Below, in pieces: positions 1 to 64,000 of a DNA stretch of 64,000 nt. The DNA lies in NCBI RefSeq assembly GCF_006874475.1, contig NZ_VIRM01000037.1, forward strand, positions 1 to 64,000, in the 5' to 3' direction. The notes below the pieces were generated by a model. It was not told where the DNA came from. It searched no databases and worked only from the letters and a program-made list of their open reading frames with translations. The stretch comes from Microbispora hainanensis (GTDB taxonomy: Bacteria; Actinomycetota; Actinomycetes; Streptosporangiales; Streptosporangiaceae). The translations under genes and the position numbers were made by a program. Numbering within the stretch: the first letter of the stretch is position 1; the number at the start of each line of letters is the position of its first letter.

Positions 1-1
1 A

Positions 2-1186
2 GCCACCGATCCCACAGACACCGACCTTGCTGAGGGCGAGGCCGACGACACCGGCGGCCCTGCTCCCAATGAGACCGGAAGCGCCGACGACCCCAGCGAG
101 GCCGAGGCAGGTGCCGGTGCGGCGAGCGATGCCAGTGCCGACGGAGCCGCTGACGCCTGTGCCGGGAGCACCGACGACATCGGTGACTATGCCCCCGACG
201 GCACCGGAAGCGCCGACGACCCGAGCGAGGCCGACGACACCGTCTTCGGCGCGATGGGCGACCCCGGCGCTGCGGGCCGCACCGACGCCCCCGACGTCCC
301 GGACGGGCCCTACACTGCCGAGGCCGAGGCCGCTGCCGATGTGGGAACCGATGCCGATGCGGACACCACGGATGTCGGTACCGCGAGCGCCGCCAACGCC
401 TGCGATATCGCAGAGGCCGACGTCAATGGTTCAGGCACGGCCGAGGCCGACCCCGCCACCGACCCCGCCCCTGCCCCTGCCGACGCCGCGGCCGGACTCC
501 GTGACAAGGAGTCTCGCGGCTGTGGAGCCGGTGAGCGGCGGCCCGGCGAGTGCGAGCCACCGGAGGCAGCGTGGCCGGATCCCCCTCCCGAGGACGCCTC
601 CGCGCATCACACCCACGCCGGGCCTCGGCCTCCGGGGGACTGTCGGCATGGCCAGGGCACGCCGGGGACGTCGGAGGGGGCGTCATCGGGAGCAGCTCCG
701 GGAGGGGCGCCGGGAGGGGCGGCAGGTACGCTTCCCGGGGCGTTCCTGGGGACGACGCTGGGAGCCTCGTTGGGAATGGTGCCGGGGTTGCTGCTGGCGA
801 CCGGGCAGGTGCTGCCCGTCTCCAGCGTGCACCGCCTCGCCCGCACCAGCACATTGGTCCGGATCGTCATGAACGCCGACGGACAGGTCCTCGACATGGG
901 CCGCAAAGTCCGCCTGGCCACCCCCGCCCAGCGCAGGGCCATCTTCGCCCGGTACGCCACCTGCTGGATCGACGGCTGCCCCCTGCCCGCGACCATGTGC
1001 CAGATCGACCACGCCGACAACTGGAGCACCGGCGGCCTCACCGACCTGAAACTGCTCGGACCGGCCTGCCAGTTCCACAACCGCCACCGCTACCAGCACC
1101 CCGACCGCTACACCCGCCGCAAAGAAGGCAAAGACCGCTGGGCCTTCACCTACCATCGCCTGGGAGCCCGGCGACTACGGGAATGA
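2..1186 (+). CDS. HNH endonuclease domain protein (DUF222/13E12-type), 5' truncated by window edge
   Basis: The frame is open from the left edge, so the start lies outside the window; 394 residues are visible. Roughly the first 170 are low-complexity and rich in Asp, Glu, Ala and Gly, with a degenerate repeat (GSADDPSEA occurs twice). A Gly/Ala-rich stretch follows. The C-terminal part (from about residue 321) holds an HNH-like metal-binding motif: paired cysteines (CWIDGC), the DHAD histidine and a CQFHNRHR segment. This matches the HNH end of the DUF222/13E12 family common in actinobacteria, usually regarded as mobile or nuclease-like proteins of unknown cellular role. The acidic low-complexity insert is unusual. 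Confidence is good for the HNH end and low for function. Confidence 0.8.
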   Translation, partial: ATDPTDTDLAEGEADDTGGPAPNETGSADDPSEAEAGAGAASDASADGAADACAGSTDDIGDYAPDGTGSADDPSEADDTVFGAMGDPGAAGRTDAPDVPDGPYTAEAEAAADVGTDADADTTDVGTASAANACDIAEADVNGSGTAEADPATDPAPAPADAAAGLRDKESRGCGAGERRPGECEPPEAAWPDPPPEDASAHHTHAGPRPPGDCRHGQGTPGTSEGASSGAAPGGAPGGAAGTLPGAFLGTTLGASLGMVPGLLLATGQVLPVSSVHRLARTSTLVRIVMNADGQVLDMGRKVRLATPAQRRAIFARYATCWIDGCPLPATMCQIDHADNWSTGGLTDLKLLGPACQFHNRHRYQHPDRYTRRKEGKDRWAFTYHRLGARRLRE

Positions 1187-1260
1187 GGCGGGGAGTGAGG
1201 GATGAAGGAGGGGCGACGCGCAGGCAGGCCCGGGCGACTGCGGGAATGACCACCAGGGCC

Positions 1261-1296
1261 GAGGGCCGACACGAGGTCCGACACGAGGGCCGACGC
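1261..1296. repeat. 12-bp tandem repeat, three copies
   Basis: Three near-identical units of the form gagggccgacac lie back to back, followed by a decayed fourth, about 75 bp past the stop of the HNH gene. The 1187-1414 interval otherwise shows no gene or clear signal. Confidence 0.8.
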
Positions 1297-1414
1297 GAGA
1301 GTCGCCGGTGCGCTGTCCGCTGGGCGCACAGTTCTTCGCCGTGCACCGCAGGGCTTCATGGGCCCCTTCGCTCTGGCCGGCGATCAGCATCCCAAAGCCG
1401 GGCGGACACCAGTG

Positions 1415-2074
1415 TCATCCGAGGACCGTCGCCGAGCGCCCCTCGTCCACGGTGTACGCACCCGCGGAGATCGCCCCGAGACTCGAGGGCTTGAGGGTCA
1501 GCGAGACGATGCCGCCGGGCAGCACACGCGAATTCTCGTCCACGGTCGTGAACGTCGCGGGCGTCGATCCGTCCGGGAACAGGCGCTTCCCCGTCCCGAC
1601 GACGACTGGGTACTGGAGCAGCCGGTAGAGGTCGACAAGTCCTGCCTGATGCAGCGTCTGCACCAGCTTCCAGCTTCCGTGAACCTGGAGCTCCATACCG
1701 GGAAGCTCCTTGAGGCGGCGTACCTCGTCGACCAGTTCACCGCGCAGGACAGTCGTCGGGCTCCAGTCGGCTTCCTCGTCGGACAGCGTCGAGCTGACGA
1801 CATACTTCGGCAGCGTGTTGAGCTTGGTGGCGATCAGGTCGTCAGGTTCGGTGACCTTCGGCCAATACCCACCGAGCAGCTCGAAGCTCGTGCGGCCGAA
1901 GAGGAAGGCGTCGGCCTCACGAAACCAGCTCTCGACAACCTCGTTGGTGTGCACCGAGGCGTGCGGAACGAGCCACCCGCCGCGGTCGAAGCCGTCGGAG
2001 CGGTCCTCGTCGGGGGCTCCGGGCCCTTGCATGACGCCGTCGAGACTGATGAAGGTGTTGACGCTGAGCAGCAC
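1415..2074 (-). CDS. dihydrofolate reductase family protein (RibD C-terminal domain)
   Basis: A 219-residue protein starting at GTG 2074 behind a gggggagaacc ribosome binding site. It begins with the family's N-terminal strand (LLSVNTFISLDGVMQ), followed by an FGRTSFE motif and a late VVGTGKRLF loop, typical of the RibD_C/DHFR-like fold that binds NADPH. Family members are reductases of mostly unknown substrate and are often paired with a regulator. Here an AraC-type gene lies 60 bp upstream on the same strand, so the two may be co-expressed. It is probably not a true folate reductase. Confidence 0.9.
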   Translation of the reverse strand: MLLSVNTFISLDGVMQGPGAPDEDRSDGFDRGGWLVPHASVHTNEVVESWFREADAFLFGRTSFELLGGYWPKVTEPDDLIATKLNTLPKYVVSSTLSDEEADWSPTTVLRGELVDEVRRLKELPGMELQVHGSWKLVQTLHQAGLVDLYRLLQYPVVVGTGKRLFPDGSTPATFTTVDENSRVLPGGIVSLTLKPSSLGAISAGAYTVDEGRSATVLG

Positions 2075-2134
2075 GGTTCTCCCCCGGGGATTCGGGTCGC
2101 GGACAGCCGGCCAGGGCTGACCGGCAGGCAGACG

Positions 2135-2866
2135 CTAGCTCCCGGGCCCAGGGTGAGTCTTGTACAGGAACGACATCGCGGCATGGTCGCCGCCCTCCCG
2201 CAGTTCGCGCGCGGTGCGCCCTACGTAGCGACGTAGCGCATGTGCGAGGTGGGCCTGGTCGAAGTACCCGAGCGCCTCGACGACCACGCGCCAATCGTGG
2301 CCGTCGCGCAACATCGTGGCCGCGGCGTTCGCGCGGTCGATCTGCGTCACTGCGGTTTGCGACAGTCCGGTGATCGCACGGTATCGGCGCTGGAGGGTAC
2401 GCAGGGTGGGGCTGGCCTCGGGATGCCCGGCGACGTCCTCCTCGTCCCCGAGGCGCGATCGCACCAGCAGACCCGCGTCCAGCAGTCGCCGGATAAAGCA
2501 TTCGACGTTCTCGTACGTCGGCGCCTCCCAGTCCTCGCCGCCGATGATGACTCTCCCCGAGTCCGTCACTGGGAACGGCACGTACCCGTCGATGATCGAG
2601 GCTGCCGGATGTGGCCGAAGAACCGTACCGAGCGTGAATCGGACCCCGAGGAACTCGGTGTACGGCGGGACCGGTGCGGGGGTCGCCCTCGTCTCCGGCC
2701 CGCGCAGGCCGGCGAGCAGGCATTCCTGCGTCCGCGAAAGGATCAGATGCAAGCAGGTGCGCGCTGCGGACGTCATCGTGTCATCGGCGCCGCTGCTGGT
2801 GCGCCACACCCGGTCGACGATGCTCACGTCGATCTCGGTGACGCGATGCTCGAACCGCAGGGCCAT
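2135..2866 (-). CDS. AraC family transcriptional regulator
   Basis: 243 residues with a clean aaggag ribosome binding site before ATG 2866. The N-terminal ~130 residues are a ligand-sensing part of unknown specificity. The C-terminal third is an AraC helix-turn-helix pair: SPTLRTLQRRYRAITGLS, then an ANAAATMLRDG helix, VVVEALGYFDQAHLAHALRRYVG and the terminal TARELRE. It precedes the DHFR-like gene by 60 bp and may control it. The inducer cannot be inferred. Confidence 0.9.
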   Translation of the reverse strand: MALRFEHRVTEIDVSIVDRVWRTSSGADDTMTSAARTCLHLILSRTQECLLAGLRGPETRATPAPVPPYTEFLGVRFTLGTVLRPHPAASIIDGYVPFPVTDSGRVIIGGEDWEAPTYENVECFIRRLLDAGLLVRSRLGDEEDVAGHPEASPTLRTLQRRYRAITGLSQTAVTQIDRANAAATMLRDGHDWRVVVEALGYFDQAHLAHALRRYVGRTARELREGGDHAAMSFLYKTHPGPGS

Positions 2867-2922
2867 GATCTCCTTGGTCTTCAGAATCTGCTCAGGGTTC
2901 CCCTCAAGGATAAAGACACACG

Positions 2923-3117
2923 TCAGGGATCCAGGGCCTGTACGGACTTCGGATCTTCAGGCAGCCCCGAGGCTTCGGAGAGGAGTTCACCGTCCAAGGC
3001 CGTTCCGGCGGCGTGGTGGTGAGCGCGGGCCGTGGTGGAGTCCACACTGACCAGATCGAGATCAACCTGCCCGCGAGCGCCGGCCTCGGCGATCACGGCC
3101 TGCATCAGCTCCGTACG
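2923..3117 (-). pseudogene. IS5-family transposase remnant
   Basis: About 64 in-frame codons with the transposase signature DLDLVSVDSTTARAHHHAAG, in which the Asp of SVDST is the first catalytic Asp of the DDE triad. The N-terminal DNA-binding part and the second Asp and Glu are absent. The open frame continues upstream only through out-of-frame sequence of the neighbouring flavoenzyme, so the gene is broken. No terminal inverted repeats were recognised. The remnant sits just past the flavoenzyme stop and marks an old insertion or deletion junction with the AraC gene. Confidence 0.6.
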
Positions 3118-3121
3118 GGCC

Positions 3122-5578
3122 CTAGTGCCAGGGCTCGGCCTTGATACGAAGGCCGTCCGGGTCGTAGAGGGGTTCTTGGACGACGGTGGCGCCCACGCGA
3201 CCGCCGTTGACGCCGATCTCCACACGGCCACCGATCTCCACGGCGCCGATCTCCACGCCGTCGGGCTGCACGTCCAGGGGCAGGTATGCGTACGCGATCG
3301 AGCGGCCGACTCGGTGGCCGAAACCGCCGCTGGTGACGCGGGAGATGGGGCGGCCGTCCAGCCGGACGGGTTCGCCGCCCAGGCAGACGTCACGCTCGTC
3401 GTCCAGCACCAGGCAGCGCAGCGCCGTACGGGGACGGGGCAGGGCGGCCCGGCGCTCCGGGCGGACGGCGAAGGCGAGCCCGGCCTCCAGAGGGGTGGTC
3501 TCGGGTGTGATGTCGAGGCCCCACAGGCGGTAGCCCTTCTCCAGCCGCAGCGAGTCGAGCGCGCGGTAGCCCGCGGGCCGCATGCCGTGCGGCAGGCCCG
3601 CCTCCATGAGGGAGTCCCACAACGTCAGCCCATATTCGGACGGGCAGTAGAGCTCCCAGCCGAACTCGCCCACGAACGTGACCCGCTGGGCGAGCACCGG
3701 GACGTGTCCCACGCTGATCTCGGCGGCCCGCAGGTAGCCGAAGGTCAGATCGTCGTCGGTGAGCGACGCCAGGATGTCGTACGCGCGAGGCCCCCACAGG
3801 CAGTAGCAGGCGTAGGCGGAGGTGACGTCGGTGACCGTGAGGCCGTGACGGCGCAGCAGGGCGGCGTCGTGAGGCCCGAACGCGGTGCCGGTGACGAGAC
3901 GGAACCGGCCCTTCGAGAGCCGGGTCACGGTCACGTCGGCCTCGATGCCGCCGCGGGCGTTGAGCAGCTGGGTGTAGACGACCGAGCCCTCCGCACGGTC
4001 CAGGGAGTTGCCCGCGAGCCGCTCCAGGTCGGCGACGGATCCGGATATTTCCAGCTTGGCGAAGGACGACTGGTCGAACAGCCCGGCGGCGTCCCGCGTC
4101 GCCAGGCACTCCTCGCGGATCGCCGGAGACCAGACCCGGCCGGCCCAGCCCCTCGGCCGTGCCCCGTCCCCATCCGGCGCACCCGAATCCGGAGCGTCCG
4201 ACATGGGCGGATACCAGTTGACCCGCTCCCAGCCGGCCTTCTCGCCGAAGGACGCGCCCAGCGCCTCGTGCCGCATCCAGGCGGGCGAACGGCGCAGCGG
4301 CCGGGCGGCGGTGCGCTCCTCGCCGGGATAGACGATGTCGTAGTACTTGCTGTAGGAGTCCAGGGCCCTGGCGCGGGCCCAGCGGGCCGATCGGGCATAA
4401 GAGCCGAAGCGGCGGATGTCCATGCCGAAGACGTCATATTCGGGGGCGCCCTCGACGATCCACTCGGCCATGACCTTGCCGACACCGCCCGCGGCGGCCA
4501 GGCCGTGGACGCAGAAACCGGCCGCCACCCACAGTCCGGCGACCTCGGTCTCCCCCAGCAGGAACTCCCCGTCGGGCGTGAACGCCTCCGGCCCGTGGAC
4601 GGCCTTGCGGAACGCCGCCGGGTCGTCGCCGTCCCCGACCGGCTTGAGTGACGGCACCCGCCGGACCGCCGACTCCCACGACTCGCGGAACTTCGGCATG
4701 TCGGGCGCGAAGAGGGTGCGGGGCTCGGACAGGGGCCGGGCGGCGTCCCAGACCTGCGGGCTCCTGATGTAGCCGCCGACGAGGATGCCGCCGTCCTCCT
4801 CACGGAAGTACACGATGTTGTCCGGGTCGCGGACGGTCGGCGTGTCCGCCGGGACGCCGGACGGCGGGGTCACGACGTACTGGTGCTTGATCGGCACGAT
4901 CGGGATGTCGGCTCCGGCCATCCGGCCGATCACCCCGGCCGCCGCCCCCGCCGCGTTCACGACGGTCTCCGTACGGACGACATGGTCGACACCAGCCACG
5001 GCCAGCCGTACGGCGGCGACCCGGCCGTCGTGGACGTCGACGCCGGTGACCTCGACGCCGGTGAAGATCCGTACGCCGAGCCTGCGGGCGCCCTCGGCCA
5101 GGGCGTGACCGAGCCGGGCCGGGTCGAGCCAGCCGTCCCCGGGCAGCCACAGCGACCCGAGGACGTCGCCCACCTCCAGCAGCGGCAGCCGGTCGAGCGT
5201 GCCCCGGGGGTCGAGCAGCTCCAGGTCGAGCCCGTACGTCTCGGCGGCCCCGGCCTGACGCAGCAGTTCCTCCATGCGCTCGGGGGTGGTGGCCAGGCGC
5301 AGGCCACCCACGCCGTGCCAGCCGGGATCGAGCCCGGTCAGCTCACGCAGTTCCGGGTAGAGACCGGCCGAATACATGATCATTCTGGTCTGCGTGACGG
5401 TGGACCTGAGCTGGCCGACGAAGCCGGCGGAGTGCCAGGTCGTGCCCTCGGTGAGATCGTGCCGCTCGACCAGGATCACGTCGGTCCAGCCGAGCCTGGC
5501 GAGGTGATAGGCGACGCTGCATCCGGCCACTCCGCCGCCGATGACGACGGCTCTGGCGTCTGCTGGAAGTTGCGACAT
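3122..5578 (-). CDS. FAD-dependent oxidoreductase with GcvT domain, dimethylglycine/sarcosine dehydrogenase-like
   Basis: 818 residues from ATG 5578; an upstream in-frame extension exists but lacks dehydrogenase homology. Residues 10-26 carry the dinucleotide-binding motif VVIGGGVAGCSVAYHLA. GTTWHSAGFV at about 45-54 contains the His (H49) that is covalently flavinylated in dimethylglycine dehydrogenases. The N-terminal half is a DAO-type FAD domain; the C-terminal half (from about residue 430) is a folate-binding GcvT-type domain (FGEFGWELYCPSEY, then RLEKGYRLWGLDI). Such enzymes oxidatively demethylate N-methylated glycines and pass the methyl group to tetrahydrofolate. It is divergent from a kinase and a permease, suggesting catabolism of a methylated amine. 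The exact substrate is inferred. Confidence 0.87.
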   Translation of the reverse strand: MSQLPADARAVVIGGGVAGCSVAYHLARLGWTDVILVERHDLTEGTTWHSAGFVGQLRSTVTQTRMIMYSAGLYPELRELTGLDPGWHGVGGLRLATTPERMEELLRQAGAAETYGLDLELLDPRGTLDRLPLLEVGDVLGSLWLPGDGWLDPARLGHALAEGARRLGVRIFTGVEVTGVDVHDGRVAAVRLAVAGVDHVVRTETVVNAAGAAAGVIGRMAGADIPIVPIKHQYVVTPPSGVPADTPTVRDPDNIVYFREEDGGILVGGYIRSPQVWDAARPLSEPRTLFAPDMPKFRESWESAVRRVPSLKPVGDGDDPAAFRKAVHGPEAFTPDGEFLLGETEVAGLWVAAGFCVHGLAAAGGVGKVMAEWIVEGAPEYDVFGMDIRRFGSYARSARWARARALDSYSKYYDIVYPGEERTAARPLRRSPAWMRHEALGASFGEKAGWERVNWYPPMSDAPDSGAPDGDGARPRGWAGRVWSPAIREECLATRDAAGLFDQSSFAKLEISGSVADLERLAGNSLDRAEGSVVYTQLLNARGGIEADVTVTRLSKGRFRLVTGTAFGPHDAALLRRHGLTVTDVTSAYACYCLWGPRAYDILASLTDDDLTFGYLRAAEISVGHVPVLAQRVTFVGEFGWELYCPSEYGLTLWDSLMEAGLPHGMRPAGYRALDSLRLEKGYRLWGLDITPETTPLEAGLAFAVRPERRAALPRPRTALRCLVLDDERDVCLGGEPVRLDGRPISRVTSGGFGHRVGRSIAYAYLPLDVQPDGVEIGAVEIGGRVEIGVNGGRVGATVVQEPLYDPDGLRIKAEPWH

Positions 5579-5619
5579 CGGTACCGTCCTGTAACACCCG
5601 GCCCAGACAATCGGATCAA

Positions 5620-5637
5620 TGGTCTGAAGGTAGACCA
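5620..5637. promoter_or_regulatory. 18-bp palindrome in the divergent promoter region, candidate operator
   Basis: TGGTCT and AGACCA form perfect 6-bp arms around a 6-bp spacer, midway between the divergent flavoenzyme and kinase genes and just upstream of the kinase ribosome binding site (aaaaggagc). The half-sites resemble those bound by GntR-type regulators, though classical DasR sites lack the spacer. No regulator gene is adjacent. Confidence 0.45.
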
Positions 5638-5650
5638 AAAGGAGCCGGGC

Positions 5651-6571
5651 ATGCCAGATCCCGTCGCAGACACAATGGATCTCGTCACGGCCTGGGCCGG
5701 GCGGCCGCTGACCTTCACGACGATCAAGGGCGGGCTCAGCCACCACATCGCCAGGGTCGACAGCGAGGACGGCGACCGCTGGCTCCTGCGGGTGCTCGAC
5801 CCGCGCATCTCCGAGACCGGCCTCGGCATCCCGCTCGACCAGGAGATCGCCAACACGGTCGCCGCCGCGACGTCCGGGATCGGCCCTCGCGTGGTCCACG
5901 TGCTGCCGGGCGTCCTGCTCCTCGAGTGGGTCGAGGGGGTCACCCTCGACGCCCCGGCCGTGGCCGCGCGGATCGAGGAGGTGGCGGTCGCCTGCCGCCG
6001 CCTGCACGCGGGCCCGCGCTTCGGCAACGACTTCTCGATCTTCGGCAGGCTCCGGGAGTTCGTGACGCGCTGCCGCGCCCACGGCCTGGCCCTCCCTGCC
6101 GGCTATGAGGACGTGCTGCCGGTCGTGGCCGATATCGAGGCGGCGCTGGCCCGGCGCCCGCTCCCCGCGGTCCCCTGCCACAACGACCTGCTGGCCGAGA
6201 ACATGATCGCCACCGGCGACGGCGTCCGGATCGTCGATTACCAGCTCTCCGGCAACAACGACCCCTGTTTTGAGCTCGGGGACATCGCCGCCGAATCCGA
6301 CTTCGATCCCGACCAGGTCGTACGGCTCACGCGCGCCTACTTCGGCGACGACGAGCACGTCCCCCGGGTGCGGCTGAATCTGATCATGTCCAACCTCACC
6401 TGGACGCTCTGGTTCGTCATCCACGAGGGACTGGTCCGCAACACGGCTCTGCCCGGGTTCGACTATTCCGCCGAGGCCGCCGACAAGTTCGCGCAAGCCG
6501 TACGCGACCTCGGGGATCCCAGCTTCGGACGCCTGCTCGACGGCGTCCGAGAACTCCGCACCAGTAGGTAA
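5651..6571 (+). CDS. choline/ethanolamine kinase-like phosphotransferase (APH fold)
   Basis: 306 residues; ATG 5651 follows aaaaggagc. Kinase motifs are clear: CHNDLLAENM near residue 176 (catalytic Asp in HND-type loop) and IVDYQLSGNNDP near 193 (metal-binding Asp), followed by FELGDIA. This pattern is closer to LicA-type choline/ethanolamine kinases than to aminoglycoside-resistance enzymes. The permease gene starts 12 bp downstream, so they form one transcript. With the divergent dehydrogenase this suggests uptake and phosphorylation or catabolism of a small amino alcohol or methylated amine. The substrate is not proven. Confidence 0.82.
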   Translation: MPDPVADTMDLVTAWAGRPLTFTTIKGGLSHHIARVDSEDGDRWLLRVLDPRISETGLGIPLDQEIANTVAAATSGIGPRVVHVLPGVLLLEWVEGVTLDAPAVAARIEEVAVACRRLHAGPRFGNDFSIFGRLREFVTRCRAHGLALPAGYEDVLPVVADIEAALARRPLPAVPCHNDLLAENMIATGDGVRIVDYQLSGNNDPCFELGDIAAESDFDPDQVVRLTRAYFGDDEHVPRVRLNLIMSNLTWTLWFVIHEGLVRNTALPGFDYSAEAADKFAQAVRDLGDPSFGRLLDGVRELRTSR

Positions 6572-6583
6572 GAGGAGGCCTCA

Positions 6584-8131
6584 GTGGCGCAAGCCCTCGA
6601 CGACGACGCCAAACGACTAGCGGAACTCGGTTACAAGCAGGAACTGGCCCGCACCTGGAGCGGGTTCTCCAACTTCGCGATCTCCTTTTCCATCATCTCG
6701 ATCCTGGCGGGATGCTTCACCACCTTCAGCCAGGCGTGGAACAACGGCGGGCCCCTTGCGATCTCCATCGGCTGGCCGCTGATCTCGGCGTTCATCCTGA
6801 TCATCGGGTTCTGCATGGCGGAGCTGGTCTCCGCGTATCCCACGGCGGGCGGCATCTACTGGTGGGCGGCCAAGCTGGGCGGGCCCGTCCACGGCTGGTT
6901 CACCGGCTGGCTCAACCTGATCGGCCTGATCGCGGTGACCGCGTCGGTCGACTACGGCTGCGCGACGTTCCTGAACATCACGATCGGCCGGTTCAGCGAC
7001 TCGTGGGCCAACGGCAACGCGCTGCACCAGACCTTCCTGCTGTTCGCGATCGTCCTGGTGCTGCACGCGTTGATCAACATTTTCAGCCACCGCCTGATCT
7101 CCGTGCTGCAGAACGTCTCGGTGTGGTGGCACGTGTTCGGTGCGGCGGCGGTCGTGCTGATCCTGATCTTCGGCCCGTCGAAGCACCAGGATGTGGGCTT
7201 CCTGTTCGAGACGTTCAACAACTCCGGCTTCGGCGACGGCGAGTCGGGACCGACGTTCTGGCTGTACGTGCTGCCGCTGGGCTTCCTGCTCACGCAGTAC
7301 ACGATCACCGGCTTCGACGCCTGCGCCCACGTGTCCGAGGAGACCCACGGCGCGGCCCGCACGGCGGCCAAGGGCCTGTGGCAGTCGATCTTCTACTCGG
7401 CGATCGGCGGCTGGATCCTGCTGCTGTCGTTCCTGTTCGCGGCCACGAACGTGGACGCCGTCAACGCCGAGGGCGGCTTCGTCGGCGCCATCTTCACGTC
7501 GTCGCTGTCGTCCACTCTCGCCACCGTCATCTTCGGCATCTCCACGATCGGGCAGTTCTTCTGCGGCATGAGCTGCGTGACCTCGATGTCGCGGATGACG
7601 TACGCGTTCTCACGGGACGGCGCGGTGCCGGGCTGGCGGCTGTGGTCGAAGGTCGACCGCAACCGCACGCCGGTCAACGCGATCATCGGCGGTTGCGGGG
7701 TCGCGCTGCTGATCACGCTGCCCGCGCTCTACGCACCCGAGGGCACGACGACCCCGGTGGCGTTCCTCGCCGTGGTGTCGATCGCGGTGATCGGGCTCTA
7801 CCTCGCGTTCCTCATCCCGATCTGGCTGCGCCTGCGCGCAGGCGACTCCTTCCAGCCCGGACCCTGGACCCTCGGCCCCAAATACAAGGCGTTGTCCTGG
7901 ATCGCGGTGATCGAGATCGCGATCATCTCGATCTACTTCGTCCTGCCCATCGCCCCTTCGGGCGTCCCGGGCAACAAGGACTTCACCTGGACGTCGGTGA
8001 ACTACGCCCCCATCGCCGTGGGGGCCGTGCTCATCGGCATCGCCCTGTGGTGGCACCTGTCGGCCAAGCACTGGTTCGCCGGCCCCCGCCGTACGGTCGA
8101 CGACGCGGGCGACCGCGAACCGGTCGCGTAA
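6584..8131 (+). CDS. APC superfamily amino acid/amine permease
   Basis: 515 residues with GTG start behind gaggaggcct. About 12 hydrophobic segments are evident, starting with FSNFAISFSIISILAGCF, and the APC helix-2 signature (SAYPTAGGIYWWAAKLGG) is present. The sequence resembles the GABA/choline-type permease group. It is in the inner membrane and likely imports a substrate for the kinase 12 bp upstream. The C-terminal tail is charged. The gene ends 4 bp from the convergent lipB stop, with no room for a separate terminator. Confidence 0.9.
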   Translation: MAQALDDDAKRLAELGYKQELARTWSGFSNFAISFSIISILAGCFTTFSQAWNNGGPLAISIGWPLISAFILIIGFCMAELVSAYPTAGGIYWWAAKLGGPVHGWFTGWLNLIGLIAVTASVDYGCATFLNITIGRFSDSWANGNALHQTFLLFAIVLVLHALINIFSHRLISVLQNVSVWWHVFGAAAVVLILIFGPSKHQDVGFLFETFNNSGFGDGESGPTFWLYVLPLGFLLTQYTITGFDACAHVSEETHGAARTAAKGLWQSIFYSAIGGWILLLSFLFAATNVDAVNAEGGFVGAIFTSSLSSTLATVIFGISTIGQFFCGMSCVTSMSRMTYAFSRDGAVPGWRLWSKVDRNRTPVNAIIGGCGVALLITLPALYAPEGTTTPVAFLAVVSIAVIGLYLAFLIPIWLRLRAGDSFQPGPWTLGPKYKALSWIAVIEIAIISIYFVLPIAPSGVPGNKDFTWTSVNYAPIAVGAVLIGIALWWHLSAKHWFAGPRRTVDDAGDREPVA

Positions 8132-8135
8132 CCCC

Positions 8136-8774
8136 TCAGGAGGCCTCGAACGCCTCCGCGACGACTCGGCGGGTCTCCTCCATGGAGGCCCGTCCGAGCT
8201 CGCGGGCGATCGAGGTCATCTCCACGTCGGGCATGCCGCACGGGACCGCGAGGTCCCACGGTGTGAGGTCGCCGTCCACATTGAGCGCGAAGCCGTGGCT
8301 GGTGACCGACCGACTCGACCGCATGCCGATCGAGACGATCTTCCGTCCGGTGTCCCGGGTCCACACGCCCGTGAGCAGCTCCGACCCGGGCGGGGTGTCG
8401 CGCCGCTCGGCCGGGACGCCGAGCTTCGCCAGCGCCTCGACCAGCCGTAGCTCGACCTCGCGGATGTAGTCGACCACGCCCTCGCCGGTCCGCAGCTTCA
8501 CGATGAGATAGCCGACGAGCTGCCCGGGCCCGTGATAGGTGAGCTGGCCGCCGCGGCCGGTCGGCACCACGGGGATGCCGGCCGAGGGGTCGGGCAGGTG
8601 GGTCTCCAGCGTCCGCTTGCCGATCGTGAAGACCGGCGGGTGGCTGAGCAGCCACAGTGTGTCGGGCCGCGCGTCGTCCTGCCGCTCCGCCACCAGCGCG
8701 TCCATGCGCTCCATGGCCTTCTCGTAGTCGACCAGCTCGTCCTGGACCAGTGTCAGGGGCCGTTGCCGCATCAT
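8136..8774 (-). CDS. lipB: octanoyltransferase LipB
   Basis: 212 residues, normal length for the family. It transfers octanoyl from acyl carrier protein to lipoyl domains, the first step of lipoate synthesis. RGGQLTYHGPGQLVGYLIV (from residue 74) is the substrate-binding signature; the catalytic Lys145 (RKIVSIGMR) and Cys179 (AVPCGM) are both present. A gaggtg ribosome binding site precedes tandem ATG codons at 8774 and 8771. lipA is not in the window. Confidence 0.95.
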   Translation of the reverse strand: MMRQRPLTLVQDELVDYEKAMERMDALVAERQDDARPDTLWLLSHPPVFTIGKRTLETHLPDPSAGIPVVPTGRGGQLTYHGPGQLVGYLIVKLRTGEGVVDYIREVELRLVEALAKLGVPAERRDTPPGSELLTGVWTRDTGRKIVSIGMRSSRSVTSHGFALNVDGDLTPWDLAVPCGMPDVEMTSIARELGRASMEETRRVVAEAFEAS

Positions 8775-8826
8775 CGCTCACCTCTTCCGATGTGAGCATA
8801 AACGCGGCCGTACGGCCCCGTGCTTC

Positions 8827-9036
8827 CTACCTGTGCCCGTAGGAGTAGTGGTGGTCCGAGGAGGCGGGAGCCTTGGGGAACAGCACCCACATGATGATGT
8901 AGGCCACGAACTGCGGGCCCGGAAGCAGGCAGGACAGCAGGAACAGCGCCCGCACGACCGTCGGCGACATGCCGTACCGGTCCGCGATCCCCCCGCAGAC
9001 GCCTGCGATGATCTTGTGCTGTCTCGATCGGTACAT
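8827..9036 (-). CDS. small PspC-domain membrane protein
   Basis: 69 residues after an aaaggag ribosome binding site. A PspC core is visible (IIAGVCGGIADRYGMSPTVVRALFLL) followed by one transmembrane helix ending WVLFPKAP. PspC proteins are envelope stress or polarity factors. This is a minimal single-domain member with a His-rich tail. It lies alone between lipB and the siderophore transporter, so its partners are not indicated by context. Confidence 0.9.
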   Translation of the reverse strand: MYRSRQHKIIAGVCGGIADRYGMSPTVVRALFLLSCLLPGPQFVAYIIMWVLFPKAPASSDHHYSYGHR

Positions 9037-9140
9037 CGATCGGCTCCTTTCGTCATCCGGTCCAACGGACGGCGTAGAAGCACCCGTTCCACGAGGAACC
9101 CTGAGAAAACCCCGATCTCGACCCTGAGACGACAGAACCC

Positions 9141-9189
9141 ATCCGTGCCGACCTATCCGTGCCGACCTATCCGTGCCGACCTATCCGTG
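9141..9189. repeat. 14-bp tandem repeat spanning the ABC ATPase stop codon
   Basis: Three and a half copies of atccgtgccgacct. The repeat covers the last dozen codons and the stop of the ATPase gene on the minus strand. As 14 is not a multiple of three, each unit is read in a different frame and copy-number change would alter the protein tail. Confidence 0.9.
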
Positions 9190-9977
9190 CTGCCAGGCGC
9201 GCCCGGCACGACCAGCGGGCCGCCCGTGACCGGGTCGGGCACGACGACGGAGGCGAGCCCGAAGACCTCCTGGACCAGGTCGCCGGTGATGACGTCGCCG
9301 GGTGCGCCCTGGGCGACGATCCGCCCCGCCTTCATGGCGATGAGGTGGTCGGCGTAGCGGGCGGCCTGGTTGAGGTCGTGCAGGACGACGACGACGGTCC
9401 GGCCGCGCTCCCGGTTGAGCTGCCGCACCAGGTCGAGCACCTCCACCTGGTGCGCGATGTCGAGGTAGGTCGTCGGCTCGTCGAGCAGCAGGAGGTCGGT
9501 GTCCTGGGCGAGGGCCATCGCGATCCAGGCCCGCTGACGCTGGCCGCCGGACAGCTCGTCGACCGGCCGCTCCGCGAGGTCGCCGGTCTCGGTGCGGTCC
9601 ATCGCCTCGGTGACGGCCTTCTCGTCCGCCTCCGTCCACTGCTGCCACCACTTGTGGTGGGGCTGCCGCCCGCGGGTGACGAGTTCGGAGACCGTGATCC
9701 CCTCCGGCGGCACCGGGGTCTGCGGCAGCAGCCCGATCTCCTGGGCGACGCGTTTGGTGGGGATGCGGGCCAGCTCGGTGCCGTCCAGCAGCACCGAGCC
9801 GCGCCGCGGCTTGAGCAGCCGGCCCAGCGCACGCAGGAGGGTGGACTTGCCGCACGCGTTGGGCCCGATGATGACGGTGACCTGCCCGTCCGGGATCTCC
9901 AGGTCGAGGCCGTCGACCACCGTACGGTCCTCGTACGTGAGCACGAGCCCTTCGGCCCTCAGGCGGTTTCCGGTCAT
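9153..9977 (-). CDS. iron-siderophore ABC transporter, ATP-binding protein (FecE/FhuC-type)
   Basis: 274 residues. Walker A is GPNACGKST (38-46), with Ala where Gly is usual; the signature LSGGQ is at 142-146, and Walker B LLLLDEPTTYLDI with the H-loop (VVVLHDLNQA) follows. These features define the FecE/FhuC class energising siderophore uptake. Its ATG overlaps the stop of the upstream permease by 4 bp (ATGA), so it is the last gene of the importer operon. The final residues are encoded by a 14-bp tandem repeat and are probably not conserved. Confidence 0.95.
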   Translation of the reverse strand: MTGNRLRAEGLVLTYEDRTVVDGLDLEIPDGQVTVIIGPNACGKSTLLRALGRLLKPRRGSVLLDGTELARIPTKRVAQEIGLLPQTPVPPEGITVSELVTRGRQPHHKWWQQWTEADEKAVTEAMDRTETGDLAERPVDELSGGQRQRAWIAMALAQDTDLLLLDEPTTYLDIAHQVEVLDLVRQLNRERGRTVVVVLHDLNQAARYADHLIAMKAGRIVAQGAPGDVITGDLVQEVFGLASVVVPDPVTGGPLVVPGAPGSTDRSARIGRHG

Positions 9978-11020
9978 GCTGGGCCTCCGGAACGGCTGCG
10001 AGTGCGGACGATCAGCCACATCAGATAGGGAGCTCCCACCACCGCGGTGAACACGCCGACCGGCAGCTCGATCGGGGAGAACAGCTTGCGGGCCAGCAGA
10101 TCCGCCACGGTCACGATCAGCGCGCCGGTCAGCGCGGAACCGAGCAGGGGGATCTGCGCGGTGCGCGACAGGCGGCGGGCGATCTGCGGGGCGAGCAGCG
10201 CGACGAAGTCGACCGGTCCCGCCGCGGCCGTCGCCACCGACGCCAGGACGACGCCGAGAACGATCAGGCCCAGGCGGACCCGGCCGAGCCGTACGCCGAG
10301 AGCGGTCGCCGTGTCGTCGTCGAACGACACCGAGCGCTGGGCCCGCGCCGCCCAGAGCAGCGCCGGCGTCAGCACGAGCAGGATCGAGGCGAGCGGCGCG
10401 GCGTGGTCGTAGCCGCGGCCGTTGAGCGACCCGGTGAGCCAGACCTTGGCCTGCTGGGCCACCAGGAAGTCGCCCTTGGTGAGGAACAACTGGGTCAGGG
10501 AACCCAGGGCCACCGAGATGCCGATGCCGATGAGCACGAAGCGGGAGGCGTGCAGGCCCCTGCGCCAGGCGAAGACGTAGACCAGCGCGGCGGCGGCCAG
10601 GCCCCCGACGATCGAGATGTACGGCAGGGTGTCGTACGCCGCGACGCCGAAGGTCATCGCGGCCACGGTCGCCGCGCCCGCGCCCTGGGTCACGCCGATC
10701 ACGTCCGGGCTGGCGAGCGGGTTGCGGGCCACGGTCTGGACGAAGGATCCGGCCAGGCCGAAGGCGGCGCCGGCGAGCAGGCCGACCGCGAGGCGGGGCA
10801 TCCGCAGGGTGCCGACCACGAACGCGTCGGGGCTCGGCTGCCCCCACAGCACCCGGACGACCTCCGCAGGACCGACGAACGACTCGCCCACGCACAGATA
10901 GGCGACGGCGGCCAGCGCGAGCGCCGCGCCGAGCAGGACGGCGACGAGGGCCGCCCTGCGGTGCAGCAGGAAGCTCGCCCGCCCCACGCGCAGGACGGCG
11001 AAGCCCACGGGGCGCGTCAT
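9974..11020 (-). CDS. iron-siderophore ABC transporter permease (FecCD family)
   Basis: 348 residues, about ten membrane helices. FecCD signatures are visible: RMPRLAVGLLAGAAFGLAG near residue 75, ARNPLASPDVIGVTQGA, and the late FVALLAPQIARRL coupling segment. It pairs with the adjacent permease to form the heterodimeric channel. Start and stop overlap both neighbours by 4 bp, which implies translational coupling. Confidence 0.95.
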   Translation of the reverse strand: MTRPVGFAVLRVGRASFLLHRRAALVAVLLGAALALAAVAYLCVGESFVGPAEVVRVLWGQPSPDAFVVGTLRMPRLAVGLLAGAAFGLAGSFVQTVARNPLASPDVIGVTQGAGAATVAAMTFGVAAYDTLPYISIVGGLAAAALVYVFAWRRGLHASRFVLIGIGISVALGSLTQLFLTKGDFLVAQQAKVWLTGSLNGRGYDHAAPLASILLVLTPALLWAARAQRSVSFDDDTATALGVRLGRVRLGLIVLGVVLASVATAAAGPVDFVALLAPQIARRLSRTAQIPLLGSALTGALIVTVADLLARKLFSPIELPVGVFTAVVGAPYLMWLIVRTRSRSGGPA

Positions 11021-12099
11021 GCCGCCACCGTCGCTTTCCTGCGTACGAGGGCGATCAGGAACGGCACGCCGAGCAGTGCGGTCGTGACCGCCACCGGCAC
11101 CTCCGAGGGCGGGAAGACGACGCGGCCGATGACGTCCGCGACCAGGAGCATCACGGGACCGAGCAGGGCCGCCGCGGGCAGCACCCAGCGGTGGTCGGTG
11201 CCCACGATGGCCCGCGCGATGTGCGGGACGGCCAGGCCGGTGAAGGCGATCGGACCGGCGGCGGCGACGGCGACGCCGGTCAGGACGGTGGCGCCGAGAC
11301 CCCCGAGGATCCGCAGCAGGGGGACGTTGTGGCCGAGCCCCTTCGCGACGTCCTCGCCGAGCGCGAGCGCGTCGAGCCCCCGGGCCATCGCGAGGACCAG
11401 CAGCAGCCCCGCGAGGAGGAACGGCCAGGTCTGACCGGCGATCTCGGCGCTCCGGCCGCTCAGCGAGCCGACATGCCAGAACCGGAACTCGTCGAGGGCT
11501 TGCGCGTCGGTCGTGGTGATGCCGGAGACCAGGGAGGCGAGCAGGGCGTTCATCGCGGTGCCGGCCAGGGCGAGCTTGACCGGGGTGGCGCCGCCGCGTC
11601 CGCCGCTGGCGATCACGTAGACGGCGACCGCCGCGATCCCCGCGCCCGCGAAGGCGAACCACACATAACCGGTCAGCGAGTGCACTCCGAGGAACGCGAT
11701 CGCGCACACCACGCCCACCGAGGCGCCCTGGCTGACGCCCAGGATGCCGGGCTCGGCGATGGGGTTGCGGGTGATGCCCTGCATGACCGTGCCGGCCACG
11801 GCGAGGGCGACGCCGGCCATCACCCCGATGAGGGTGCGGGGCACCCGCAACGACCGTACGACCTGGGCGTCGTCGCTGCCGCCGCCGTGCGTCAGCGCGT
11901 CGATCACCACGCTCGGCGCGATCTGGCGGCTGCCCACCGCGAGGCTGAGCAGCACGGCGAGGACCAGCAGCCCGGCGAGGGCCAGCAGGATCGCGCCCCC
12001 GGCGGCCGGACCGACACGGCGTCGGGTGACACGGCGAAGGGGGGCACGGCGAAGGGGGGCACGGCGAAGGGTGGCACGGCGAAGGGTGGCACGGGACAT
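11017..12099 (-). CDS. iron-siderophore ABC transporter permease (FecCD family)
   Basis: 360 residues from ATG 12099. FecCD motifs include RVPRTLIGVMAGVALAVAG, TRNPIAEPGILGVSQGAS and FTGLAVPHIARAIVG. The first 25 residues are a run of (A/V)xLRR units encoded by a 15-bp DNA tandem repeat and are unlike other permeases; the true start could lie after the repeat, though no better ribosome binding site is seen. It is the first of three overlapping genes (permease, permease, ATPase), 31 bp after the binding-protein gene. Confidence 0.93.
   Translation of the reverse strand: MSRATLRRATLRRAPLRRAPLRRVTRRRVGPAAGGAILLALAGLLVLAVLLSLAVGSRQIAPSVVIDALTHGGGSDDAQVVRSLRVPRTLIGVMAGVALAVAGTVMQGITRNPIAEPGILGVSQGASVGVVCAIAFLGVHSLTGYVWFAFAGAGIAAVAVYVIASGGRGGATPVKLALAGTAMNALLASLVSGITTTDAQALDEFRFWHVGSLSGRSAEIAGQTWPFLLAGLLLVLAMARGLDALALGEDVAKGLGHNVPLLRILGGLGATVLTGVAVAAAGPIAFTGLAVPHIARAIVGTDHRWVLPAAALLGPVMLLVADVIGRVVFPPSEVPVAVTTALLGVPFLIALVRRKATVAA
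12027..12094. repeat. 15-bp tandem repeat in the permease 5' end
   Basis: Four and a half units of (t/g)ggcacggcgaaggg. The unit length is a multiple of three, so on the minus strand it yields the repeated ATLRR/APLRR pentapeptide at the permease N-terminus. Confidence 0.9.
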
Positions 12100-12130
12100 T
12101 CGTTCGCTTTCTCGGAGAGCGGGACCGCGC

Positions 12131-13198
12131 CTACTTGACGAGGTACCGCTCCAGGTCGCCGACGACCTGCATGGCGGCGGTGACGCCGAGGCCGAGATAC
12201 CAGGTCTCGTCGGGGACCTCGTAGGCGTGCCCCGCCTTGACCGCCTTGAGGTTCTGCCACAGCGGGTTGCCCTGGACCGCCGCCTTGTTCGTGGCCTTCG
12301 GGTCGCCGTAGACGCCGGTGAAGATGACGTCCGCGTCCGCCTGGTCGATGTTCTCCGCGCTCACCTCGGCGGCGAGGTCGGGGATGTTCTGGTTGGCCGG
12401 GCGCGGGACGCCGGCGTCCTTGAGGATGGTGCCGATGAAGGAGGCGTTGGCGTAGAGCCGGATCACGCCGTTGGGCATGAAGCGCACCATCGAGACGACG
12501 GGCTTGTGGTCGCCCAGCTTCGCGCCGAGGGCCTTCACCTTGGCGTCATACTCGGCGAGCTTCGCCTTGGCCTCATCGGTCTTGTCGAGGGCGGCGGCGT
12601 TGAGGAGGTAGTTCTCCTTCCAGGTGAACCCGGGACGGATGGAGAACACGGTCGGGGCGATCTTCGACAGCTCGTCGTACTGCTCGGCGGCGCGCAACTG
12701 GCTGCCCAGGATGAGGTCCGGGTGCAGCCCGGCGATCGCCTCCAGGTTGAGGTTGTTGATCGTGCCGACGTTCTTCGGGGTGCCGGCGTCCTGCTTCAGG
12801 TAGGACGGCAGGTCGGGCGAGCCCTCGCTGGGCGCGAAGCCGACCGGCTTGACGCCCAGAGAGACGACGTTGTCGAGCTCTCCGACGTCCAGGACGACGA
12901 CCCGCTTGGGCTGGGCCTTGATCTCGGTCGTGCCCATGGCGTGGGTGATGGTGCGCGGCCACTCGCCCGGCTTGGCGGTGGTGCCCATCGCGGCGGTCTT
13001 CTCCGCGGCGGTGCCGAAGTCCGCGCCGCCCTTGGCGACGGCCTTGGCGGCGTCGGCGGCGGACGTGCTCGTGCCTCCGCCGCTTGCCGCGCCGCTGTCG
13101 GAGGAGGCGCCGCAGGCGACCAGTGAGAGGGCCACTGCGACGGCGCCGATACCGAGACCGATACCGCCGAGACCGATACCGCGGTGCCGGAGAGACAT
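12131..13198 (-). CDS. iron-siderophore ABC transporter substrate-binding lipoprotein
   Basis: 355 residues; gggag ribosome binding site before ATG 13198. A lipoprotein signal peptide ends at LSLVAC with Cys29 as the lipidated residue, followed by a Ser/Gly/Ala linker. The remainder is a periplasmic-binding (FecB/BtuF-type) fold with PKRVVVLDVGELDNVVSLG and LEAIAGLHPDLILG segments. It heads the operon of two permeases and an ATPase. An IdeR/DmdR-type iron box lies 28 bp upstream, so it should be repressed when iron is plentiful. Confidence 0.95.
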   Translation of the reverse strand: MSLRHRGIGLGGIGLGIGAVAVALSLVACGASSDSGAASGGGTSTSAADAAKAVAKGGADFGTAAEKTAAMGTTAKPGEWPRTITHAMGTTEIKAQPKRVVVLDVGELDNVVSLGVKPVGFAPSEGSPDLPSYLKQDAGTPKNVGTINNLNLEAIAGLHPDLILGSQLRAAEQYDELSKIAPTVFSIRPGFTWKENYLLNAAALDKTDEAKAKLAEYDAKVKALGAKLGDHKPVVSMVRFMPNGVIRLYANASFIGTILKDAGVPRPANQNIPDLAAEVSAENIDQADADVIFTGVYGDPKATNKAAVQGNPLWQNLKAVKAGHAYEVPDETWYLGLGVTAAMQVVGDLERYLVK

Positions 13199-13225
13199 AC
13201 GGGGGCTCCCTGCCGAGGGCTGAAT

Positions 13226-13244
13226 TTAGGTAAGCCTTACCTTA
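13226..13244 (-). promoter_or_regulatory. iron box (DtxR/IdeR/DmdR operator)
   Basis: ttaggtaagccttacctta is a 19-bp near-perfect palindrome closely matching the actinobacterial iron-box consensus (TTAGGTTAGGCTAACCTAA). Its position 28 bp before the binding-protein start suits repression of the siderophore importer. The rest of 13199-13401 shows no gene. Confidence 0.88.
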
Positions 13245-13401
13245 TAGGGAGATCCCCTTGGAGCGACAAGCCTGAAAAGTGTGGTTATGGTCACTGACAG
13301 CCGCCCGGCGCACCGGACCGTCGATTCGACCGCATCCCGCTGGTGATCTTCTTCGGGAAGAGGGCATATAGGGAGACAAAAGACCGTCCTTGGAGTCTCG
13401 C

Positions 13402-13980
13402 ATGGATATCGCCACCTTGCAGGCGCAGACCCGCCTGTACCTGCGCCAGAAGATCACCATGATGGTGAACAGGTATGTCGTCCATGCGGTGGACCCCGAC
13501 GGTTCGGAAGGCGAGGTCGTGGCCTTCGCCGAGCAGAAGCGGATGGCTCTCAAGGAGCAGGTGACGCTCTACACGGACGAGTCCCGGCAGACGGAGCTGG
13601 CCGGATTCAAGGCGCGCAAGGTCCTCGACCTCGCGGGCGAGTACGACGTGGTGGACGACGCGGGCAACCCGATCGGGACGTTCCGCAAGGATTTCGGCCG
13701 GTCGCTGCTCCGCTCGACCTGGCATCTCCAGCAGCCGGGACTGCCGACGCTCACCGGGCAGGAGCGGCGCCTGGCGGTCGCCCTGTTACGCCGGTTCTCC
13801 GACTCGCTGCAGTGGCTGCCGTACCACTTCGACTTCAGCATCGGCGCCTCGATCGCGTTCTCGGTCGACCGCAGGTGGGGCCTGCGCGACCGCTACGCCA
13901 TCGAGATCCACGATCCGCGCCTCGACCGCCGCCTGGTCATCGCCATGGCCGTCGCGCTCGACGCCCTCCAAGCCCGATAG
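13402..13980 (+). CDS. LURP-one-related/scramblase-like protein
   Basis: 192 residues from ATG 13402 (tggag six bases upstream; a TTG at 13390 is a weaker alternative). The protein shows the LURP-one/tubby-like pattern: RLYLRQKITMMVNRYVV, then alternating strands with FAEQKRMALKEQVTLYTD, KVLDLAGEYDVVD and GTFRKDFGRSLLRSTW, and a final long helix LVIAMAVALDALQ. Relatives are proposed to bind membranes or lipids; the bacterial role is unknown. The stop codon lies within a 10-bp tandem repeat. Confidence 0.8.
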   Translation: MDIATLQAQTRLYLRQKITMMVNRYVVHAVDPDGSEGEVVAFAEQKRMALKEQVTLYTDESRQTELAGFKARKVLDLAGEYDVVDDAGNPIGTFRKDFGRSLLRSTWHLQQPGLPTLTGQERRLAVALLRRFSDSLQWLPYHFDFSIGASIAFSVDRRWGLRDRYAIEIHDPRLDRRLVIAMAVALDALQAR

Positions 13981-14040
13981 AGCCCGATAGAGCCCGCTGG
14001 AGCCCGATGGAGCCCGATGGAGCCCCGCAGAGCCCTATAG
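13971..14040. repeat. 10-bp tandem repeat, seven copies, starting inside the preceding gene
   Basis: Seven units of agcccgatag/agcccgatgg. The first copy includes the last codons and the stop of the LURP-one-like gene; the others run into the rho leader. Just beyond is a short gagct/agctc hairpin with no T-run. Confidence 0.92.
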
Positions 14041-14216
14041 AGCTCGAAAAGCTCTCGGGGGAATTGCCGCGACACGTGCGCCTGTTATAGTCAGCGACAA
14101 GCCGTATGGTTCTGGCTCCGTCTCTGAGCCCATACGCGCCCAGCACAACCGGCCGGTCTTCCAGCTCCGGCCCCCTTCACGAATTTCGCGAGAATCCCGC
14201 TGCGGCCGGACGAACG

Positions 14217-14269
14217 CGCACACCCACCCACGCTCCACCCCTGCTTTAGCTCACACAACTCCAACACGA
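14217..14269 (+). promoter_or_regulatory. C-rich, G-poor leader of rho, candidate rut site
   Basis: In the 47 bases from 14221 there are about 25 C and only 3 G, in a genome where the two are usually balanced. This is the composition Rho prefers for loading. Its position directly before the rho ribosome binding site suggests autoregulation by early termination, as known for other rho genes. A possible -10 element (tatagt) lies near 14085. No leader ORF was recognised. Confidence 0.45.
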
Positions 14270-14277
14270 GGAGTCCC

Positions 14278-15420
14278 ATGACCACCACCACTCTCAGCGT
14301 TCCCAAGCAGCGCAGCGCTTCCCGCACCAGACAGGCCCGCACGAAGGACGCCCCGGCCATCGAGGTCACCGGCCTGCTCGACCGATCGGGCAGGAACACG
14401 GTGATCCGTACGAACGGCTACCTGCCCGGCCCGAAGGACGTGACCGTCCCGGCCGCGCTCGTGGACGCCCTCGACCTGCGCCGCGGCGACCACGTCCGCG
14501 GCGTCGCCCAGAACGGCATGCTCAGCTCCGTCGCGATCGTGAACGGCGAGCCCGTGGACACCGCGCGGCCGCACTTCGCCGACCTCGTGCCGATCTACCC
14601 CGACGAGCGGCTCCGCCTGGAGACGACGCGCAACGTGCTGACCACGCGGGTCATCGACCTGCTCGCACCGATCGGCAAGGGCCAGCGCGGTTTGATCGTC
14701 GCCCCGCCGAAGGCCGGCAAGACCATGATCCTCAAGGCCGTCGCGAACGCGATCATCACCAACCACCCCGAATGCCACCTCATGGTCGTCCTGGTGGACG
14801 AGCGGCCCGAGGAGGTCACGGACATGCGCGCGTCGGTCCGCGCCGAGGTGATCGCCTCGACCTTCGACCGTGCGCCGCAGGACCACGTCACCGCGGCCGA
14901 ACTCGCCGTCGAGCGGGCCAAGCGGCTCGTGGAGTCGGGCCGTGACGTGGTCGTGCTCATGGATTCGATCACCCGCCTCGGCCGGGCGTACAACATGGCC
15001 GCGCCGAGCGGCGGACGCGTGCTCACGGGCGGCATGGACGCCGGGGCCCTGCACCAGCCCAAGAAGGTGCTCGGCGCCGCCCGCAACATCGAGGGCGGCG
15101 GCTCGCTCACGATCCTCGCCACCGCGCTGGTCGAGACGGGCTCGAAGATGGACGACAACCTCTTCGAGGAGTTCAAGAGCACCGGCAACATGGAGCTGAA
15201 GCTGAGCCGGAGCCTGGCCGACCGCCGGATCTTCCCCGCCGTCGACGTCGTCGCCTCCGGCACGCGCCGCGAGGAGCTCCTGTTCGACCCCGCCGAGCTT
15301 CCCCTGGCGCACCGGCTCCGCCGGGCGCTGCACGACCAGGAGTCCATCGAGTCGTTCCTCACCTCGATGAAGAACACCGGGTCCAACGCCGAATTGCTTC
15401 TCGCCCTCCGGCGCGCATGA
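14278..15420 (+). CDS. rho: compact transcription termination factor Rho
   Basis: 380 residues; gaggag ribosome binding site before ATG 14278. Rho is a hexameric RNA helicase ending transcription. The cold-shock-like primary RNA site is retained (YLPGPKDVTVP, residues 48-58). Walker A APPKAGKT is at 142-149, Walker B is VVVLMDSITRLGRAYN, the Q-loop is SGGRVLTGGMDAGALHQPKK and the R-loop is KSTGNMELKLSR, so all catalytic elements look intact. The long Arg/Asp-rich N-terminal insertion typical of the main actinobacterial Rho is absent, which suggests this is a second, short Rho. The housekeeping rho is expected elsewhere. Confidence 0.92.
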   Translation: MTTTTLSVPKQRSASRTRQARTKDAPAIEVTGLLDRSGRNTVIRTNGYLPGPKDVTVPAALVDALDLRRGDHVRGVAQNGMLSSVAIVNGEPVDTARPHFADLVPIYPDERLRLETTRNVLTTRVIDLLAPIGKGQRGLIVAPPKAGKTMILKAVANAIITNHPECHLMVVLVDERPEEVTDMRASVRAEVIASTFDRAPQDHVTAAELAVERAKRLVESGRDVVVLMDSITRLGRAYNMAAPSGGRVLTGGMDAGALHQPKKVLGAARNIEGGGSLTILATALVETGSKMDDNLFEEFKSTGNMELKLSRSLADRRIFPAVDVVASGTRREELLFDPAELPLAHRLRRALHDQESIESFLTSMKNTGSNAELLLALRRA

Positions 15421-15487
15421 TGTGAGCACGGGAATGTGAGCACGGGAATGTGAGCACGGGAATGTGAGCACGGGAATGTGAGCACGG
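15421..15487. repeat. 14-bp tandem repeat immediately after the rho stop codon
   Basis: Almost five copies of tgtgagcacgggaa begin on the base after the rho stop. No hairpin terminator is seen between rho and the sigma factor gene, so the repeat occupies the 3' untranslated region. Confidence 0.92.
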
Positions 15488-15553
15488 AGACCAATCCCCT
15501 GCCTGGCCGGCTCCGAAGCACAGGCGAAAGCTGAAGGCGGCGGAGGAGGAGGC

Positions 15554-16168
15554 ATGGGCCCGAGGAGACCGACGGTGCGACCGGGGGACGGCGGACCGTC
15601 CGAGCACCGTGAACAGGCCGCCGACGGCGGGCTGGAAGGCTTACTCGTGCGGGTCGCCCGAGGCGACCACGCGGCGTTCGAGCAGATGTACGACCTGGTC
15701 GCGGGCCAGGTGTACGGGCTGGTGCTGCGGGTGCTGCGCGACCCGGCGCAGAGCGAGGAGGTCGCGCAGGACGTGCTGGTCGAGGTGTGGCGCAGCGCCG
15801 CCCGATATGAACCCGGCAGGGCGTCGGCGCGGGCCTGGGTGATGACGATCGCGCACCGCCGGGCCGTCGACCGGGTCCGCTCGGCACAGGCGGCGGTGAA
15901 CCGCGAGGATCGGGCGGCCCGGCTGGACGTACGGCGGCCCTTCGACGAGGTCTCCGACTCGGTGGAGAAGTCGCTGGAGCTGGAGCGGCTGCGCCGCTGC
16001 CTGAACGCGCTGACCGAGCTGCAGCGCGAGTCGGTGACGTTCGCCTACTACGACGGCTACTCCTACCGTGAGGTCGCCGAGCTGCTGAAGGTGCCGCTGG
16101 CGACCGTGAAGACCCGGATGCGCGACGGACTGATCCGGATGCGCGACTGCCTGGGGGTGGACCGATGA
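15554..16168 (+). CDS. sigK: ECF RNA polymerase sigma factor, SigK-like
   Basis: 204 residues with a strong ggaggagg ribosome binding site. Region 2 is visible (FEQMYDLVAGQVYGLVLRVL, then AQDVLVEVWRSAARYEP and ARAWVMTIAHRRAVDRVR), and region 4 ends with the helix-turn-helix YSYREVAELLKVPLATVKTR. The unusually polar first 25 residues may be dispensable. The next gene encodes an anti-sigma factor and overlaps by 4 bp (ATGA), the classic sigK-rskA arrangement. It probably directs the downstream DUF4331/TPR/NicO genes; its promoter motif was not identified. Confidence 0.92.
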   Translation: MGPRRPTVRPGDGGPSEHREQAADGGLEGLLVRVARGDHAAFEQMYDLVAGQVYGLVLRVLRDPAQSEEVAQDVLVEVWRSAARYEPGRASARAWVMTIAHRRAVDRVRSAQAAVNREDRAARLDVRRPFDEVSDSVEKSLELERLRRCLNALTELQRESVTFAYYDGYSYREVAELLKVPLATVKTRMRDGLIRMRDCLGVDR

Positions 16169-16953
16169 GCGAACCGCACACCCTGGCGGGCGCCTACGCG
16201 CTGGACGCCATCGACGACGATCTCGACCGGCGCAGGTTCGAGGAGCACCTGGCCGTCTGCGAGGAGTGCGCGCAGGAGGTGGCCGGCCTGGCGGAGGCAG
16301 CCGCCCGGCTGGGACAGGCCGTCGCCGTGGAACCGCCGCCGGGCATGCGAGCGGCGGTGATGGCCGAGATCGGCAGGGTACGCCAGCTCCCTCCGGCCGT
16401 CGCCGCCCCAGGACCCGCCCCAAGACCCGCCCCAATACGCGGCAGAAGACGCGACACAACAGCCCGCACACGACGGTGGCCGCGCGTCGCCGCGGGACTC
16501 GCCGCCGTGGGTGTGGCCGCGTCCCTGGTGCTCGGCGTGATCGCCGTACGCACGCAGGACGAGCTGGAACGGCTCCGGGCCGGCGACCGGCAGGTGGCCG
16601 CGGTGCTGGCGGCGCCGGACGCCCGCACGGCCTCGGGCTCGGTCTCGGGCACGGGGGCGGGCCGCGGAGCCACCGGAACCGTCGTGGTCTCCCCCTCCCA
16701 GGGCAGGCTGGTGTTCGTCTCGTCGGGGCTGTCCACGCTGCCGCCGTCGCGGACGTACCAGCTGTGGCGGATCGCGCCGGACGGCGTCGAGTCGGCCGGG
16801 CTGCTGCGCCCGGACGGCTCCGGGCACGTGCCGCCCGTGATCGTCGACGCCCGCGGAGGCGTCGAGAAGGTGGGCGTGACCGTGGAGCCGGCCGGCGGCT
16901 CCCGCCAGCCGACCACGCAGCCGATCCTGCTCCTGGACGTGCAGACGGCCTAA
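16165..16953 (+). CDS. rskA: anti-sigma factor RskA family
   Basis: 262 residues. The N-terminal zinc-binding anti-sigma motif is HLAVCEEC (HxxxCxxC) around residues 31-38. A single transmembrane helix (VAAGLAAVGVAASLVLGVIAV) follows near 115, then an extracytoplasmic RskA domain with LPPSRTYQLWRI. It should hold the sigma factor inactive at the membrane until a signal triggers proteolysis. The region before the helix contains short Pro/Ala repeats with matching DNA repeats (16411-16445). Confidence 0.92.
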   Translation: MSEPHTLAGAYALDAIDDDLDRRRFEEHLAVCEECAQEVAGLAEAAARLGQAVAVEPPPGMRAAVMAEIGRVRQLPPAVAAPGPAPRPAPIRGRRRDTTARTRRWPRVAAGLAAVGVAASLVLGVIAVRTQDELERLRAGDRQVAAVLAAPDARTASGSVSGTGAGRGATGTVVVSPSQGRLVFVSSGLSTLPPSRTYQLWRIAPDGVESAGLLRPDGSGHVPPVIVDARGGVEKVGVTVEPAGGSRQPTTQPILLLDVQTA

Positions 16954-16964
16954 GACACCCTGCG

Positions 16965-17026
16965 CCGGACGGCCCCCGGATTCCCTGAAAACCTCGAAAA
17001 ATCAGGGCAATCCGGGGGCCGTCCGG
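16965..17026 (+). terminator. long perfect stem-loop after rskA
   Basis: An 18-bp perfect outer stem plus a 6-bp inner stem (one-base bulge) encloses a 13-nt A-rich loop. It begins 12 bp after the rskA stop. There is no T-run, as is usual for actinobacterial terminators, but stem length and position support termination or mRNA 3'-end protection. Confidence 0.7.
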
Positions 17027-17122
17027 TGCCGAATGAGTGACGAGGAATCCGGCCGGATCCTTTCCCGACATCGACACACCGGCCACTCCCTTGGCCGGGA
17101 GCCCGAAAGGACCCAGGAGACC

Positions 17123-18514
17123 ATGAAGCTCCGGATCGACCGGCGCGCCCTCGTCGCCCTCGGCACGGCGGGCGTGGTGGCCGCCGCCACCGCCGCCTCC
17201 GCCGCCCTGCTGCGACCGGACACGGGCGCGGCCTCCTCGCACCGCGAGGCACCCCTGATCGCGGGCGACCCCCGCAACGACAACACCGACGTGTACGCCT
17301 TCGTCAGCCCGGACAAGGCCGGCACCGTCACGCTGATGGCCAACTTCATCCCGTTCGAGGAGTCGAACGGCGGGCCGAACTTCTACCAGTTCGACACGAA
17401 CTCCCAGTATTCGATCAAGATCGACAACAACGGCGACGCGCTGCCCGACGTCACCTACCAGTGGACGTTCCGCAACGAGGACCGGCGCGGCGCGGGCACC
17501 TTCCTTTACAACAACGGCCCCGTCACCTCGCTCGACGACAGGAACCTGCTGTTCCGGCAGCGCTACACCCTCAAGAAGATCAGCCCGGCCGGGACGCGGA
17601 CCCTGGTCTCCAGCGGCGTCGTGGCCCCCAGCTTCACCGGCGCCGCGTCCATGCCCGACTACGGCAAGCTGCGCGACCAGGCGATCCGGCGCCTGTCCGG
17701 CGGCGGCAGGGCGTTCGCCGGACAGGCCGACGAGGCGTTCTTCGCCGACCTGAGGGTCTTCGACCTGCTGTACGGCGGCAACCTGTCCGAGGTCGGCCAG
17801 GACACGCTGGCCGGCTACGACGTGCACACCCTGGCCGTGCAGGTGCCCAAGAAGGAGGTCGCGCTGCGCGGGAACGCCCGGCGCAACCCGGTCATCGGCG
17901 TGTGGTCGACCGTGGACAAGTGGAGCCCCAGGGGATTCGTCCAGGTGTCCCGCCTCGGCCAGCCCCTGGTCAACGAGGTCGTCGTCCCGGCGGGCCTGAA
18001 GGACGCCTTCAACGCGCTGCCCCCGAGCCGGGACGCGGGCATCCCGGCCGTGGTCCGGCGGGTCACCAGCCCCGAAGTGCCCCGCCTCCTCGAAGCGATC
18101 TACGGCCTCAAGGCGCCGAAGACCCCGCGCACCGACCTGGCCGAGATCTTCCTGACCGGCATCGCCAAGGCGAACGGCCCGATCAAGGCGGACCTCAACT
18201 CGCAGATCCTGAACAAGGACGCCGGCAAGCTGCGCCCGGCGGAGATGCTGCGGCTCAACATGGCGATCCCGCCCGCGGCGAACCCGAACCGGCTCGGCGT
18301 GCTCGCCGGTGACCTGCAGGGCTTCCCCAACGGCCGCCGCCTCGGCGACGACGTGGTCGACATCGCCCTCCAGGCGATGGCCGGCGCCGCCCAGACCGGC
18401 AAGCTCGTCGACGCCCTCGCCGCCGGAGACAAGGTGGACGGCAACGACAAGCCGTTCACCACGCGGTTCCCCTACATCCCGCTGCCCGGCACGACCGCGA
18501 CCGCCGGCAGCTGA
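17123..18514 (+). CDS. DUF4331 family secreted protein
   Basis: 463 residues from ATG 17123 (caggaga upstream); a longer in-frame ORF begins at 17033 but its N-terminus is unlike a signal peptide. Residues 1-37 form an export signal (KLRIDRR, then an Ala/Val-rich helix). The mature protein opens with SSHREAPLIAGDPRNDNTDV, the hallmark of DUF4331. The function is unknown; relatives are extracellular or periplasmic and often lie next to TPR and transporter genes under ECF sigma control, as here. The TPR gene follows 67 bp later. Confidence 0.92.
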   Translation: MKLRIDRRALVALGTAGVVAAATAASAALLRPDTGAASSHREAPLIAGDPRNDNTDVYAFVSPDKAGTVTLMANFIPFEESNGGPNFYQFDTNSQYSIKIDNNGDALPDVTYQWTFRNEDRRGAGTFLYNNGPVTSLDDRNLLFRQRYTLKKISPAGTRTLVSSGVVAPSFTGAASMPDYGKLRDQAIRRLSGGGRAFAGQADEAFFADLRVFDLLYGGNLSEVGQDTLAGYDVHTLAVQVPKKEVALRGNARRNPVIGVWSTVDKWSPRGFVQVSRLGQPLVNEVVVPAGLKDAFNALPPSRDAGIPAVVRRVTSPEVPRLLEAIYGLKAPKTPRTDLAEIFLTGIAKANGPIKADLNSQILNKDAGKLRPAEMLRLNMAIPPAANPNRLGVLAGDLQGFPNGRRLGDDVVDIALQAMAGAAQTGKLVDALAAGDKVDGNDKPFTTRFPYIPLPGTTATAGS

Positions 18515-18581
18515 GTCGCAGGCGCGGGATCGGGGGTGCGTCCCCCGGTGTGTCCCCGGTCCCGCGCCCGCCTCCGAAGGG

Positions 18582-19883
18582 ATGATCGTCGTGAAGATTT
18601 CCGTGAAGATCCGCGGCCTCGCCGCCGTGGCGGGCCTGGCCGCCGCGCTGACCCTCGGCGCCGCGGTGATCCCCCACACCGACGGCGACCCGCCCCCGTC
18701 GGCGGCGGTGGCGGTGGCGGGCGAGACACCGGTCTCGGACGCCTCTCCCGGCGAGGCGATCCGTTCGCTCACCGCACGGCTCCGCCGCCTGCCCAAGGAC
18801 CACGAGGCATGGGCCCGGCTCGGCATGGCGTTCGTCCAGCAGGCGCGGCTGACCGGCGACCCGTCCAACTACACCGGCGCCGATCGGGCACTGGCCCACG
18901 CCACCGCCCTCCGCCCGGACGACTTCGCCGTGCTGACCGGCCGCGCCGCGCTGGCCGCCGCCCGCCACGACTTCACCGAGGCCGTCCGGCTGGCCAGGCT
19001 GTCGGAGGCCGCCAACCCCTTCGGGGTGGACGCCCAGGCCGTGCTCGCCGACGCCTACACCCAGCTCGGCCGCTACCGCGACGCCGGCAAGGCGATCGAC
19101 AGGATGATGACCCTGCACCCCGGCGTCGCCGCCTTCACCCGCGCATCGTACGACGCCGAACTGCGCGGCGACCGGGCCGAGGCCCGCCGCATGCTGGAGC
19201 ACGCGCTGCGTGACGCCTTCGCCCCCGCCGACATCGCGTACTGCCGCCACTATCTGGGAGAGCTGGCCCTGCACTCGGGTGATCTCGACGAGGCCACGCG
19301 GCAGTATCGGCTCGCGCTGAAGGCCGACCCCGGCTTCACCCCGGCCCTCGCCGGGACCGCCAGGGCCGCCGCGCTCGGCGGCCGGACGGCCGATGCGGCC
19401 GATCTCTACGCCACCGTCGTCGCCCGCCTACCCCTCGCCCAGTACGTCACCGAGTATGCCGAGGTGCTGATCGCGGCGGGCAGGGATCCGTCGGACCAGT
19501 GGGCGCTGCTGCGTGCGCAGCGGGACCTGATGCGGCAGGCCGGTGTCAGGGACGACCTGACGTGGGCCGAATATGAGGCCGACCACGGCTCACCGGCCCG
19601 GGCGGTTGATCACGCGCGCGCCGAGTATGCCCGCCACCCCAACCTGGTCGCCGCCGACGCCCTGGCCTGGGCCCTGCACCGGGCCGGCCGCGACGAGGAG
19701 GCGTTGCGGTACGCCCGCGAGGCGACGGCCACCGGCTGGCGCAACGCGTTGCTCCTCCACCACCGGGCGGAGATCGAGCGCGCCCTCGGCAGGGAGAAGG
19801 CGGCCGGGAAGTCGGCCGCCGCGGCCCGCCGGGCCGATCCCGTCTTCTCCCCCGCCCTTCCGGCCCTGGCGAGGCACTCATGA
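18582..19883 (+). CDS. secreted or membrane-anchored TPR-repeat protein
   Basis: 433 residues from ATG 18582; GTG 18591 is equally possible because the gaaggg ribosome binding site sits better before it. An N-terminal hydrophobic segment (LAAVAGLAAALTLGAAVI) indicates export. The rest is a helical TPR array of about eight units, for example HEAWARLGMAFVQQARLTGD, VDAQAVLADAYTQLGRYRDA and ALHSGDLDEATRQYRLALKA. TPRs bind partner proteins, plausibly the DUF4331 product or the transporter. Its stop overlaps the next start (ATGA). Confidence 0.88.
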   Translation: MIVVKISVKIRGLAAVAGLAAALTLGAAVIPHTDGDPPPSAAVAVAGETPVSDASPGEAIRSLTARLRRLPKDHEAWARLGMAFVQQARLTGDPSNYTGADRALAHATALRPDDFAVLTGRAALAAARHDFTEAVRLARLSEAANPFGVDAQAVLADAYTQLGRYRDAGKAIDRMMTLHPGVAAFTRASYDAELRGDRAEARRMLEHALRDAFAPADIAYCRHYLGELALHSGDLDEATRQYRLALKADPGFTPALAGTARAAALGGRTADAADLYATVVARLPLAQYVTEYAEVLIAAGRDPSDQWALLRAQRDLMRQAGVRDDLTWAEYEADHGSPARAVDHARAEYARHPNLVAADALAWALHRAGRDEEALRYAREATATGWRNALLLHHRAEIERALGREKAAGKSAAAARRADPVFSPALPALARHS

Positions 19884-21439
19884 GACGCGCGTGCGTGACG
19901 ATCGTTCTCTTGGTGGTCGGAATGGTGTTCGGGGTGGTGTGCGGGGCGATCGCCCTGGCCGCCGCTCCCGCCGCCGCCGGGACCGTGCCCAGGCACCCGC
20001 TGGGCAACTTCACCGTCAACCACTACGACGGCCTGCGGATCACGCCGGACGAGGTGGAGAACCTGGCGATCGTGGACAGCGCCGAGCTGCCCACCCTCCA
20101 GGCCCGCACCGCGGTGGACGCCGACCGGTCGGGCACGGTGTCCGGCGCGGAGCGCTCGGCGTACGGGCTCGCCCGGTGCCGCGAGCTGGCGGCGGCGCAG
20201 CGCCTGACGGTGAACGGCGTGGTCACGCCGTGGCAGGTGACCTCGGCCGATCTCGCCTACCAGCCGGGGCAGGGAGGACTGGAGACCAGCCGGCTGACCT
20301 GCCGGCTGACTGCACAGGCGGCGACACAGGCGGCGACACAGGCGAGCATCTCGTTCGGCGACGGCTATCTCGCCGACCGGATCGGCTGGCGTGAGATCAC
20401 TGCGTCGGCGGGGGACGGGGTGCGGCTGACGCGCTCGTCCGTCCCGGAGGCGAGCGTCAGCCGGGAGCTGCGGGCCTACCCGGACGACCTGCCGGACGGC
20501 CCGCTCGACGTGCGCCGGGCGGAGCTGACCGTCGCGCCGGGAACCGGGACGACGGCGCTCAGGCCGCCGCCGTTGCTCGGCGGCCCGGCCGGGGACGCGC
20601 TGGCCGCCCTCGACGGGGCCTTCACCCGGCTGATCGGCCCCGGCTCCCTGACCCTGCCAGTGGGCCTGCTCGCGGTGCTGCTGGCCGCGCTGCTCGGGGC
20701 GGGTCACGCGCTCGCCCCCGGGCATGGCAAGACCGTGATGGCCGCTTATCTGGCCGGGCGGCGGGGACGTCCGCGCGACGCGCTGGTCGTGGGTGTGACC
20801 GTGACCGTGTCCCACACGTTCGGCGTCCTGGTGGCCGGTCTGCTGCTGACCGCGTTCTCCACCCTCACCGGGGAGTCCGTGCTGGGCTGGCTCGGCGTGA
20901 CCGGCGGCCTGCTGGTCAGCGTCGTGGGCGCCGGTCTGCTGCGCTCCGCCTGGCGCTCACGCAGGGACGGCACGCACGAGCACAGCCACGAACACAGCCA
21001 CGAGCACAGCCACGAGCACAGCCATGAGCATGAACACAGCCACGGTCATGGCCACGGGCACGGGCACGGGCACGGTCATGAGCACCGCGGCGGCCGGAGC
21101 GGCCTGGTGGGCATGGGCGTGGCGGGCGGCCTGGTGCCCAGCCCGTCCGCGCTGGTCGTCCTGCTCGGCGCGGTCGCGCTCGGCCGCACCTGGTTCGGGA
21201 TCGCGCTGGTGTTCGCCTACGGCGTCGGCATGGCCGTCACCCTCACCGTCACCGGGCTGCTCCTGGTCCGCCTGGCGGCGCGGCTCCACCGTGTCGTCTC
21301 CCGTGTCGTCTCCCGCGCCGGCTCCCGCACGGGGGGCCTGGCGTCCCGCTGGCCGGCGCTGGCGCCGGTCGGCACCGCCTGCGTGGTCATCGTGCTCGGC
21401 CTGGGCCTCGCCGTACGCGGCCTCGCCGGTGCCGTGTGA
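19880..21439 (+). CDS. NicO/RcnA-type nickel/cobalt transporter with His-rich loop
   Basis: 519 residues. After a signal helix, residues 35-230 form an exported domain with HPLGNFTVNHYDGL; then come about six membrane helices. LGAGHALAPGHGKTVMAAYLAG is the NicO signature, and a second motif is GLVPSPSALVVLLGAVALG. Between helices lies a stretch of some 20 His residues in HEHSHEHSH/HGHGHG repeats, a likely metal buffer. The exported N-terminal domain is also seen in relatives lying next to DUF4331/TPR genes. The metal and the direction of transport are inferred; export is likelier. Confidence 0.88.
   Translation: MRRACVTIVLLVVGMVFGVVCGAIALAAAPAAAGTVPRHPLGNFTVNHYDGLRITPDEVENLAIVDSAELPTLQARTAVDADRSGTVSGAERSAYGLARCRELAAAQRLTVNGVVTPWQVTSADLAYQPGQGGLETSRLTCRLTAQAATQAATQASISFGDGYLADRIGWREITASAGDGVRLTRSSVPEASVSRELRAYPDDLPDGPLDVRRAELTVAPGTGTTALRPPPLLGGPAGDALAALDGAFTRLIGPGSLTLPVGLLAVLLAALLGAGHALAPGHGKTVMAAYLAGRRGRPRDALVVGVTVTVSHTFGVLVAGLLLTAFSTLTGESVLGWLGVTGGLLVSVVGAGLLRSAWRSRRDGTHEHSHEHSHEHSHEHSHEHEHSHGHGHGHGHGHGHEHRGGRSGLVGMGVAGGLVPSPSALVVLLGAVALGRTWFGIALVFAYGVGMAVTLTVTGLLLVRLAARLHRVVSRVVSRAGSRTGGLASRWPALAPVGTACVVIVLGLGLAVRGLAGAV
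20313..20348. repeat. 12-bp tandem repeat inside the NicO gene
   Basis: Three units of cacaggcggcga, the last diverged, encode a repeated Ala-Thr-Gln-Ala stretch in the exported domain. Confidence 0.85.
20971..21082. repeat. His-codon tandem repeat inside the NicO gene
   Basis: Repeated 12-bp cacgagcacagc units followed by 6-bp cacggg units encode the cytosolic or inter-helix His-rich loop. Both repeat classes are in frame. Confidence 0.85.
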
Positions 21440-21443
21440 CCGG

Positions 21444-21471
21444 CCCTCCCGGCCCGCTCGGGCCGGGAGGG
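21444..21471. terminator. intrinsic-type hairpin between convergent genes
   Basis: A perfect 12-bp stem (ccctcccggccc and its complement) with a gctc loop lies between the converging NicO and aldehyde dehydrogenase genes. It could serve both strands. Confidence 0.85.
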
Positions 21472-21478
21472 AACGGGT

Positions 21479-22354
21479 TCAGATGCCGATCGGATGCCAG
21501 ACGGTCTTGGTCTCCAGGAACGCCGTCATCCGCTCGATGCCGGGGTCGGCGAGCCAGTTCACGCGATCCACCGGCGGCCGGAGCACCCGCTTGAGGTTCT
21601 CCGCGGCCAGTTCCTCACACGTGACGGCCAGCTCGGGATCTGCGCCGGTCAGGTCGATGCCGTTGACGTCCATGTGGCCCGCCAGCCAGGGGGCGATCTC
21701 GGCGGCCGAGCCGGTGAGGATGTTCACCACCCCGCCGGGCAGGTCGGAGGTCGCCAGCACTTCGGCCAGCGTGATCGCCGGCAGCGGCGCACGCTCGGAG
21801 GCGATCACCACACAGGTGTTGCCGGTCACGATCACCGGGGCGATCACGCTGACCAGCCCGAGCAGCGGTCCCTCCTGCGGGGCGACCACGGCCACCACGC
21901 CGGTCGGCTCGGGGCTCGACAGGTTGAAGTAGGGCCCCGCCACCGGATTGGACGACCCGAGGACCGCGCCGATCTTGTCGGACCAGCCCGCGTACCAGAC
22001 CAGCCGGTCGACCGACGCGTCCACCATCTCGCCGGCCTGCTTGGCCCCCACGCCGCCCATGGCGGTGATCTCCGCGACGAACTGCGCGCGGCGGCCCTCC
22101 AGCATCTCGGCGATGCGGTAGAGGATCTGGCCCCTGTTGTACGCCGTGGCGCCCGACCAGCCGGGGAACGCCTTGCGCGCCGCCCCGACCGCGTCCCTGG
22201 CGTCCTTGCGCGAGGCCCTGGCCGCGTTGGCGAGGAAGTCGCCCTTGGAGGAGGTCACGACATACGACCTTCCGCTCTCCGAACGCGGGAACGCGCCGCC
22301 GATGAACAGCTTGTACGTCTTGCGCACACTCAGGCGTTCGGTGCGCTCACTCAT
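21479..22354 (-). CDS. short aldehyde dehydrogenase family protein lacking the catalytic half
   Basis: 291 residues from ATG 22354; a longer in-frame start at 22579 is possible but its extra codons have poor third-position G/C. The NAD-binding half is recognisable (TGVVAVVAPQEGPLLGLVSV, PGGVVNILTG), but the ELGGK glutamate motif and the catalytic cysteine loop are missing, against about 480 residues for normal family members. It follows a full-length aldehyde dehydrogenase and deoC on the same strand, so it may be a regulatory or structural partner in deoxyribose breakdown. Loss of activity is inferred. Confidence 0.78.
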   Translation of the reverse strand: MSERTERLSVRKTYKLFIGGAFPRSESGRSYVVTSSKGDFLANAARASRKDARDAVGAARKAFPGWSGATAYNRGQILYRIAEMLEGRRAQFVAEITAMGGVGAKQAGEMVDASVDRLVWYAGWSDKIGAVLGSSNPVAGPYFNLSSPEPTGVVAVVAPQEGPLLGLVSVIAPVIVTGNTCVVIASERAPLPAITLAEVLATSDLPGGVVNILTGSAAEIAPWLAGHMDVNGIDLTGADPELAVTCEELAAENLKRVLRPPVDRVNWLADPGIERMTAFLETKTVWHPIGI

Positions 22355-22586
22355 CGAAGGTTCCAATCTCCAGAGGACGGGCCGGCTGGTAGGTCTGGCC
22401 ACAGCGGCACACGCCGCCGCGGTGCGCGAACCAGCCGTGCCGTACGGCGAAGCGGCGGGAGCGGCTGCCCCGGGAGAAGCCGTCACCGGCGCCGGCGCGC
22501 GCCCGGCGGGCCAGACGGCGGCGCTGCCCGTCGTCGCACCTGCACGACGGCCGGCCGGAGGGGTGATGACACCGGTCATACGGCAA
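22347..22586 (-). CDS. possible small cysteine-rich protein (79 aa) bridging two aldehyde dehydrogenase genes
   Basis: No family is recognised. The reading frame overlaps the upstream dehydrogenase by 11 bp and the downstream one by 8 bp, and its codons have the strong third-position G/C expected of coding sequence, better than the competing frame. The protein has Cys pairs (SCRCDD near residue 14 and VCRCGQ near 58) that could bind a metal, in an Arg-rich background. No clear ribosome binding site was found. Alternatively the stretch is only the leader of the short dehydrogenase. Confidence 0.4.
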   Translation of the reverse strand: MPYDRCHHPSGRPSCRCDDGQRRRLARRARAGAGDGFSRGSRSRRFAVRHGWFAHRGGVCRCGQTYQPARPLEIGTFDE

Positions 22587-24030
22587 GGTAGGCCTCCAGA
22601 CCGTGCCGTCCGCCCTCGCGGCCGTAGCCCGACTCCTTGTAGCCGCCGAAGGGCGAGGTCGGGTCGAACCGGTTGAACGTGTTGGACCAGACGACGCCCG
22701 CCCGCAGCCGGGACGCCATCCACAGCATGCGCGAGCCCTTCTCGGTCCACACGCCCGCCGACAGCCCGTACGGCGTGTTGTTGGCCTTCTCCACCGCCTC
22801 GGCGGGGGTGCGGAAGGTCAGCACCGACAGCACCGGGCCGAAGATCTCCTCCCGGGCGATCCGGTGCGACTGGGCCACGCCGGTGAAGAGGGTGGGCGGG
22901 AACCAGTAGCCGCGGTCGGGGATCGGGCAGGCGGGCGACCACCGCTCGGCGCCCTCGGCCTCCCCGGCCGCCGACAGCTCGCGGATCTTGGCGAGCTGCT
23001 CGGCCGAGTTGATCGCGCCGATGTCGGTGTTCTTGTCCAGCGGGTCGCCGAGCCGCAGCGTGCCGAGGCGCCGCTTGAGCGCCTCAAGGAGCTCGTCGGC
23101 GACCGACTCCTGCACCAGCAGCCGCGATCCGGCACAGCAGACGTGGCCCTGGTTGAAGAAGATGCCGTTGACGATGCCCTCGACGGCCTGGTCGAGCGGC
23201 GCGTCCTCGAACACGATGTTGGCGGCCTTGCCGCCCAGCTCCAGCGTGAGCTTCTTGCGGGTCCCCGCGAGGCTCCTGGCGATAAGGCGGCCGACCTCGG
23301 TGGAGCCGGTGAAGGCGACCTTGTCCACGCCGGGGTGACCGACGAGCGCGGCGCCCGTCTCGCCCGCGCCGGTGACGATGTTCACGACGCCCGGCGGCAG
23401 GTCGGCCTGGCGGCAGATGTCGGCGAACGCCAGCGCGGTCAGCGGCGTGGTCTCGGCCGGCTTGAGCACGACCGTGTTGCCGCAGGCCAGCGCGGGCGCG
23501 ATCTTCCAAGCCAGCATGAGCAGCGGGAAGTTCCACGGGATGACCTGCCCGGCCACGCCCAGCGGCCGGGGATCAGAGCCGCCCTGCCCATCTGTCGGCC
23601 TCCGGCCGAACCCGGCGTACGACAGCTTGTCGGCCCAGCCGGCGTAGTAGAAGAAGTGGGCGGCGACCAGCGGGAGATCCACGTCGCGGGACTCCCTGAT
23701 CGGCTTGCCGTTGTCGAGCGTCTCCAGGACCGCCAGCTCACGCGCGCGTTCCTGGATGATCCGGGCGATCCGGAACAGGTACTTGGCCCGCTCCGCGCCC
23801 GGCATGGCCGACCACACGGGGAACGCCTTGGCCGCGGCCTGGACCGCGCGGTCGACGTCGGCCTCCCCCGCCCACGCGACCTCCGCGAGCACCTCCTCGG
23901 TGGCCGGGTTGACGGTCTTGTGGCGCTCCTCGCCCTGCGGCTCGACCCACTCGCCGTTGATGAACAGGCCGTACGACGGCCGGATGTCGACGATGTCCCG
24001 CGACTCTGGTGCGGGTGCGTATTCGAACAT
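22576..24030 (-). CDS. aldehyde dehydrogenase (NAD(P)-dependent, full length)
   Basis: 484 residues, normal family length. QVIPWNFPLLML begins the cofactor site; ELGGKAANIVFED carries the general-base Glu and FFNQGHVCCAGSR the catalytic Cys. It oxidises an aldehyde to an acid. Being 15 bp after deoC, the likely substrate is acetaldehyde from deoxyribose-5-phosphate cleavage. Both dehydrogenase-type genes and deoC appear to be one operon. Confidence 0.93.
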   Translation of the reverse strand: MFEYAPAPESRDIVDIRPSYGLFINGEWVEPQGEERHKTVNPATEEVLAEVAWAGEADVDRAVQAAAKAFPVWSAMPGAERAKYLFRIARIIQERARELAVLETLDNGKPIRESRDVDLPLVAAHFFYYAGWADKLSYAGFGRRPTDGQGGSDPRPLGVAGQVIPWNFPLLMLAWKIAPALACGNTVVLKPAETTPLTALAFADICRQADLPPGVVNIVTGAGETGAALVGHPGVDKVAFTGSTEVGRLIARSLAGTRKKLTLELGGKAANIVFEDAPLDQAVEGIVNGIFFNQGHVCCAGSRLLVQESVADELLEALKRRLGTLRLGDPLDKNTDIGAINSAEQLAKIRELSAAGEAEGAERWSPACPIPDRGYWFPPTLFTGVAQSHRIAREEIFGPVLSVLTFRTPAEAVEKANNTPYGLSAGVWTEKGSRMLWMASRLRAGVVWSNTFNRFDPTSPFGGYKESGYGREGGRHGLEAYLAV

Positions 24031-24045
24031 GTCTCAGTCCAGCCC

Positions 24046-24984
24046 TCAGTCCAGCGTGAAGTAGTCGGGACCGGCGTACCGGCCGGTGGCCATCTTCTGC
24101 CGCTGCATGAGCAGATCGTTCAGCAGCGAGGAGGCGCCGAGGCGGAACCAGTCGGCGTGCAGCCAGTCGGGCCCGGCGGTCTCGTTGACCAGCACCAGGT
24201 ATTTGATCGCGTCCTTGGTGGTGCGGATGCCGCCGGCGGGCTTCACGCCCACCTTGCGGCCGGTCGCGGCCAGGAAGTCGCGCACGGCCTCCAGCATGAC
24301 GAGCGTCACGGGCAGCGTCGCGGCCGGCGACACCTTCCCGGTCGAGGTCTTGATGAAGTCGGCCCCGGCGATCATCGCGAGCCAGGAGGCCCGCCGCACG
24401 TTGTCGTACGTCGCGAGCTCGCCGGTCTCCAGGATCACCTTGAGGTGGCTGTCGCCGCAGGCCTCCTTGGTGGCGACGATCTCCTCGTACACCTTGAGGT
24501 AGTCGCCGGCGAGGAACGCGCCGCGGTCGATGACCATGTCGATCTCGGCGGCTCCGGCGGCCACGGCGAGGGACGTGTCGGCGACCTTCACCTCAAGGGA
24601 GGACCGGCCGCTGGGGAACGACGTGGCGACGGACGCCACCTTGACGCCGGATCCGGCGAGGGCCTCGACGGCGGTCGCGACCAGGTCGGGGTAGACGCAG
24701 ACGGCGGCGACCGGCGGCACGGAGGAGTCGGTGGGGTCGGGCCGCACCGCCTTGGCGCACATCGCCCTGACCTTGCCGGGGGTGTCCGCGCCTTCCAGGG
24801 TGGTGAGGTCGACCATCCCGATGGCCATGTCGATGGCCTGTTTCTTGGCGGTCGTCTTGATGGATCGCGTGCCCAGCATCGCGGCCCGGGCGTCCGCCCC
24901 GACCCTGTCGACCCCGGGAAGGCCGTGCAGGAACGCACGCAGCGTCGAGGGTGAGGAGGCGACCTCCGCGAGCGGAGTAGTCAT
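24046..24984 (-). CDS. deoC: deoxyribose-phosphate aldolase
   Basis: 312 residues from ATG 24984; a longer start at 25029 cannot be excluded since neither has a strong ribosome binding site. It splits 2-deoxyribose-5-phosphate to acetaldehyde and glyceraldehyde-3-phosphate. The Schiff-base Lys is in ADFIKTSTGK, and the phosphate-binding loop is VGVKPAGGIRT. It is longer than the E. coli enzyme (259), in line with the longer DeoC class. It heads an operon with aldehyde dehydrogenases to dispose of the acetaldehyde. Confidence 0.94.
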   Translation of the reverse strand: MTTPLAEVASSPSTLRAFLHGLPGVDRVGADARAAMLGTRSIKTTAKKQAIDMAIGMVDLTTLEGADTPGKVRAMCAKAVRPDPTDSSVPPVAAVCVYPDLVATAVEALAGSGVKVASVATSFPSGRSSLEVKVADTSLAVAAGAAEIDMVIDRGAFLAGDYLKVYEEIVATKEACGDSHLKVILETGELATYDNVRRASWLAMIAGADFIKTSTGKVSPAATLPVTLVMLEAVRDFLAATGRKVGVKPAGGIRTTKDAIKYLVLVNETAGPDWLHADWFRLGASSLLNDLLMQRQKMATGRYAGPDYFTLD

Positions 24985-25049
24985 AGTTGGCACGGGACCA
25001 GCATCCCCGACCACGCGGAATGATTCCAAACCCGGGGACCCGGGCGTCC

Positions 25050-25075
25050 CTAAGGCATCTCCTTACCCGCCTTAG
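25050..25075. promoter_or_regulatory. inverted repeat upstream of deoC, candidate operator
   Basis: ctaaggc and gccttag form perfect 7-bp arms 12 bp apart, and a third copy of gccttag occurs at 25135-25141. The repeats lie in the divergent region between deoC and a small-protein gene. The regulator is unknown. Confidence 0.45.
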
Positions 25076-25191
25076 AAGTCCTATGCCATAAGCCCCTGTC
25101 AGAGATAGGGCATCCGCCCGATGTGCCGCACCACGCCTTAGACCGAACCTTGAGGAGTACGAGAAGAGACCCGAAACAAGGAGACACTCTG

Positions 25192-25359
25192 ATGGGTCCG
25201 GAACTGCACTACCAGGTAATGATCAACCGGGCGACCGAGCTCCAGGAGGAGGCCGCCGCCCACCGCCGCGCCCGCGAGGCGCAGTCGGGCCTGAAGGCCC
25301 AGCAGCGCTCCGGCCACCGCCGGCTGCGTGCGGCCTTCGGCAAGCTCCGCACCTCATGA
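25192..25359 (+). CDS. small actinobacterial protein (55 aa)
   Basis: ATG 25192 is well placed after aaggaga. The peptide is highly charged and probably mostly helical (INRATELQEEAAAHRRAREA), with an Arg-rich end. Similar short proteins are found in many actinomycetes but I know of no function. It is monocistronic, followed by a strong terminator hairpin, which supports real expression. Confidence 0.65.
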   Translation: MGPELHYQVMINRATELQEEAAAHRRAREAQSGLKAQQRSGHRRLRAAFGKLRTS

Positions 25360-25369
25360 GACGCGCACG

Positions 25370-25406
25370 AAGGCCCGGCCGGACCCTCCCTCCCGGCCGG
25401 GCCTTT
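25370..25406 (+). terminator. intrinsic terminator after the small protein gene
   Basis: A perfect 13-bp stem (aaggcccggccgg and its complement) closes a 10-nt loop and runs into ttt, 10 bp after the stop codon. Confidence 0.9.
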
Positions 25407-25480
25407 CAGCCGCCCTGAGGCTCATGGGGGCACAGAGGTCTGACTGAAAAACCAGGCGAAGTCACGCAAAGGGTCATGAC

Positions 25481-28366
25481 ATGCTGGAGCACATGACACG
25501 CCGGGCGGTGAGCCCCGTTTTCGTCGGGCGGGGCGTGGAACTGGAGACCCTGGGCGAGGCCTACGACCAGGCGCGCAAGCAGGCCACCGCCGCGGTGCTC
25601 ATCGGCGGCGAGGCGGGCGTGGGGAAGACCCGCCTCGCCGGCCGGTTCGCCGAGCAGGCCGCGCAGGACGGGGCCCACGTGCTCGTCGGGGGCTGCGTGG
25701 AGCTGTCCGCGGAGGGCCTGGCCTACGCGCCGTTCACCGCCGCGCTGCGGCAGCTCGTCCGGGAGTGCGGCGCGGCCGAGGTCGCCGCCCTGCTGCCCGA
25801 CGGCGCCGCCCGCGACCTGGCCAGGCTGCTGCCCGAGTTCGGCGAGCCGAGCGGCGACGGGGAGACCGAGTCGGCCCGCGCCCGGCTGTTCGAGCTGATC
25901 CTGGCCCTGCTCGAACGCCTCTCCGAGCGGCGGCCGGTGGTGCTCGTCATCGAGGACATCCACTGGGCCGACCGCTCCAGCCGCGACCTCATCGCCTTCC
26001 TCAGCCGCAACCTCAAGACGGCTCCCGTCCTGATGGTCATGACGTACCGCTCGGACGAGCTGCACCGCACCCATCCCCTGCGGCCGGTGCTGGCCGAGCT
26101 GGGGCGGGTCGACGGCGTGGTCCGGGTGGACCTGCCCCGCTTCACCCAGGACGAGGTCGCCGAGCAGATGGCCGGGATCCTCGGCGTGACCCCCGAGTTC
26201 GCCAGGGTCGACCGGGTCTTCGACCGCAGCGGCGGCATCCCGCTGTTCGTGGAGGCGCTGCTCGACTGCGGCGAGGACTGCTCGTTCCCCGACTCGCTGC
26301 ACGACCTGATCATCGGCTCGGTGGAGCGGCTGCCCGAGGAGACCCAGCGGGTGCTCAGGATCGCCGCCGCCGGGGGCATCCGCGTCGGGCACGCCCTACT
26401 CGCGGCGGTCAGCGGCCTGTCCGACGTGGATCTGGAGAACGCGCTGCGGCCCGCCATCGCGGCCAACGTGCTGCAGGTCGCCGACGGCGGGGCGTACGCG
26501 TTCCGGCACGCCCTGATCCGCGAGGCGGTCCACGACGAGCTGCTGCCCGGCGAGCACGCGCGGATGCACGCGCGGTATGCCGAGGAGATCGACCGCGACC
26601 GCGGCCTGGTGCCCCCGGGCCGGGCGGCCATCGAGATCGCCCACCACTGGTACTCCGCCCGCGACGACCTGTGGGCGCTGATCTCCGCCTGGGAGGCGGC
26701 CGAGAAGGCGGCCAAGTCGTTCGCCTACACCGAGCAGATCCAGCTCCTCGAACGCGTGCTGACGCTGTGGGACAAGGTCCCCGACGCCGCCGAACGCATC
26801 GGCCACGACCACTGCACGGTGCTGGAGCGGGCCTCCGAGGCGGCCTTCCTCAGCGGCGAGATGGAGCAGAGCCAGAAGTACGTGCGCGGCGCCCTGGCCG
26901 AGCTGGACGAGGAGACCTCCCCCGAGCGGGTGGCCGAACTGATGGTCCGCATGGCCAACGTCAAGGCGCACAAGGGCAAGCCGGGAATCCTGGAGTATCT
27001 GTGGCGCGCCGAGCGGCTGGTCCCGCAGCCGGGCGACGTGCGTGCGCTGGTCCTGACCCGGCTGGGCCAGACCCTGATGTGCGCCGACGGGGTCGCCGAG
27101 GGCACCGCGCTCACCGAGGAGGCGCTGCGCATCGCCCGCGACATGGGCGACGAGGTGCAGGAGGCCGACCTCCTGATCAACATGGCGCTCGGCCACTCCA
27201 TCAACGGCGACCTTGAGACCACGATCGCGCTCAACGAGCAGGCGCTGGCGATGGGCCGGCGCCTGAAGTCGCCCCGCATCATCCTGCGTGCCCTGGCCAA
27301 CAACGTCGACGCCCTCGACAACCTCGGCCGTTCCGAAGAGGCCGTGGCGCTCGCGCTGGAGGGCGAGAAGCTCGCCCGGCGATACGGCAGGTTCCGCCAC
27401 CAGGGCACGTTCATCGCCAACAACCGGGCGGAGGCGCTGGAGTCGCTCGGCCGGTGGGACGAGGCCGTCGAGATCATCGAGCGGTCCCTGACGATGGGGC
27501 CGACGCTGCGCAACCGGTGGCACATGCTGCGGGTCCGCGCGGACATCGCGATCGCGCGCGGCGAGGAGGACCTGGCGGAGGACATCCTCACCGAGGTCGG
27601 CGCCTTCTCCCCGCACCGCGACGAGCAGACCCAGGAGTGGACGAACAACGTCCGCCTGCGTCTCGCGTGGCACCTGCTGCGCGGCGAGCCCCTGAAGGCC
27701 CTCGACGTGCTGGAGACGGCGCTCGACAACCCGCCGCTGGCCCGCAAGGCCATGCTCGCCGGGCGGCTGCTCGCCTTGGTCCGATACGTCTGCGACGCGG
27801 CGGCTCCGGTCGCCTCCGACCCGGTGGCCCGGGTGCGGGAGCTGGGCGACCGGCTGGCCGTCAACCTCGGCGACGGTCCGGTGAACGAGGCGTTCGGGCT
27901 GGTCTACCGGGGCGAGTTCGACGCCGCGGCCGAGGCGTGGCGCCGGCTGGGCCGTCCGCACGTCCAGGCCAAGGCGTTGCTGCACGGCGCCACGGTCGCC
28001 GCCGCGAGCGGCGACCGTGAGGGTGCCATCGCGCGGCTGCGCGAGGCCTGCCCGCTCGCGGTCGCGTTGCGCGCCACCCCGATGGTCACCCAGATCGAGA
28101 CGCTGGCCCGGCGCGTCGGGACCCCCCTGTCCGACCCCACCCCGTCCGAGCCCGTACGGCAGGCCGACCTGACCCCGCGCGAGCTGGAGGTGCTGCGCCT
28201 GGTGGCGGCCGGGCGCAGCAACCGGGACATCGCGGCCGAGCTGTTCATCTCGGCCAAGACCGTCAGCGTGCACGTGTCGAACATGCTGCCCAAGCTGGGG
28301 GTGTCGACCCGGGGCGAGGCCGCCGCCGCGGCCCACCGCCTGTCCCTGCTCGACCAGCTCGACTAG
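25481..28366 (+). CDS. LuxR family transcriptional regulator with AAA/STAND ATPase domain (LAL type)
   Basis: 961 residues; ATG 25493 is an alternative start preceded by ggag. The N-terminal ATPase has Walker A GGEAGVGKT (42-50) and Walker B VVLVIEDIHWADRSS. A long TPR-like helical middle (about residues 400-850) follows. The C-terminal LuxR helix-turn-helix is LTPRELEVLRLVAAGRSNRD and ISAKTVSVHVSNMLPKLGVS. Such proteins integrate a ligand or partner signal with ATP binding to activate transcription. Its targets are not evident, since both neighbours are oriented away from or against it. Confidence 0.93.
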   Translation: MLEHMTRRAVSPVFVGRGVELETLGEAYDQARKQATAAVLIGGEAGVGKTRLAGRFAEQAAQDGAHVLVGGCVELSAEGLAYAPFTAALRQLVRECGAAEVAALLPDGAARDLARLLPEFGEPSGDGETESARARLFELILALLERLSERRPVVLVIEDIHWADRSSRDLIAFLSRNLKTAPVLMVMTYRSDELHRTHPLRPVLAELGRVDGVVRVDLPRFTQDEVAEQMAGILGVTPEFARVDRVFDRSGGIPLFVEALLDCGEDCSFPDSLHDLIIGSVERLPEETQRVLRIAAAGGIRVGHALLAAVSGLSDVDLENALRPAIAANVLQVADGGAYAFRHALIREAVHDELLPGEHARMHARYAEEIDRDRGLVPPGRAAIEIAHHWYSARDDLWALISAWEAAEKAAKSFAYTEQIQLLERVLTLWDKVPDAAERIGHDHCTVLERASEAAFLSGEMEQSQKYVRGALAELDEETSPERVAELMVRMANVKAHKGKPGILEYLWRAERLVPQPGDVRALVLTRLGQTLMCADGVAEGTALTEEALRIARDMGDEVQEADLLINMALGHSINGDLETTIALNEQALAMGRRLKSPRIILRALANNVDALDNLGRSEEAVALALEGEKLARRYGRFRHQGTFIANNRAEALESLGRWDEAVEIIERSLTMGPTLRNRWHMLRVRADIAIARGEEDLAEDILTEVGAFSPHRDEQTQEWTNNVRLRLAWHLLRGEPLKALDVLETALDNPPLARKAMLAGRLLALVRYVCDAAAPVASDPVARVRELGDRLAVNLGDGPVNEAFGLVYRGEFDAAAEAWRRLGRPHVQAKALLHGATVAAASGDREGAIARLREACPLAVALRATPMVTQIETLARRVGTPLSDPTPSEPVRQADLTPRELEVLRLVAAGRSNRDIAAELFISAKTVSVHVSNMLPKLGVSTRGEAAAAAHRLSLLDQLD

Positions 28367-28373
28367 CCGAGAG

Positions 28374-28943
28374 TCAGGCGAACAGGGGCTCGGCCAGCAG
28401 CAGCACGCCGAAGACGGCGAACGCCGCGGCGGCGCCATACTTGATCCACTTCTCGGGCAGGCGCGTGCCGAGGAACCGGCCGACCAGGATGGCCAGCGCG
28501 TCGGCGGCGACCATGCCCACGGTCGAGCCGACCCACGTGCCGAACCAGCCGTGCTGGGTGGCCAGCGTGATGGTGGCGAGCATGGTCTTGTCGCCCAGCT
28601 CGCTGAGGAAGAACGCCACGGCGACGGCGATGAACGCGTTGCGGGTGGTCTTGGCCGCCTTGCCCTTCTCCTCCTCGGTGAGCTCGTCGCCGCGCAGCGT
28701 CCACGCCGCGAAGGCGAGGAACGCCAGGCCCGCGACGATCGAGATGGCGGTGGTGGGGAGGGCGTCGCCGACGACCCTGCCGAGCCCGACGCTGACGAGG
28801 TGGACGAGCGCGGTCGCCGCGGTGATGCCGGCCAGCACCGGCCCCGTCTTGAACCGGGTCGCGAAGGTCAGGGCCATGAGCTGGCTCTTGTCGCCCAGCT
28901 CGGCCACGAAGATGACGACGAGAGAGATCCAGAGGGCTTGCAC
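28374..28943 (-). CDS. TMEM165/GDT1 family cation transporter, probable Mn2+ exporter
   Basis: 189 residues from GTG 28943 (aggaagg upstream). Two copies of the family's ExGD(K/R)(S/T) motif are present, AELGDKSQL near residue 14 and SELGDKTML near 115, within six membrane helices. Bacterial relatives (MneA-type) export manganese. The leader carries a manganese-sensing yybP-ykoY riboswitch, which strongly supports Mn2+ as substrate. Its stop is 8 bp from the convergent LuxR-regulator stop. Confidence 0.92.
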   Translation of the reverse strand: MQALWISLVVIFVAELGDKSQLMALTFATRFKTGPVLAGITAATALVHLVSVGLGRVVGDALPTTAISIVAGLAFLAFAAWTLRGDELTEEEKGKAAKTTRNAFIAVAVAFFLSELGDKTMLATITLATQHGWFGTWVGSTVGMVAADALAILVGRFLGTRLPEKWIKYGAAAAFAVFGVLLLAEPLFA

Positions 28944-29011
28944 GGGGTCGCCTTCCTACAGGGGAGTCTGCGACCGGGCCGCCGTGCGACACCCGGGGAG
29001 TTCGGGCACGA

Positions 29012-29152
29012 CTTCGGCCCGGCAGCATGTGATCATGACTGTCTGTGATCATTACTGTCGGGCCGAAGGTCTCGTCCGCCACGAGGGCTCCACGACCGGG
29101 CGGGCGAACCGCCAGTGTGTCGATCAGTGGATTGTGGACTACTCCCCTTCGG
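29012..29152 (-). promoter_or_regulatory. yybP-ykoY (manganese) riboswitch and expression platform
   Basis: Reading the minus strand from 29152, ccgaagg opens stem P1 and is followed by the conserved ggggagtag; near the 3' side the conserved gagacc precedes ccttcgg (29069-29063), which closes P1. The P1 3' strand (cttcggcccg, 29068-29059) can instead pair perfectly over 10 bp with cgggccgaag (29021-29012), giving mutually exclusive structures. It starts about 12 nt after the murB stop and controls the TMEM165-type gene. Confidence 0.85.
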
Positions 29153-29163
29153 GTCATCCCAGT

Positions 29164-30222
29164 TTAACCGAGCTCCAGACGCGCTCCCACCAGCACCGGC
29201 TCGTTGACGAGCCACACCCCGAACTTCTCGTGCACGCCCTCGCGCACCTCGCGGGCCAGCGCCAGCAGCTCCGCCGCGCCCGCCTCGCCGGTGGGGTTGG
29301 TGAGGGCCAGCGTGTGCTTGGTCGAGATGCGCACCCGGCCCTTCTCGTAGCCCTTGGGGAACCCGGCGTTCTCGATCAGCCACGCCGCCGGCACCTTGAC
29401 CATGCCTCCGGGCATGTCCCAGCGCGGGTGGCCGGGGGCCCGCAGCTCCAGGGCCGCCGCCTCCTCCGGGCCGAGCACGGGATTGGTGAAGAACGACCCG
29501 GCGCTGCGCGTGTCCGGGTCGCCGGGGTCGAGCACCATGCCCTTGCCGCGCCGCAGCTCCAGCACGGCCTCCCGCGCCTCGGCCAGCGGCACCCGCGCGC
29601 CGATCTCCACACCGAGCCGCGCGGCCAGCTCTTTGTACGCCACGGGCCCCGACAGCGGCGAGCGCTCCAGAGCGTAGGTGACGGCCAGCACGACGTGCCG
29701 GTCTGGCTCGTGCTTGAACGCGCTGTGCCGGTAGGCGAAGCCGCACTCGGCCGCCGTGAGGTCCCGCACCTCGCCGGTCCTCCGGTCGTACACGCGGACG
29801 GCGGCGACCGTCTGCGAGACGTCCTGCCCGTACGCGCCGACGTTCTGGATCGGGGTGGAGCCCACCAGCCCGGGAACGCCCGACAGGCACTCGACCCCCG
29901 ACCAGCCCTCGGCCACGCAGCGGGCGACCAGGGCGTCCCAGTCCTCCCCCGCCTGCACGGTGACCAGCACGCGCCCGTCCTGCGACATCTCCTCCACGCC
30001 CAGCGTGGCGACGCGCACCACGAGCCCGTCGAACCCGTCGTCGGACACCACGAGGTTGCTGCCGCCGCCGAGCACCAGCACCGGCTCGCGTGCGCGGTCG
30101 GCCTCGGCCACGATCGCGATCAGCTCGTCCTGCGTCCGCGCCTGCGTGAACGCCCGGGCCGGTCCGCCCGTCCGCAACGTGGTGTACGGGGCGAGCGGCA
30201 CCCCTGCCAGCCGGTCAGCCAT
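29164..30222 (-). CDS. murB: UDP-N-acetylmuramate dehydrogenase
   Basis: 352 residues after a gaggag ribosome binding site. It reduces UDP-GlcNAc-enolpyruvate to UDP-MurNAc in cytoplasmic peptidoglycan precursor synthesis, using FAD. Motifs: NTLRTGG-like TTLRTGGPARAF, the FAD loop VLGGGSNLVVSDDGF, GLVGSTPIQNVGAYGQ, the catalytic Ser in SAGSFFTNPV, and the late Glu region. Actinobacteria often place it near the rpmG/hadAB genes, as here. Confidence 0.96.
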   Translation of the reverse strand: MADRLAGVPLAPYTTLRTGGPARAFTQARTQDELIAIVAEADRAREPVLVLGGGSNLVVSDDGFDGLVVRVATLGVEEMSQDGRVLVTVQAGEDWDALVARCVAEGWSGVECLSGVPGLVGSTPIQNVGAYGQDVSQTVAAVRVYDRRTGEVRDLTAAECGFAYRHSAFKHEPDRHVVLAVTYALERSPLSGPVAYKELAARLGVEIGARVPLAEAREAVLELRRGKGMVLDPGDPDTRSAGSFFTNPVLGPEEAAALELRAPGHPRWDMPGGMVKVPAAWLIENAGFPKGYEKGRVRISTKHTLALTNPTGEAGAAELLALAREVREGVHEKFGVWLVNEPVLVGARLELG

Positions 30223-30262
30223 CGGTCTCCTCGCACCCGGAACATCCCGACGAACAGGATAT

Positions 30263-30616
30263 CTACCCGCGATCCTCGCGTTCCGCCTCGGCGATCGACT
30301 CGTCGACCCGGGACGTGGCCGAGCTGCCGTCCCACAGGAGCTGGGAGGCGACCACCGACGGCTCGCCCGAGGGGGTCAGCGCGGTCTCGATCGTCCCGCC
30401 GGGAGCGGTGTCCCGCTTGACCTCGGTGATCTCCTCCGGGCCCGCTGCCGCGGCGGCCTCCCTGGCGTTCCGCGCCCACGGGCGGGGCAGGGCGCCGCCG
30501 TGGGCGTCGCCCGCCTTGCCCGGGTCCTGGGTCTCCGCGGCCGCCCCGGCGACGTCGCCCTGCTCGCGCTGGGTCGTGACCGGCTCGTTCTTCGCTTCGC
30601 TGTCTCGCTCGCTCAC
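30263..30616 (-). CDS. hypothetical hydrophilic protein (117 aa)
   Basis: No family recognised. GTG 30616 is chosen; TTG 30649 gives an in-frame 128-residue version, and neither has a convincing ribosome binding site. The protein is rich in Glu, Ala and Thr, has no hydrophobic segment, and looks disordered. It lies between hadB-like and murB genes on the same strand, 57 bp from the former. Coding is supported mainly by third-position G/C bias. Confidence 0.5.
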   Translation of the reverse strand: MSERDSEAKNEPVTTQREQGDVAGAAAETQDPGKAGDAHGGALPRPWARNAREAAAAAGPEEITEVKRDTAPGGTIETALTPSGEPSVVASQLLWDGSSATSRVDESIAEAEREDRG

Positions 30617-30673
30617 GATCCGACCGCTACCCAGCACCGCGACGGCCAACCGGGCCCGGCCAGGCGGGGGAAC

Positions 30674-31102
30674 TCAGGAGAGCTGGACCACCGCGCGGGC
30701 CTTGGACAGCACACGGGAGTCGCCGGACTTCGCGGTCAGCGCCACGACGACGCGCTTGTCCTCGCGCTTCTCCTCGACGACCCCGCTGATCCTGATCGTC
30801 GCGCCGTTGTCGTCGTCCGGCACCACGACCATGGAGGAGAACCGGACGCCATACTCCACGACCGCGCCGGGGTCGCCCGCCCAGTCGGTCACGAACCGGC
30901 TGCCCTGCGCCATCGTGTACATGCCGTGCGCGATGACGTCGGGCAGGCCGACCGCCTTCGCGTAGCGCTCGTTCCAGTGGATGGGGTTGAAGTCGCCAGA
31001 GGCGCCGGCGTACCTCACCAGGTCCACCCGGCGGACCTGGTATTCGACGGCCGGGATCTCCTGGCCGGTCTCCACCTCGTCGTACTTGACCGTCGCCGCC
31101 AT
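30674..31102 (-). CDS. MaoC-like (R)-hydratase, HadB-like
   Basis: 142 residues. The hot-dog-fold hydratase motif ASGDFNPIHWNE carries the catalytic Asp and His, followed by IAHGMYTMAQ. In mycobacteria the equivalent HadB pairs with HadA as the FAS-II 3-hydroxyacyl dehydratase; here a HadA-like gene lies 2 bp upstream and rpmG beyond it, the same arrangement. No HadC is present. In a non-mycolate organism the physiological substrate is uncertain. Confidence 0.9.
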   Translation of the reverse strand: MAATVKYDEVETGQEIPAVEYQVRRVDLVRYAGASGDFNPIHWNERYAKAVGLPDVIAHGMYTMAQGSRFVTDWAGDPGAVVEYGVRFSSMVVVPDDDNGATIRISGVVEEKREDKRVVVALTAKSGDSRVLSKARAVVQLS

Positions 31103-31104
31103 GA

Positions 31105-31554
31105 TCAGGCCGCCCCTCCGCGCTCCACGATGACGTTGTACGTCCGGCAGACCAGCTCACCCGAGGTGGTCGAGACGTCGCTGCGCAGCGTCAGGAACTC
31201 GTTGCGGCCGACGCTGCGGATCTCCGCGATGGTCGACGTGCACACCAGCTCGTCGCCCGCGTGGATGGGCCGCTCATACTCGAACCTCTGCTCGCCGTGC
31301 ACGACCATCGCGAAGTTGAGCCCGAGGCCGGGGTCGCCGAGCGCGTCACCGGTTCCGAGAAGGCTGAACACGATGGGGAACGTGGGCGGCGCGACGACGT
31401 CCGGGTGCCCGGCCGCCACCGCGGCCTGCCGGTCGTGGTAGATCGGGTTGGAGTCGCCGATCGCGGTGGCGAACTCGCTGATCTTCACGCGGCTGACCTC
31501 GTAGGGCGCGGACGACTCGTACGTCCGCCCGACGAAATCGCGGTTCAAAGGCAT
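31105..31554 (-). CDS. UPF0336/HadA-like dehydratase subunit
   Basis: 149 residues with gaaggagc before ATG 31554. It has the N-terminal MaoC-dehydratase hot-dog fold (KISEFATAIGDSNPIYHD, then VVAPPTFPIVFSL), including the substrate-binding groove residues but with the hydratase dyad less conserved than in HadB. It is expected to form a heterodimer with the next gene's product. It lies downstream of rpmG and two tRNA genes on the same strand. Confidence 0.9.
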   Translation of the reverse strand: MPLNRDFVGRTYESSAPYEVSRVKISEFATAIGDSNPIYHDRQAAVAAGHPDVVAPPTFPIVFSLLGTGDALGDPGLGLNFAMVVHGEQRFEYERPIHAGDELVCTSTIAEIRSVGRNEFLTLRSDVSTTSGELVCRTYNVIVERGGAA

Positions 31555-31645
31555 CGGGCCGGGCTCCTTCGGATCGGCTGGGTAGGCCGTACCGTAACAG
31601 ACCTACGCCGGCGGGCACCGGCCCGCACCGCCCCGGACACGACAA

Positions 31646-31673
31646 ACCGGCGCCCCAGTCAGGGAACGCCGGT
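31646..31673 (-). terminator. hairpin downstream of rpmG
   Basis: accggcg and cgccggt pair over 7 bp, with extra ccc/ggg pairing inside, 30 bp after the rpmG stop on the minus strand. There is no T-run. It may be an attenuating terminator between rpmG and hadA. Confidence 0.45.
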
Positions 31674-31703
31674 GTCGGAAGTGCGTGCGGTCCGTGCCGT
31701 GAC

Positions 31704-31868
31704 CTAGCGGGTCTCGCGGTGCGCCCGGTGCGTCTTGCAGTTGGGGCAGTACTTCTTCAGCTCAAGCCGATCCGGGTCGTTGCGCCGGTTCTTCCGCGTG
31801 ATGTAGTTGCGGTGCTTGCACTCCTGGCAGGCCAGCGTGATCTTCGGCCTAACGTCTGCGGCAGCCAC
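31704..31868 (-). CDS. rpmG: 50S ribosomal protein L33
   Basis: 54 residues from GTG 31868. The zinc-ribbon cysteines are all present ([10 protein letters not shown] and YCPNCKTH), so it is the C+ form. The core [18 protein letters not shown] matches L33. It follows tRNA-Met by 80 bp on the same strand and precedes the hadA-like gene, the usual actinobacterial order. Confidence 0.96.
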
Positions 31869-31948
31869 GTGGGAGTGCCTTTCTGCGTTCGGGACTACTG
31901 GACAACCCGCACCGGGGCCCCCTTGTTCAGGGTGGCCCGGCAGGGTAG

Positions 31949-32022
31949 TAGCGGAGGCCGGACTTGAACCGGCGACACAGCGATTATGAGCCGCTTGCTC
32001 TGCCTGACTGAGCTACTCCGCC
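31949..32022 (-). tRNA. tRNA-Met (CAT), elongator type
   Basis: 74 nt with a full cloverleaf: GGCGGAG/CTCCGCT acceptor stem, D-arm GCTCAGTCAGGCAGAGC, anticodon CAT at 31986-31988 (minus strand) and T-arm GCCGGTTCAAGTCCGGC. No encoded CCA. The A at the first D-loop positions and an ordinary G1-U72 acceptor pair do not fit an initiator tRNA. A CAT-anticodon tRNA-Ile is an alternative, less likely from context next to tRNA-Thr and rpmG. Confidence 0.92.
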
Positions 32023-32200
32023 TCGGCCGGAAACGAATCCGGCCACGCAAGGATACCCGACCTGTACGGCTATTCGCGCATCGGGATCAGCCATGATCGA
32101 GATCGGTGCTTCGGCGAGGATGAGGCATCCCCACCAAGCCGAAAGCCCCACCCTGCAGCGCTCAGTCAGAAACGCTGCTTGGATAGGACTTTCTGGCTAG

Positions 32201-32273
32201 AGCCCCCAAACGGAATCGAACCGTTGACCTTCTCCTTACCATGGAGACGCTCTGCCGACTGAGCTATAGGGGC
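32201..32273 (-). tRNA. tRNA-Thr (GGT)
   Basis: 73 nt: GCCCCTA acceptor strand pairing with TGGGGGC (one G-U pair), D-arm GCTCAGTCGGCAGAGC, anticodon GGT at 32238-32240 (minus strand), T-arm ending GGTTCGATTCC. No encoded CCA. It is followed 178 bp later by tRNA-Met on the same strand. Confidence 0.95.
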
Positions 32274-32359
32274 GGGCCCGCCTGCCGCTCTCGCGGTGCG
32301 GACAGGTGTAACCATACACGGCCACGGCGGTGTACGCGAACTCGAATCGCCCCTCCGCG

Positions 32360-32407
32360 CAGGGCTCGGCACAGGGCTCGGCACAGGGCTCGGCACAGGG
32401 CTCGACA
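32360..32407. repeat. 12-bp tandem repeat beyond the lipoprotein stop
   Basis: Four units of cagggctcggca and a decayed fifth occupy the space just past the stop of the lipoprotein gene, between it and tRNA-Thr. Confidence 0.92.
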
Positions 32408-32413
32408 CAAGGC

Positions 32414-32869
32414 TCAGGGCGTCGGCAGCACCCCGGACAGGTCGGCCTCGGGACGCTGCCGGACGGGCACCTCGGCCGTCACGGCGTAGCGGCTGAAGTA
32501 GCCCTTGCCCTTGACCGGGATCACGCTGCTCAGCGTCACCGTGGCGGCGTAGGGCGCGTCCGCGCACTCGGGCAGGCACCAGGTGCCGCTGATCTTTCCG
32601 GCGCCGGTCGCCCGGGTCGGCCCCCAGGTCCGCCAGGTGACGCCGCTCATCGTGCTGAACTCCGAGAGCACGAGGTTCGCCGGCCGCTGCTCCGCCCTGC
32701 CCCGCTCGGAGTTCTGGAGGTTGAGCACGTACACCGGCGTCTCGGCGACGGACCCCGTGGGCGCCGACCCGCAGCCGGCGGCGCAGAGCGCGATGGCGGT
32801 GAAAGACAGGGCGACGGAAGACAGGGCGACGGAAGACAGGCACACAGGCAGACAGGCAGGCAGGCGCAT
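32414..32869 (-). CDS. hypothetical lipoprotein
   Basis: 151 residues after a gaggggga ribosome binding site. A lipoprotein signal peptide ends LCAAGC, with Cys33 as the probable lipidated residue. The mature part contains GVTWRTWGPTRATGAGKISGT and a CLPEC pair; similar sequences occur as uncharacterised lipoproteins in actinomycetes, with no known function. The signal peptide is internally repetitive (SSVALSSVALS, PACLPVCL) because of underlying DNA repeats. Confidence 0.78.
   Translation of the reverse strand: MRLPACLPVCLSSVALSSVALSFTAIALCAAGCGSAPTGSVAETPVYVLNLQNSERGRAEQRPANLVLSEFSTMSGVTWRTWGPTRATGAGKISGTWCLPECADAPYAATVTLSSVIPVKGKGYFSRYAVTAEVPVRQRPEADLSGVLPTP
32802..32862. repeat. 15-bp tandem repeat within a signal-peptide coding region
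   Basis: About two and a half units of gacagggcgacggaa run into shorter (a)caggcag units. All are in frame and encode the repetitive core of the lipoprotein signal peptide. Confidence 0.85.
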
Positions 32870-32940
32870 CGATTCCCCCTCGGCACTCTGATTGCCCAGA
32901 GGCCACCGCTGTTACGCCTGCGACGGCCTACGTGACCTGG

Positions 32941-33150
32941 CTACTTGACGGCCGTACGGGTGTCGCGGGCCCTGACGGGCAGCGGGATCACTTCGCAAAG
33001 GTCGGCGAGATCGACATATCGGGCGACCTCCTCGACCGAGAGACAGTCGGCGATCACCCGGCCGTAACGCCGCACCCGCAGCACCTGCCGGTCGCGGCGG
33101 TACGCGGGGACGATCTCATAACCGTCCGGTCCCACCCATCGGCTGTCCAT
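32941..33150 (-). CDS. small conserved hypothetical protein (69 aa)
   Basis: ATG 33150 begins MDSRWVGPDGYEIVPAYRRD; a GTG at 33195 would add 15 residues of unlikely sequence. The protein is compact, with Arg/Tyr-rich strands and a helix (SVEEVARYVDLADLCEV). I have seen similar small proteins in actinomycetes but know no function. No ribosome binding site is evident. It is divergent from the hemerythrin gene. Confidence 0.6.
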   Translation of the reverse strand: MDSRWVGPDGYEIVPAYRRDRQVLRVRRYGRVIADCLSVEEVARYVDLADLCEVIPLPVRARDTRTAVK

Positions 33151-33256
33151 AGGGGAACAAGCTATCGGATTTTTCCCACGTCTATCTCCCGTCACAGGGG
33201 AATCGGTTTAAGCAGGGTCCCAATCGGCTCCAAGTGGGGAGCCGCACGATGAGCCC

Positions 33257-33877
33257 ATGTCTGACACTCCCAACCTGCTGGGCTTCCGCATCGCGCACCG
33301 GGCGATGCGCACCGACTCCCGGCGCCTCGCCGACGTCACCGCCGAGATCGCCGCCGGCCGGCAGCCGTGCGGCCCGGAACGCGCCGCCGCCATCCGCGAG
33401 TACGCGACCAAGCTGTGCCGCGGCATCCACCACCACCACAAGGCCGAGGACGACCACCTGTGGCCGCTGCTCGTCCGCTCGGCAGGCGCCGAGATCGACC
33501 TGAGCGAGCTGAGCGAGGACCACTCCGAGCTCGACCCGCTGCTGGAGGAGATCCAGGCCGTCGCGGGCGATCCGGCCGAGCTGGCCAAGCCGCTGCGCCG
33601 GCTGGCCGACCTGCTCGACGAGCACATCCAGGAGGAGGAGCGCACGATCTTCCCGATCATCATGCGGCACGTCTCCGGCGAGGACTGGGAGGAGATGGAG
33701 CAGCACGTCCGCAAAGGCGGCGACGTCCGCTTCGAGCTGCCCAGGATCGAGCAGCACGCGCTGCCGGAGGAGCTGGCGGAACTGCGCAGGCTGGCCGGGC
33801 CCGTCCTGGTGGTCATGCTGGCGCTGATGCGCCGCGGCCACCGTCGTCGCGAGCGGCTCGTCTTCGGCTCCGCGTGA
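33257..33877 (+). CDS. hemerythrin/HHE-domain protein
   Basis: 206 residues. Metal ligands of the four-helix HHE bundle are visible: H in FRIAHRAMR, HHHHKAEDDHLWPLL (about residues 58-72), EDHSELDPLL, and HIQEEERTIFPIIMRH. A di-iron oxygen- or stress-sensing role is known in the family; the exact role is not. A charged C-terminal helix follows. Its last 65 bp overlap the 3' end of the convergent SARP gene, an unusually long antisense overlap. Confidence 0.9.
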   Translation: MSDTPNLLGFRIAHRAMRTDSRRLADVTAEIAAGRQPCGPERAAAIREYATKLCRGIHHHHKAEDDHLWPLLVRSAGAEIDLSELSEDHSELDPLLEEIQAVAGDPAELAKPLRRLADLLDEHIQEEERTIFPIIMRHVSGEDWEEMEQHVRKGGDVRFELPRIEQHALPEELAELRRLAGPVLVVMLALMRRGHRRRERLVFGSA

Positions 33878-36800
33878 GCGCTGCGTCGTCGAGCCCACGG
33901 CGGGCGGCCTCCTCCCAGTGCGGGGAGCCGGCCTGCCGGGCGACCTCGGCGGCCCGCAGATAGTGGGCCTCGGCGTCGCCGGGCCGGCCGAGGAACGCCG
34001 CCAGGTCGCCGAGCGTGTGCGCGACCGGCCCGAGCGTGACCGAGCCCGAGTGCAGCCCCGCCAGCTCGCCGTCGGACGGCAGCAGCAGGCGATAGCACTC
34101 CTCGGCCTCCGCCCGGTGATCGAGCGCGATCGCGTTGTCCGCACGCAGAGACAGGAACACGAGCCAGTAGTAATCCCGGCGGGGGACCCGTGCGGAGGCC
34201 CACACCACGCGGGCCTCCTCCAGCCGGCCGGCCCCGACGAGCGCCCGCGTGTACAGCTCGCCGACGTCCTGCGGCAGGCGCTCCCACAGGGCGGCGAGCT
34301 CCTCCACCGACTCGTGGACCCGCCCCGCCGCCAGCGTGACCACGAAACGGCCGACCGTCCCCACCATCGCGCCGTTGGCGTCACCGGTGCTCGCCAGCCG
34401 CTCGCCGAGCTGCGTGTAGACGCTCTCTGCCCGCTCGAACTCGCCCCTGACCAGCAGGTGCACGGCGTCGAGGAACGCGAGGATGCCGAGGGCCAGGCCG
34501 AGCTGGCCGCTCGTCGACAGCTCCATCGCCTTGTCGGCGTGCCGGCGGGCCGTGGCCCAGTCGTTGCGGCCCAGCGCGGCCATGAGCAGCGAGAAGTGAC
34601 CGAGCGTCTGGTAGCCGAGAAGCCCGGCGGCGGCGGAGGCGGCCAGCAGCTCGTGCCCGAGCCGCTCCAGGTCGTCCCGCCTGTCCGGGGTCAGGCAGAC
34701 CCAGTAGCGGGCGTTGAGCGCCATGCACCGCAGGCGGGGGTCGCCGAGGGCGTCCGCGATCGCCAGCGCCTCCGCACTGGCGGCCTCGATGCGCTCCGCG
34801 TCGTGTCCTTCGAGCGCGTGGCACAGGGCGACGAGCATGCGGCAGCGCAGCTCCCCCGCCTCCGCGGGCAGCGCCTCCTCGATCGCCCCGACGAGGTCGG
34901 CGTCGAGCACGCGGTCGGGCTGGATGGTCCAGATGACCGGCGCGTCGAGCGAGGACACCGCCCGCGCGACCGCGCCGCGATCCCCCGTCTGGCGGGCCAC
35001 CGCCAGCGCCTTCGTCCGGTTGCGCACCGCCGTGATCACGTCGCCCGCGTGCGACTGCGCGGACACCAGGCGGCACAGGAGGTCGAGGCGGACGTCCCTG
35101 GGAGAAGACGCCCGCGCGTCACCGGCCCCTGCGCTCACCAGGTCGAGCGCGCCCAGCGCGCCCTTCAGCAGGGCCGCCGCCTCCTTGTGGGCGTAGAGGG
35201 CGGTCGCCTGCCCGGCGGCCCGCGCCGCGTACTCGGCCGCCGTGAGGGCGGTCGCGGTCGTCGCGGCGGCGAGCGCGTGGTGCCCGAGCGCCCCCACGTC
35301 GCCGGGACGCACTCGTTCGAGCGCCGCCAAGACCTTGCCGTGCATCCGCGTACGGCGCAGCCGCGGGATGTCCTCGTACAGCGTCTCGCGCACGAGCACA
35401 TGCGCGAACCGGACGCGGCCGGGGCGCGGCTCCTCCAGCAGGCCGGACAGCACGCCCGCCTCAAGGCCGTCGAGCACGGTCTCCTCGTCGGCCCCCGGCA
35501 TGGCGATCAGCACGTCCGCGTCGGCCTCCCGGCCGAGGACGGCGGCGTTGCGCAGCGTCGTCCGGGCCGTCGCGGGCAACCGGGCGAGACGCCGCCGGAT
35601 GAGGTCGCGCACGCCGGGCGGCAGCGCGTGGGCCGCCGACGGGCCGTCCACCGCGAGCAGCCGGGCCGTCTCCGTCACGAACAGCGGGTTGCCGCCGGTG
35701 CGCTCGGTGACCGTGCGCACCGTGACCTCGTCGACCCCCGTGCCGGAACGCTCCGCGAGGAGCCGGGCCACCTCGCGTTCGCTCAGGCCGCCGAGGGTGA
35801 TGTTCTCCACGGCCTGCACGGCGAGCGCCGCCCCGGTGGCCGTGAGGTCGTCGCCCGCCTCGGCCGGCCGGTGCGTGAGCAGGACGAGGACCGGCGTCCG
35901 CGTCAGGCGGCCGGCCAGGTGGCGCAGGAGCTGGAGCGTCTCCTCGTCGGCCCGGTGCACGTCCTCCAGGACGATCAGCAGCGGTCCCGGCACGCCCTCC
36001 AGATAGTCTCCGGCCGCCCGCGCCAGCCAGAACTGCCCCACGGGCGCGGCGTCGTCGGTCAGCAGGGGCGCCAGCCTGGCGGCGGTCCCGGGCTCGGGCG
36101 GGCAGGCCGCGGACAGCTCCCGCAGCACCTCGCTCCACGCCCACGCGGGCGGCACGCCGCCGGTCGTCTCGGGGCAGCGGCCGACCACGGTCTGCCAGCC
36201 GTCCGCCGACAGGCGCCGCACGAGCGCGTCGGCCAGCGTGCTCTTGCCCGAGCCCGCCTCACCGCCGAGCCAGGCGATGCGGAAACCGGCCCTGGCACGC
36301 TCCGCCGCGGCGGTCAGCCGGGACAGCTCGGCCGTACGGCCCACCATGCGGACGGGCTCGGGGTCCCCGGCGGGCGCCGGGGCGGGCACCGGGGCGGGCA
36401 CGGGGTGCTGCGCCGACGACGGGACGGGCATCGCGCGTACGGGGGTCGCGTCGAGCGACTCTGCCTGCGCGAGGATGTCCGCCTCCAGCGCGCGCAGGGC
36501 GGGCCCGGGATCGACGCCGAGCTGGTCGGCGAGCTGGTCGCGAGTCCTGCGCAGGACCGCCAGCGCCTCCCCCTGCCGCCCGGCCCGGTAGTAGGCGAGC
36601 GCGAGCAGCCGCACGGCGTTCTCGCGCAGGGGGTGGGCGGTGAGGTGGCGCTCCAGCTCGGGAACGACCTCGCCGTGGCGGCCGAGCGCGAGACCGGCCT
36701 CGGCGCGATACTCCACCGCGACCGCCCGCAGCTCGTCCAGGTGGACCACCTCGGGGACGGCCCACTCCTCCTCGCCGAACTCCGCGTACGCCTGGCCGGT

Positions 36801-37214
36801 CCACAGGGCCAGCGCCTCGTCCACGACCTCCCGCGCCCGCGCGTGCCGTCCCTCGGTGAGCAGGCCGGCGGCGGACTCGACCAGCCGGGGAAAGCGCCAA
36901 GCGTCCACGTCGCCGGGCTCCAGCGCCAGCCGATAACCGGAGGGAGTGGTGACCAGCACGCGGGCGGCGGCGCGGGGGGCGCGGCCAGGCTCGAGCGCCC
37001 GCCTGAGGTTGGAGACGTAGACCTGGAGCGCGCCCAGCGCACGCGGCGGCGGCTGGCCCCTCCACAGGTCGTCGACGAACCGGTCGGTCGACACCACGTG
37101 TCCGCGGGCGCAGACCAGCCGGGCCAGCACGGCACGCTGGAGCGACGTCCCGAGGTCCGCCGGACGCCCGTCGACCTCTGCCGTGATTCGCCCCAGAACG
37201 CGCAGTCTCACCAT
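33813..37214 (-). CDS. SARP/BTAD-type regulator with AAA ATPase domain (AfsR-like)
   Basis: 1133 residues from ATG 37214; ATG 37229 is also possible and neither has a good ribosome binding site. Residues 1-95 form an OmpR-type winged helix (VRLRVLGRITAEVDGR to TTPSGYRLALEPGDVDA); a bacterial transcriptional activator domain (BTAD) extends to about 245. After a Pro/Ala-rich linker comes an ATPase with Walker A GGEAGSGKST near 318 and a LLIVLEDVHRADE Walker B, then a helical repeat tail. SARPs activate antibiotic and developmental genes; no biosynthetic cluster is adjacent. The linker is encoded by 12-bp repeats (36367-36400). Confidence 0.92.
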   Translation of the reverse strand: MVRLRVLGRITAEVDGRPADLGTSLQRAVLARLVCARGHVVSTDRFVDDLWRGQPPPRALGALQVYVSNLRRALEPGRAPRAAARVLVTTPSGYRLALEPGDVDAWRFPRLVESAAGLLTEGRHARAREVVDEALALWTGQAYAEFGEEEWAVPEVVHLDELRAVAVEYRAEAGLALGRHGEVVPELERHLTAHPLRENAVRLLALAYYRAGRQGEALAVLRRTRDQLADQLGVDPGPALRALEADILAQAESLDATPVRAMPVPSSAQHPVPAPVPAPAPAGDPEPVRMVGRTAELSRLTAAAERARAGFRIAWLGGEAGSGKSTLADALVRRLSADGWQTVVGRCPETTGGVPPAWAWSEVLRELSAACPPEPGTAARLAPLLTDDAAPVGQFWLARAAGDYLEGVPGPLLIVLEDVHRADEETLQLLRHLAGRLTRTPVLVLLTHRPAEAGDDLTATGAALAVQAVENITLGGLSEREVARLLAERSGTGVDEVTVRTVTERTGGNPLFVTETARLLAVDGPSAAHALPPGVRDLIRRRLARLPATARTTLRNAAVLGREADADVLIAMPGADEETVLDGLEAGVLSGLLEEPRPGRVRFAHVLVRETLYEDIPRLRRTRMHGKVLAALERVRPGDVGALGHHALAAATTATALTAAEYAARAAGQATALYAHKEAAALLKGALGALDLVSAGAGDARASSPRDVRLDLLCRLVSAQSHAGDVITAVRNRTKALAVARQTGDRGAVARAVSSLDAPVIWTIQPDRVLDADLVGAIEEALPAEAGELRCRMLVALCHALEGHDAERIEAASAEALAIADALGDPRLRCMALNARYWVCLTPDRRDDLERLGHELLAASAAAGLLGYQTLGHFSLLMAALGRNDWATARRHADKAMELSTSGQLGLALGILAFLDAVHLLVRGEFERAESVYTQLGERLASTGDANGAMVGTVGRFVVTLAAGRVHESVEELAALWERLPQDVGELYTRALVGAGRLEEARVVWASARVPRRDYYWLVFLSLRADNAIALDHRAEAEECYRLLLPSDGELAGLHSGSVTLGPVAHTLGDLAAFLGRPGDAEAHYLRAAEVARQAGSPHWEEAARRGLDDAALTRSRRRAARDDGGRGASAPA

Positions 37215-37234
37215 TACGGGGGCAAGCATAGGGA

Positions 37235-37762
37235 TCAGCGTCGGTAGTGGTAATAACCGAGCAGGTCGTCCAGCGCGGACACGTCGTCCATGCGGATGCG
37301 CGTCCCGGTGGCGAACGCGTTGATCATCTTTCCGCCGCCGACGTACACCCCGACATGGTGGGTCCTGCCGGGCCTGCCGTAGAAGACCAGGTCGCCGGGT
37401 TGCGGCACGGCGACCCTGCGCAGCCGGGCGATGTGGGCGTCGGTGTTGCCGGGGCCGAGCACGTCGTCGCCGAACGCCTGGTCGTACACCCAGCGGGTGA
37501 ACCCGGAGCAGTCGAAGCCGCGCGTCCGGGTGGCCGGGCAGGGCTTGACCGAGCCGCTGTATCCCCGGCAGGTCCCCTTCGAGGGCCCCGGCCGGGTCGC
37601 GTGTCCCCCGCCCCACGAGTACGGCAGCGTGCCCTGGGCCGCGTACGCGACGGCGACGGCCCTGGTCAGCTCCGCGTTGAGCGGCGCGGATCCCGCGGCG
37701 GCCAGTGCGACGATTCCCCCGATCAGGACCAGCCGGCGCCGCAACGTGCGCTCAACCCCCAT
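37235..37762 (-). CDS. NlpC/P60 family peptidoglycan peptidase
   Basis: 175 residues with an N-terminal signal or anchor helix (LVLIGGIVALAAAGS). The catalytic Cys85 is in GFDCSGFTRW, the His in THHVGVYVG (about 136), and PYSWGGG opens the domain. Such C40 enzymes cut D-Glu-mDAP bonds in the cell wall. An extra CRGYSGSVKPC segment before the active site may form a disulfide. It lies 20 bp upstream of the SARP gene on the same strand and may be co-transcribed with it. Confidence 0.9.
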   Translation of the reverse strand: MGVERTLRRRLVLIGGIVALAAAGSAPLNAELTRAVAVAYAAQGTLPYSWGGGHATRPGPSKGTCRGYSGSVKPCPATRTRGFDCSGFTRWVYDQAFGDDVLGPGNTDAHIARLRRVAVPQPGDLVFYGRPGRTHHVGVYVGGGKMINAFATGTRIRMDDVSALDDLLGYYHYRR

Positions 37763-37971
37763 AAATCGTGACGATAGCCACTCGATTCGGTCGGTGCCAC
37801 GGAAGCTTTACTTGAGCCGATCGACGCAACGGAGGTGCGTTGTTACCCTGAGTACGGCTCAGCTCGTACGGTCATCGGCGCGTCGGTCGAAGCGCTTCGT
37901 CGGTCGCCCCGGACCTCCCCGTCCCGCTCACCCGGTGGTCCCCGGCGCCAAGAAGAGCGAAGGGAACCACC

Positions 37972-38307
37972 GTGGAGACGTGGACGGCACAACCCCCTTC
38001 TCCCACTCGCTGGTGGGTGCTCGGGCTGCGCGGAGAGCTGGATCTCCACGCGGTGCGGCACCTGCGCGAGCCGCTGCTCACCCAGATCGAGGCCCACGGC
38101 CCGTGGCTGGCCGTCGACCTCAGCGAGGTGCGGTTCATCGACACCACGGGCGTGGGGCTGCTCGTGCGCCTGGTGCACAACCTGCGTGACCGGGACGGCG
38201 ATCTCGCCCTCATCGCGCCGGCCGGCCAGGTGCTGCGGATCCTCCGCTGGACGAACCTGACCCGGCTGTTCCGCGTCCTGGACACGGCCGACGCTCTGGT
38301 GGACTAG
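37972..38307 (+). CDS. STAS-domain anti-sigma factor antagonist
   Basis: 111 residues; GTG 37972 preceded by gaaggga. The STAS fold has LRGELDLHAVRHL and VDLSEVRFIDTTGVGLLVRL; the usual phosphorylated Ser is Thr in DTTG, still phosphorylatable. It likely binds an anti-sigma kinase, none of which is encoded nearby. Its TAG stop shares bases with the convergent penicillin-binding protein stop within CTAG (38304-38307). Confidence 0.9.
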   Translation: METWTAQPPSPTRWWVLGLRGELDLHAVRHLREPLLTQIEAHGPWLAVDLSEVRFIDTTGVGLLVRLVHNLRDRDGDLALIAPAGQVLRILRWTNLTRLFRVLDTADALVD

Positions 38308-40457
38308 TCGTTGGGCAGGATCGTCACCGGCGTGTCGTCCCCTGGCATCGGACCTCCGTCGTCCCCGGTCGGGGGCGTCACGGACACCAGGCCGCGGCAG
38401 CTGTCGCCGCAGCCGCCGAACCGCGCGCTGTCGACGGGCGTGAAGTCCGTCGGCGGCACGTTGCGCAGCGCGCGCAGCATGGTGTCCTTCCAGATCGGGC
38501 CGGGGACGCTGGCGCCGAACACCGAGCCGTAATAACGGCCGCCGATCGTCACGCCGTTCAGCTTGTACTTCGACGTGCCGCGCGGGTCGCCGAGGCTGAC
38601 CGCGCCGGCGAGGTCGGGGGTGAACCCGGCGAACCAGGCGGAGGAGGAATCGTCGTTGGTCCCGGTCTTGCCCGCCGCGTCACGCCCGATGCCGCCGACC
38701 GCCGCCATCGTGCCCTTGGTCAGGACGCCCGACAGGATGTGCGCCGCCGCGTCCGCCACCTCGGGGTCGACGGCCTGACGGCACTTGGGCCTGTAGCTGG
38801 TGGTCTTGCCGGTGCTGTCGGTGATCTGGGTGATCGCCATCGGCGCGCAGTACTTGCCGCGCGCGCCGATCGCGGCGTACGCGTTGGCGACGGTCACCGG
38901 GTCCATCTCGTTGATGCCGAGCGTGAACGTCTCGAACTCCTTGAGCGGATTGCCGTCGGCCCGGTGGATGCCCAGCGACTTGGCCGTCTTGACCACGTCG
39001 CAGAGCCCGACCCGCTGCTCCAGCATCATGAAGAACGTGTTGACCGAGTGCCAGGTGCCGGTCTGCAGGGTCAGCCAGCCGGGCGACCCCTCGTCGTTGG
39101 TGACCGTGTGGCTCGGGTCGCCGATGGGCTGGCCCGCGCAGTTCTTGAACGTCGAGTAGGCCGGCGCGGTGTAGCCGGCGCCCGCGCTGAACCCGTCGTT
39201 GATCTTCATGCCCTGCTTCAACGCGGTGAGCAGGGTGAAGGTCTTGAAGGTCGAACCGGCCTGGAAGCCGATGCCGCCGCCGTGCGCGACGTCGGCCACG
39301 AGGTTGTAGGACACCTCGTTCTTGGTCTTGTGCGTCCCGTACGGACGGCTCGCGGCCATCGCCTTGATCGCCCCGGTGCCGGGCTGGACCAGCGCCTCGG
39401 CGGCCACGGGGTCGTCGGTCGGGTGCACCCACTTCCTGATCGCCGTGTCGGCGGCGGCCTGCATGGAGGGGTCGATCGTGGTCTTGATGGTCAGGCCGCC
39501 GCGGTTGAGGAACGCCAGGCGCTGCTTGGCCGTCTTGCCGAAGTCGGGATTGCTGAGGATCTCGTTGCGCACGTAGACGCAGAAGTACGGGTATTTGCTC
39601 GACTCGCAGCCGCCGGGCAGCGGGGTCCCCTTGTAGCCGAGCCGGGTCTTCTTCGCCTCGGCCGCCTGCTCCTTGGTGATCTTGTTGAGCTCGGCCATCC
39701 GGTCGAGCACGACGTTGCGCCGCTTCAGCAGCCGGTCGCGGCTGGTCTTGCCCAAGTTTGGGTCGGTGGCGTTGGGGTCCTGCACGGCTCCCGCCAGCGT
39801 CGCCGCCTGCGGCAGCGTCAGGTCCTTCGCGCTGACCCCGAAGAACCGCTTGGCCGCCGCCTCGACGCCGTACGCGCCCGCGCCGAAGTAGGCGATGTTG
39901 AGGTACTTCTCCAGGATCTGGTCCTTGGAGTACTTCTTCTCCACGCCCATCGCGTAGCGCAGCTCGTTGAGCTTGCGGGCGTAGCTGGGCGCCAGGGCAT
40001 CGTTCTTCTCCTGCTCGGTCGTGGCGGCGTTGAGCAGCACCTGCTTGACGTACTGCTGGGTGATGGAGGAGCCGCCCTGGGCCACCCCGCCCGACTGCAG
40101 GTTCTTGGCCAGGGCGCGGATGGTGCCCTCGATGTCGATCGGCCCGTGCTGGTAGAAGCGGTAGTCCTCGATCGAGATGATGGCCGTCTTCATGATGTCG
40201 GCGATCCGGTCGAGCGGGACCACTTCGCGATACTGCTCGTAGAACCGCGCGATCTCGTGGCCCTTCACGTCCTGCACGACCGAGACCTGCGCCAGCGGAG
40301 GCTCGGCGAGGTCCCGAGGTTTCAGGCCCACGTCCTCGACGGCCGACACCACCCCGACGCCCGCGCCTCCCACCGCCGGCAACGCGATCCCCGCGACCAG
40401 CACGCCCGCCGCTGCTCCCATGGCGACCAGGCGCAGCACGTTCCCCGTGGCGTTCAC
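38304..40457 (-). CDS. bifunctional class A penicillin-binding protein
   Basis: 717 residues from GTG 40457, which sits 6 nt after gggggagg; the longer TTG-started frame at 40472 would overlap that site. After a membrane helix, the GT51 transglycosylase has IEDYRFYQHGPIDIEGT and GGSSITQQYVKQ. The transpeptidase has GSTFKTF (SxxK), HSVNTFF (SxN) and AGKTGTN (KTG). It polymerises and cross-links peptidoglycan outside the membrane. A C-terminal FGGCGDSCRG segment suggests a disulfide. It lies directly downstream of a class A beta-lactamase on the same strand. Confidence 0.95.
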   Translation of the reverse strand: MNATGNVLRLVAMGAAAGVLVAGIALPAVGGAGVGVVSAVEDVGLKPRDLAEPPLAQVSVVQDVKGHEIARFYEQYREVVPLDRIADIMKTAIISIEDYRFYQHGPIDIEGTIRALAKNLQSGGVAQGGSSITQQYVKQVLLNAATTEQEKNDALAPSYARKLNELRYAMGVEKKYSKDQILEKYLNIAYFGAGAYGVEAAAKRFFGVSAKDLTLPQAATLAGAVQDPNATDPNLGKTSRDRLLKRRNVVLDRMAELNKITKEQAAEAKKTRLGYKGTPLPGGCESSKYPYFCVYVRNEILSNPDFGKTAKQRLAFLNRGGLTIKTTIDPSMQAAADTAIRKWVHPTDDPVAAEALVQPGTGAIKAMAASRPYGTHKTKNEVSYNLVADVAHGGGIGFQAGSTFKTFTLLTALKQGMKINDGFSAGAGYTAPAYSTFKNCAGQPIGDPSHTVTNDEGSPGWLTLQTGTWHSVNTFFMMLEQRVGLCDVVKTAKSLGIHRADGNPLKEFETFTLGINEMDPVTVANAYAAIGARGKYCAPMAITQITDSTGKTTSYRPKCRQAVDPEVADAAAHILSGVLTKGTMAAVGGIGRDAAGKTGTNDDSSSAWFAGFTPDLAGAVSLGDPRGTSKYKLNGVTIGGRYYGSVFGASVPGPIWKDTMLRALRNVPPTDFTPVDSARFGGCGDSCRGLVSVTPPTGDDGGPMPGDDTPVTILPND

Positions 40458-40530
40458 ACGAACCTCCCCCAAATGGCTATAGACAAGGTTATGGCGCTGT
40501 AAAACACGGTCGGCCCCATAACACGGTGGT

Positions 40531-41484
40531 TCACGAGAGCCGGCCGAGGCCGCGCGCGAGCAGGGTCGCCGTCCGGGCGACGACCGAGTCCGCGGTGGCG
40601 CCGTCGGCCGCCCGGCGGTTGGTGTAGATCGCCATGATGATCGGGGCGGCGTTCCCGGCCGGCCAGACGACGGCGATGTCGTTGGCGGTGCCGTACGTGC
40701 CGCCGGTGCCGGTCTTGTCGCCGACGATCCACGTCTTGGGCAGCCCGGCGCGGATGCGCGCGTCGCCGGTCGTGTTGTCGCGCAGCCACCCGATCAGCCG
40801 GGACCGGTCCTTCGCGCCCAGCGCGCCGCCGGTCGTGAGCGCCCGCAGATCGCGGGCCACGGACGCGGGCGTGGTGGTGTCGCGCCTCTCCTTGGGCGAC
40901 CAGACGTTGAGGTCGGTCTCCCAGCGGTCCAGCCGCGACACCGGGTCCTTGAGCGTGCGGAAGTAGCGGGTGAGTCCCCGTGGCCCGCCGATCCGCTTCA
41001 GCAGCATGTTCCCGGCGGTGTTGTCGCTGTAGATGATCGCCGCCCGGCACAGCTCGGCGAGCGTCATGCCGTCCTTCACGTGCTTGCCGGTCTCCGGCGA
41101 GTTCGACTTCACCTCGGCGGCCGTCCAGTGGACGACCTTCCGCGTCAGCTCCCGATCGGTCGTCCGGGCCAGCACCGCGCCCGCGGCCACCGCCTTGAAG
41201 GTGGACAACAGCGGGAACCGCTCGCCCGACCGGTAACCGATCGTCTTCCCGGTCGCCGTGTCGATCGCGTACGCGCCGATGCGGCCCTTGAACGACGCCT
41301 CCAGCTTGCGCAGCGCGGCGGTCACGTCCGTCCGGGGCGCGGCGGCGTCAGGGAGCGCAGCGGTGGCAGCGGGCGCGGCGGCGGCAGGGAGCGCAGCGGG
41401 CACGGCGCCGGCCAGGAGGGAGCCGGCCAGGAGGGCGGCCGTGATCGTGGTGGCCTTCAGCGCGACCGAGGGTGTCCAAGTCAT
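40531..41484 (-). CDS. bla: class A beta-lactamase
   Basis: 317 residues; caaggac upstream of ATG 41484. A signal peptide is followed by an Ala/Pro-rich segment from DNA repeats (41340-41420). All class A motifs are present: STFK (nucleophile Ser94, Lys97), SDN (153-155), the omega-loop Glu in WETDLN (189), and KTGTG (257-259). It should hydrolyse penicillins, and chromosomal examples are common in actinomycetes. It is placed 73 bp upstream of a penicillin-binding protein gene; no BlaI/BlaR genes are nearby. Confidence 0.95.
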   Translation of the reverse strand: MTWTPSVALKATTITAALLAGSLLAGAVPAALPAAAAPAATAALPDAAAPRTDVTAALRKLEASFKGRIGAYAIDTATGKTIGYRSGERFPLLSTFKAVAAGAVLARTTDRELTRKVVHWTAAEVKSNSPETGKHVKDGMTLAELCRAAIIYSDNTAGNMLLKRIGGPRGLTRYFRTLKDPVSRLDRWETDLNVWSPKERRDTTTPASVARDLRALTTGGALGAKDRSRLIGWLRDNTTGDARIRAGLPKTWIVGDKTGTGGTYGTANDIAVVWPAGNAAPIIMAIYTNRRAADGATADSVVARTATLLARGLGRLS

Positions 41485-41605
41485 GACATGTCCTTGCTCT
41501 CGTGCGTCACAGGGGCGTTAGACGCAGGAGCCAAGCAAAGTGTTCGGACCATGTCCAATATTCATATGGAGCACCGACCGATATGCGTTCCCGTATAGAA
41601 CCAGC

Positions 41606-42718
41606 TCACAACGGCGGGGCGAATTCGCGGCCGGCCGCGAGGAGATCGTCCACGACCCGCACAGCGGTGGCCAGCCGCTCCTCGGGCGGCCCGGAGACGA
41701 CCACGTGCGGCAGCCCGCGATCGGCCAGCTCCGCGCGCATCCGGCGGTCCATGCCGTGCCGCACGTGCTCGCCGTCGCGCCAGCCGTCCTGCTCGAACGG
41801 CACGCCGTCCACGGACGTGTGGATCCACAGGTCGTGCCGGGCCCGTTCGTGGACGCGCAGGACCTCGGAGCTCACCGCGCCGAGATAGCGCTCGTGCCAC
41901 AGCGCGGTGGCGAGCGCGTCGGTGTCGCAGAACAGCACGGGAGACCCGGTCCGCGCCGCCGCCTCCTCCCAGCCGAGCTGGCGGTGGGCGATCAGCCTGA
42001 ACTCCTCCGGCCGCCACTCCAGGTCGTCGAGCCACGGCTCCGGCGCTCCCGCCGCCTTGGCCGTACGGCGAGCCAGCGCGAGCTTCTCCTCGCAGTAGGT
42101 CCTGCCATACTCGGGCACCCACCGGGTCGCGGCCCAGACTCCGCCGCGTGCCGCGTAGTGGGCGGCCAGCGCGCGGGCGAGCGTGGTGGTGCCGGTGGAC
42201 TCGGCCCCGAGGACGACCACCCGCCGGGCGAGGTGGGCGCGTACGGCGGGGCTCAGCCAGGGCCACGCGGACACCGGGTCGTCGCGGACCATCGTCCCGC
42301 TGACCGGATAACGGATCCGGTCCGGGTCGACCGCCACGTGCGCGCCGCCGAACCTGCGGGCCAGCTCGGGCCCGTACGCCTCGGAGGAGAAGACGGCGTC
42401 GACATCGGGCGCGAGGCCGCCGTGGGCCAGCGCCAGCGCGTGCCGGAAGACCTCGACGTGCGCGGCCCAGACCTCCGGGTCGTCGTAGTCGATCTCTATG
42501 TCGTCCACGACCGGGGCCACGACCACGTGGGGCTGCGGGTGCGCCTCGCGCAGCCACGCCGTACGCAGGGCGAGCGGGATGCTCTCCACGCTGCTGGCGG
42601 CGACGACCACCGTGACCAGCGCGCACCGCTCGGCGGCGGTGTCGACGAGATGGTGGTGGCCGGCGTGGGGCGGGTAGAACTTGCCGATCACCAGCCCGTG
42701 CGCGTATCGCGGGCTCAC
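41606..42718 (-). CDS. nadR: NadR: nicotinamide-nucleotide adenylyltransferase / ribosylnicotinamide kinase
   Basis: 370 residues from GTG 42718, overlapping the pnuC stop (GTGA). The adenylyltransferase half starts VIGKFYPPHAGHHHLV with the HxGH nucleotidyl-transfer motif. The kinase half (about residue 175 on) has VVLGAESTGTTTLARAL, where the P-loop Lys is replaced by Thr. The N-terminal DNA-binding domain of enteric NadR is absent. With PnuC it forms a salvage path from imported nicotinamide riboside to NAD. Confidence 0.93.
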   Translation of the reverse strand: MSPRYAHGLVIGKFYPPHAGHHHLVDTAAERCALVTVVVAASSVESIPLALRTAWLREAHPQPHVVVAPVVDDIEIDYDDPEVWAAHVEVFRHALALAHGGLAPDVDAVFSSEAYGPELARRFGGAHVAVDPDRIRYPVSGTMVRDDPVSAWPWLSPAVRAHLARRVVVLGAESTGTTTLARALAAHYAARGGVWAATRWVPEYGRTYCEEKLALARRTAKAAGAPEPWLDDLEWRPEEFRLIAHRQLGWEEAAARTGSPVLFCDTDALATALWHERYLGAVSSEVLRVHERARHDLWIHTSVDGVPFEQDGWRDGEHVRHGMDRRMRAELADRGLPHVVVSGPPEERLATAVRVVDDLLAAGREFAPPL

Positions 42719-43365
42719 CGCGTCACCACCGGAGCGGCGGCGGGCCGGGCGGCCGGGTCGCGCCGCCACGCGAGCAGCCCGGCCACGCACAGCGCGAGGA
42801 ACAGCACGTAGAGCACGCTGGTGAGGTAGAGCTCCTTGTAGGCGTAAAGGGGGATGTAGACCAGGTCGACCGTGATCCACAGCCACCACGACTCCACCCG
42901 CTTGCGGCACTGGCCGTAGGTCGCCATGAGCGACAGCGCGGTCGTCAGGGCGTCCCAGAACGGCACGGCCGAGTTGGTCCAGGTCGTCAGTGCGGCGGTG
43001 AGCAGCGCGGTCACCGCGGCACCCGCGAGCACGAGCCACCCCCACTCCGCGCGGCCGGTCCTGGTGACCGTGAGCGTGGTCCGCCCGGCCCCGCCGTACA
43101 GCCACTGCCACCAGCCGTACAGGCCGAGGAGCACGTAGACGATCTGCAGGGCCGCGTCGGCGTACAGGCCCACGGCGAGGAAGACGAGGCCGAGCAGGAC
43201 GACGTTGGCGACGCCGATCGGCCAGTTCCACACGTGCTGGCGGACCACCAGCCAGACGGTGAGCGCCCCTGTCGCGAAGCCGAGCAGCTCGGCCCAGCTC
43301 GTCGAAACGCCACCAAGGGTGATGGCGGGCTCCAGGAGGGGCCCCAGCAGATCGGTCAGCGCCAC
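42715..43365 (-). CDS. pnuC: nicotinamide riboside transporter PnuC
   Basis: 216 residues with about seven helices. The family motifs WNWPIGVANVVLLG and LYGWWQWLYGG are clear. GTG 43365 is chosen because aaggagg lies 5 nt upstream; the longer frame from GTG 43386 would place this ribosome binding site inside the gene and start within a palindrome. It precedes nadR with a 4-bp overlap and works with it in riboside uptake and trapping. Confidence 0.92.
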   Translation of the reverse strand: MALTDLLGPLLEPAITLGGVSTSWAELLGFATGALTVWLVVRQHVWNWPIGVANVVLLGLVFLAVGLYADAALQIVYVLLGLYGWWQWLYGGAGRTTLTVTRTGRAEWGWLVLAGAAVTALLTAALTTWTNSAVPFWDALTTALSLMATYGQCRKRVESWWLWITVDLVYIPLYAYKELYLTSVLYVLFLALCVAGLLAWRRDPAARPAAAPVVTR

Positions 43366-43380
43366 CACGGCCTCCTTAAT

Positions 43381-43435
43381 CGTCACTGTGACGATAACAA
43401 GGGATCGTGATCAGCGATAGAGCGGCGGATCACGA
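43381..43435. promoter_or_regulatory. pair of inverted repeats before pnuC, candidate operator
   Basis: cgtcactgtgacg (43381-43393) is a perfect 13-bp palindrome. tcgtgatc (43405-43412) and gatcacga (43428-43435) form 8-bp arms 15 bp apart. Both lie 15-70 bp upstream of the chosen pnuC start. An NAD-responsive repressor is expected for such an operon, but none is encoded here. Confidence 0.5.
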
Positions 43436-43541
43436 GAGGAAACCGGCCGGCGCCCGGCGTGAAGGCGATGCAAGAGCCGGTGCGCGCGAGCAAACGGATG
43501 TTAGCTTTGCCCACAGAAGTGGTCAATGACGATTTCGCAGA

Positions 43542-43907
43542 CTATTTCGCGCGGACCGAATCAATGGCGTAACCGACGGCCGCCCCCACCGCGTACCAGA
43601 ACAGGTCGGGGGCGTTGAACGTCGTGCCGAGCACCAGCCGCGCCAGTGTGCTGTGCGCCGACAGCTCGGCCGGCACTCCGGTGAGCTGAGCGAACTCCAC
43701 CAGCCAGCTCACCGCGAGCGCCACGGCCGTCACCGCGAACGGCCGGGCGCGCGGCGCGACCACGACGACCAGCGCGTACACGAGGAGGGTGTAGAGGAGG
43801 TCGCCCGCATACTTGGCGACCGCGCCGGGCAGCAGCGCCCGGACCGCCAGGCCGGCGGCCACCACCACGACGGCGGCGGCCAGGGCGGCGAGTCGGCGAT
43901 GCGGCAT
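43542..43907 (-). CDS. DUF2809 family membrane protein
   Basis: 121 residues with four hydrophobic helices. Family features are seen in KYAGDLLYTLLVYALVVV, WLVEFAQLTGVP and LVLGTTFNAPDLFWYAVGA. The function is unknown. It stands alone between pnuC-nadR and the subtilase gene; no ribosome binding site was identified before ATG 43907. Confidence 0.85.
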   Translation of the reverse strand: MPHRRLAALAAAVVVVAAGLAVRALLPGAVAKYAGDLLYTLLVYALVVVVAPRARPFAVTAVALAVSWLVEFAQLTGVPAELSAHSTLARLVLGTTFNAPDLFWYAVGAAVGYAIDSVRAK

Positions 43908-44022
43908 CCCGGCACCCTATCGGGAACCCCAGCGCGACCCACGCCCCCATACAAAGCGAAAAATCACATCATGGAACGATCTAGCCGGAAAAAAGAAGGC
44001 TAGTTAAACTCCGAGTCAGCTT

Positions 44023-44045
44023 CGGCCACCCGTCTCGGGTGGCCG
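44023..44045. other. stem-loop in the subtilase leader
   Basis: cggccaccc pairs with gggtggccg over 9 bp with a 5-nt loop, about 105 bp before the subtilase start. It might be a terminator or a leader structure; no T-run follows on either strand. The rest of 43908-44151 has no recognised gene. Confidence 0.5.
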
Positions 44046-44151
44046 TTCGCTCGTCGCCCAACGGGGAGGGCCGTGCCCTCCCATGCCCGTGGGCGACACG
44101 GCTCCTCCACGCCCGGGACGGCGAGACATCACCGGTCTCCATGGAGGTGTC

Positions 44152-47100
44152 GTGTCGAAGAAGCCCCCACCTGCCTACGTACGGACCACAGCCGTCGTCG
44201 TCGGCCTCGGCCTCGTGACGGCGATGATCCCGGCGGCCTCCGCCGCCGCGGACCCCACTCCCACCCCGTCGCGGTCGTGGAGCGCCACGGCCGTGCCGGA
44301 CGCCGAGCGCGTGCAGGGCGCCAAGTCGGACAGCGGCCGGCTCGCCAAGAGCGACGCGGCGCTGCTCGCGTCGAAGTCGCCGGCGCGGACGAGCGTCGTC
44401 GTGAAGCTCGACTACGACGCGCTCGCGGCCTACAAGGGCGGCCTGCCGGGGCTCCCCGGCACCAGCCCTTCGGTCACCGGGAAGTCGCTCAACCTGAAGA
44501 GCGGCGACGCGGCGAAGTACCAGAAGCACATCGAGGGCATCGAGAACACCTTCCTCGGCGAGCTGGGCAAGAAGATCCCCGCCGCCGCGGTGGGGCAACG
44601 GCTCCGCACGGTCTACGGCGGCATCGCCCTGACGCTGCCCGCCGACAAGGCCGCCGACCTGCTGCGGCTGCCCGGCGTGGCGGCCGTGCAGGAGGACAAA
44701 CGGGAGCAGCCGCTCACCGACTCCAGCCCCGCGTTCATCGGCGCGACCACCGTCTACGACCAGCTCGGCGGCGCGAAGTCGTCGGGCAAGGGCGTCATCG
44801 TCGGCATCCTGGACACCGGCGCCTGGCCGGAGCACCCGTCGTTCGCCGACCCGGGAACGCTCCCGGCTCCCCCGCCGAAGGCCGACGGCACCCCGCGTAC
44901 GTGCGACTTCGGCGACAACCCGCTGACCCCGGCGGCCGACCCCTTCGCGTGCAACCACAAGCTGATCTCCGGCGAGCCGTTCCTGGAGACGTACAACGCG
45001 GTGGTCGGCGGGGAGGTGTACCCGGACAGCGCCCGTGACTCCAACGGCCACGGGACGCACACCGCCTCGACGTCGGCGGGCGGGCCGGTCGACCACGCCA
45101 ACCCGCTCGGCATCGACCGCGGGGCGATCCACGGCATCGCGCCCGCCGCCCACGTCGCGGTCTACAAGGTCTGCGGCGCGGAGGGCTGCTACCAGTCCGA
45201 CTCGGCGGCCGCCGTGGCGCAGGCGATCGCCGACGGCGTACGGGTGATCAACTTCTCGGTGGGCGGCGGCGCCGACCCCTACAGCGACCCGGTCGAGCTG
45301 GCGTTCCTCGACGCGTACGCGGCGGGCGTGTTCGTGTCGGCCTCGGCGGGCAACTCGGGACCTGACGCCGCGACGACCGACCACCGCGGCCCGTGGGTGA
45401 CCACGGTGGCGGCCTCGACGCAGAGCCGCACCTACCAGTCGACGATCACGCTGACCGGCGGGCCGTCGATCAAGGGCGCGTCGATCACCCAGGGCGTCGC
45501 GTCGCCGCTGCCCGTGGTGCTCGCGTCGGCCCCGCCGTACAACGACCCGCTGTGCGTCAACCCGGCGCCTCCGGGGCTGTTCACCGGAAAGATCGTCGCC
45601 TGTGAGCGCGGCCCCAACCGGGTGCTCAAGGGGTTCGCGGTCAAGCAGGGCGGCGCCGCGGGCATGATCCTCTACAACTCCTCGCCGCTCGACGTCATGA
45701 CCGACAACCACTGGCTGCCGGCCGTGCACATCGACAAGCCGGAGACCGACGCGCTGCTCGCCTGGCTGAGCACGCACCCGGGCGGCACGGCGAGCTTCAC
45801 CCAGGGCGTGAAGAGCACCTGGCAGGGCGACGCGATGACGACGTTCTCCTCGCGCGGCCCGGGCGGCGACTTCCTCAAGCCGGACGTCACCGCGCCCGGC
45901 CTGCACATCCTGGCGGGCACCACCCCGACCCCCGAATCGCCGCTGGAAGGTCCTTCGGGCAACCTCTACCAGGTCATCGCGGGCACCTCGATGTCGTCGC
46001 CGCACGTCGCGGGCGCGGGCGCGCTCGTGTTCGCGCTGCACCCCGACTGGACGCCGGGCCAGGTCAAGTCGGCCCTGGAGACCACCGCCACGACCAAGGT
46101 CACCAAGCAGGACCGGACCACCCCGGCCGACCCGTTCGACTACGGCGGCGGCCGCATCGACCTGACCAAGGCGGGCGACGCGGGCCTGACCCTCGACGAG
46201 ACCGCGGCCGGCTACGCCGCCTCGGCCGCCGACCCGCTGAACCGGATCGACCTCAACCTCCCGTCGGTCAACGCGCCCGTCATGCCGGGCGTGATCAGCG
46301 CCAAGCGCACGCTCGTCAACGCGACCGGCAAAACGCTGGTCTACACCGCGACCGGCACGACCGTCAGCGGGGCGAACATCACCGTGCTGCCGCCGCTGTT
46401 CACGGTCAAGCCGGGCAAGAGCCAGAAGATCACGATCCTGATCACCGCGCCGGACCTGCCCGACGGGCAGTACTTCGGTCAGGTGAACCTCAAGCAGGTC
46501 GGCGGCAAGCGGGAGCAGCACCTCCCGGTGGCCTTCTTCCGGCAGGAGGGCGACGTGCCGATCGATCAGACCTGCGCCCCGAGCACGATCACCAAGAACA
46601 CGGGCGCGTCCACCTGCACGGTCACGGTCCAGAACAACACGCTGGAGGACGCCGACGTCACCGCGCTCAGCACGCTGGACGCGAAGCTGCGGCTCACCGG
46701 CGTCACGGGCGCGACCAAGATCGGCAGTCAGATCGTGACGACCAGGAGCACGCTCCCGGGCAAGCAGCCGGACAAGCCGGGCATCGCCCCCGGCGCGACC
46801 CCGGCCGGCTACCTGCCGCTCGCGGCCTTCGGCATCGCCCCCATCCCCATCGGCGACGAGGAGGCGCTCAACTTCACCGTCCCGGCGTTCACCTACGCCG
46901 GCCGCACGTACACCAGGATCGGCGTCGTCTCCGACGGCTACACGGTCGCGGGCGGCACGAACGGCTCGGCGGACATCCAGTTCGCCCCGCAGACGCTCCC
47001 CGACGCCGCGCCGCCGAACGGCGTGCTCGCGTCGTACTGGACCGACCTGAACGGCGAGGGCGCCCCCGGCGTCTACGTCGCCAGCCTGACCGACGGGGTG

Positions 47101-47481
47101 AACAGGTGGCTCGTGGTCGAGTGGCAGGTCTACCTGTACGGCACGAACAGCCTGAAGGTCTTCCAGCAGTGGATCGGGCTCAACGGCACCGAGGACATCT
47201 CGTACGCCTACGACCCGGGCAACCTGCCCGGTGACCCGGGGGCGGCCTACGGCCTGACCGTCGGCGCCGAGAACGCGGACGGCACCGCGGGCAGCCAGAT
47301 CAGCGGCCCGCCCACGCAGGACTACCGGATCACCAGCACGCCGGGCGCCCCCGGCGGCACGCTCACCTACTCGTTCACGGTCAAGGGCGTGTCCTCGGGC
47401 ACCGGCACCGTCACGACCGGCACCTCCACTCCCCAGGTGAAGGGCATCACGGTCGAGGTCGACAAGATCACCGTTCAGTAG
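44152..47481 (+). CDS. secreted S8 family serine peptidase (subtilase) with PA and C-terminal beta domains
   Basis: 1109 residues from GTG 44152 (ggagg 4 nt upstream). A signal peptide (VVVGLGLVTAMIPAASAAA) precedes an inhibitor-I9-like propeptide. The catalytic triad is Asp in GILDTGAWPEH (~220), His in NGHGTHTAS (~299) and Ser in GTSMSSPHVAGA (~612). A protease-associated insert (around residues 440-550, KQGGAAGMILYN) and Fn3-like and jelly-roll-like C-terminal domains follow. It degrades extracellular proteins. It ends 18 bp before a strong terminator shared with the convergent kinase gene. Confidence 0.94.
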   Translation: MSKKPPPAYVRTTAVVVGLGLVTAMIPAASAAADPTPTPSRSWSATAVPDAERVQGAKSDSGRLAKSDAALLASKSPARTSVVVKLDYDALAAYKGGLPGLPGTSPSVTGKSLNLKSGDAAKYQKHIEGIENTFLGELGKKIPAAAVGQRLRTVYGGIALTLPADKAADLLRLPGVAAVQEDKREQPLTDSSPAFIGATTVYDQLGGAKSSGKGVIVGILDTGAWPEHPSFADPGTLPAPPPKADGTPRTCDFGDNPLTPAADPFACNHKLISGEPFLETYNAVVGGEVYPDSARDSNGHGTHTASTSAGGPVDHANPLGIDRGAIHGIAPAAHVAVYKVCGAEGCYQSDSAAAVAQAIADGVRVINFSVGGGADPYSDPVELAFLDAYAAGVFVSASAGNSGPDAATTDHRGPWVTTVAASTQSRTYQSTITLTGGPSIKGASITQGVASPLPVVLASAPPYNDPLCVNPAPPGLFTGKIVACERGPNRVLKGFAVKQGGAAGMILYNSSPLDVMTDNHWLPAVHIDKPETDALLAWLSTHPGGTASFTQGVKSTWQGDAMTTFSSRGPGGDFLKPDVTAPGLHILAGTTPTPESPLEGPSGNLYQVIAGTSMSSPHVAGAGALVFALHPDWTPGQVKSALETTATTKVTKQDRTTPADPFDYGGGRIDLTKAGDAGLTLDETAAGYAASAADPLNRIDLNLPSVNAPVMPGVISAKRTLVNATGKTLVYTATGTTVSGANITVLPPLFTVKPGKSQKITILITAPDLPDGQYFGQVNLKQVGGKREQHLPVAFFRQEGDVPIDQTCAPSTITKNTGASTCTVTVQNNTLEDADVTALSTLDAKLRLTGVTGATKIGSQIVTTRSTLPGKQPDKPGIAPGATPAGYLPLAAFGIAPIPIGDEEALNFTVPAFTYAGRTYTRIGVVSDGYTVAGGTNGSADIQFAPQTLPDAAPPNGVLASYWTDLNGEGAPGVYVASLTDGVNRWLVVEWQVYLYGTNSLKVFQQWIGLNGTEDISYAYDPGNLPGDPGAAYGLTVGAENADGTAGSQISGPPTQDYRITSTPGAPGGTLTYSFTVKGVSSGTGTVTTGTSTPQVKGITVEVDKITVQ

Positions 47482-47499
47482 AGTTCCGGGGCTTTCGGA

Positions 47500-47531
47500 G
47501 GGCCCGGCGGACATGCGTGTCCGCCGGGCCC
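47500..47531. terminator. bidirectional hairpin terminator
   Basis: A perfect 14-bp stem (gggcccggcggaca and complement) with a tgcg loop lies between the convergent subtilase and kinase genes, 18 bp after the former and 15 bp before the latter's stop. Confidence 0.92.
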
Positions 47532-47546
47532 TCGTGTCGTCAGGGC

Positions 47547-49064
47547 TTAGTCGGCGAGAGCGATCTGGGCGCGTACGGCGGGGCTGAGCCCGGCCAGGAG
47601 GCGGGCGGCGCGGCCGTCCGTGGTCGCCCGGAGCAGGGCCGCTGTGATCGGCGGCGGCACGTACTCCAGCACCTGCCGGGCCCGCCGGGTCGTCATCGCC
47701 TCGACCAGCCGGACCGCGGCGGGGGTGACGCCGAGCGCGTTGAGGATGTCCGCGGCGACCCGGTCGGGGATGTCCGCAAGGATGCTCGCGCCCCGGCTCG
47801 CGGGCAGTCGCCGCAGCAGCGCGGCCGCGCCCGCCGCAGTCATCTGGCCGACCACCCGCCCGGCGTGAGCGGACGGCAGCAGGGCCAGCACACCGGCCGC
47901 CCGGGACGGATCTTCGACCATCGCGTCCAACGCCTGCCCGGCGGCGGCCGGCGCCATCACGGCGAGCGCCTCGGCGGCACGGCGTAGATCGGCGGCACTG
48001 GGTAGATCGGCGGCACCGGGATCGGCCGACCTGCGTAGATCGGCGGAGCCGGGTAGATCGGCGGAGCTGGGTAGATCGGCCGGGCTGCGTAACGAGGAAG
48101 CCGGCCGCGGCGGCGGAGGCTCGGGACGCGGCCTCTCCACCGGTTGCTCCGGACGCGCTCCCTCATGCCGCGGTCGCTGGACGCGCGGCTCCAGACGCGG
48201 CGTCTCCTGCCACGGCCTCTCCTGCCACGGTCGCTGGACCCGCGGCTCCGGACGCGGCGGGGTGGCGATCGCCGCCAGCCTGCGGTCGAGTTCGGCCGCC
48301 CCCGTCCGGAGAGCGGGGTCCTTCCTGAGCAGCCCGGCGATCACGTCGTACAGCGGCCCGGGACGGCGCGGCGGCGGAAGCTCCTCGGCGCAGACGGCGT
48401 GCGCGGTCGCATAGGCGTTGTCCCGCCGGAAGGGCGAGTGGCCCTCCAGCGCGCAGAAGAGCGTGACGCCGAGCGACCACAGGTCGGCGGCGGGTTCCAC
48501 CGCCCGCCCGTCGATCCGCTCCGGCGCCATGAACTCCGTGGTGCCGAGCATGATGCTGTGCGAGGTGAGCCCGCTCTCGCCGGCGATCTGCGCGATGCCG
48601 AAGTCGACGAGCACCACCTTTCCGCCGGGGCCCACCAGGATGTTGGCCGGCTTCACGTCACGGTGCAGCACGTTCGCGGCGTGTGCGGCCGTCAGCCCGG
48701 CCAGCACGTCGCGTCCCAGGACGGCGATCTCACGCTCGGACAGCGTCCGCCGCCGGATCAGGTCGTCCAGGGAGCCGCCTTCGACGTGGACCATGACGAT
48801 CCACGGCGAGCCGCCCTCCTCGAAGACGTCGTAGATCTCGGCGATCGCGGGGTGCTTGATCCGGGCCAGCGACCGGGCCTCGCGCAGGGCCCGCGCCCGC
48901 TGGATCTCGATCCCCTCGCCGTACGGCGTCAGCAGGACCTCCTTGAGCGCGACGAGCCGGCCGAGCCTCTGGTCCATCGCGAGCCAGACCGTGCCCATGC
49001 CGCCGCGCCCGAGCTGGGTCCGCAGCTCGTAGCGGCCCTTGATCACCCGTGCGTCAGTCGTCAT
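47547..49064 (-). CDS. Ser/Thr protein kinase (PknB-like) with repeat linker and MgtE_N-like helical tail
   Basis: 505 residues. The kinase domain spans about 1-265: LGRGGMGTVW, Lys41 in ALKE, HRDVKPANIL (134-143) and DFG (154-156), all intact. No transmembrane helix is present, unlike PknB. A Pro/Arg-rich linker and a repeated (S)ADLPS/G hexapeptide (about 325-365, DNA repeat) lead into a helical C-terminus (365-505; ALLPSAHAGRVVGQM, RRLPASRGASILADIP, VLEYVPPPITAALLRAT) resembling the MgtE N-domain/FliG-like solenoid. It overlaps the upstream DUF4407 gene by 11 bp and should act with it. Confidence 0.9.
   Translation of the reverse strand: MTTDARVIKGRYELRTQLGRGGMGTVWLAMDQRLGRLVALKEVLLTPYGEGIEIQRARALREARSLARIKHPAIAEIYDVFEEGGSPWIVMVHVEGGSLDDLIRRRTLSEREIAVLGRDVLAGLTAAHAANVLHRDVKPANILVGPGGKVVLVDFGIAQIAGESGLTSHSIMLGTTEFMAPERIDGRAVEPAADLWSLGVTLFCALEGHSPFRRDNAYATAHAVCAEELPPPRRPGPLYDVIAGLLRKDPALRTGAAELDRRLAAIATPPRPEPRVQRPWQERPWQETPRLEPRVQRPRHEGARPEQPVERPRPEPPPPRPASSLRSPADLPSSADLPGSADLRRSADPGAADLPSAADLRRAAEALAVMAPAAAGQALDAMVEDPSRAAGVLALLPSAHAGRVVGQMTAAGAAALLRRLPASRGASILADIPDRVAADILNALGVTPAAVRLVEAMTTRRARQVLEYVPPPITAALLRATTDGRAARLLAGLSPAVRAQIALAD
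47984..48088. repeat. 18-bp tandem repeat encoding the kinase linker
   Basis: Five 18-bp units beginning gtagatcggc and one 15-bp unit encode the repeated ADLPSS/ADLPGS hexapeptides of the Ser/Thr kinase linker. All copies are in frame. Confidence 0.92.
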
Positions 49065-50481
49065 CGGGCAGCAGCTCGACGCCGCCGGGGCGCTCGGCGC
49101 CGGTCCGCGGCACCCGCATGGTCCTGCCGTCCGGCATCCGCCTCAGTTCCTGGTCTTCCATCGAGTCGTACACGTCGGTCTCGCCGGCGGTCTCCCGGAG
49201 GGTGTCCCCGAGCCTCTCGGCGCGGGTTCCGGTGGGGCCCCGGTGCGCCGAGCCGTCCTCGGGGAGGGTGACGACCGGCTGCGGGCCGGTCTCGCCCGTA
49301 CGGGACCAGATGCGCCAGAGGTCCTGCGAGCGGCCCGCGGGCGACGCGGGCGTCCCGGAGCCGCCCATGCCCTGGGAGGCGAAGGCGCCCTGCGCGGCGA
49401 AGGTGCCCCGAGCGTCGCGGAACTCGTGCTTCTCGGCCAGCGCGAGGACCTTCTCGTAGTTGCCCGGCCGCTGCATCAGCTTGATCGTGACCGGCAGGCA
49501 CTCGATGAGGAGGAACAACAGGAACAGCAGCAGGCGGGTGACGCCGAGGCTGCTGTCCTTGCCGGTCACCTCGTTGAGCGCCTGGATGCGGATGAGCAGG
49601 CCGTTGGTCGCCATGTTCTCCGCGTCGAAGGTCGCCTGGAGGTCCGCCTGCCGCTTGATCCCGGCGGCGAGCAGCTCCTTCGCCTTGGGCAGGGCCTCCT
49701 TCGCGCTCGCGAGGCGGGCCTGCTTGGCCTCCTCGCTGCCGGCGTCGAGCTCCCGCTTCCGGTCCTCGATCTGCCGGTTGATCAGGTCGATCCGCCGTTT
49801 GTCCTTCTCGTACGCGCGCCGGCTGTCCTGGGCGAGAGGACCGTCGCCCTTCTTCGGGCACGACGGCCCTCCGTAGAGCTGGCACTGCCACTCGCCGTAG
49901 TGCTTGTCGGCCAGTTTCTGCTGCCTGGCGCGCTCGGCGGTCAGCGCCTTGATGTTCGGGTCCTGCTCGGTGTCGATGGGCACGTCACCTCCGGAGGAGA
50001 TGACTTTTTCCAGGCCCGCCACCTCTTTGCGGAGCTGGCCGACGTCCTTGCCGACGTTGCCCTGCTGCTGCTGCGCGGTGAACGCGTCCGCACGCCGCTG
50101 CTTGATCTGGACAATTTGGGCATCGATTTCCGACCTGAAGATCTGGAGCACTAATGGCGTGGAGATGACGAACCCGAGCAGAAGCGCCATGAGAATGCGC
50201 GGAACGGCCAGCGGCCAGCGGCGCGGGGCGTCCGCCTTCATCGTGCTGACCAGCCAGCGGTCGAGGCTCAGGATCATCAGGCCCCATACCAGCGCGGCGA
50301 GGACGGCCAGGACGACGTTGACGCCCAGGGCGCTGTTGAGGGCGAACGTCATCGAGACGACCGCGAGGACGGCCGTCGTGAGCACGGCGCCGCCGATGCC
50401 CTCGAACTTCCCATACTCGCTCGGACACCGTTCGAGCACTTCGGGCCGCGCTCCGGACAGCGCGATCAGAAACCGCCTCAT
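49054..50481 (-). CDS. DUF4407 family membrane protein
   Basis: 475 residues; gaggagaagc precedes ATG 50481. Two hydrophobic pairs near the N-terminus (AVLTTAVLAVVSMTFALN, VVLAVLAALVWGLMILSLD) and a third helix (ILMALLLGFVISTPLVLQIF), then a long coiled coil (about 120-300) with a CQLYGGPSC pair, and a fourth helix (LLLFLLFLLIECLPVTIKLM). This is the DUF4407 layout. The function is unknown. It is the first gene of the kinase transcript and is divergent from the vWA/GTPase operon. Confidence 0.88.
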   Translation of the reverse strand: MRRFLIALSGARPEVLERCPSEYGKFEGIGGAVLTTAVLAVVSMTFALNSALGVNVVLAVLAALVWGLMILSLDRWLVSTMKADAPRRWPLAVPRILMALLLGFVISTPLVLQIFRSEIDAQIVQIKQRRADAFTAQQQQGNVGKDVGQLRKEVAGLEKVISSGGDVPIDTEQDPNIKALTAERARQQKLADKHYGEWQCQLYGGPSCPKKGDGPLAQDSRRAYEKDKRRIDLINRQIEDRKRELDAGSEEAKQARLASAKEALPKAKELLAAGIKRQADLQATFDAENMATNGLLIRIQALNEVTGKDSSLGVTRLLLFLLFLLIECLPVTIKLMQRPGNYEKVLALAEKHEFRDARGTFAAQGAFASQGMGGSGTPASPAGRSQDLWRIWSRTGETGPQPVVTLPEDGSAHRGPTGTRAERLGDTLRETAGETDVYDSMEDQELRRMPDGRTMRVPRTGAERPGGVELLPDDD

Positions 50482-50699
50482 GCTTCTCCTCGCCTACGCG
50501 CACATATTGGAACGTGGCATAACGCTCGAGACTCGGGCTATCGTAGATCACCGCCGTAAGATTGCGGGAAACCGAGAACGATTCGACGCAACGACACAAC
50601 AAGAACCCTACCGTTATGACAAGTCGTCTTTTCGTTGTTACCCGCAAGTTCGGATAAAGGGGGACGTGGGCGACGAATAGGACAATAAACGGAGGATCC
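50482..50699. promoter_or_regulatory. divergent promoter region of the kinase and GTPase operons
   Basis: A 218-bp gene-free interval, clearly richer in A+T than its surroundings. Ribosome binding sites flank it on both sides (gaggagaagc leftward, ggagg rightward). Possible -10-like hexamers occur (ggataa near 50655, gacaata near 50681), but no -35 partner or operator could be fixed with confidence. Confidence 0.4.
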
Positions 50700-52124
50700 G
50701 TGTCAGAGCCCGACAAGGCTCTGCTTCGCAAGGCCGTCGCCCGAGCCGTTGCGGGGCTCACCGCCACCGGCCGCCTCACGATCGTCGAGGTCGCCGCCGA
50801 CGGCATGACCGTTTTCCGCATCCACCGGGACGACAACGGCAGACCTCGCTGCCATTACTGGTCGTCGTCATGGGAGGACCTGACCTCGGAGCAGGGGTGG
50901 GGGCACGAGTCCTCCCGGCCGGCCGTGCTCCGGGCCGCCGACCCGTTCTCCGCCGACGAGGTCGTCCTCGTCTGCTCGTTTCCCGAGGGCGCCGAGGCCG
51001 ACCGGGCGCTCGCCTGGCTGAGCGAGGCGCGGCCCGCCGCCGTCCTCCCCTCCGACGGTCCGGTCACCGCGATCGTCGAGGATGTCCTGGCCTCCGACCC
51101 GCTCACCCGGTCGTACGACCTGGTCGTGCTGCGCGCCGACCACGCGAGCGGGCGGCTGCGGCTGGGCAGCAAGCAGCTGTTCCCGATCGGCGCCCTTCCC
51201 GGGACCAGGGCCGAGGTGGCCGTCCGCTGCGAGCCCGGCGACGCGTACGGCACCGCGTTCGCCGTGGTCACCTGGCAGGGCCGGGAGCCCAGGCTGCTGT
51301 CGGTGCACAGCGCACGGCTCGCCCCCGGCAGCTACCTGCTGACGGCCGAGCTGGTGCGGCCGGGGAAGGTGCGGTTCGGCGGCGTGCCCGAGCTGACGCG
51401 GGACCCGCGCGGCTGGGACGACCTCGTGGCGGCGGCGCCGGCACAACTGCCGCCCAGGGCCGGGCCGGCACACCTGATCTGCGCGGTGGAGGTGTGCGGG
51501 CCGGACGCGAAGGTCGAGGAGCGCCTGAGCCGGGTGCGTCAGATGGTCAGTCATCTGTCCGCCGAGCTCGCGGACCTCCTGCGGGTCTCCCTCGTGACGT
51601 ACGGCGCGCACTCGTACGACGACCGGTCGGCCGGAGAGCATCCGGTGGAGGTCGCCGCGTGGCAGGTCACGCCCGAGCGCGCGCTGGCCGCCCTGGAGTG
51701 GCTGGAGGAGCGCGGCGCGATCACCGAGGGATACCCCTACTATCCGCACGCCGCCCAGGTGGAGGACATGCTGGACGCGGTGGCCCGGCGCCTGTCGACG
51801 GCGGAGCGGGTGCGCACGGTCCTGCTCACGGTCGGCGACCGCCCGCCGCACCCGGCGCGGACGAACCGGTCGCTGATCCTGCCCTGCCCGCGGCGGCACG
51901 ACTGGCGGTTACTCGTGGGCCGCGTCCAGGGCCGGCCCGACACCCTGCTCGCCGCGATCTGCGACCGCGAGGACACCTCCCCGCACCCGGTCTGGCGCCG
52001 GCTCGGCGCGGACGCGCTCGCCCATCTCGACGCCCTCGACATCCGGGGGCTCGCCGCCGACCTGGGGCTGGCCGCGCCCGCCGCCCTTCCCATCCCGTTC
52101 CCCCTCCTCGACGAGACGGAGTGA
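50700..52124 (+). CDS. vWA-like protein in a GTPase operon
   Basis: 474 residues from GTG 50700, 4 nt after ggagg. No firm family assignment. The central part (about 255-400; HLICAVEVCGPDAKVEERLSRVRQMV, LRVSLVTYGAHSYDDR, ERVRTVLLTVGDRPPHP) follows the order of strands and helices of a von Willebrand A domain, but the DxSxS metal site is degenerate (VEVCG). The N-terminal 250 residues form beta-rich segments of unknown kind. Its stop overlaps a possible GTG start of the GTPase, so the two are translated together. Probably a scaffold or adaptor. Confidence 0.6.
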   Translation: MSEPDKALLRKAVARAVAGLTATGRLTIVEVAADGMTVFRIHRDDNGRPRCHYWSSSWEDLTSEQGWGHESSRPAVLRAADPFSADEVVLVCSFPEGAEADRALAWLSEARPAAVLPSDGPVTAIVEDVLASDPLTRSYDLVVLRADHASGRLRLGSKQLFPIGALPGTRAEVAVRCEPGDAYGTAFAVVTWQGREPRLLSVHSARLAPGSYLLTAELVRPGKVRFGGVPELTRDPRGWDDLVAAAPAQLPPRAGPAHLICAVEVCGPDAKVEERLSRVRQMVSHLSAELADLLRVSLVTYGAHSYDDRSAGEHPVEVAAWQVTPERALAALEWLEERGAITEGYPYYPHAAQVEDMLDAVARRLSTAERVRTVLLTVGDRPPHPARTNRSLILPCPRRHDWRLLVGRVQGRPDTLLAAICDREDTSPHPVWRRLGADALAHLDALDIRGLAADLGLAAPAALPIPFPLLDETE

Positions 52125-52132
52125 GACCCGAC

Positions 52133-53119
52133 ATGCAGTCCGACCCGGCGCAGGGACCACCGGCCCACGACATCGCCATGTGGGGCGCCCCCGGCAGCGG
52201 CAAGACCACGCTGCTGGCCGCCCTGAACATCGCGTTGATGCGGCGGAAGGACGAATGGAAGATCGTCGGCTCCGACGCCGCCTCGTCCGACTACCTCATC
52301 GAGAGGACGAACGCACTGTCGAGCGGGAAGATCTTCCCGGAGGCGAGCCAGAGCCTGGAGCACTACCGATGGACGCTCGTCGGGCCGGCCGAGCGGCAGG
52401 AGCGCCGGTGGCTCCGCAAGGCCCGGCCCACCCCACCGCTGACGATCGGCATCAGCATGGTCGACGCGCCGGGCGGTCTGTTCAGCGCGGGCCCCCTCCA
52501 CACGGCGAACGGCTCCGGGGTCGCCGACGACCTGCGCCGCCGCCTGATGGACAACCTGGTGAAGAGCCGGGGCCTGGTCTTCCTCTTCGACCCCATCCGG
52601 GAGTTCGAGCTCGGCGACGCCTTCGACCACCTGCACCCGCCGCTCACCCGCCTGGCCGAGAAGATGCTGGAGATCGGAGAGCTGCGCGACGGCATGCTCC
52701 CCCATCATGTCGCGGTCTGCATCACCAAGTTCGACGACCCCCGCGTGCTGGAGACCGCGCAGAAGCTCCACCTGCTCGACTCCGCGCCCGACGACGAGTA
52801 CGGATTCCCCCGGGTGACCAGCGAGGACGCCCGCGACCTGTTCCGGGCGCTGTGCGAGGTGTCCGCGAGCGGCAACGCCGACATGGTCGTCAACGCCCTG
52901 GACCAGTTCTTCCACCGCACCCGCGTCGAGTTCTTCGTCACCTCGTCGATCGGCTTCTACGTGCGGCCGCACACCAAGACGTTCGACTGGAACGACTACC
53001 AGAACCTGCTGCCCGAGGCGGGCAAGGACCTGCGGATCCGAGGGCAGGTCCATCCCGTCAACGTCGTCGAGCCCATGCTGTGGCTCGGCCGGCGCCTCGC
53101 CGCCGGCGGTCCACGGTGA
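52133..53119 (+). CDS. TRAFAC-like GTPase (resembling the double-GTPase 2 family)
   Basis: 328 residues from ATG 52133; GTG 52121, overlapping the previous stop (GTGA), is an equally plausible start. The P-loop GAPGSGKTT is at 18-26, a Walker B/G3 motif is MVDAPGG (109-115), and TKFD (198-201) fits the G4 guanine-specificity motif. The last 110 residues contain FFVTSSIGFYV, a G5-like strand. The gene order matches systems predicted by Aravind and colleagues in which a DO-GTPase2 is coupled to GAP1. The fine family assignment rests on memory, not a search. Confidence 0.75.
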   Translation: MQSDPAQGPPAHDIAMWGAPGSGKTTLLAALNIALMRRKDEWKIVGSDAASSDYLIERTNALSSGKIFPEASQSLEHYRWTLVGPAERQERRWLRKARPTPPLTIGISMVDAPGGLFSAGPLHTANGSGVADDLRRRLMDNLVKSRGLVFLFDPIREFELGDAFDHLHPPLTRLAEKMLEIGELRDGMLPHHVAVCITKFDDPRVLETAQKLHLLDSAPDDEYGFPRVTSEDARDLFRALCEVSASGNADMVVNALDQFFHRTRVEFFVTSSIGFYVRPHTKTFDWNDYQNLLPEAGKDLRIRGQVHPVNVVEPMLWLGRRLAAGGPR

Positions 53120-55407
53120 TCGGTTTCGAGTGGGCGCTGGAGGGCAAGCGCCCCGGCAGCTACGACGAGTACGGCCTGCTGGAGTGGAGCGACGGGCGGC
53201 TCGGCCGTGAGGTGTTCGACAAGCTCAGGCACCGCTACACGGCGAGCACCGCCGGCGACCTGCCCCAGGTGACGATCGGCACCGCGCGGGTCAGCGAGAA
53301 GGGCGAGGTCTCCTACTACCTGGTCCTGGCGATCCGGCAGTGGTCGGGCCACCGCGACTTCGCCGACCGCAAGATCGCCTACACCCGGTGGTTCTACGTG
53401 CCGTACGAGCAGCTCGTCGACCGGCCGGTGTCCTACACGGCGCTCTACACCGCCTTCGCCGCGTTGCCGCTGGAGCCCCGGCCTCCGCTGACCGTGGCCG
53501 TGCCGCCGTACGACCCCGAGGCCATGGCCCCCGGGCCGGACACGCTCTCGGCGGCGGCGCTGCTGCTGAACGGCCGGCCGGTGTGCGTGGTCGGCGCCGA
53601 CACCGTCCCCATGATCGATCGGCTCCGCTTCGCGGACACCGTCGCGGCGCTGCTGCCGTACGGGACGCGGACCAGGTTCACCGCCGCCACCTGGACCAGC
53701 AGCACGAGCGAGCACAGCATCAAGCTGTCGTTCGCGCGCTACGCCCCCGAGGGGGCGCAGACGGTGGTCTGGGGACGCGCGGCCGACGGCGTCCTCGACC
53801 AGACGCCGTCGAAGCTCTGCCACCAGTTCTACGCGCGGTCCGACGTCCCGGCACCGGAGGTGATCGCGAGGCTCGCCCGGCAGACCGAGCCGCTGTCGCT
53901 CGAGAAGCACCGGCCGAAGGTGCTCCAGCTGATCGAGCTGTCCACATCCGCGGCGCCGGAGCCCGAGCCCGAACCGGATCGCTCCCCGCCCGGCCCTCCT
54001 CCCGCCCTGCCCGCCGGGAGCGCGGGCTCGGCGGAGCCGACGGTGGCGTACCGGAACAGCGCGGGAAGCCCCTACATCGAGGCGCTGGCCGACGCGCTCC
54101 CCTACGCACCGGATGTCAGCGCCGCGGTGGAGGACCTGGCGCGCTCGGGCACGGCCCCCACCGCCCGGCCGCACCTCCGGAGGGTGCTGCTCCAGCGCAA
54201 CTGCTTCCGGAGCGTGATCGATCCCCGGAGCGACGCGACCCGGCTCTACGCCCGGCTCGTTGACGCGGCCTTCCCGGCCGAGGAGGTGTGGAACCAATCC
54301 AGCCGCGACGTCGCCGACGCCCTCATCTGCTCGCCGGCCACGCCGGACGCCGTCCGGCACCGGCTCGCCTCCCGCATGGAGACGCCTGTCGTCGAGCACA
54401 AGCGGGGCTGGTGGCCTCCCGGCCGGCGCGTCCGCCAGGCGTTGATCCTGGGCGGCACGTCCGCGCTCGTCGCGGTGGCGGTCGTGGCCGTGTTCCTGAC
54501 CCTGGGCGACGCCGGGGAAACCCCGCAGGAGAGCTTCTCCCCTCCGCCCCTGGCGGTGGTCGTCCAAGCGCCGGACGACCAGCGGTACGCCGCCGAGGCC
54601 TTCGCCGAAAGGCTGCGCCGCGACGGCTATGCCCCCGCCGTCGTGCCGATCGACCCTGCGACCGTCACACCGCCCGTGGGAAAGCCGGCCGTGACCATCG
54701 CGTACGACCTCGACGTCCTCGAGTCGGTCAGCAACGGCCGGCACTCCGGCAGGGACGTACGGGAGGATCTGCGGCAACGGGGCCTCAGTCAGCTGGGGGA
54801 CCTCGGGGTGGCGAGCACCGACGTCCTGCTCGTCAGGGAGGGCGTCAAGCCGCAGCGGTTCCTCGACCGGCCCGGCGAGGACGACGCCATCCTCATCCGC
54901 GACACGATCGGCGACGAGCAGCTACGCGCGCTGACCGACACCGGCCTCCGGCTGACGACCATGCCGGCCCAGGACATCGCACGCCGCTTGGCCGAGCGAT
55001 CCGCCGCCGCCGCGATCGTGCCCGAGAACGTGAGCGCCTTCGAGGGCTACCAGCGCCTGACCCCGGATCTGCCGCTCCCCCGGCGCAGGCTGGTCGTGCT
55101 CGTCAACGACGCGGCGGACGAACCGATACGGCAGGACCTGCTCGAAGTCATCAGAGCACCCGACTTCAGGCGCGCGCCCCAGGGCGACCCCACTCTGGCC
55201 GCGAAGGCACTCGTCGATCGGATCGCCCCAGTGGTGGAGAAGACGGTGGTGACACAGACGCCCGGGGAAGAGCCGGCAAGCGGAGGCTCCGTGCTGTGGA
55301 TCCTCTTCATTGTGGTGGTCGCCCTCTCCTTCGTGGCGGTGGTGCTGTTGATGTGGCGGCCGGCCCGGATCGACGGCACGATCAGCCGGCACCGCCGGCG
55401 ACCGTGA
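53116..55407 (+). CDS. GTPase-associated protein (GAP1-like) with two transmembrane helices and an extracytoplasmic domain
   Basis: 763 residues; GTG 53116 overlaps the GTPase stop (GTGA). The N-terminal part (FEWALEGKRPGSYDEYGLLE, VTIGTARVSEKGEVSYYLVLAI) resembles the GAP1 N-domain, followed by M- and C-like segments to about 430. The first transmembrane helix is ALILGGTSALVAVAVVAVFL (~443-462), the second VLWILFIVVVALSFVAVVLL (~726-745). Between them lie about 260 residues of alternating alpha/beta sequence (VVVQAPDDQRYAAEAFAERL, RRLVVLVND) that look like a ligand-binding fold. This suggests a receptor passing an outside signal to the GTPase. Confidence 0.65.
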   Translation: MIGFEWALEGKRPGSYDEYGLLEWSDGRLGREVFDKLRHRYTASTAGDLPQVTIGTARVSEKGEVSYYLVLAIRQWSGHRDFADRKIAYTRWFYVPYEQLVDRPVSYTALYTAFAALPLEPRPPLTVAVPPYDPEAMAPGPDTLSAAALLLNGRPVCVVGADTVPMIDRLRFADTVAALLPYGTRTRFTAATWTSSTSEHSIKLSFARYAPEGAQTVVWGRAADGVLDQTPSKLCHQFYARSDVPAPEVIARLARQTEPLSLEKHRPKVLQLIELSTSAAPEPEPEPDRSPPGPPPALPAGSAGSAEPTVAYRNSAGSPYIEALADALPYAPDVSAAVEDLARSGTAPTARPHLRRVLLQRNCFRSVIDPRSDATRLYARLVDAAFPAEEVWNQSSRDVADALICSPATPDAVRHRLASRMETPVVEHKRGWWPPGRRVRQALILGGTSALVAVAVVAVFLTLGDAGETPQESFSPPPLAVVVQAPDDQRYAAEAFAERLRRDGYAPAVVPIDPATVTPPVGKPAVTIAYDLDVLESVSNGRHSGRDVREDLRQRGLSQLGDLGVASTDVLLVREGVKPQRFLDRPGEDDAILIRDTIGDEQLRALTDTGLRLTTMPAQDIARRLAERSAAAAIVPENVSAFEGYQRLTPDLPLPRRRLVVLVNDAADEPIRQDLLEVIRAPDFRRAPQGDPTLAAKALVDRIAPVVEKTVVTQTPGEEPASGGSVLWILFIVVVALSFVAVVLLMWRPARIDGTISRHRRRP

Positions 55408-55417
55408 GGAGGAGCGC

Positions 55418-56614
55418 GTGTCCGGCGCGACGGCCGAGGAGCAGGTGACGCAGTGGCTCAGGGCGCGCGCCATACCGCTGGACGGCCTGGCGCCGCTTCG
55501 CATCGCATTGAACGGCGTGCGGGTGGTGGGGCTCGGCGAGGCCACACACGGCAGCCGCGAGTTCTTCCTGATCAGGCACCGGTTGCTGGAGTTCCTGGTG
55601 GAGGAGCTGGGCTTCACGACGCTCGCGGTGGAGGCCAGCGCCTCGGCGTCCCGGGCCGTGGACGACTACGTGCAGGGCGGCTCCGGCGATCCGGTCGAGG
55701 CACTCGCCGGGCTCGGCTTCTGGACGCTGCACACGGCGGAGATGCTGGCGACCGTCGAGTGGCTGCGCGACCACAACCGCACCGCCGCGCGGAAGGTGCG
55801 GTTCGCAGGCGTCGACCCGCAGCATCCGGCGGCGTCGCTGGACGCCCTGCGCGCCCACCTCGGTGCTGCCGCGCGGGACCTGCTCGACCCCCTCGCTCCC
55901 CTCGCCGGAAAGCGCCTGGGCGTCGGCCCACCGCTCGACCGGCGCATCGAGGCCGACGCCCGCCGCCTGGAGGAGTTCCTGACCGGCCGCTCCGCCCCGG
56001 ACGAGGCACTGGCACATGCGCGGATCGTGCGCCAGAACGCCGACCTGGCGAGCCGGCCGTTCCGGCATCCGGATCCCACGCAGACCGTGAGCGTCGCCCG
56101 CGACCGCCACCTCGCCGACAACGTGGATCTGCTCCTGACCGACCCGGACGCCAGGGTCGCCCTCTGGGCCCACAACGGCCACGTCATGAAGGGCGCCCAC
56201 AGCGGCGGCTCGGTGCCCGCGATGGGTCTGCACCTCGGGCAACGACACGGCGAGGCCTACTACGCGCTCGGCGTGCTCTTCGGCGCGGGCCGGTTCCGGG
56301 CCCGCCGGGCACGATTCGGAAAGGTGGACCCGGCCCGGCCCCCGGTCACCTTCCGCGTCCCGCTCGTGCGGAGGCCGACGATCGTGGAGGCCCGCCTCGC
56401 CGCCGCTCATCCCGGTGATCACGTGATCGACCTGCGGAACGGCCCACGGCCGGAGGCCGTGACACGGTGGCTCGGCGAGCCCCTGAACATGCGCGGTTAC
56501 GGCGCGGTGGCGCGGCGGTTCACCTACAGGCTCGGCTACATGCCCACGGTGCTCGCCGAGCACTTCGACGGCATCGCCTTCGTGCCCGAGGTCACCGCTT
56601 CCACCCCGCTGTGA
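55418..56614 (+). CDS. erythromycin esterase-like hydrolase
   Basis: 398 residues from GTG 55418, with gaggaggagcg overlapping the upstream coding end. EreA/EreB-type motifs are present: VVGLGEATHGSREFF with the active-site His, the downstream TTLAVEAS Glu, and VALWAHNGHV. Known members open the macrolide lactone; many relatives have unknown substrates. It lies 10 bp after the GAP1-like gene, so it belongs to the GTPase operon and could be its effector. No export signal is seen, so it acts in the cytoplasm. Confidence 0.85.
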   Translation: MSGATAEEQVTQWLRARAIPLDGLAPLRIALNGVRVVGLGEATHGSREFFLIRHRLLEFLVEELGFTTLAVEASASASRAVDDYVQGGSGDPVEALAGLGFWTLHTAEMLATVEWLRDHNRTAARKVRFAGVDPQHPAASLDALRAHLGAAARDLLDPLAPLAGKRLGVGPPLDRRIEADARRLEEFLTGRSAPDEALAHARIVRQNADLASRPFRHPDPTQTVSVARDRHLADNVDLLLTDPDARVALWAHNGHVMKGAHSGGSVPAMGLHLGQRHGEAYYALGVLFGAGRFRARRARFGKVDPARPPVTFRVPLVRRPTIVEARLAAAHPGDHVIDLRNGPRPEAVTRWLGEPLNMRGYGAVARRFTYRLGYMPTVLAEHFDGIAFVPEVTASTPL

Positions 56615-56657
56615 ATCCTGCTGTGAGTCCTCGGTGAGTCCTGCTGTGAGTCCTCAG
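56609..56657. repeat. tandem repeat between convergent stops
   Basis: About four units of ctgtgagtcct(c/g) lie at and after the esterase stop and reach the stop of the convergent serine hydrolase gene. Confidence 0.8.
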
Positions 56658-58141
56658 AGATCGAGTGCGAGCGTGGCGAGGTGGCGGGCGATCCCGGCGG
56701 TGTCGGTGTCCTGCACGTTGCTGAGCACGACGACCTGGATGTCGTCGTCGGGCAGGTACATGTTGCTCGCCGTGTAGCCCATGAACAGACCCGGGTGATA
56801 CCGGAGCCGGTGTCCCTGGAGCCGGTCGACCAACCAGCCGAAGGCGTACGCGCTCGACGGCAGGTCGAGGCAGCCTCCCGGGGGACACTTCGCCTGCGGC
56901 GTGAACGCCAGCTTGACCGTGGCGGGCGGCGCGACCGTGAACGAGCCGAACGCCCGGTCCCAGCGGGCGATGTCGTCGACGGTGGAGTAGAGGCCGGTCG
57001 CGGAGAACAGCTCGGAGTTGTTGAGGAGCGGGGCCGGCTCCCCGAGCCTGAAGTAGCCCTTCGCGAACCCGCGTGGCGGATATGTCGTGCTGTAACCGGT
57101 GTGCCGGAGGTTCAGAGGCTCGGTGATCAGCTTGCGGAGTACGACCCCGTACGGCTGGTGCGTCACCGCCTGGATGATCGCGCCGGCCAGGACGTAGCCG
57201 GAGTTGGTGTAGCTCCAGTTGGTGCCGGGCGTGAACAGCAGCGGCAGGTTCACGAACTGCCGGATGAGTCGCCGGGGGGTGGTCGGCCGCGTGACGTTGT
57301 CGAGGTAGCTGGGCAGCTTCTCGATGTTCGGAATGCCCGAGGTGTGCGTGACCGTCTCGCGGATCGTGATGGGACGCCACGCCGCGGGGCACGCCTTGAT
57401 GTATTGCGGGACGAGATACGGGCAGATCGGGTCGTCCAGCTTGAGCAGCCCGCGGTCCTGCAGTTTCAGCACGAGCATCGAGGTGAACTGCTTGGTGACC
57501 GACATGACCCGATAGACCGTGTCGGGCCGGTTGGGGATGTGCCGCTCCTCGTCCGCCTCGCCCGCGGCGAACCGCGCCAGCACCTGCCCACGCCGTACGA
57601 CCAGTGCCGAGCCGGTGAACTGCTTCTTGGCGGCCAGATCCTGCAGATAGGCCAGCATCGCCCCACTGGGGGAAGAACCGGTCGGGCCCCCGGTGGGATC
57701 GCCTTCCGGCCCCGATGGCGTGCCCTCGGGTGTGCTTTCGGATCGGCCTGAATCCTGGACGGGCCGGTTCGTGATGTCCGACAGGGTGTTCTGGTCGCTG
57801 AAGGAGTTCGCGGTCGCGTCCGTTTTCTGCGAGTTGTACGGCAGAGCCCGGGAATCCGTAGCACCCTTCTGCATCGGCGTGAGCGCGAGCGTGAGATCGC
57901 GGAGCATGTTCTGCCGTTGGCGCTCGCTTTCGTGCCCCGACTGCCGCTGCTTGTTCCGTTGGGCATTGTGCCCGCGCCCATGCGCTCGGCCGCGATCGCG
58001 ATCGGACGGATGATCGGAGTCGACGCCGGTCACGACGGCGTCGCCGGACGCGGCGACGGCGGGAGCGCCCACAGGCATGACCCCACCGGCCAGCGCGGTC
58101 CCGAGCATCAAAAACCCGACAGCATTAGGACACTTGGGCAT
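56654..58141 (-). CDS. secreted serine hydrolase of the beta-lactamase/D-Ala-D-Ala peptidase fold
   Basis: 495 residues from ATG 58141, with gggggag four bases upstream. A signal peptide is followed by about 110 polar, low-complexity residues, then a beta-lactamase-type domain. The active-site Ser and Lys are in VMSVTKQF, the Tyr in WSYTNSGYV, and the HxG motif is RYHPGLFMGY. Class C-like serine hydrolases include esterases and D-aminopeptidases; the substrate is unknown. Two Cys pairs (CPYLVPQYIKAC, CPPGGC) may form disulfides outside the cell. Confidence 0.88.
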   Translation of the reverse strand: MPKCPNAVGFLMLGTALAGGVMPVGAPAVAASGDAVVTGVDSDHPSDRDRGRAHGRGHNAQRNKQRQSGHESERQRQNMLRDLTLALTPMQKGATDSRALPYNSQKTDATANSFSDQNTLSDITNRPVQDSGRSESTPEGTPSGPEGDPTGGPTGSSPSGAMLAYLQDLAAKKQFTGSALVVRRGQVLARFAAGEADEERHIPNRPDTVYRVMSVTKQFTSMLVLKLQDRGLLKLDDPICPYLVPQYIKACPAAWRPITIRETVTHTSGIPNIEKLPSYLDNVTRPTTPRRLIRQFVNLPLLFTPGTNWSYTNSGYVLAGAIIQAVTHQPYGVVLRKLITEPLNLRHTGYSTTYPPRGFAKGYFRLGEPAPLLNNSELFSATGLYSTVDDIARWDRAFGSFTVAPPATVKLAFTPQAKCPPGGCLDLPSSAYAFGWLVDRLQGHRLRYHPGLFMGYTASNMYLPDDDIQVVVLSNVQDTDTAGIARHLATLALDL

Positions 58142-58299
58142 TTTCTCCCCCGCGAAATGTACCACTGTCCCCAATTCAGACATTCCCGAATTGATGGAAT
58201 CCGAGAATGTCCGGCGGACCATTCTTTTCGAGGGGGCTGTTTTCCGCTCACCGGCGCCACAAACGCCGAAAGACGCGGTTTTCCTTTTCCGTTAGAACC

Positions 58300-58899
58300 T
58301 CAATGCGCGGGTTCCGAATCAGGCTCCGCCCGCCAGCCGCGAACCAGCAGGTCGAAGACGGTCTCCACGGCCGCGCGCGGGTCGTCCCGGCCCTGCACCA
58401 GGGTCGGAATCTCCAGGACGAACCGCGCGAGAGCCGTACATTCGAGGTCGTCCGCCTCGCGCCCGAGCTCCTCCGCGATCACGGTGCCGAGGGCGGCCGC
58501 GTGCCGCGTCCACATGCGCTCCGCGTACTCGCGCAGCGCGGGCGTCCGGTCCACCAGCGCATGGAGCTCACGCAGACGCGGATCCGACACGACCCGCACC
58601 CAGGATTCCAGCGCGTGGCCGCGGAGCGCCTCGATCACACTCTGCCCCTCGGGCCGTTCGCGGACGGCGGCGATCAGGGCCGCCTCGACTTCCTCCTCGC
58701 GGTCGAAGACCAGCGCCTCCTTGCCGGGGAAGTGCGCGAAGAGGGTCGTCGTCGACACGTCGGCCCTTTCGGCGACGTCGCGGACGCTCACACGCTCGAA
58801 GCCGTGCTCCAGGAAGAGCTCCAGGGCGGCGTCGGCGATGGCCTGCCTCGTCGCGGCCTTCTTGCGCTCGCGGCGGCCAACGGTCGGGGAGTCGGGCAT
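58300..58899 (-). CDS. TetR family repressor
   Basis: 199 residues. The N-terminal helix-turn-helix is RQAIADAALELFLEHGFERV, RDVAERADVSTTTLFAHF and PGKEALV; the remainder is a ligand-binding helical domain. It is divergent from a TetX-like monooxygenase across 149 bp and likely represses that gene and itself. A candidate operator is present in between. Confidence 0.92.
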   Translation of the reverse strand: MPDSPTVGRRERKKAATRQAIADAALELFLEHGFERVSVRDVAERADVSTTTLFAHFPGKEALVFDREEEVEAALIAAVRERPEGQSVIEALRGHALESWVRVVSDPRLRELHALVDRTPALREYAERMWTRHAAALGTVIAEELGREADDLECTALARFVLEIPTLVQGRDDPRAAVETVFDLLVRGWRAEPDSEPAH

Positions 58900-58933
58900 G
58901 GCGTCACTCTACTCCATAGCTGGACCGAGACAG

Positions 58934-58948
58934 AAACTGTAACGGTTG
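58934..58948. promoter_or_regulatory. TetR-type operator candidate
   Basis: aaactgtaacggttg holds an imperfect palindrome (AACtGTaACgGTT) of TetR-operator size between the divergent repressor and monooxygenase genes. A wider inverted repeat, cagaaac/gtttctg (58931-58937 and 58962-58968), overlaps it. Confidence 0.5.
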
Positions 58949-59048
58949 CACTTTTGGACTCGTTTCTGCTTTGGTGTGTTCCCGCAGGAGTGCCGCCTCG
59001 TGGAGGTCGAGGCACCGGGCACCCCGCCGACGACGAAAGGGATCGACC

Positions 59049-60200
59049 ATGAACTCTCCGGCACCCGCGAACGCGCGGATCAGCATCATCGGCGCCGGCC
59101 CCGGGGGCCTCACCTGCGCCCGGATCCTGCAGCAGCACGGCATTCCCGTGACCGTGTGGGACCGGGATCCGCACGCGGACGCCCGCGACCAGGGCGGCTC
59201 GCTCGACCTGCACGAGGAGGACGGCCAGCTCGCCCTCCGTGAAGCGGGCCTGCTTGAGGAGTTCTTCGCGCTCGCCAGGTTCGAGGGGCAGGAGATGCGC
59301 CGCCTCGACCCGGCCGGACGCGTCCTCGACCATCACCTGCCGGACGAGGGTGAGAGGGTCAGCCCCGAGATCGACCGCGGACAGCTTCGCGATCTCCTGC
59401 TGCGCTCGCTCGCCCCGGGAACGGTCCGGTGGGGACACACCCTCGAATCGGTGAGCGGACCGGCCGGCGGGCCGCGAACCCTGACGTTCGCCGGCGGGAC
59501 GGCGGCCGAGGCGGATCTCGTGATCGGCGCGGACGGCGCGTTCTCCCGCGTCCGCGCCGCCGTGTCGCCCGCGACCCCGCGCTACACCGGGGTCGGCTTC
59601 CTGGAGGCGTGGTTCGACGACATGGACGACTCGCACCCCGAGCTCGCCGAACTCGTCGGAAGGGGCAGCGCCCACGCCGCCGACGGCGAGCGCGGCCTCT
59701 TCGCACAGCGCAACAGCGGCGGCCACATGCGGGTCTACATCATGCGGCGCGTCCCTCTGGACTGGATCGCGGCGAACGGGCTCCGCCCCGAGGACACCGA
59801 GGGCATCCGGGCGCTGCTGCTCCGCGAGTTCGCCGCCTGGTCGCCGCGGCCGCTCCGAATGATCACCGACAACGACGGCCCGTACGTCGACCGTCCGATC
59901 TTCGCCCTGCCGGTGCCGCACATCTGGGAGCACTCGCCCGGCGTGACGCTCCTCGGCGACGCCGCGCATCTCATGCCGCCGCTGGGCGTCGGCGTCAACC
60001 TCGCCATGCTCGACGCCGCCGAACTCGCGCTCGCGCTGGTCGGCTCCGCGACCGTCGGCGACGCCGTACGCGGCTACGAGAAGACCATGCTCCCGCGCTC
60101 GGCCGAGACGGCCCGGATGCTCGAACACGGCGCCGAGTTCCTGCTGGCCGTACCCGGCCCCGGCGAGCATGTCAGGCTGGGTGGTCCCGGCTCCTTGTGA
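59049..60200 (+). CDS. FAD-dependent monooxygenase, TetX-like
   Basis: 383 residues from ATG 59049 (gaaaggga upstream). The FAD-binding motif ISIIGAGPGGLTCARIL starts at about residue 11; DLVIGADGAFSRVR and LLGDAAHLMPPLGVGVNLAMLDA are the other two class A flavin monooxygenase motifs and their wording is close to TetX. TetX hydroxylates and inactivates tetracyclines; related enzymes act on many aromatics, so resistance is a hypothesis. It is under a divergent TetR-type repressor. Confidence 0.88.
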   Translation: MNSPAPANARISIIGAGPGGLTCARILQQHGIPVTVWDRDPHADARDQGGSLDLHEEDGQLALREAGLLEEFFALARFEGQEMRRLDPAGRVLDHHLPDEGERVSPEIDRGQLRDLLLRSLAPGTVRWGHTLESVSGPAGGPRTLTFAGGTAAEADLVIGADGAFSRVRAAVSPATPRYTGVGFLEAWFDDMDDSHPELAELVGRGSAHAADGERGLFAQRNSGGHMRVYIMRRVPLDWIAANGLRPEDTEGIRALLLREFAAWSPRPLRMITDNDGPYVDRPIFALPVPHIWEHSPGVTLLGDAAHLMPPLGVGVNLAMLDAAELALALVGSATVGDAVRGYEKTMLPRSAETARMLEHGAEFLLAVPGPGEHVRLGGPGSL

Positions 60201-60235
60201 GAAGGAGCGTGGCTTGGCGCGGGAGGATCGGCAGC

Positions 60236-61081
60236 ATGCCTGACGGATGGGAGTGGGACAGCACCCTCTTTCAGGGGTGCGCGGCCTACTACGAGCGTGG
60301 CCGGCTGCCGTACGCTCCGGGATTCGCCGAAACGCTGGCCGCGGCGCTGGGTCTGGACGGACGGGGCCGGCTTCTCGACGTCGGCTGCGGGCCGGGCACG
60401 GTGATCCTCCCGCTGGCGCGGTTCTTCGCCGAGGCGGTCGGCGTCGACCCGGACGCGGACATGCTGGCCGAGGCCGAGCGGCAGGCCGGGCGTCGCGGGG
60501 TGACCAACGCCCGATGGGTGGCCGCCCGCGCCGAGGACCTCCCGGCCGGTCTGGGCACGTTCCGGGTCGTGGTGTTCGCCCAGTCGTTCCACTGGACCGA
60601 TCGCGATCGCGTCGCCGCGACCGTGCGGGACATGCTGGAGCCGGGAGGCGCGTTCGTCCACCTGAGCGACCTCAAGAATCCCCCCGCCGACCCGGCGCCG
60701 CTGCCGCTGCCCGCTCCCCCGTACGCGCGGATCGGCGAGCTGGTGCGCCGATATCTGGGGCCGGTGCGCCGGGCGGGGCAGGGAACGCTCGCCAACGGCA
60801 CGCCGGATCGGGAGGACCTTGTGCTGGCGCGGGCCGGGTTCGAGGACGTCGAACGCCATGTCGTGCCGGCCGGAGCGGTGGCCGATCGCACCGCGGACGA
60901 CGTCGTGGCGTGGGTGTTCTCCCAATCCGGCTCGGCCCCTCACCTGTTCGGTGACAGGCTGGCGGACTTCGAGCGGGACCTGCGCGAGGTGCTGCGGCGG
61001 ACGTCACCCGACGACCGCTTCGCGGAGCGCCTTCCGGCGACCGAGATCATGATCTGGCACAAGCCGCATGGAGTGCGATGA
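60236..61081 (+). CDS. class I SAM-dependent methyltransferase
   Basis: 281 residues after gggagg. Motif I is LLDVGCGPGTVILPLARFF (about residues 46-64), and the acidic loop VGVDPDADML and the FHWTDRDRV segment fit UbiE/Methyltransf_11-type enzymes. No substrate can be assigned. It lies 35 bp after the TetX-like gene and may be co-transcribed with it. Confidence 0.88.
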   Translation: MPDGWEWDSTLFQGCAAYYERGRLPYAPGFAETLAAALGLDGRGRLLDVGCGPGTVILPLARFFAEAVGVDPDADMLAEAERQAGRRGVTNARWVAARAEDLPAGLGTFRVVVFAQSFHWTDRDRVAATVRDMLEPGGAFVHLSDLKNPPADPAPLPLPAPPYARIGELVRRYLGPVRRAGQGTLANGTPDREDLVLARAGFEDVERHVVPAGAVADRTADDVVAWVFSQSGSAPHLFGDRLADFERDLREVLRRTSPDDRFAERLPATEIMIWHKPHGVR

Positions 61082-61084
61082 TTC

Positions 61085-61210
61085 GTGCCCCGCACCCTGA
61101 CCACGCCGCTCGACCGGCTGCCGCGCCGCACCGTGCTCCAGCGCGTGGTCGTCGACCACCTGAAGGCCGGCCGCCACTGGTACTGGCGCCGCGGCCGCTT
61201 CCCCATCTAG
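61085..61210 (+). CDS. possible 41-residue protein or detached reading-frame tail
   Basis: From GTG 61085, 3 bp after the methyltransferase stop and in the same frame, 41 codons with full G/C bias encode an Arg-rich peptide ending HWYWRRGRFPI. No family is recognised. It could be a small gene or a remnant of a longer protein. Its TAG shares CTAG with the convergent stop of the next gene. Confidence 0.35.
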   Translation: MPRTLTTPLDRLPRRTVLQRVVVDHLKAGRHWYWRRGRFPI

Positions 61211-61962
61211 AGGCGCACCACCCCAGGTTCCGTCTCCCGGGCGGGCGCGCGTAGCCGTGTCGCGAGTTCGCCGGTGGCGCGGGTCGCGTGCTGCTGCATG
61301 CCGGGGCCGAAGGTGATGCGTGTTGCGCCCAGCCGGGCCAGGTCGATGATGGAATCGATCCCCGGCTGGGCTGCCATGTTGATGGGGCCCTCGATGCCCT
61401 CCCGCAGTACGGGCAGTACCTCGGGCGGCGCCAGAAGGGGATAGATGCAGTCGGCGCCGGCCGCCAGATACAGGCGGGCCCGTGTCAGGGCGTCGGCCGG
61501 GTCGCCGGAACCGAACAGGAAAGTGTCGACGCGCGCGTTGATGAAAAGCGCGTCACCTGCGTGGGCGCGGACATCGGCCAGCCAGTCCGCGTGCCGGCGT
61601 GGGTCTTTGAGCGTGGCGTTCTCGGAGTCCTCCAGGTTGCAGCCGACGGCGCCGGCCTCCAGGAGGCGCCCGACCAGTTCTCCGGGGGCGAGTCCGTAGC
61701 CGTCCTCGACGTCGGCGGATACGGGGACGGGGACCCCCCGGGCTATACGCGCTATCGCGGCGAACATTTCCTCCGGCGGAGTCGAGCCGTCCGCGTAACC
61801 GAGCGAGGCGGCGATCCCGGCGCTCGGTATGGCGAGCGCGGGAAAGCCGGCGTTGGCGAAGACGCGGGCACTGGCCACGTCCCAGGGTCCCGGCAGGACG
61901 AGCGGGTCGCCGGGGGCGCGCCCGTGGTGCAGGGCGCGGAAAGTGTGAGCGGTCATCTTCAT
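61207..61962 (-). CDS. isocitrate lyase/PEP mutase superfamily enzyme
   Basis: 251 residues if started at ATG 61962; ATG 61986 gives 259, and neither has a clear ribosome binding site. The fold's metal loop is SADVEDGYG, followed by VGCNLEDSE and INARVDTFL. The KKCGH catalytic motif of isocitrate lyases is absent, so it resembles PEP mutase/oxaloacetate decarboxylase-type members. Products vary and cannot be assigned. It is divergent from a MocR regulator, 71 bp away, which probably controls it. Confidence 0.85.
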   Translation of the reverse strand: MKMTAHTFRALHHGRAPGDPLVLPGPWDVASARVFANAGFPALAIPSAGIAASLGYADGSTPPEEMFAAIARIARGVPVPVSADVEDGYGLAPGELVGRLLEAGAVGCNLEDSENATLKDPRRHADWLADVRAHAGDALFINARVDTFLFGSGDPADALTRARLYLAAGADCIYPLLAPPEVLPVLREGIEGPINMAAQPGIDSIIDLARLGATRITFGPGMQQHATRATGELATRLRAPARETEPGVVRL

Positions 61963-62007
61963 TGATGTCCGGGATGGCACATGCATGCCCGCAACACTAG
62001 GCATCAA

Positions 62008-62027
62008 ATGGCCCTAGGGTATGGTCC
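62008..62027. promoter_or_regulatory. direct repeat in the divergent region, candidate MocR site
   Basis: atggccc (62008-62014) and atggtcc (62021-62027) are direct repeats 13 bp apart. MocR/PdxR-type regulators commonly bind direct repeats. The MocR start codon (62034) lies only 6 bp beyond, so its mRNA is probably leaderless or nearly so. Confidence 0.4.
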
Positions 62028-62033
62028 ATTGCT

Positions 62034-63473
62034 ATGACAGATTGCCGGGCCAATTCGGCGGCTGCCGCACCTTCCGCCTTCGGCGCCGACCTGCATCTGG
62101 AACTGTCCGGGCCTGGGCTGCGGGCCGGGCTCACAGACGCTCTGCGCGAGGCCGTCCGCACGGGACGCCTGGCGCCCGGCACTCGGCTGCCCTCGTCCCG
62201 TTCGCTTGCCGCCGATCTCGGCATCGCCCGTAACACGGTGGCCGACTCCTATGCCGAACTGGTCGCCGAGGGCTGGCTCACCGCCCAGCAGGGCTCCGGG
62301 ACCCGGGTGGCCGAACGGTCCGAGCCGCGCAGGGTGGCACCCTCCGCCCCCCGGACGCGACGGGCCCGGCCCCGTCCCACCTTCGGCCTGCTGCCGGGCG
62401 CGCCGGACCTCGCGAAGTTTCCTCGCACGCAGTGGCTCGCCGCTGCCCGCCGCGCTCTGACCGCGGCTCCACACGACGCCTTCGGCTACGGCGACGCACG
62501 TGGCCGGAAGGAACTGCGCGCCGCCCTGGCGGACTATCTGGCGCGGGCCCGCGGGGTGTACGCCGCGCCGGAGCGGATCGTCGTCTGCTCCGGTTTCCAC
62601 CATGGTCTGACCCTGATGGCGCAGGTGCTCCGGGCCCGGCGAGTACGGGCCATAGCCGTCGAGTCGTACGGACTTCACATCTATCGCGACCTGCTGAGCG
62701 ACGCCGGCCTGCGCATCCCGCCCCTCTACGTCGACGAACACGGCGCCCGCACCGACGATCTGCCGCGGTTGAACGGGGCCGGCGCAGCACTGCTGACACC
62801 GGCGCATCAGTACCCGACAGGGGTCGCGCTGAGCCCGGCCCGGCGCACGGCGGCCGTCGACTGGGCGCGTGCCACCGGCGGGCTGATCCTGGAGGACGAC
62901 TACGACGGAGAGTTCAGGTACGACCGTCAGCCGGTGGGTGCTCTGCAGGGCCTCGATCCAGAACGGGTGGCGTACTTCGGCACGGCGAGCAAGTCACTGG
63001 CGCCGGGACTGCGGCTCGCCTGGATGGTGCTGCCCGAGGAACTGGTCCCGGAGATCGTGGCGGCCAAGGGGCACATCGACTACATGTCCAGCGCTTTGGA
63101 ACAGCTGACGCTGGCGGAGTTCATCACGTCGGGCGCGTACGACCGCCATGTGCGCTCGATGCGGCTGTGCTACCGGCGTCGCCGCGACCAACTGGTCGCG
63201 GCCCTGGCGCAGCGCGCCCCCGGCGTCCGCGTGACCGGCTTGGCCGCCGGGTTGCAGGTGGTCCTGGAACTCCCGCAGGGAACCGAGCGCTCGGTCGTCC
63301 AGGCGGCGGCCCGGCAGGGTCTGGCGGTCAGCGGGATGGCGCCGTTCCGCCACGAGGTGGCGGGCTCCGGCCGGCGGTTGCCCGAGCGGGACGCGCTGGT
63401 GGTCAACTACGCGGCCCCCTCGGACAGCGCGTGGGCGGGCGCGCTGGACGCACTCTGCCAGGTGCTGCCGTAG
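62034..63473 (+). CDS. MocR family (GntR-aminotransferase) transcriptional regulator
   Basis: 479 residues. The GntR winged helix covers about 20-95 (LREAVRTGRLAPGTRLPSSR, LGIARNTVADSYAELVAEGW). The rest is an aspartate-aminotransferase-fold domain with the PLP Lys in GTASKSLAPGLRLAW (about residue 322) and LEDDYDGEFRYD. Such regulators sense PLP or an amino acid via PLP. The divergent PEP-mutase-like gene is the likely target. No pdxST genes are in the window. Confidence 0.93.
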   Translation: MTDCRANSAAAAPSAFGADLHLELSGPGLRAGLTDALREAVRTGRLAPGTRLPSSRSLAADLGIARNTVADSYAELVAEGWLTAQQGSGTRVAERSEPRRVAPSAPRTRRARPRPTFGLLPGAPDLAKFPRTQWLAAARRALTAAPHDAFGYGDARGRKELRAALADYLARARGVYAAPERIVVCSGFHHGLTLMAQVLRARRVRAIAVESYGLHIYRDLLSDAGLRIPPLYVDEHGARTDDLPRLNGAGAALLTPAHQYPTGVALSPARRTAAVDWARATGGLILEDDYDGEFRYDRQPVGALQGLDPERVAYFGTASKSLAPGLRLAWMVLPEELVPEIVAAKGHIDYMSSALEQLTLAEFITSGAYDRHVRSMRLCYRRRRDQLVAALAQRAPGVRVTGLAAGLQVVLELPQGTERSVVQAAARQGLAVSGMAPFRHEVAGSGRRLPERDALVVNYAAPSDSAWAGALDALCQVLP

Positions 63474-63524
63474 CCGACCACGGCCGGCAGGCCCGCCCGC
63501 TGCCGGGCCGATGATCCACCGTGG

Positions 63525-63965
63525 TCAGCTCCCCGCGGGCTGCGTATCGGCGTCGAAGGTCTGTTGGTGGCGTCGGATTTCGGCCTGGTTGTCGGCCGAC
63601 CACGCGGCCAGCGCCAGCACGGTCGAAAGCAACGACGTGCCCAGGCCGGTCAGCTCGTACTCGACCCGGGGCGGGACCTCGGGGTAGGCGGTTCGGCTGA
63701 CGATCCCATTGCGTCGCAGTTGCTTCAACGTCAGCGTCAGCATGCGCTGCGAGATGCCGGGGATCGCGGCGGCCAGGTCGGAGTAGCGTGTCGCGCCGTC
63801 GGCGAGGGTGCCGATGACGAGCACGCTCCACTTGTCGCCGACGAGGTCGAGAACCTCGCGGATGAAGTCCGCGTCCTGGTCGTCCCAATGGGCGCAGGGT
63901 CCCGGCGCGGCGCGCACGTCGGCCCGCACTCCGGTCCTGACCTTCCGGGTCTTCTCCGCCGCCAT
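63525..63965 (-). CDS. HxlR family transcriptional regulator
   Basis: 146 residues. The winged helix-turn-helix signature is DLVGDKWSVLVIGTLADG, ISQRMLTLTLKQLRRNGIV and VPPRVEYELTGLG. The Cys in PCAHW (24) is a conserved redox-sensing position in this family (HypR/QorR type), so it may sense electrophiles. Its target gene probably lies beyond the right edge; 63966-64000 shows no further gene. Confidence 0.9.
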   Translation of the reverse strand: MAAEKTRKVRTGVRADVRAAPGPCAHWDDQDADFIREVLDLVGDKWSVLVIGTLADGATRYSDLAAAIPGISQRMLTLTLKQLRRNGIVSRTAYPEVPPRVEYELTGLGTSLLSTVLALAAWSADNQAEIRRHQQTFDADTQPAGS

Positions 63966-64000
63966 GCACGCCGCCCCTCTGGCGTAACCGCTTCCACACA

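Follow-up and report, generated by a model that had tools for sequence, protein, structure and literature searches.

Gene Organization of the Locus

The window analyzed here is a stretch of 64,000 nucleotides of Microbispora hainanensis DNA. Six genes were found in it on the two sides of a divergent control region, and their coordinates, strands and bases of assignment are collected in Table 1.

Table 1. Features of the divergent gene cluster and its surroundings in the window.
Feature	Position	Strand	Basis of assignment
Ser/Thr kinase, soluble	47547-49064	-	Pfam Pkinase and MgtE_N
DUF4407 membrane protein	49054-50481	-	Pfam DUF4407
Divergent control region, 218 bp	50482-50699	.	Junction read from ORFs
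vWA-like protein	50700-52124	+	vWA by predicted structure only
P-loop GTPase	52121-53119	+	Motifs and profile comparison
GAP1-like membrane protein	53116-55407	+	Weak profile evidence and gene order
Erythromycin-esterase-family enzyme	55418-56614	+	Pfam
Ten flanking genes (beta-lactamase-family, AAA, NMN-transporter, DUF2809, subtilase, TetR, FAD, methyltransferase, PEP-mutase)			Domain matches

GTGA overlaps join the vWA-like gene to the GTPase gene (52121-52124) and the GTPase gene to the GAP1-like gene (53116-53119). A gap of 10 bp separates the GAP1-like and esterase genes, and the kinase and DUF4407 genes overlap by 11 bp (49054-49064). These junctions, the 218-bp gap and the six reading frames agreed with the original prediction. 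Alternative starts were given by the gene caller for the kinase (49046) and the GTPase (52133), each of which would abolish one overlap.

The divergent gap had been described as richer in A+T, and the 1-kb bin that contains it indeed showed the lowest GC content in the window (64.5%). No sigma-70 promoter was detected in the 218 bp by a consensus scan. In all ten aligned divergent gaps from the genus of the window (Microbispora), the element CTATCGTAG at 50538-50546 was invariant; its reverse complement contains TACGAT, a candidate that could act as a -10 box on the DUF4407 side.

Conservation of the Module

For the locus survey, stretches were fetched around matches to the GAP1-like protein or the GTPase, and genes were then called on them. 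The GAP1-like protein matched 14 of 60 genomes, including that of the window and one genome (G011) in which only pieces were found. The GTPase matched 84 of the 297 genomes of the family, and 60 further stretches were picked from these matches. Together with the window, L018-L030 and L071-L130 make up the 74 loci considered, from which L031 and the nine GAP1-N2 loci (L131-L139) were excluded.

The GTPase gene was directly followed by the GAP1-like gene at 69 of the 74 loci, and no adjacent pair was present at the other five (L028, L079, L116, L123 and L130). A vWA gene lay directly upstream of the pair at 66 loci. At 54 of the 69 loci having the pair, a divergent DUF4407 gene stood next to the vWA position; L072 and L120, where vWA, DUF4407 and kinase were all matched and strict adjacency failed, fall outside this count. 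The vWA gene was found without an adjacent divergent DUF4407 gene at 11 loci, mostly distant ones. The vWA protein, DUF4407, the kinase domain and the kinase tail were all in place at 46 loci, and L080 and L081 proved on inspection to hold a full kinase. The apparent loss of the kinase domain at these two loci was rejected as a gene-calling artefact, one long ORF spanning kinase, linker and tail.

A synteny control was performed on 50 loci, 49 from other genera and one (L079) from the genus of the window at a different site. Five of the six module queries were detected at 42 of them, the sixth being the esterase; for the kinase query, a kinase at any position in the stretch would have sufficed. 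None of the ten flanking genes was found at 49 of the same 50 loci, and at least one of them was present at all ten loci of the genus. Because conservation holds for the core but not for the flanks, the linkage is more than chance: the kinase, DUF4407, vWA-like, GTPase and GAP1-like genes form a conserved five-gene module, widely conserved in Microbispora and many relatives. The co-occurrence expected of all six genes held for five, but not for the esterase.

DUF4407 exceeded its cut-off in 16 of the 60 genomes, namely in all 13 with a non-fragment GAP1-like hit and in 3 of the 47 others. In some genomes DUF4407 lies away from the module, as in G030, where several genes intervene. This separation, together with the opposite strands, would suit two unrelated operons that share their control region by chance. 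Such an explanation is highly improbable, given that a divergent DUF4407 gene recurs beside the vWA position at the 54 loci without flanks shared between genera.

At the module site of G011, a genome of the same genus (L028, 7612-8424), only pieces of the esterase, GAP1 and kinase genes are kept amid homologs of nine of the ten flanking genes, which means that the module can be lost.

Additional arrangements were also observed. At L084, L085, L096 and L101, a gene convergent with the GAP1 genes encodes a large protein (906-1094 aa) that is matched by the vWA-protein profile and, in L084 and L085, by the GTPase profile as well; a second mini-system is possible there. At L163, L165, L176, L184 and similar distant loci, the vWA-GTPase-GAP1 genes were accompanied by radical-SAM, coiled-coil-like, tandem AAA+ and Hsp70-like genes, and some of these loci also carry a secreted-looking vWA protein. 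At L174 (389-3061, Dactylosporangium), vWA-like and kinase-like proteins, recognized by eye, surround a PP2C phosphatase (Pfam), an arrangement resembling the third actinobacterial theme described by Kaur et al. (PMC7159879).

Esterase and Flanking Genes

The esterase belongs clearly to the predicted family (Pfam erythromycin esterase, E 1.2e-57). The curated Ere cut-offs were not reached, with 76.5 bits for EreB (cut-off 750), 58.1 for EreD (800) and 46.5 for EreA (750).

The original prediction had placed this enzyme at the end of the pathway, as the output of a six-gene system. Its place immediately after the GAP1-like gene in the window, and nearby in several relatives, fits that role. Against it, the gene was detected at only 7 of the 74 loci, all of them in the genus of the window; among the 67 loci where it went undetected, L028 keeps a tblastn piece. 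Other genes separate it from the GAP1 gene in L021 and L023, L022 holds only a short piece, and it is absent from L024-L026 of the same genus. The esterase as effector was therefore rejected on its distribution and is hardly credible; it is a local neighbor outside the conserved module.

Among the flanking genes, the subtilase (44083-47481 in the window) carries PA and fn3 domains. It adjoins the kinase end of the module in L018, L020, L022 and L023 and lies near the GAP1 side in L024 and L025. PADLOC returned only generic subtilase and methyltransferase matches for the ten flanking genes, and no defence island was found in the window.

Kinase and DUF4407 Protein

The kinase was confirmed as an intact soluble protein with clear Pfam matches (Pkinase, E 5.4e-49; MgtE_N, 9.6e-11; FliG_M, 1.9e-5). 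It consists of a kinase domain (residues 1-265), a fast-changing linker and a C-terminal MgtE_N/FliG_M-like domain (351-505). Compared with ten relatives, identity was 19-34% in the linker and 46-86% in the tail. The tail profile matched 51 of 84 stretches, the tail being conserved along with the module. Under strict patterns, HRD was found in 40, DFG in 45 and VAxK in 45 of 49 module kinases. The kinase domain also matched the PADLOC defence-kinase models PD-T4-6 (best 5.6e-71) and mad6 (2.9e-66), which may be generic kinase matches.

The DUF4407 protein was equally clear in Pfam (E 7.9e-83). Four membrane helices were predicted by hydropathy at residues 29-47, 52-70, 96-114 and 317-335, the third and fourth being joined by a loop of about 200 aa; a C-terminal tail follows. 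The pairing of the two genes, originally noted as an unfamiliar arrangement, emerged from the survey of 74 loci as a conserved partnership.

GTPase

The GTPase contains the motifs GAPGSGKT, DAPGG and TKFD. Relatives in Microbispora catharanthi and M. rosea are 96-97% identical, and the genome of the window holds one match to the module GTPase at E up to 0.001. No family exceeded its Pfam cut-off: AAA_16 came first (0.0013), followed by DO-GTPase1 (0.0055) and DO-GTPase2 (0.0091). DO-GTPase2 reached 16.1 bits, short of its cut-off of 27, and was outscored by AAA_16. The Pfam DO-GTPase2 model matched 34 of 35 GTPase relatives at E up to 0.1, with a best value of 5.1e-8.

A profile of the 35 module GTPases found the GTPases that stand beside GAP1-N2 proteins, with E down to 2.1e-9. 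Direct comparison of the two groups by hhalign yielded 99.4% (E 4.6e-21, 267 columns); the reference GTPases had been chosen by profile and position, without a Pfam scan. The motifs and this comparison uphold the P-loop GTPase assignment, and at the level of sequence profiles the module GTPase is clearly a homolog of those encoded next to true GAP1-N2 proteins.

In the window GTPase, Walker B reads DAPGG and has no glutamate. At the corresponding column, 19 of the 35 module relatives have G and 7 have E; D.AGE occurs in 9 of 12 reference GTPases.

vWA-like Protein

No significant Pfam match was obtained for the vWA-like protein, and its assignment was confirmed through predicted structure only. 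Fold comparison covered model residues 251-460, and the predicted C-half (approximately 251-460) adopts a vWA fold. The metal-site (MIDAS) motif of vWA domains is DxSxS. This site is absent here: E264 was found in 41 and G267 in 42 of 45 sequences, and position 266 is variable.

The N-half (1-250) is Hsp70-like in predicted fold, with a Foldseek E of 5.5e-9 but a TM of 0.18. Its hhalign E values were 0.29-0.68 with DnaK orthologs and 0.017-0.23 with a wider Hsp70 profile, the latter run without a reversed control. Homology to Hsp70 at the sequence level was not established by these comparisons, and only the resemblance in fold was retained. No open-access paper was found that treats Hsp70 and von Willebrand proteins together with a GTPase and anti-phage defence in actinobacteria. 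Profiles of the vWA-like protein, GAP1 and the GTPase retrieved no informative PDB sequences.

GAP1-like Protein and Its Ectodomain

The GAP1-like protein comprises conserved N and M regions (1-222), a helical part up to residue 421, a predicted membrane helix at about 437-463, an ectodomain (476-707) and a second predicted helix at about 725-747. For the fold comparison, model residues 476-707 were used. The ectodomain is predicted to adopt a periplasmic-binding-protein fold between the two membrane helices, closest to the binding proteins EgtU, OpuBC and ProX. The proposal that an outside signal binds this part of the protein fits the modeled fold, although few positions are conserved among 21 ectodomain sequences.

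The window protein had no significant Pfam match. GAP1-N2 (PF20013) matched nothing in the genome of the window and, with E allowed up to 0.5, none of 42 GAP1-like proteins. When the N region was compared with GAP1-N2 proteins by hhalign, E was 0.56, no better than the reversed control (0.51). The M region, aligned with true GAP1-N2 proteins, gave E 0.007 at a probability of 5.5%, versus 0.32 for the reversed control; probabilities in these GAP1 comparisons were low (3.8-5.5%). Pfam GAP1-M matched 20 of the 42 relatives weakly, with a best value of 0.0019 and the window protein not among them, and the next families matched 2. The GAP1-like assignment is tentative and is based on the weak GAP1-M signal of relatives and on the gene order; GAP1-N2 was not found.

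The C-terminus differed among 88 hits: 20 had the ectodomain with both helices, 30 a single helix but no such ectodomain, and 34 no helix. At 15 full-arrangement loci (L082, L084, L085, L086, L088, L090, L093, L095, L096, L099, L100, L101, L111, L113 and L128), the GAP1-like gene is immediately followed by another one, and several of these second copies lack a predicted membrane helix.

Relation to Known Systems

GTPase-centric systems were predicted in 2020. Their defining features are DO-GTPases that carry a glutamate in Walker B, and GAP1 proteins with N, M and C domains; they were proposed to act against invaders by abortive or containment responses (Kaur et al. 2020, PMC7159879). No experimental test of them was present among the matches listed in a search of open-access titles and abstract openings. 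Of 148 genomes in the class, 9 had a PF20013 match, and nine such loci were fetched for comparison.

The window module shares several features with the GAP1-N2 systems as outlined in that work: a homologous GTPase directly upstream of the GAP1-like gene, occurrence in actinobacteria, a GAP1 protein with C-terminal membrane helices and an outside domain, and the kinase, vWA and Hsp70 themes (PMC7159879). In contrast to those systems, it has no detected GAP1-N2, no Walker-B glutamate, a single GTPase and a binding-protein-like ectodomain, and DUF4407 was not found in the main text describing them (PMC7159879). No FNIII domain was detected by Pfam in the six window proteins; the neighboring subtilase carries fn3_6, and the flanks are not common to loci outside the genus. 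The resemblance of the GTPase/GAP1 pair to GTPase-centered conflict systems, as first suggested, was borne out by the GTPase homology. Because the GTPase is homologous but the Walker-B glutamate and GAP1-N2 are lacking, the module is regarded as a divergent branch of these systems, alike in its way of working, and not as a strict member.

A survey of PSP systems predicts a role of the DO-GTPase family in membrane-related stress and cites a YcjX structure (PMC11237479). Judged by that description, the PSP-linked DO-GTPases resemble the module in that a GTPase is proposed to act in membrane stress (PMC11237479); unlike them, the module has no Psp genes recognized among the genes beside the GTPase. 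Unlike EgtU, OpuBC and ProX, the module ectodomain is flanked by two membrane helices and forms one protein with a putative GTPase regulator, and no transporter gene apart from the NMN transporter occurs among the ten flanks.

Streptomyces conservons are small conserved operons with a GTPase in filamentous actinobacteria, and they hold histidine-kinase-like, roadblock and DUF742 proteins. The module is similarly small and conserved in such organisms and likewise encodes a GTPase, but none of those three conservon proteins appeared in the Pfam results for the six window proteins.

Selection, Mobility and Possible Purpose

Relative to L024-L026, identity was 72-73% for the GTPase, 54-67% for segments of the vWA-like protein, 66-73% for the N and M regions of GAP1 and 27-41% for its other segments. 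Ratios of dN/dS were determined in the Nei-Gojobori style with six close relatives. Within GAP1 they amounted to 0.11-0.25 in N+M, 0.39-0.60 in residues 223-421 and 0.35-0.52 in the ectodomain; the GTPase gave 0.14-0.27 and the kinase domain 0.33-0.51. Positive selection was not seen: no ratio exceeded one, and the ectodomain resembled the kinase domain. The ectodomain is fast-changing yet constrained, its ratio is unexceptional, and an arms race gets no support.

The module GTPase had no match in the phage collection and a single one in the plasmid collection (29.5% identity, on a 678-kb Streptomyces plasmid). Mobile carriage was rejected on these records.

These results bear on what the module may be for. 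In an anti-invader system, the receptor would sense a phage-induced change of the envelope and the switch would halt growth or kill the cell. The GTPase homology, the constant core beside a variable GAP1 C-terminus and the kinase matches to defence models, generic as they may be, agree with such a role, as does the described association of GAP1-N2 systems with multicellular bacteria (PMC7159879). The lack of a recognized effector, the selection and mobility results, the absence of a defence island and the flank genes shared within the genus, and so a mostly fixed site, count against it. A role in defence is considered possible but unlikely.

Alternatively, the module might sense envelope stress or solutes and produce a physiological or developmental output, a reading that is plausible though short of even odds. 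The fold of the ectodomain, the purifying selection and the membrane-stress role predicted for DO-GTPases (PMC11237479) are in its favor. The few conserved ectodomain positions are less easily reconciled with it, and a housekeeping function agrees poorly with the patchy distribution of the GTPase across the family. The evidence leans slightly toward this reading over anti-phage defence, and the loss of the module in L028 fits both alike.

Proposed Mechanism and Implications

Whichever purpose it serves, the module is best read, with a probability of roughly 0.6, as a membrane-coupled GTPase switch to which a kinase arm belongs, and as a divergent offshoot of the DO-GTPase and GAP1 systems. The genes present, their conserved linkage and the homology of the GTPase are demonstrated, and the folds and membrane helices are predicted. 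For the switch itself, we infer the following course of ligand sensing, partner contacts and signal direction. The GAP1-like protein would be the receptor, its ectodomain meeting an outside ligand or perturbation. Its N and M regions, taken as cytoplasmic, would relay the change to the GTPase and reset it, and the Hsp70-fold/vWA protein would scaffold the complex or hold a client peptide. DUF4407 and the kinase, on the divergent transcript, would form a second envelope-linked arm that sets a threshold or provides feedback by phosphorylation. No effector was recognized in the conserved unit.

New here are the predicted binding-protein fold of the GAP1 ectodomain, a vWA domain without its metal site and an N-half that is Hsp70-like in fold only. 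Tentatively, and with less confidence than the switch itself, the module may represent a new class of transmembrane receptor-GTPase, in which a binding-protein sensor fused to a GTPase regulator is combined with an Hsp70-derived vWA adaptor and the DUF4407/kinase arm. If true, DUF4407 would act at the membrane as the partner of the kinase, whose tail is MgtE_N/FliG-like. The module gives DUF4407, which three of the open-access papers searched mention by name, a definite genetic context, and a compact branch with a recognizable ectodomain makes the question of what these GTPase switches sense a testable one.
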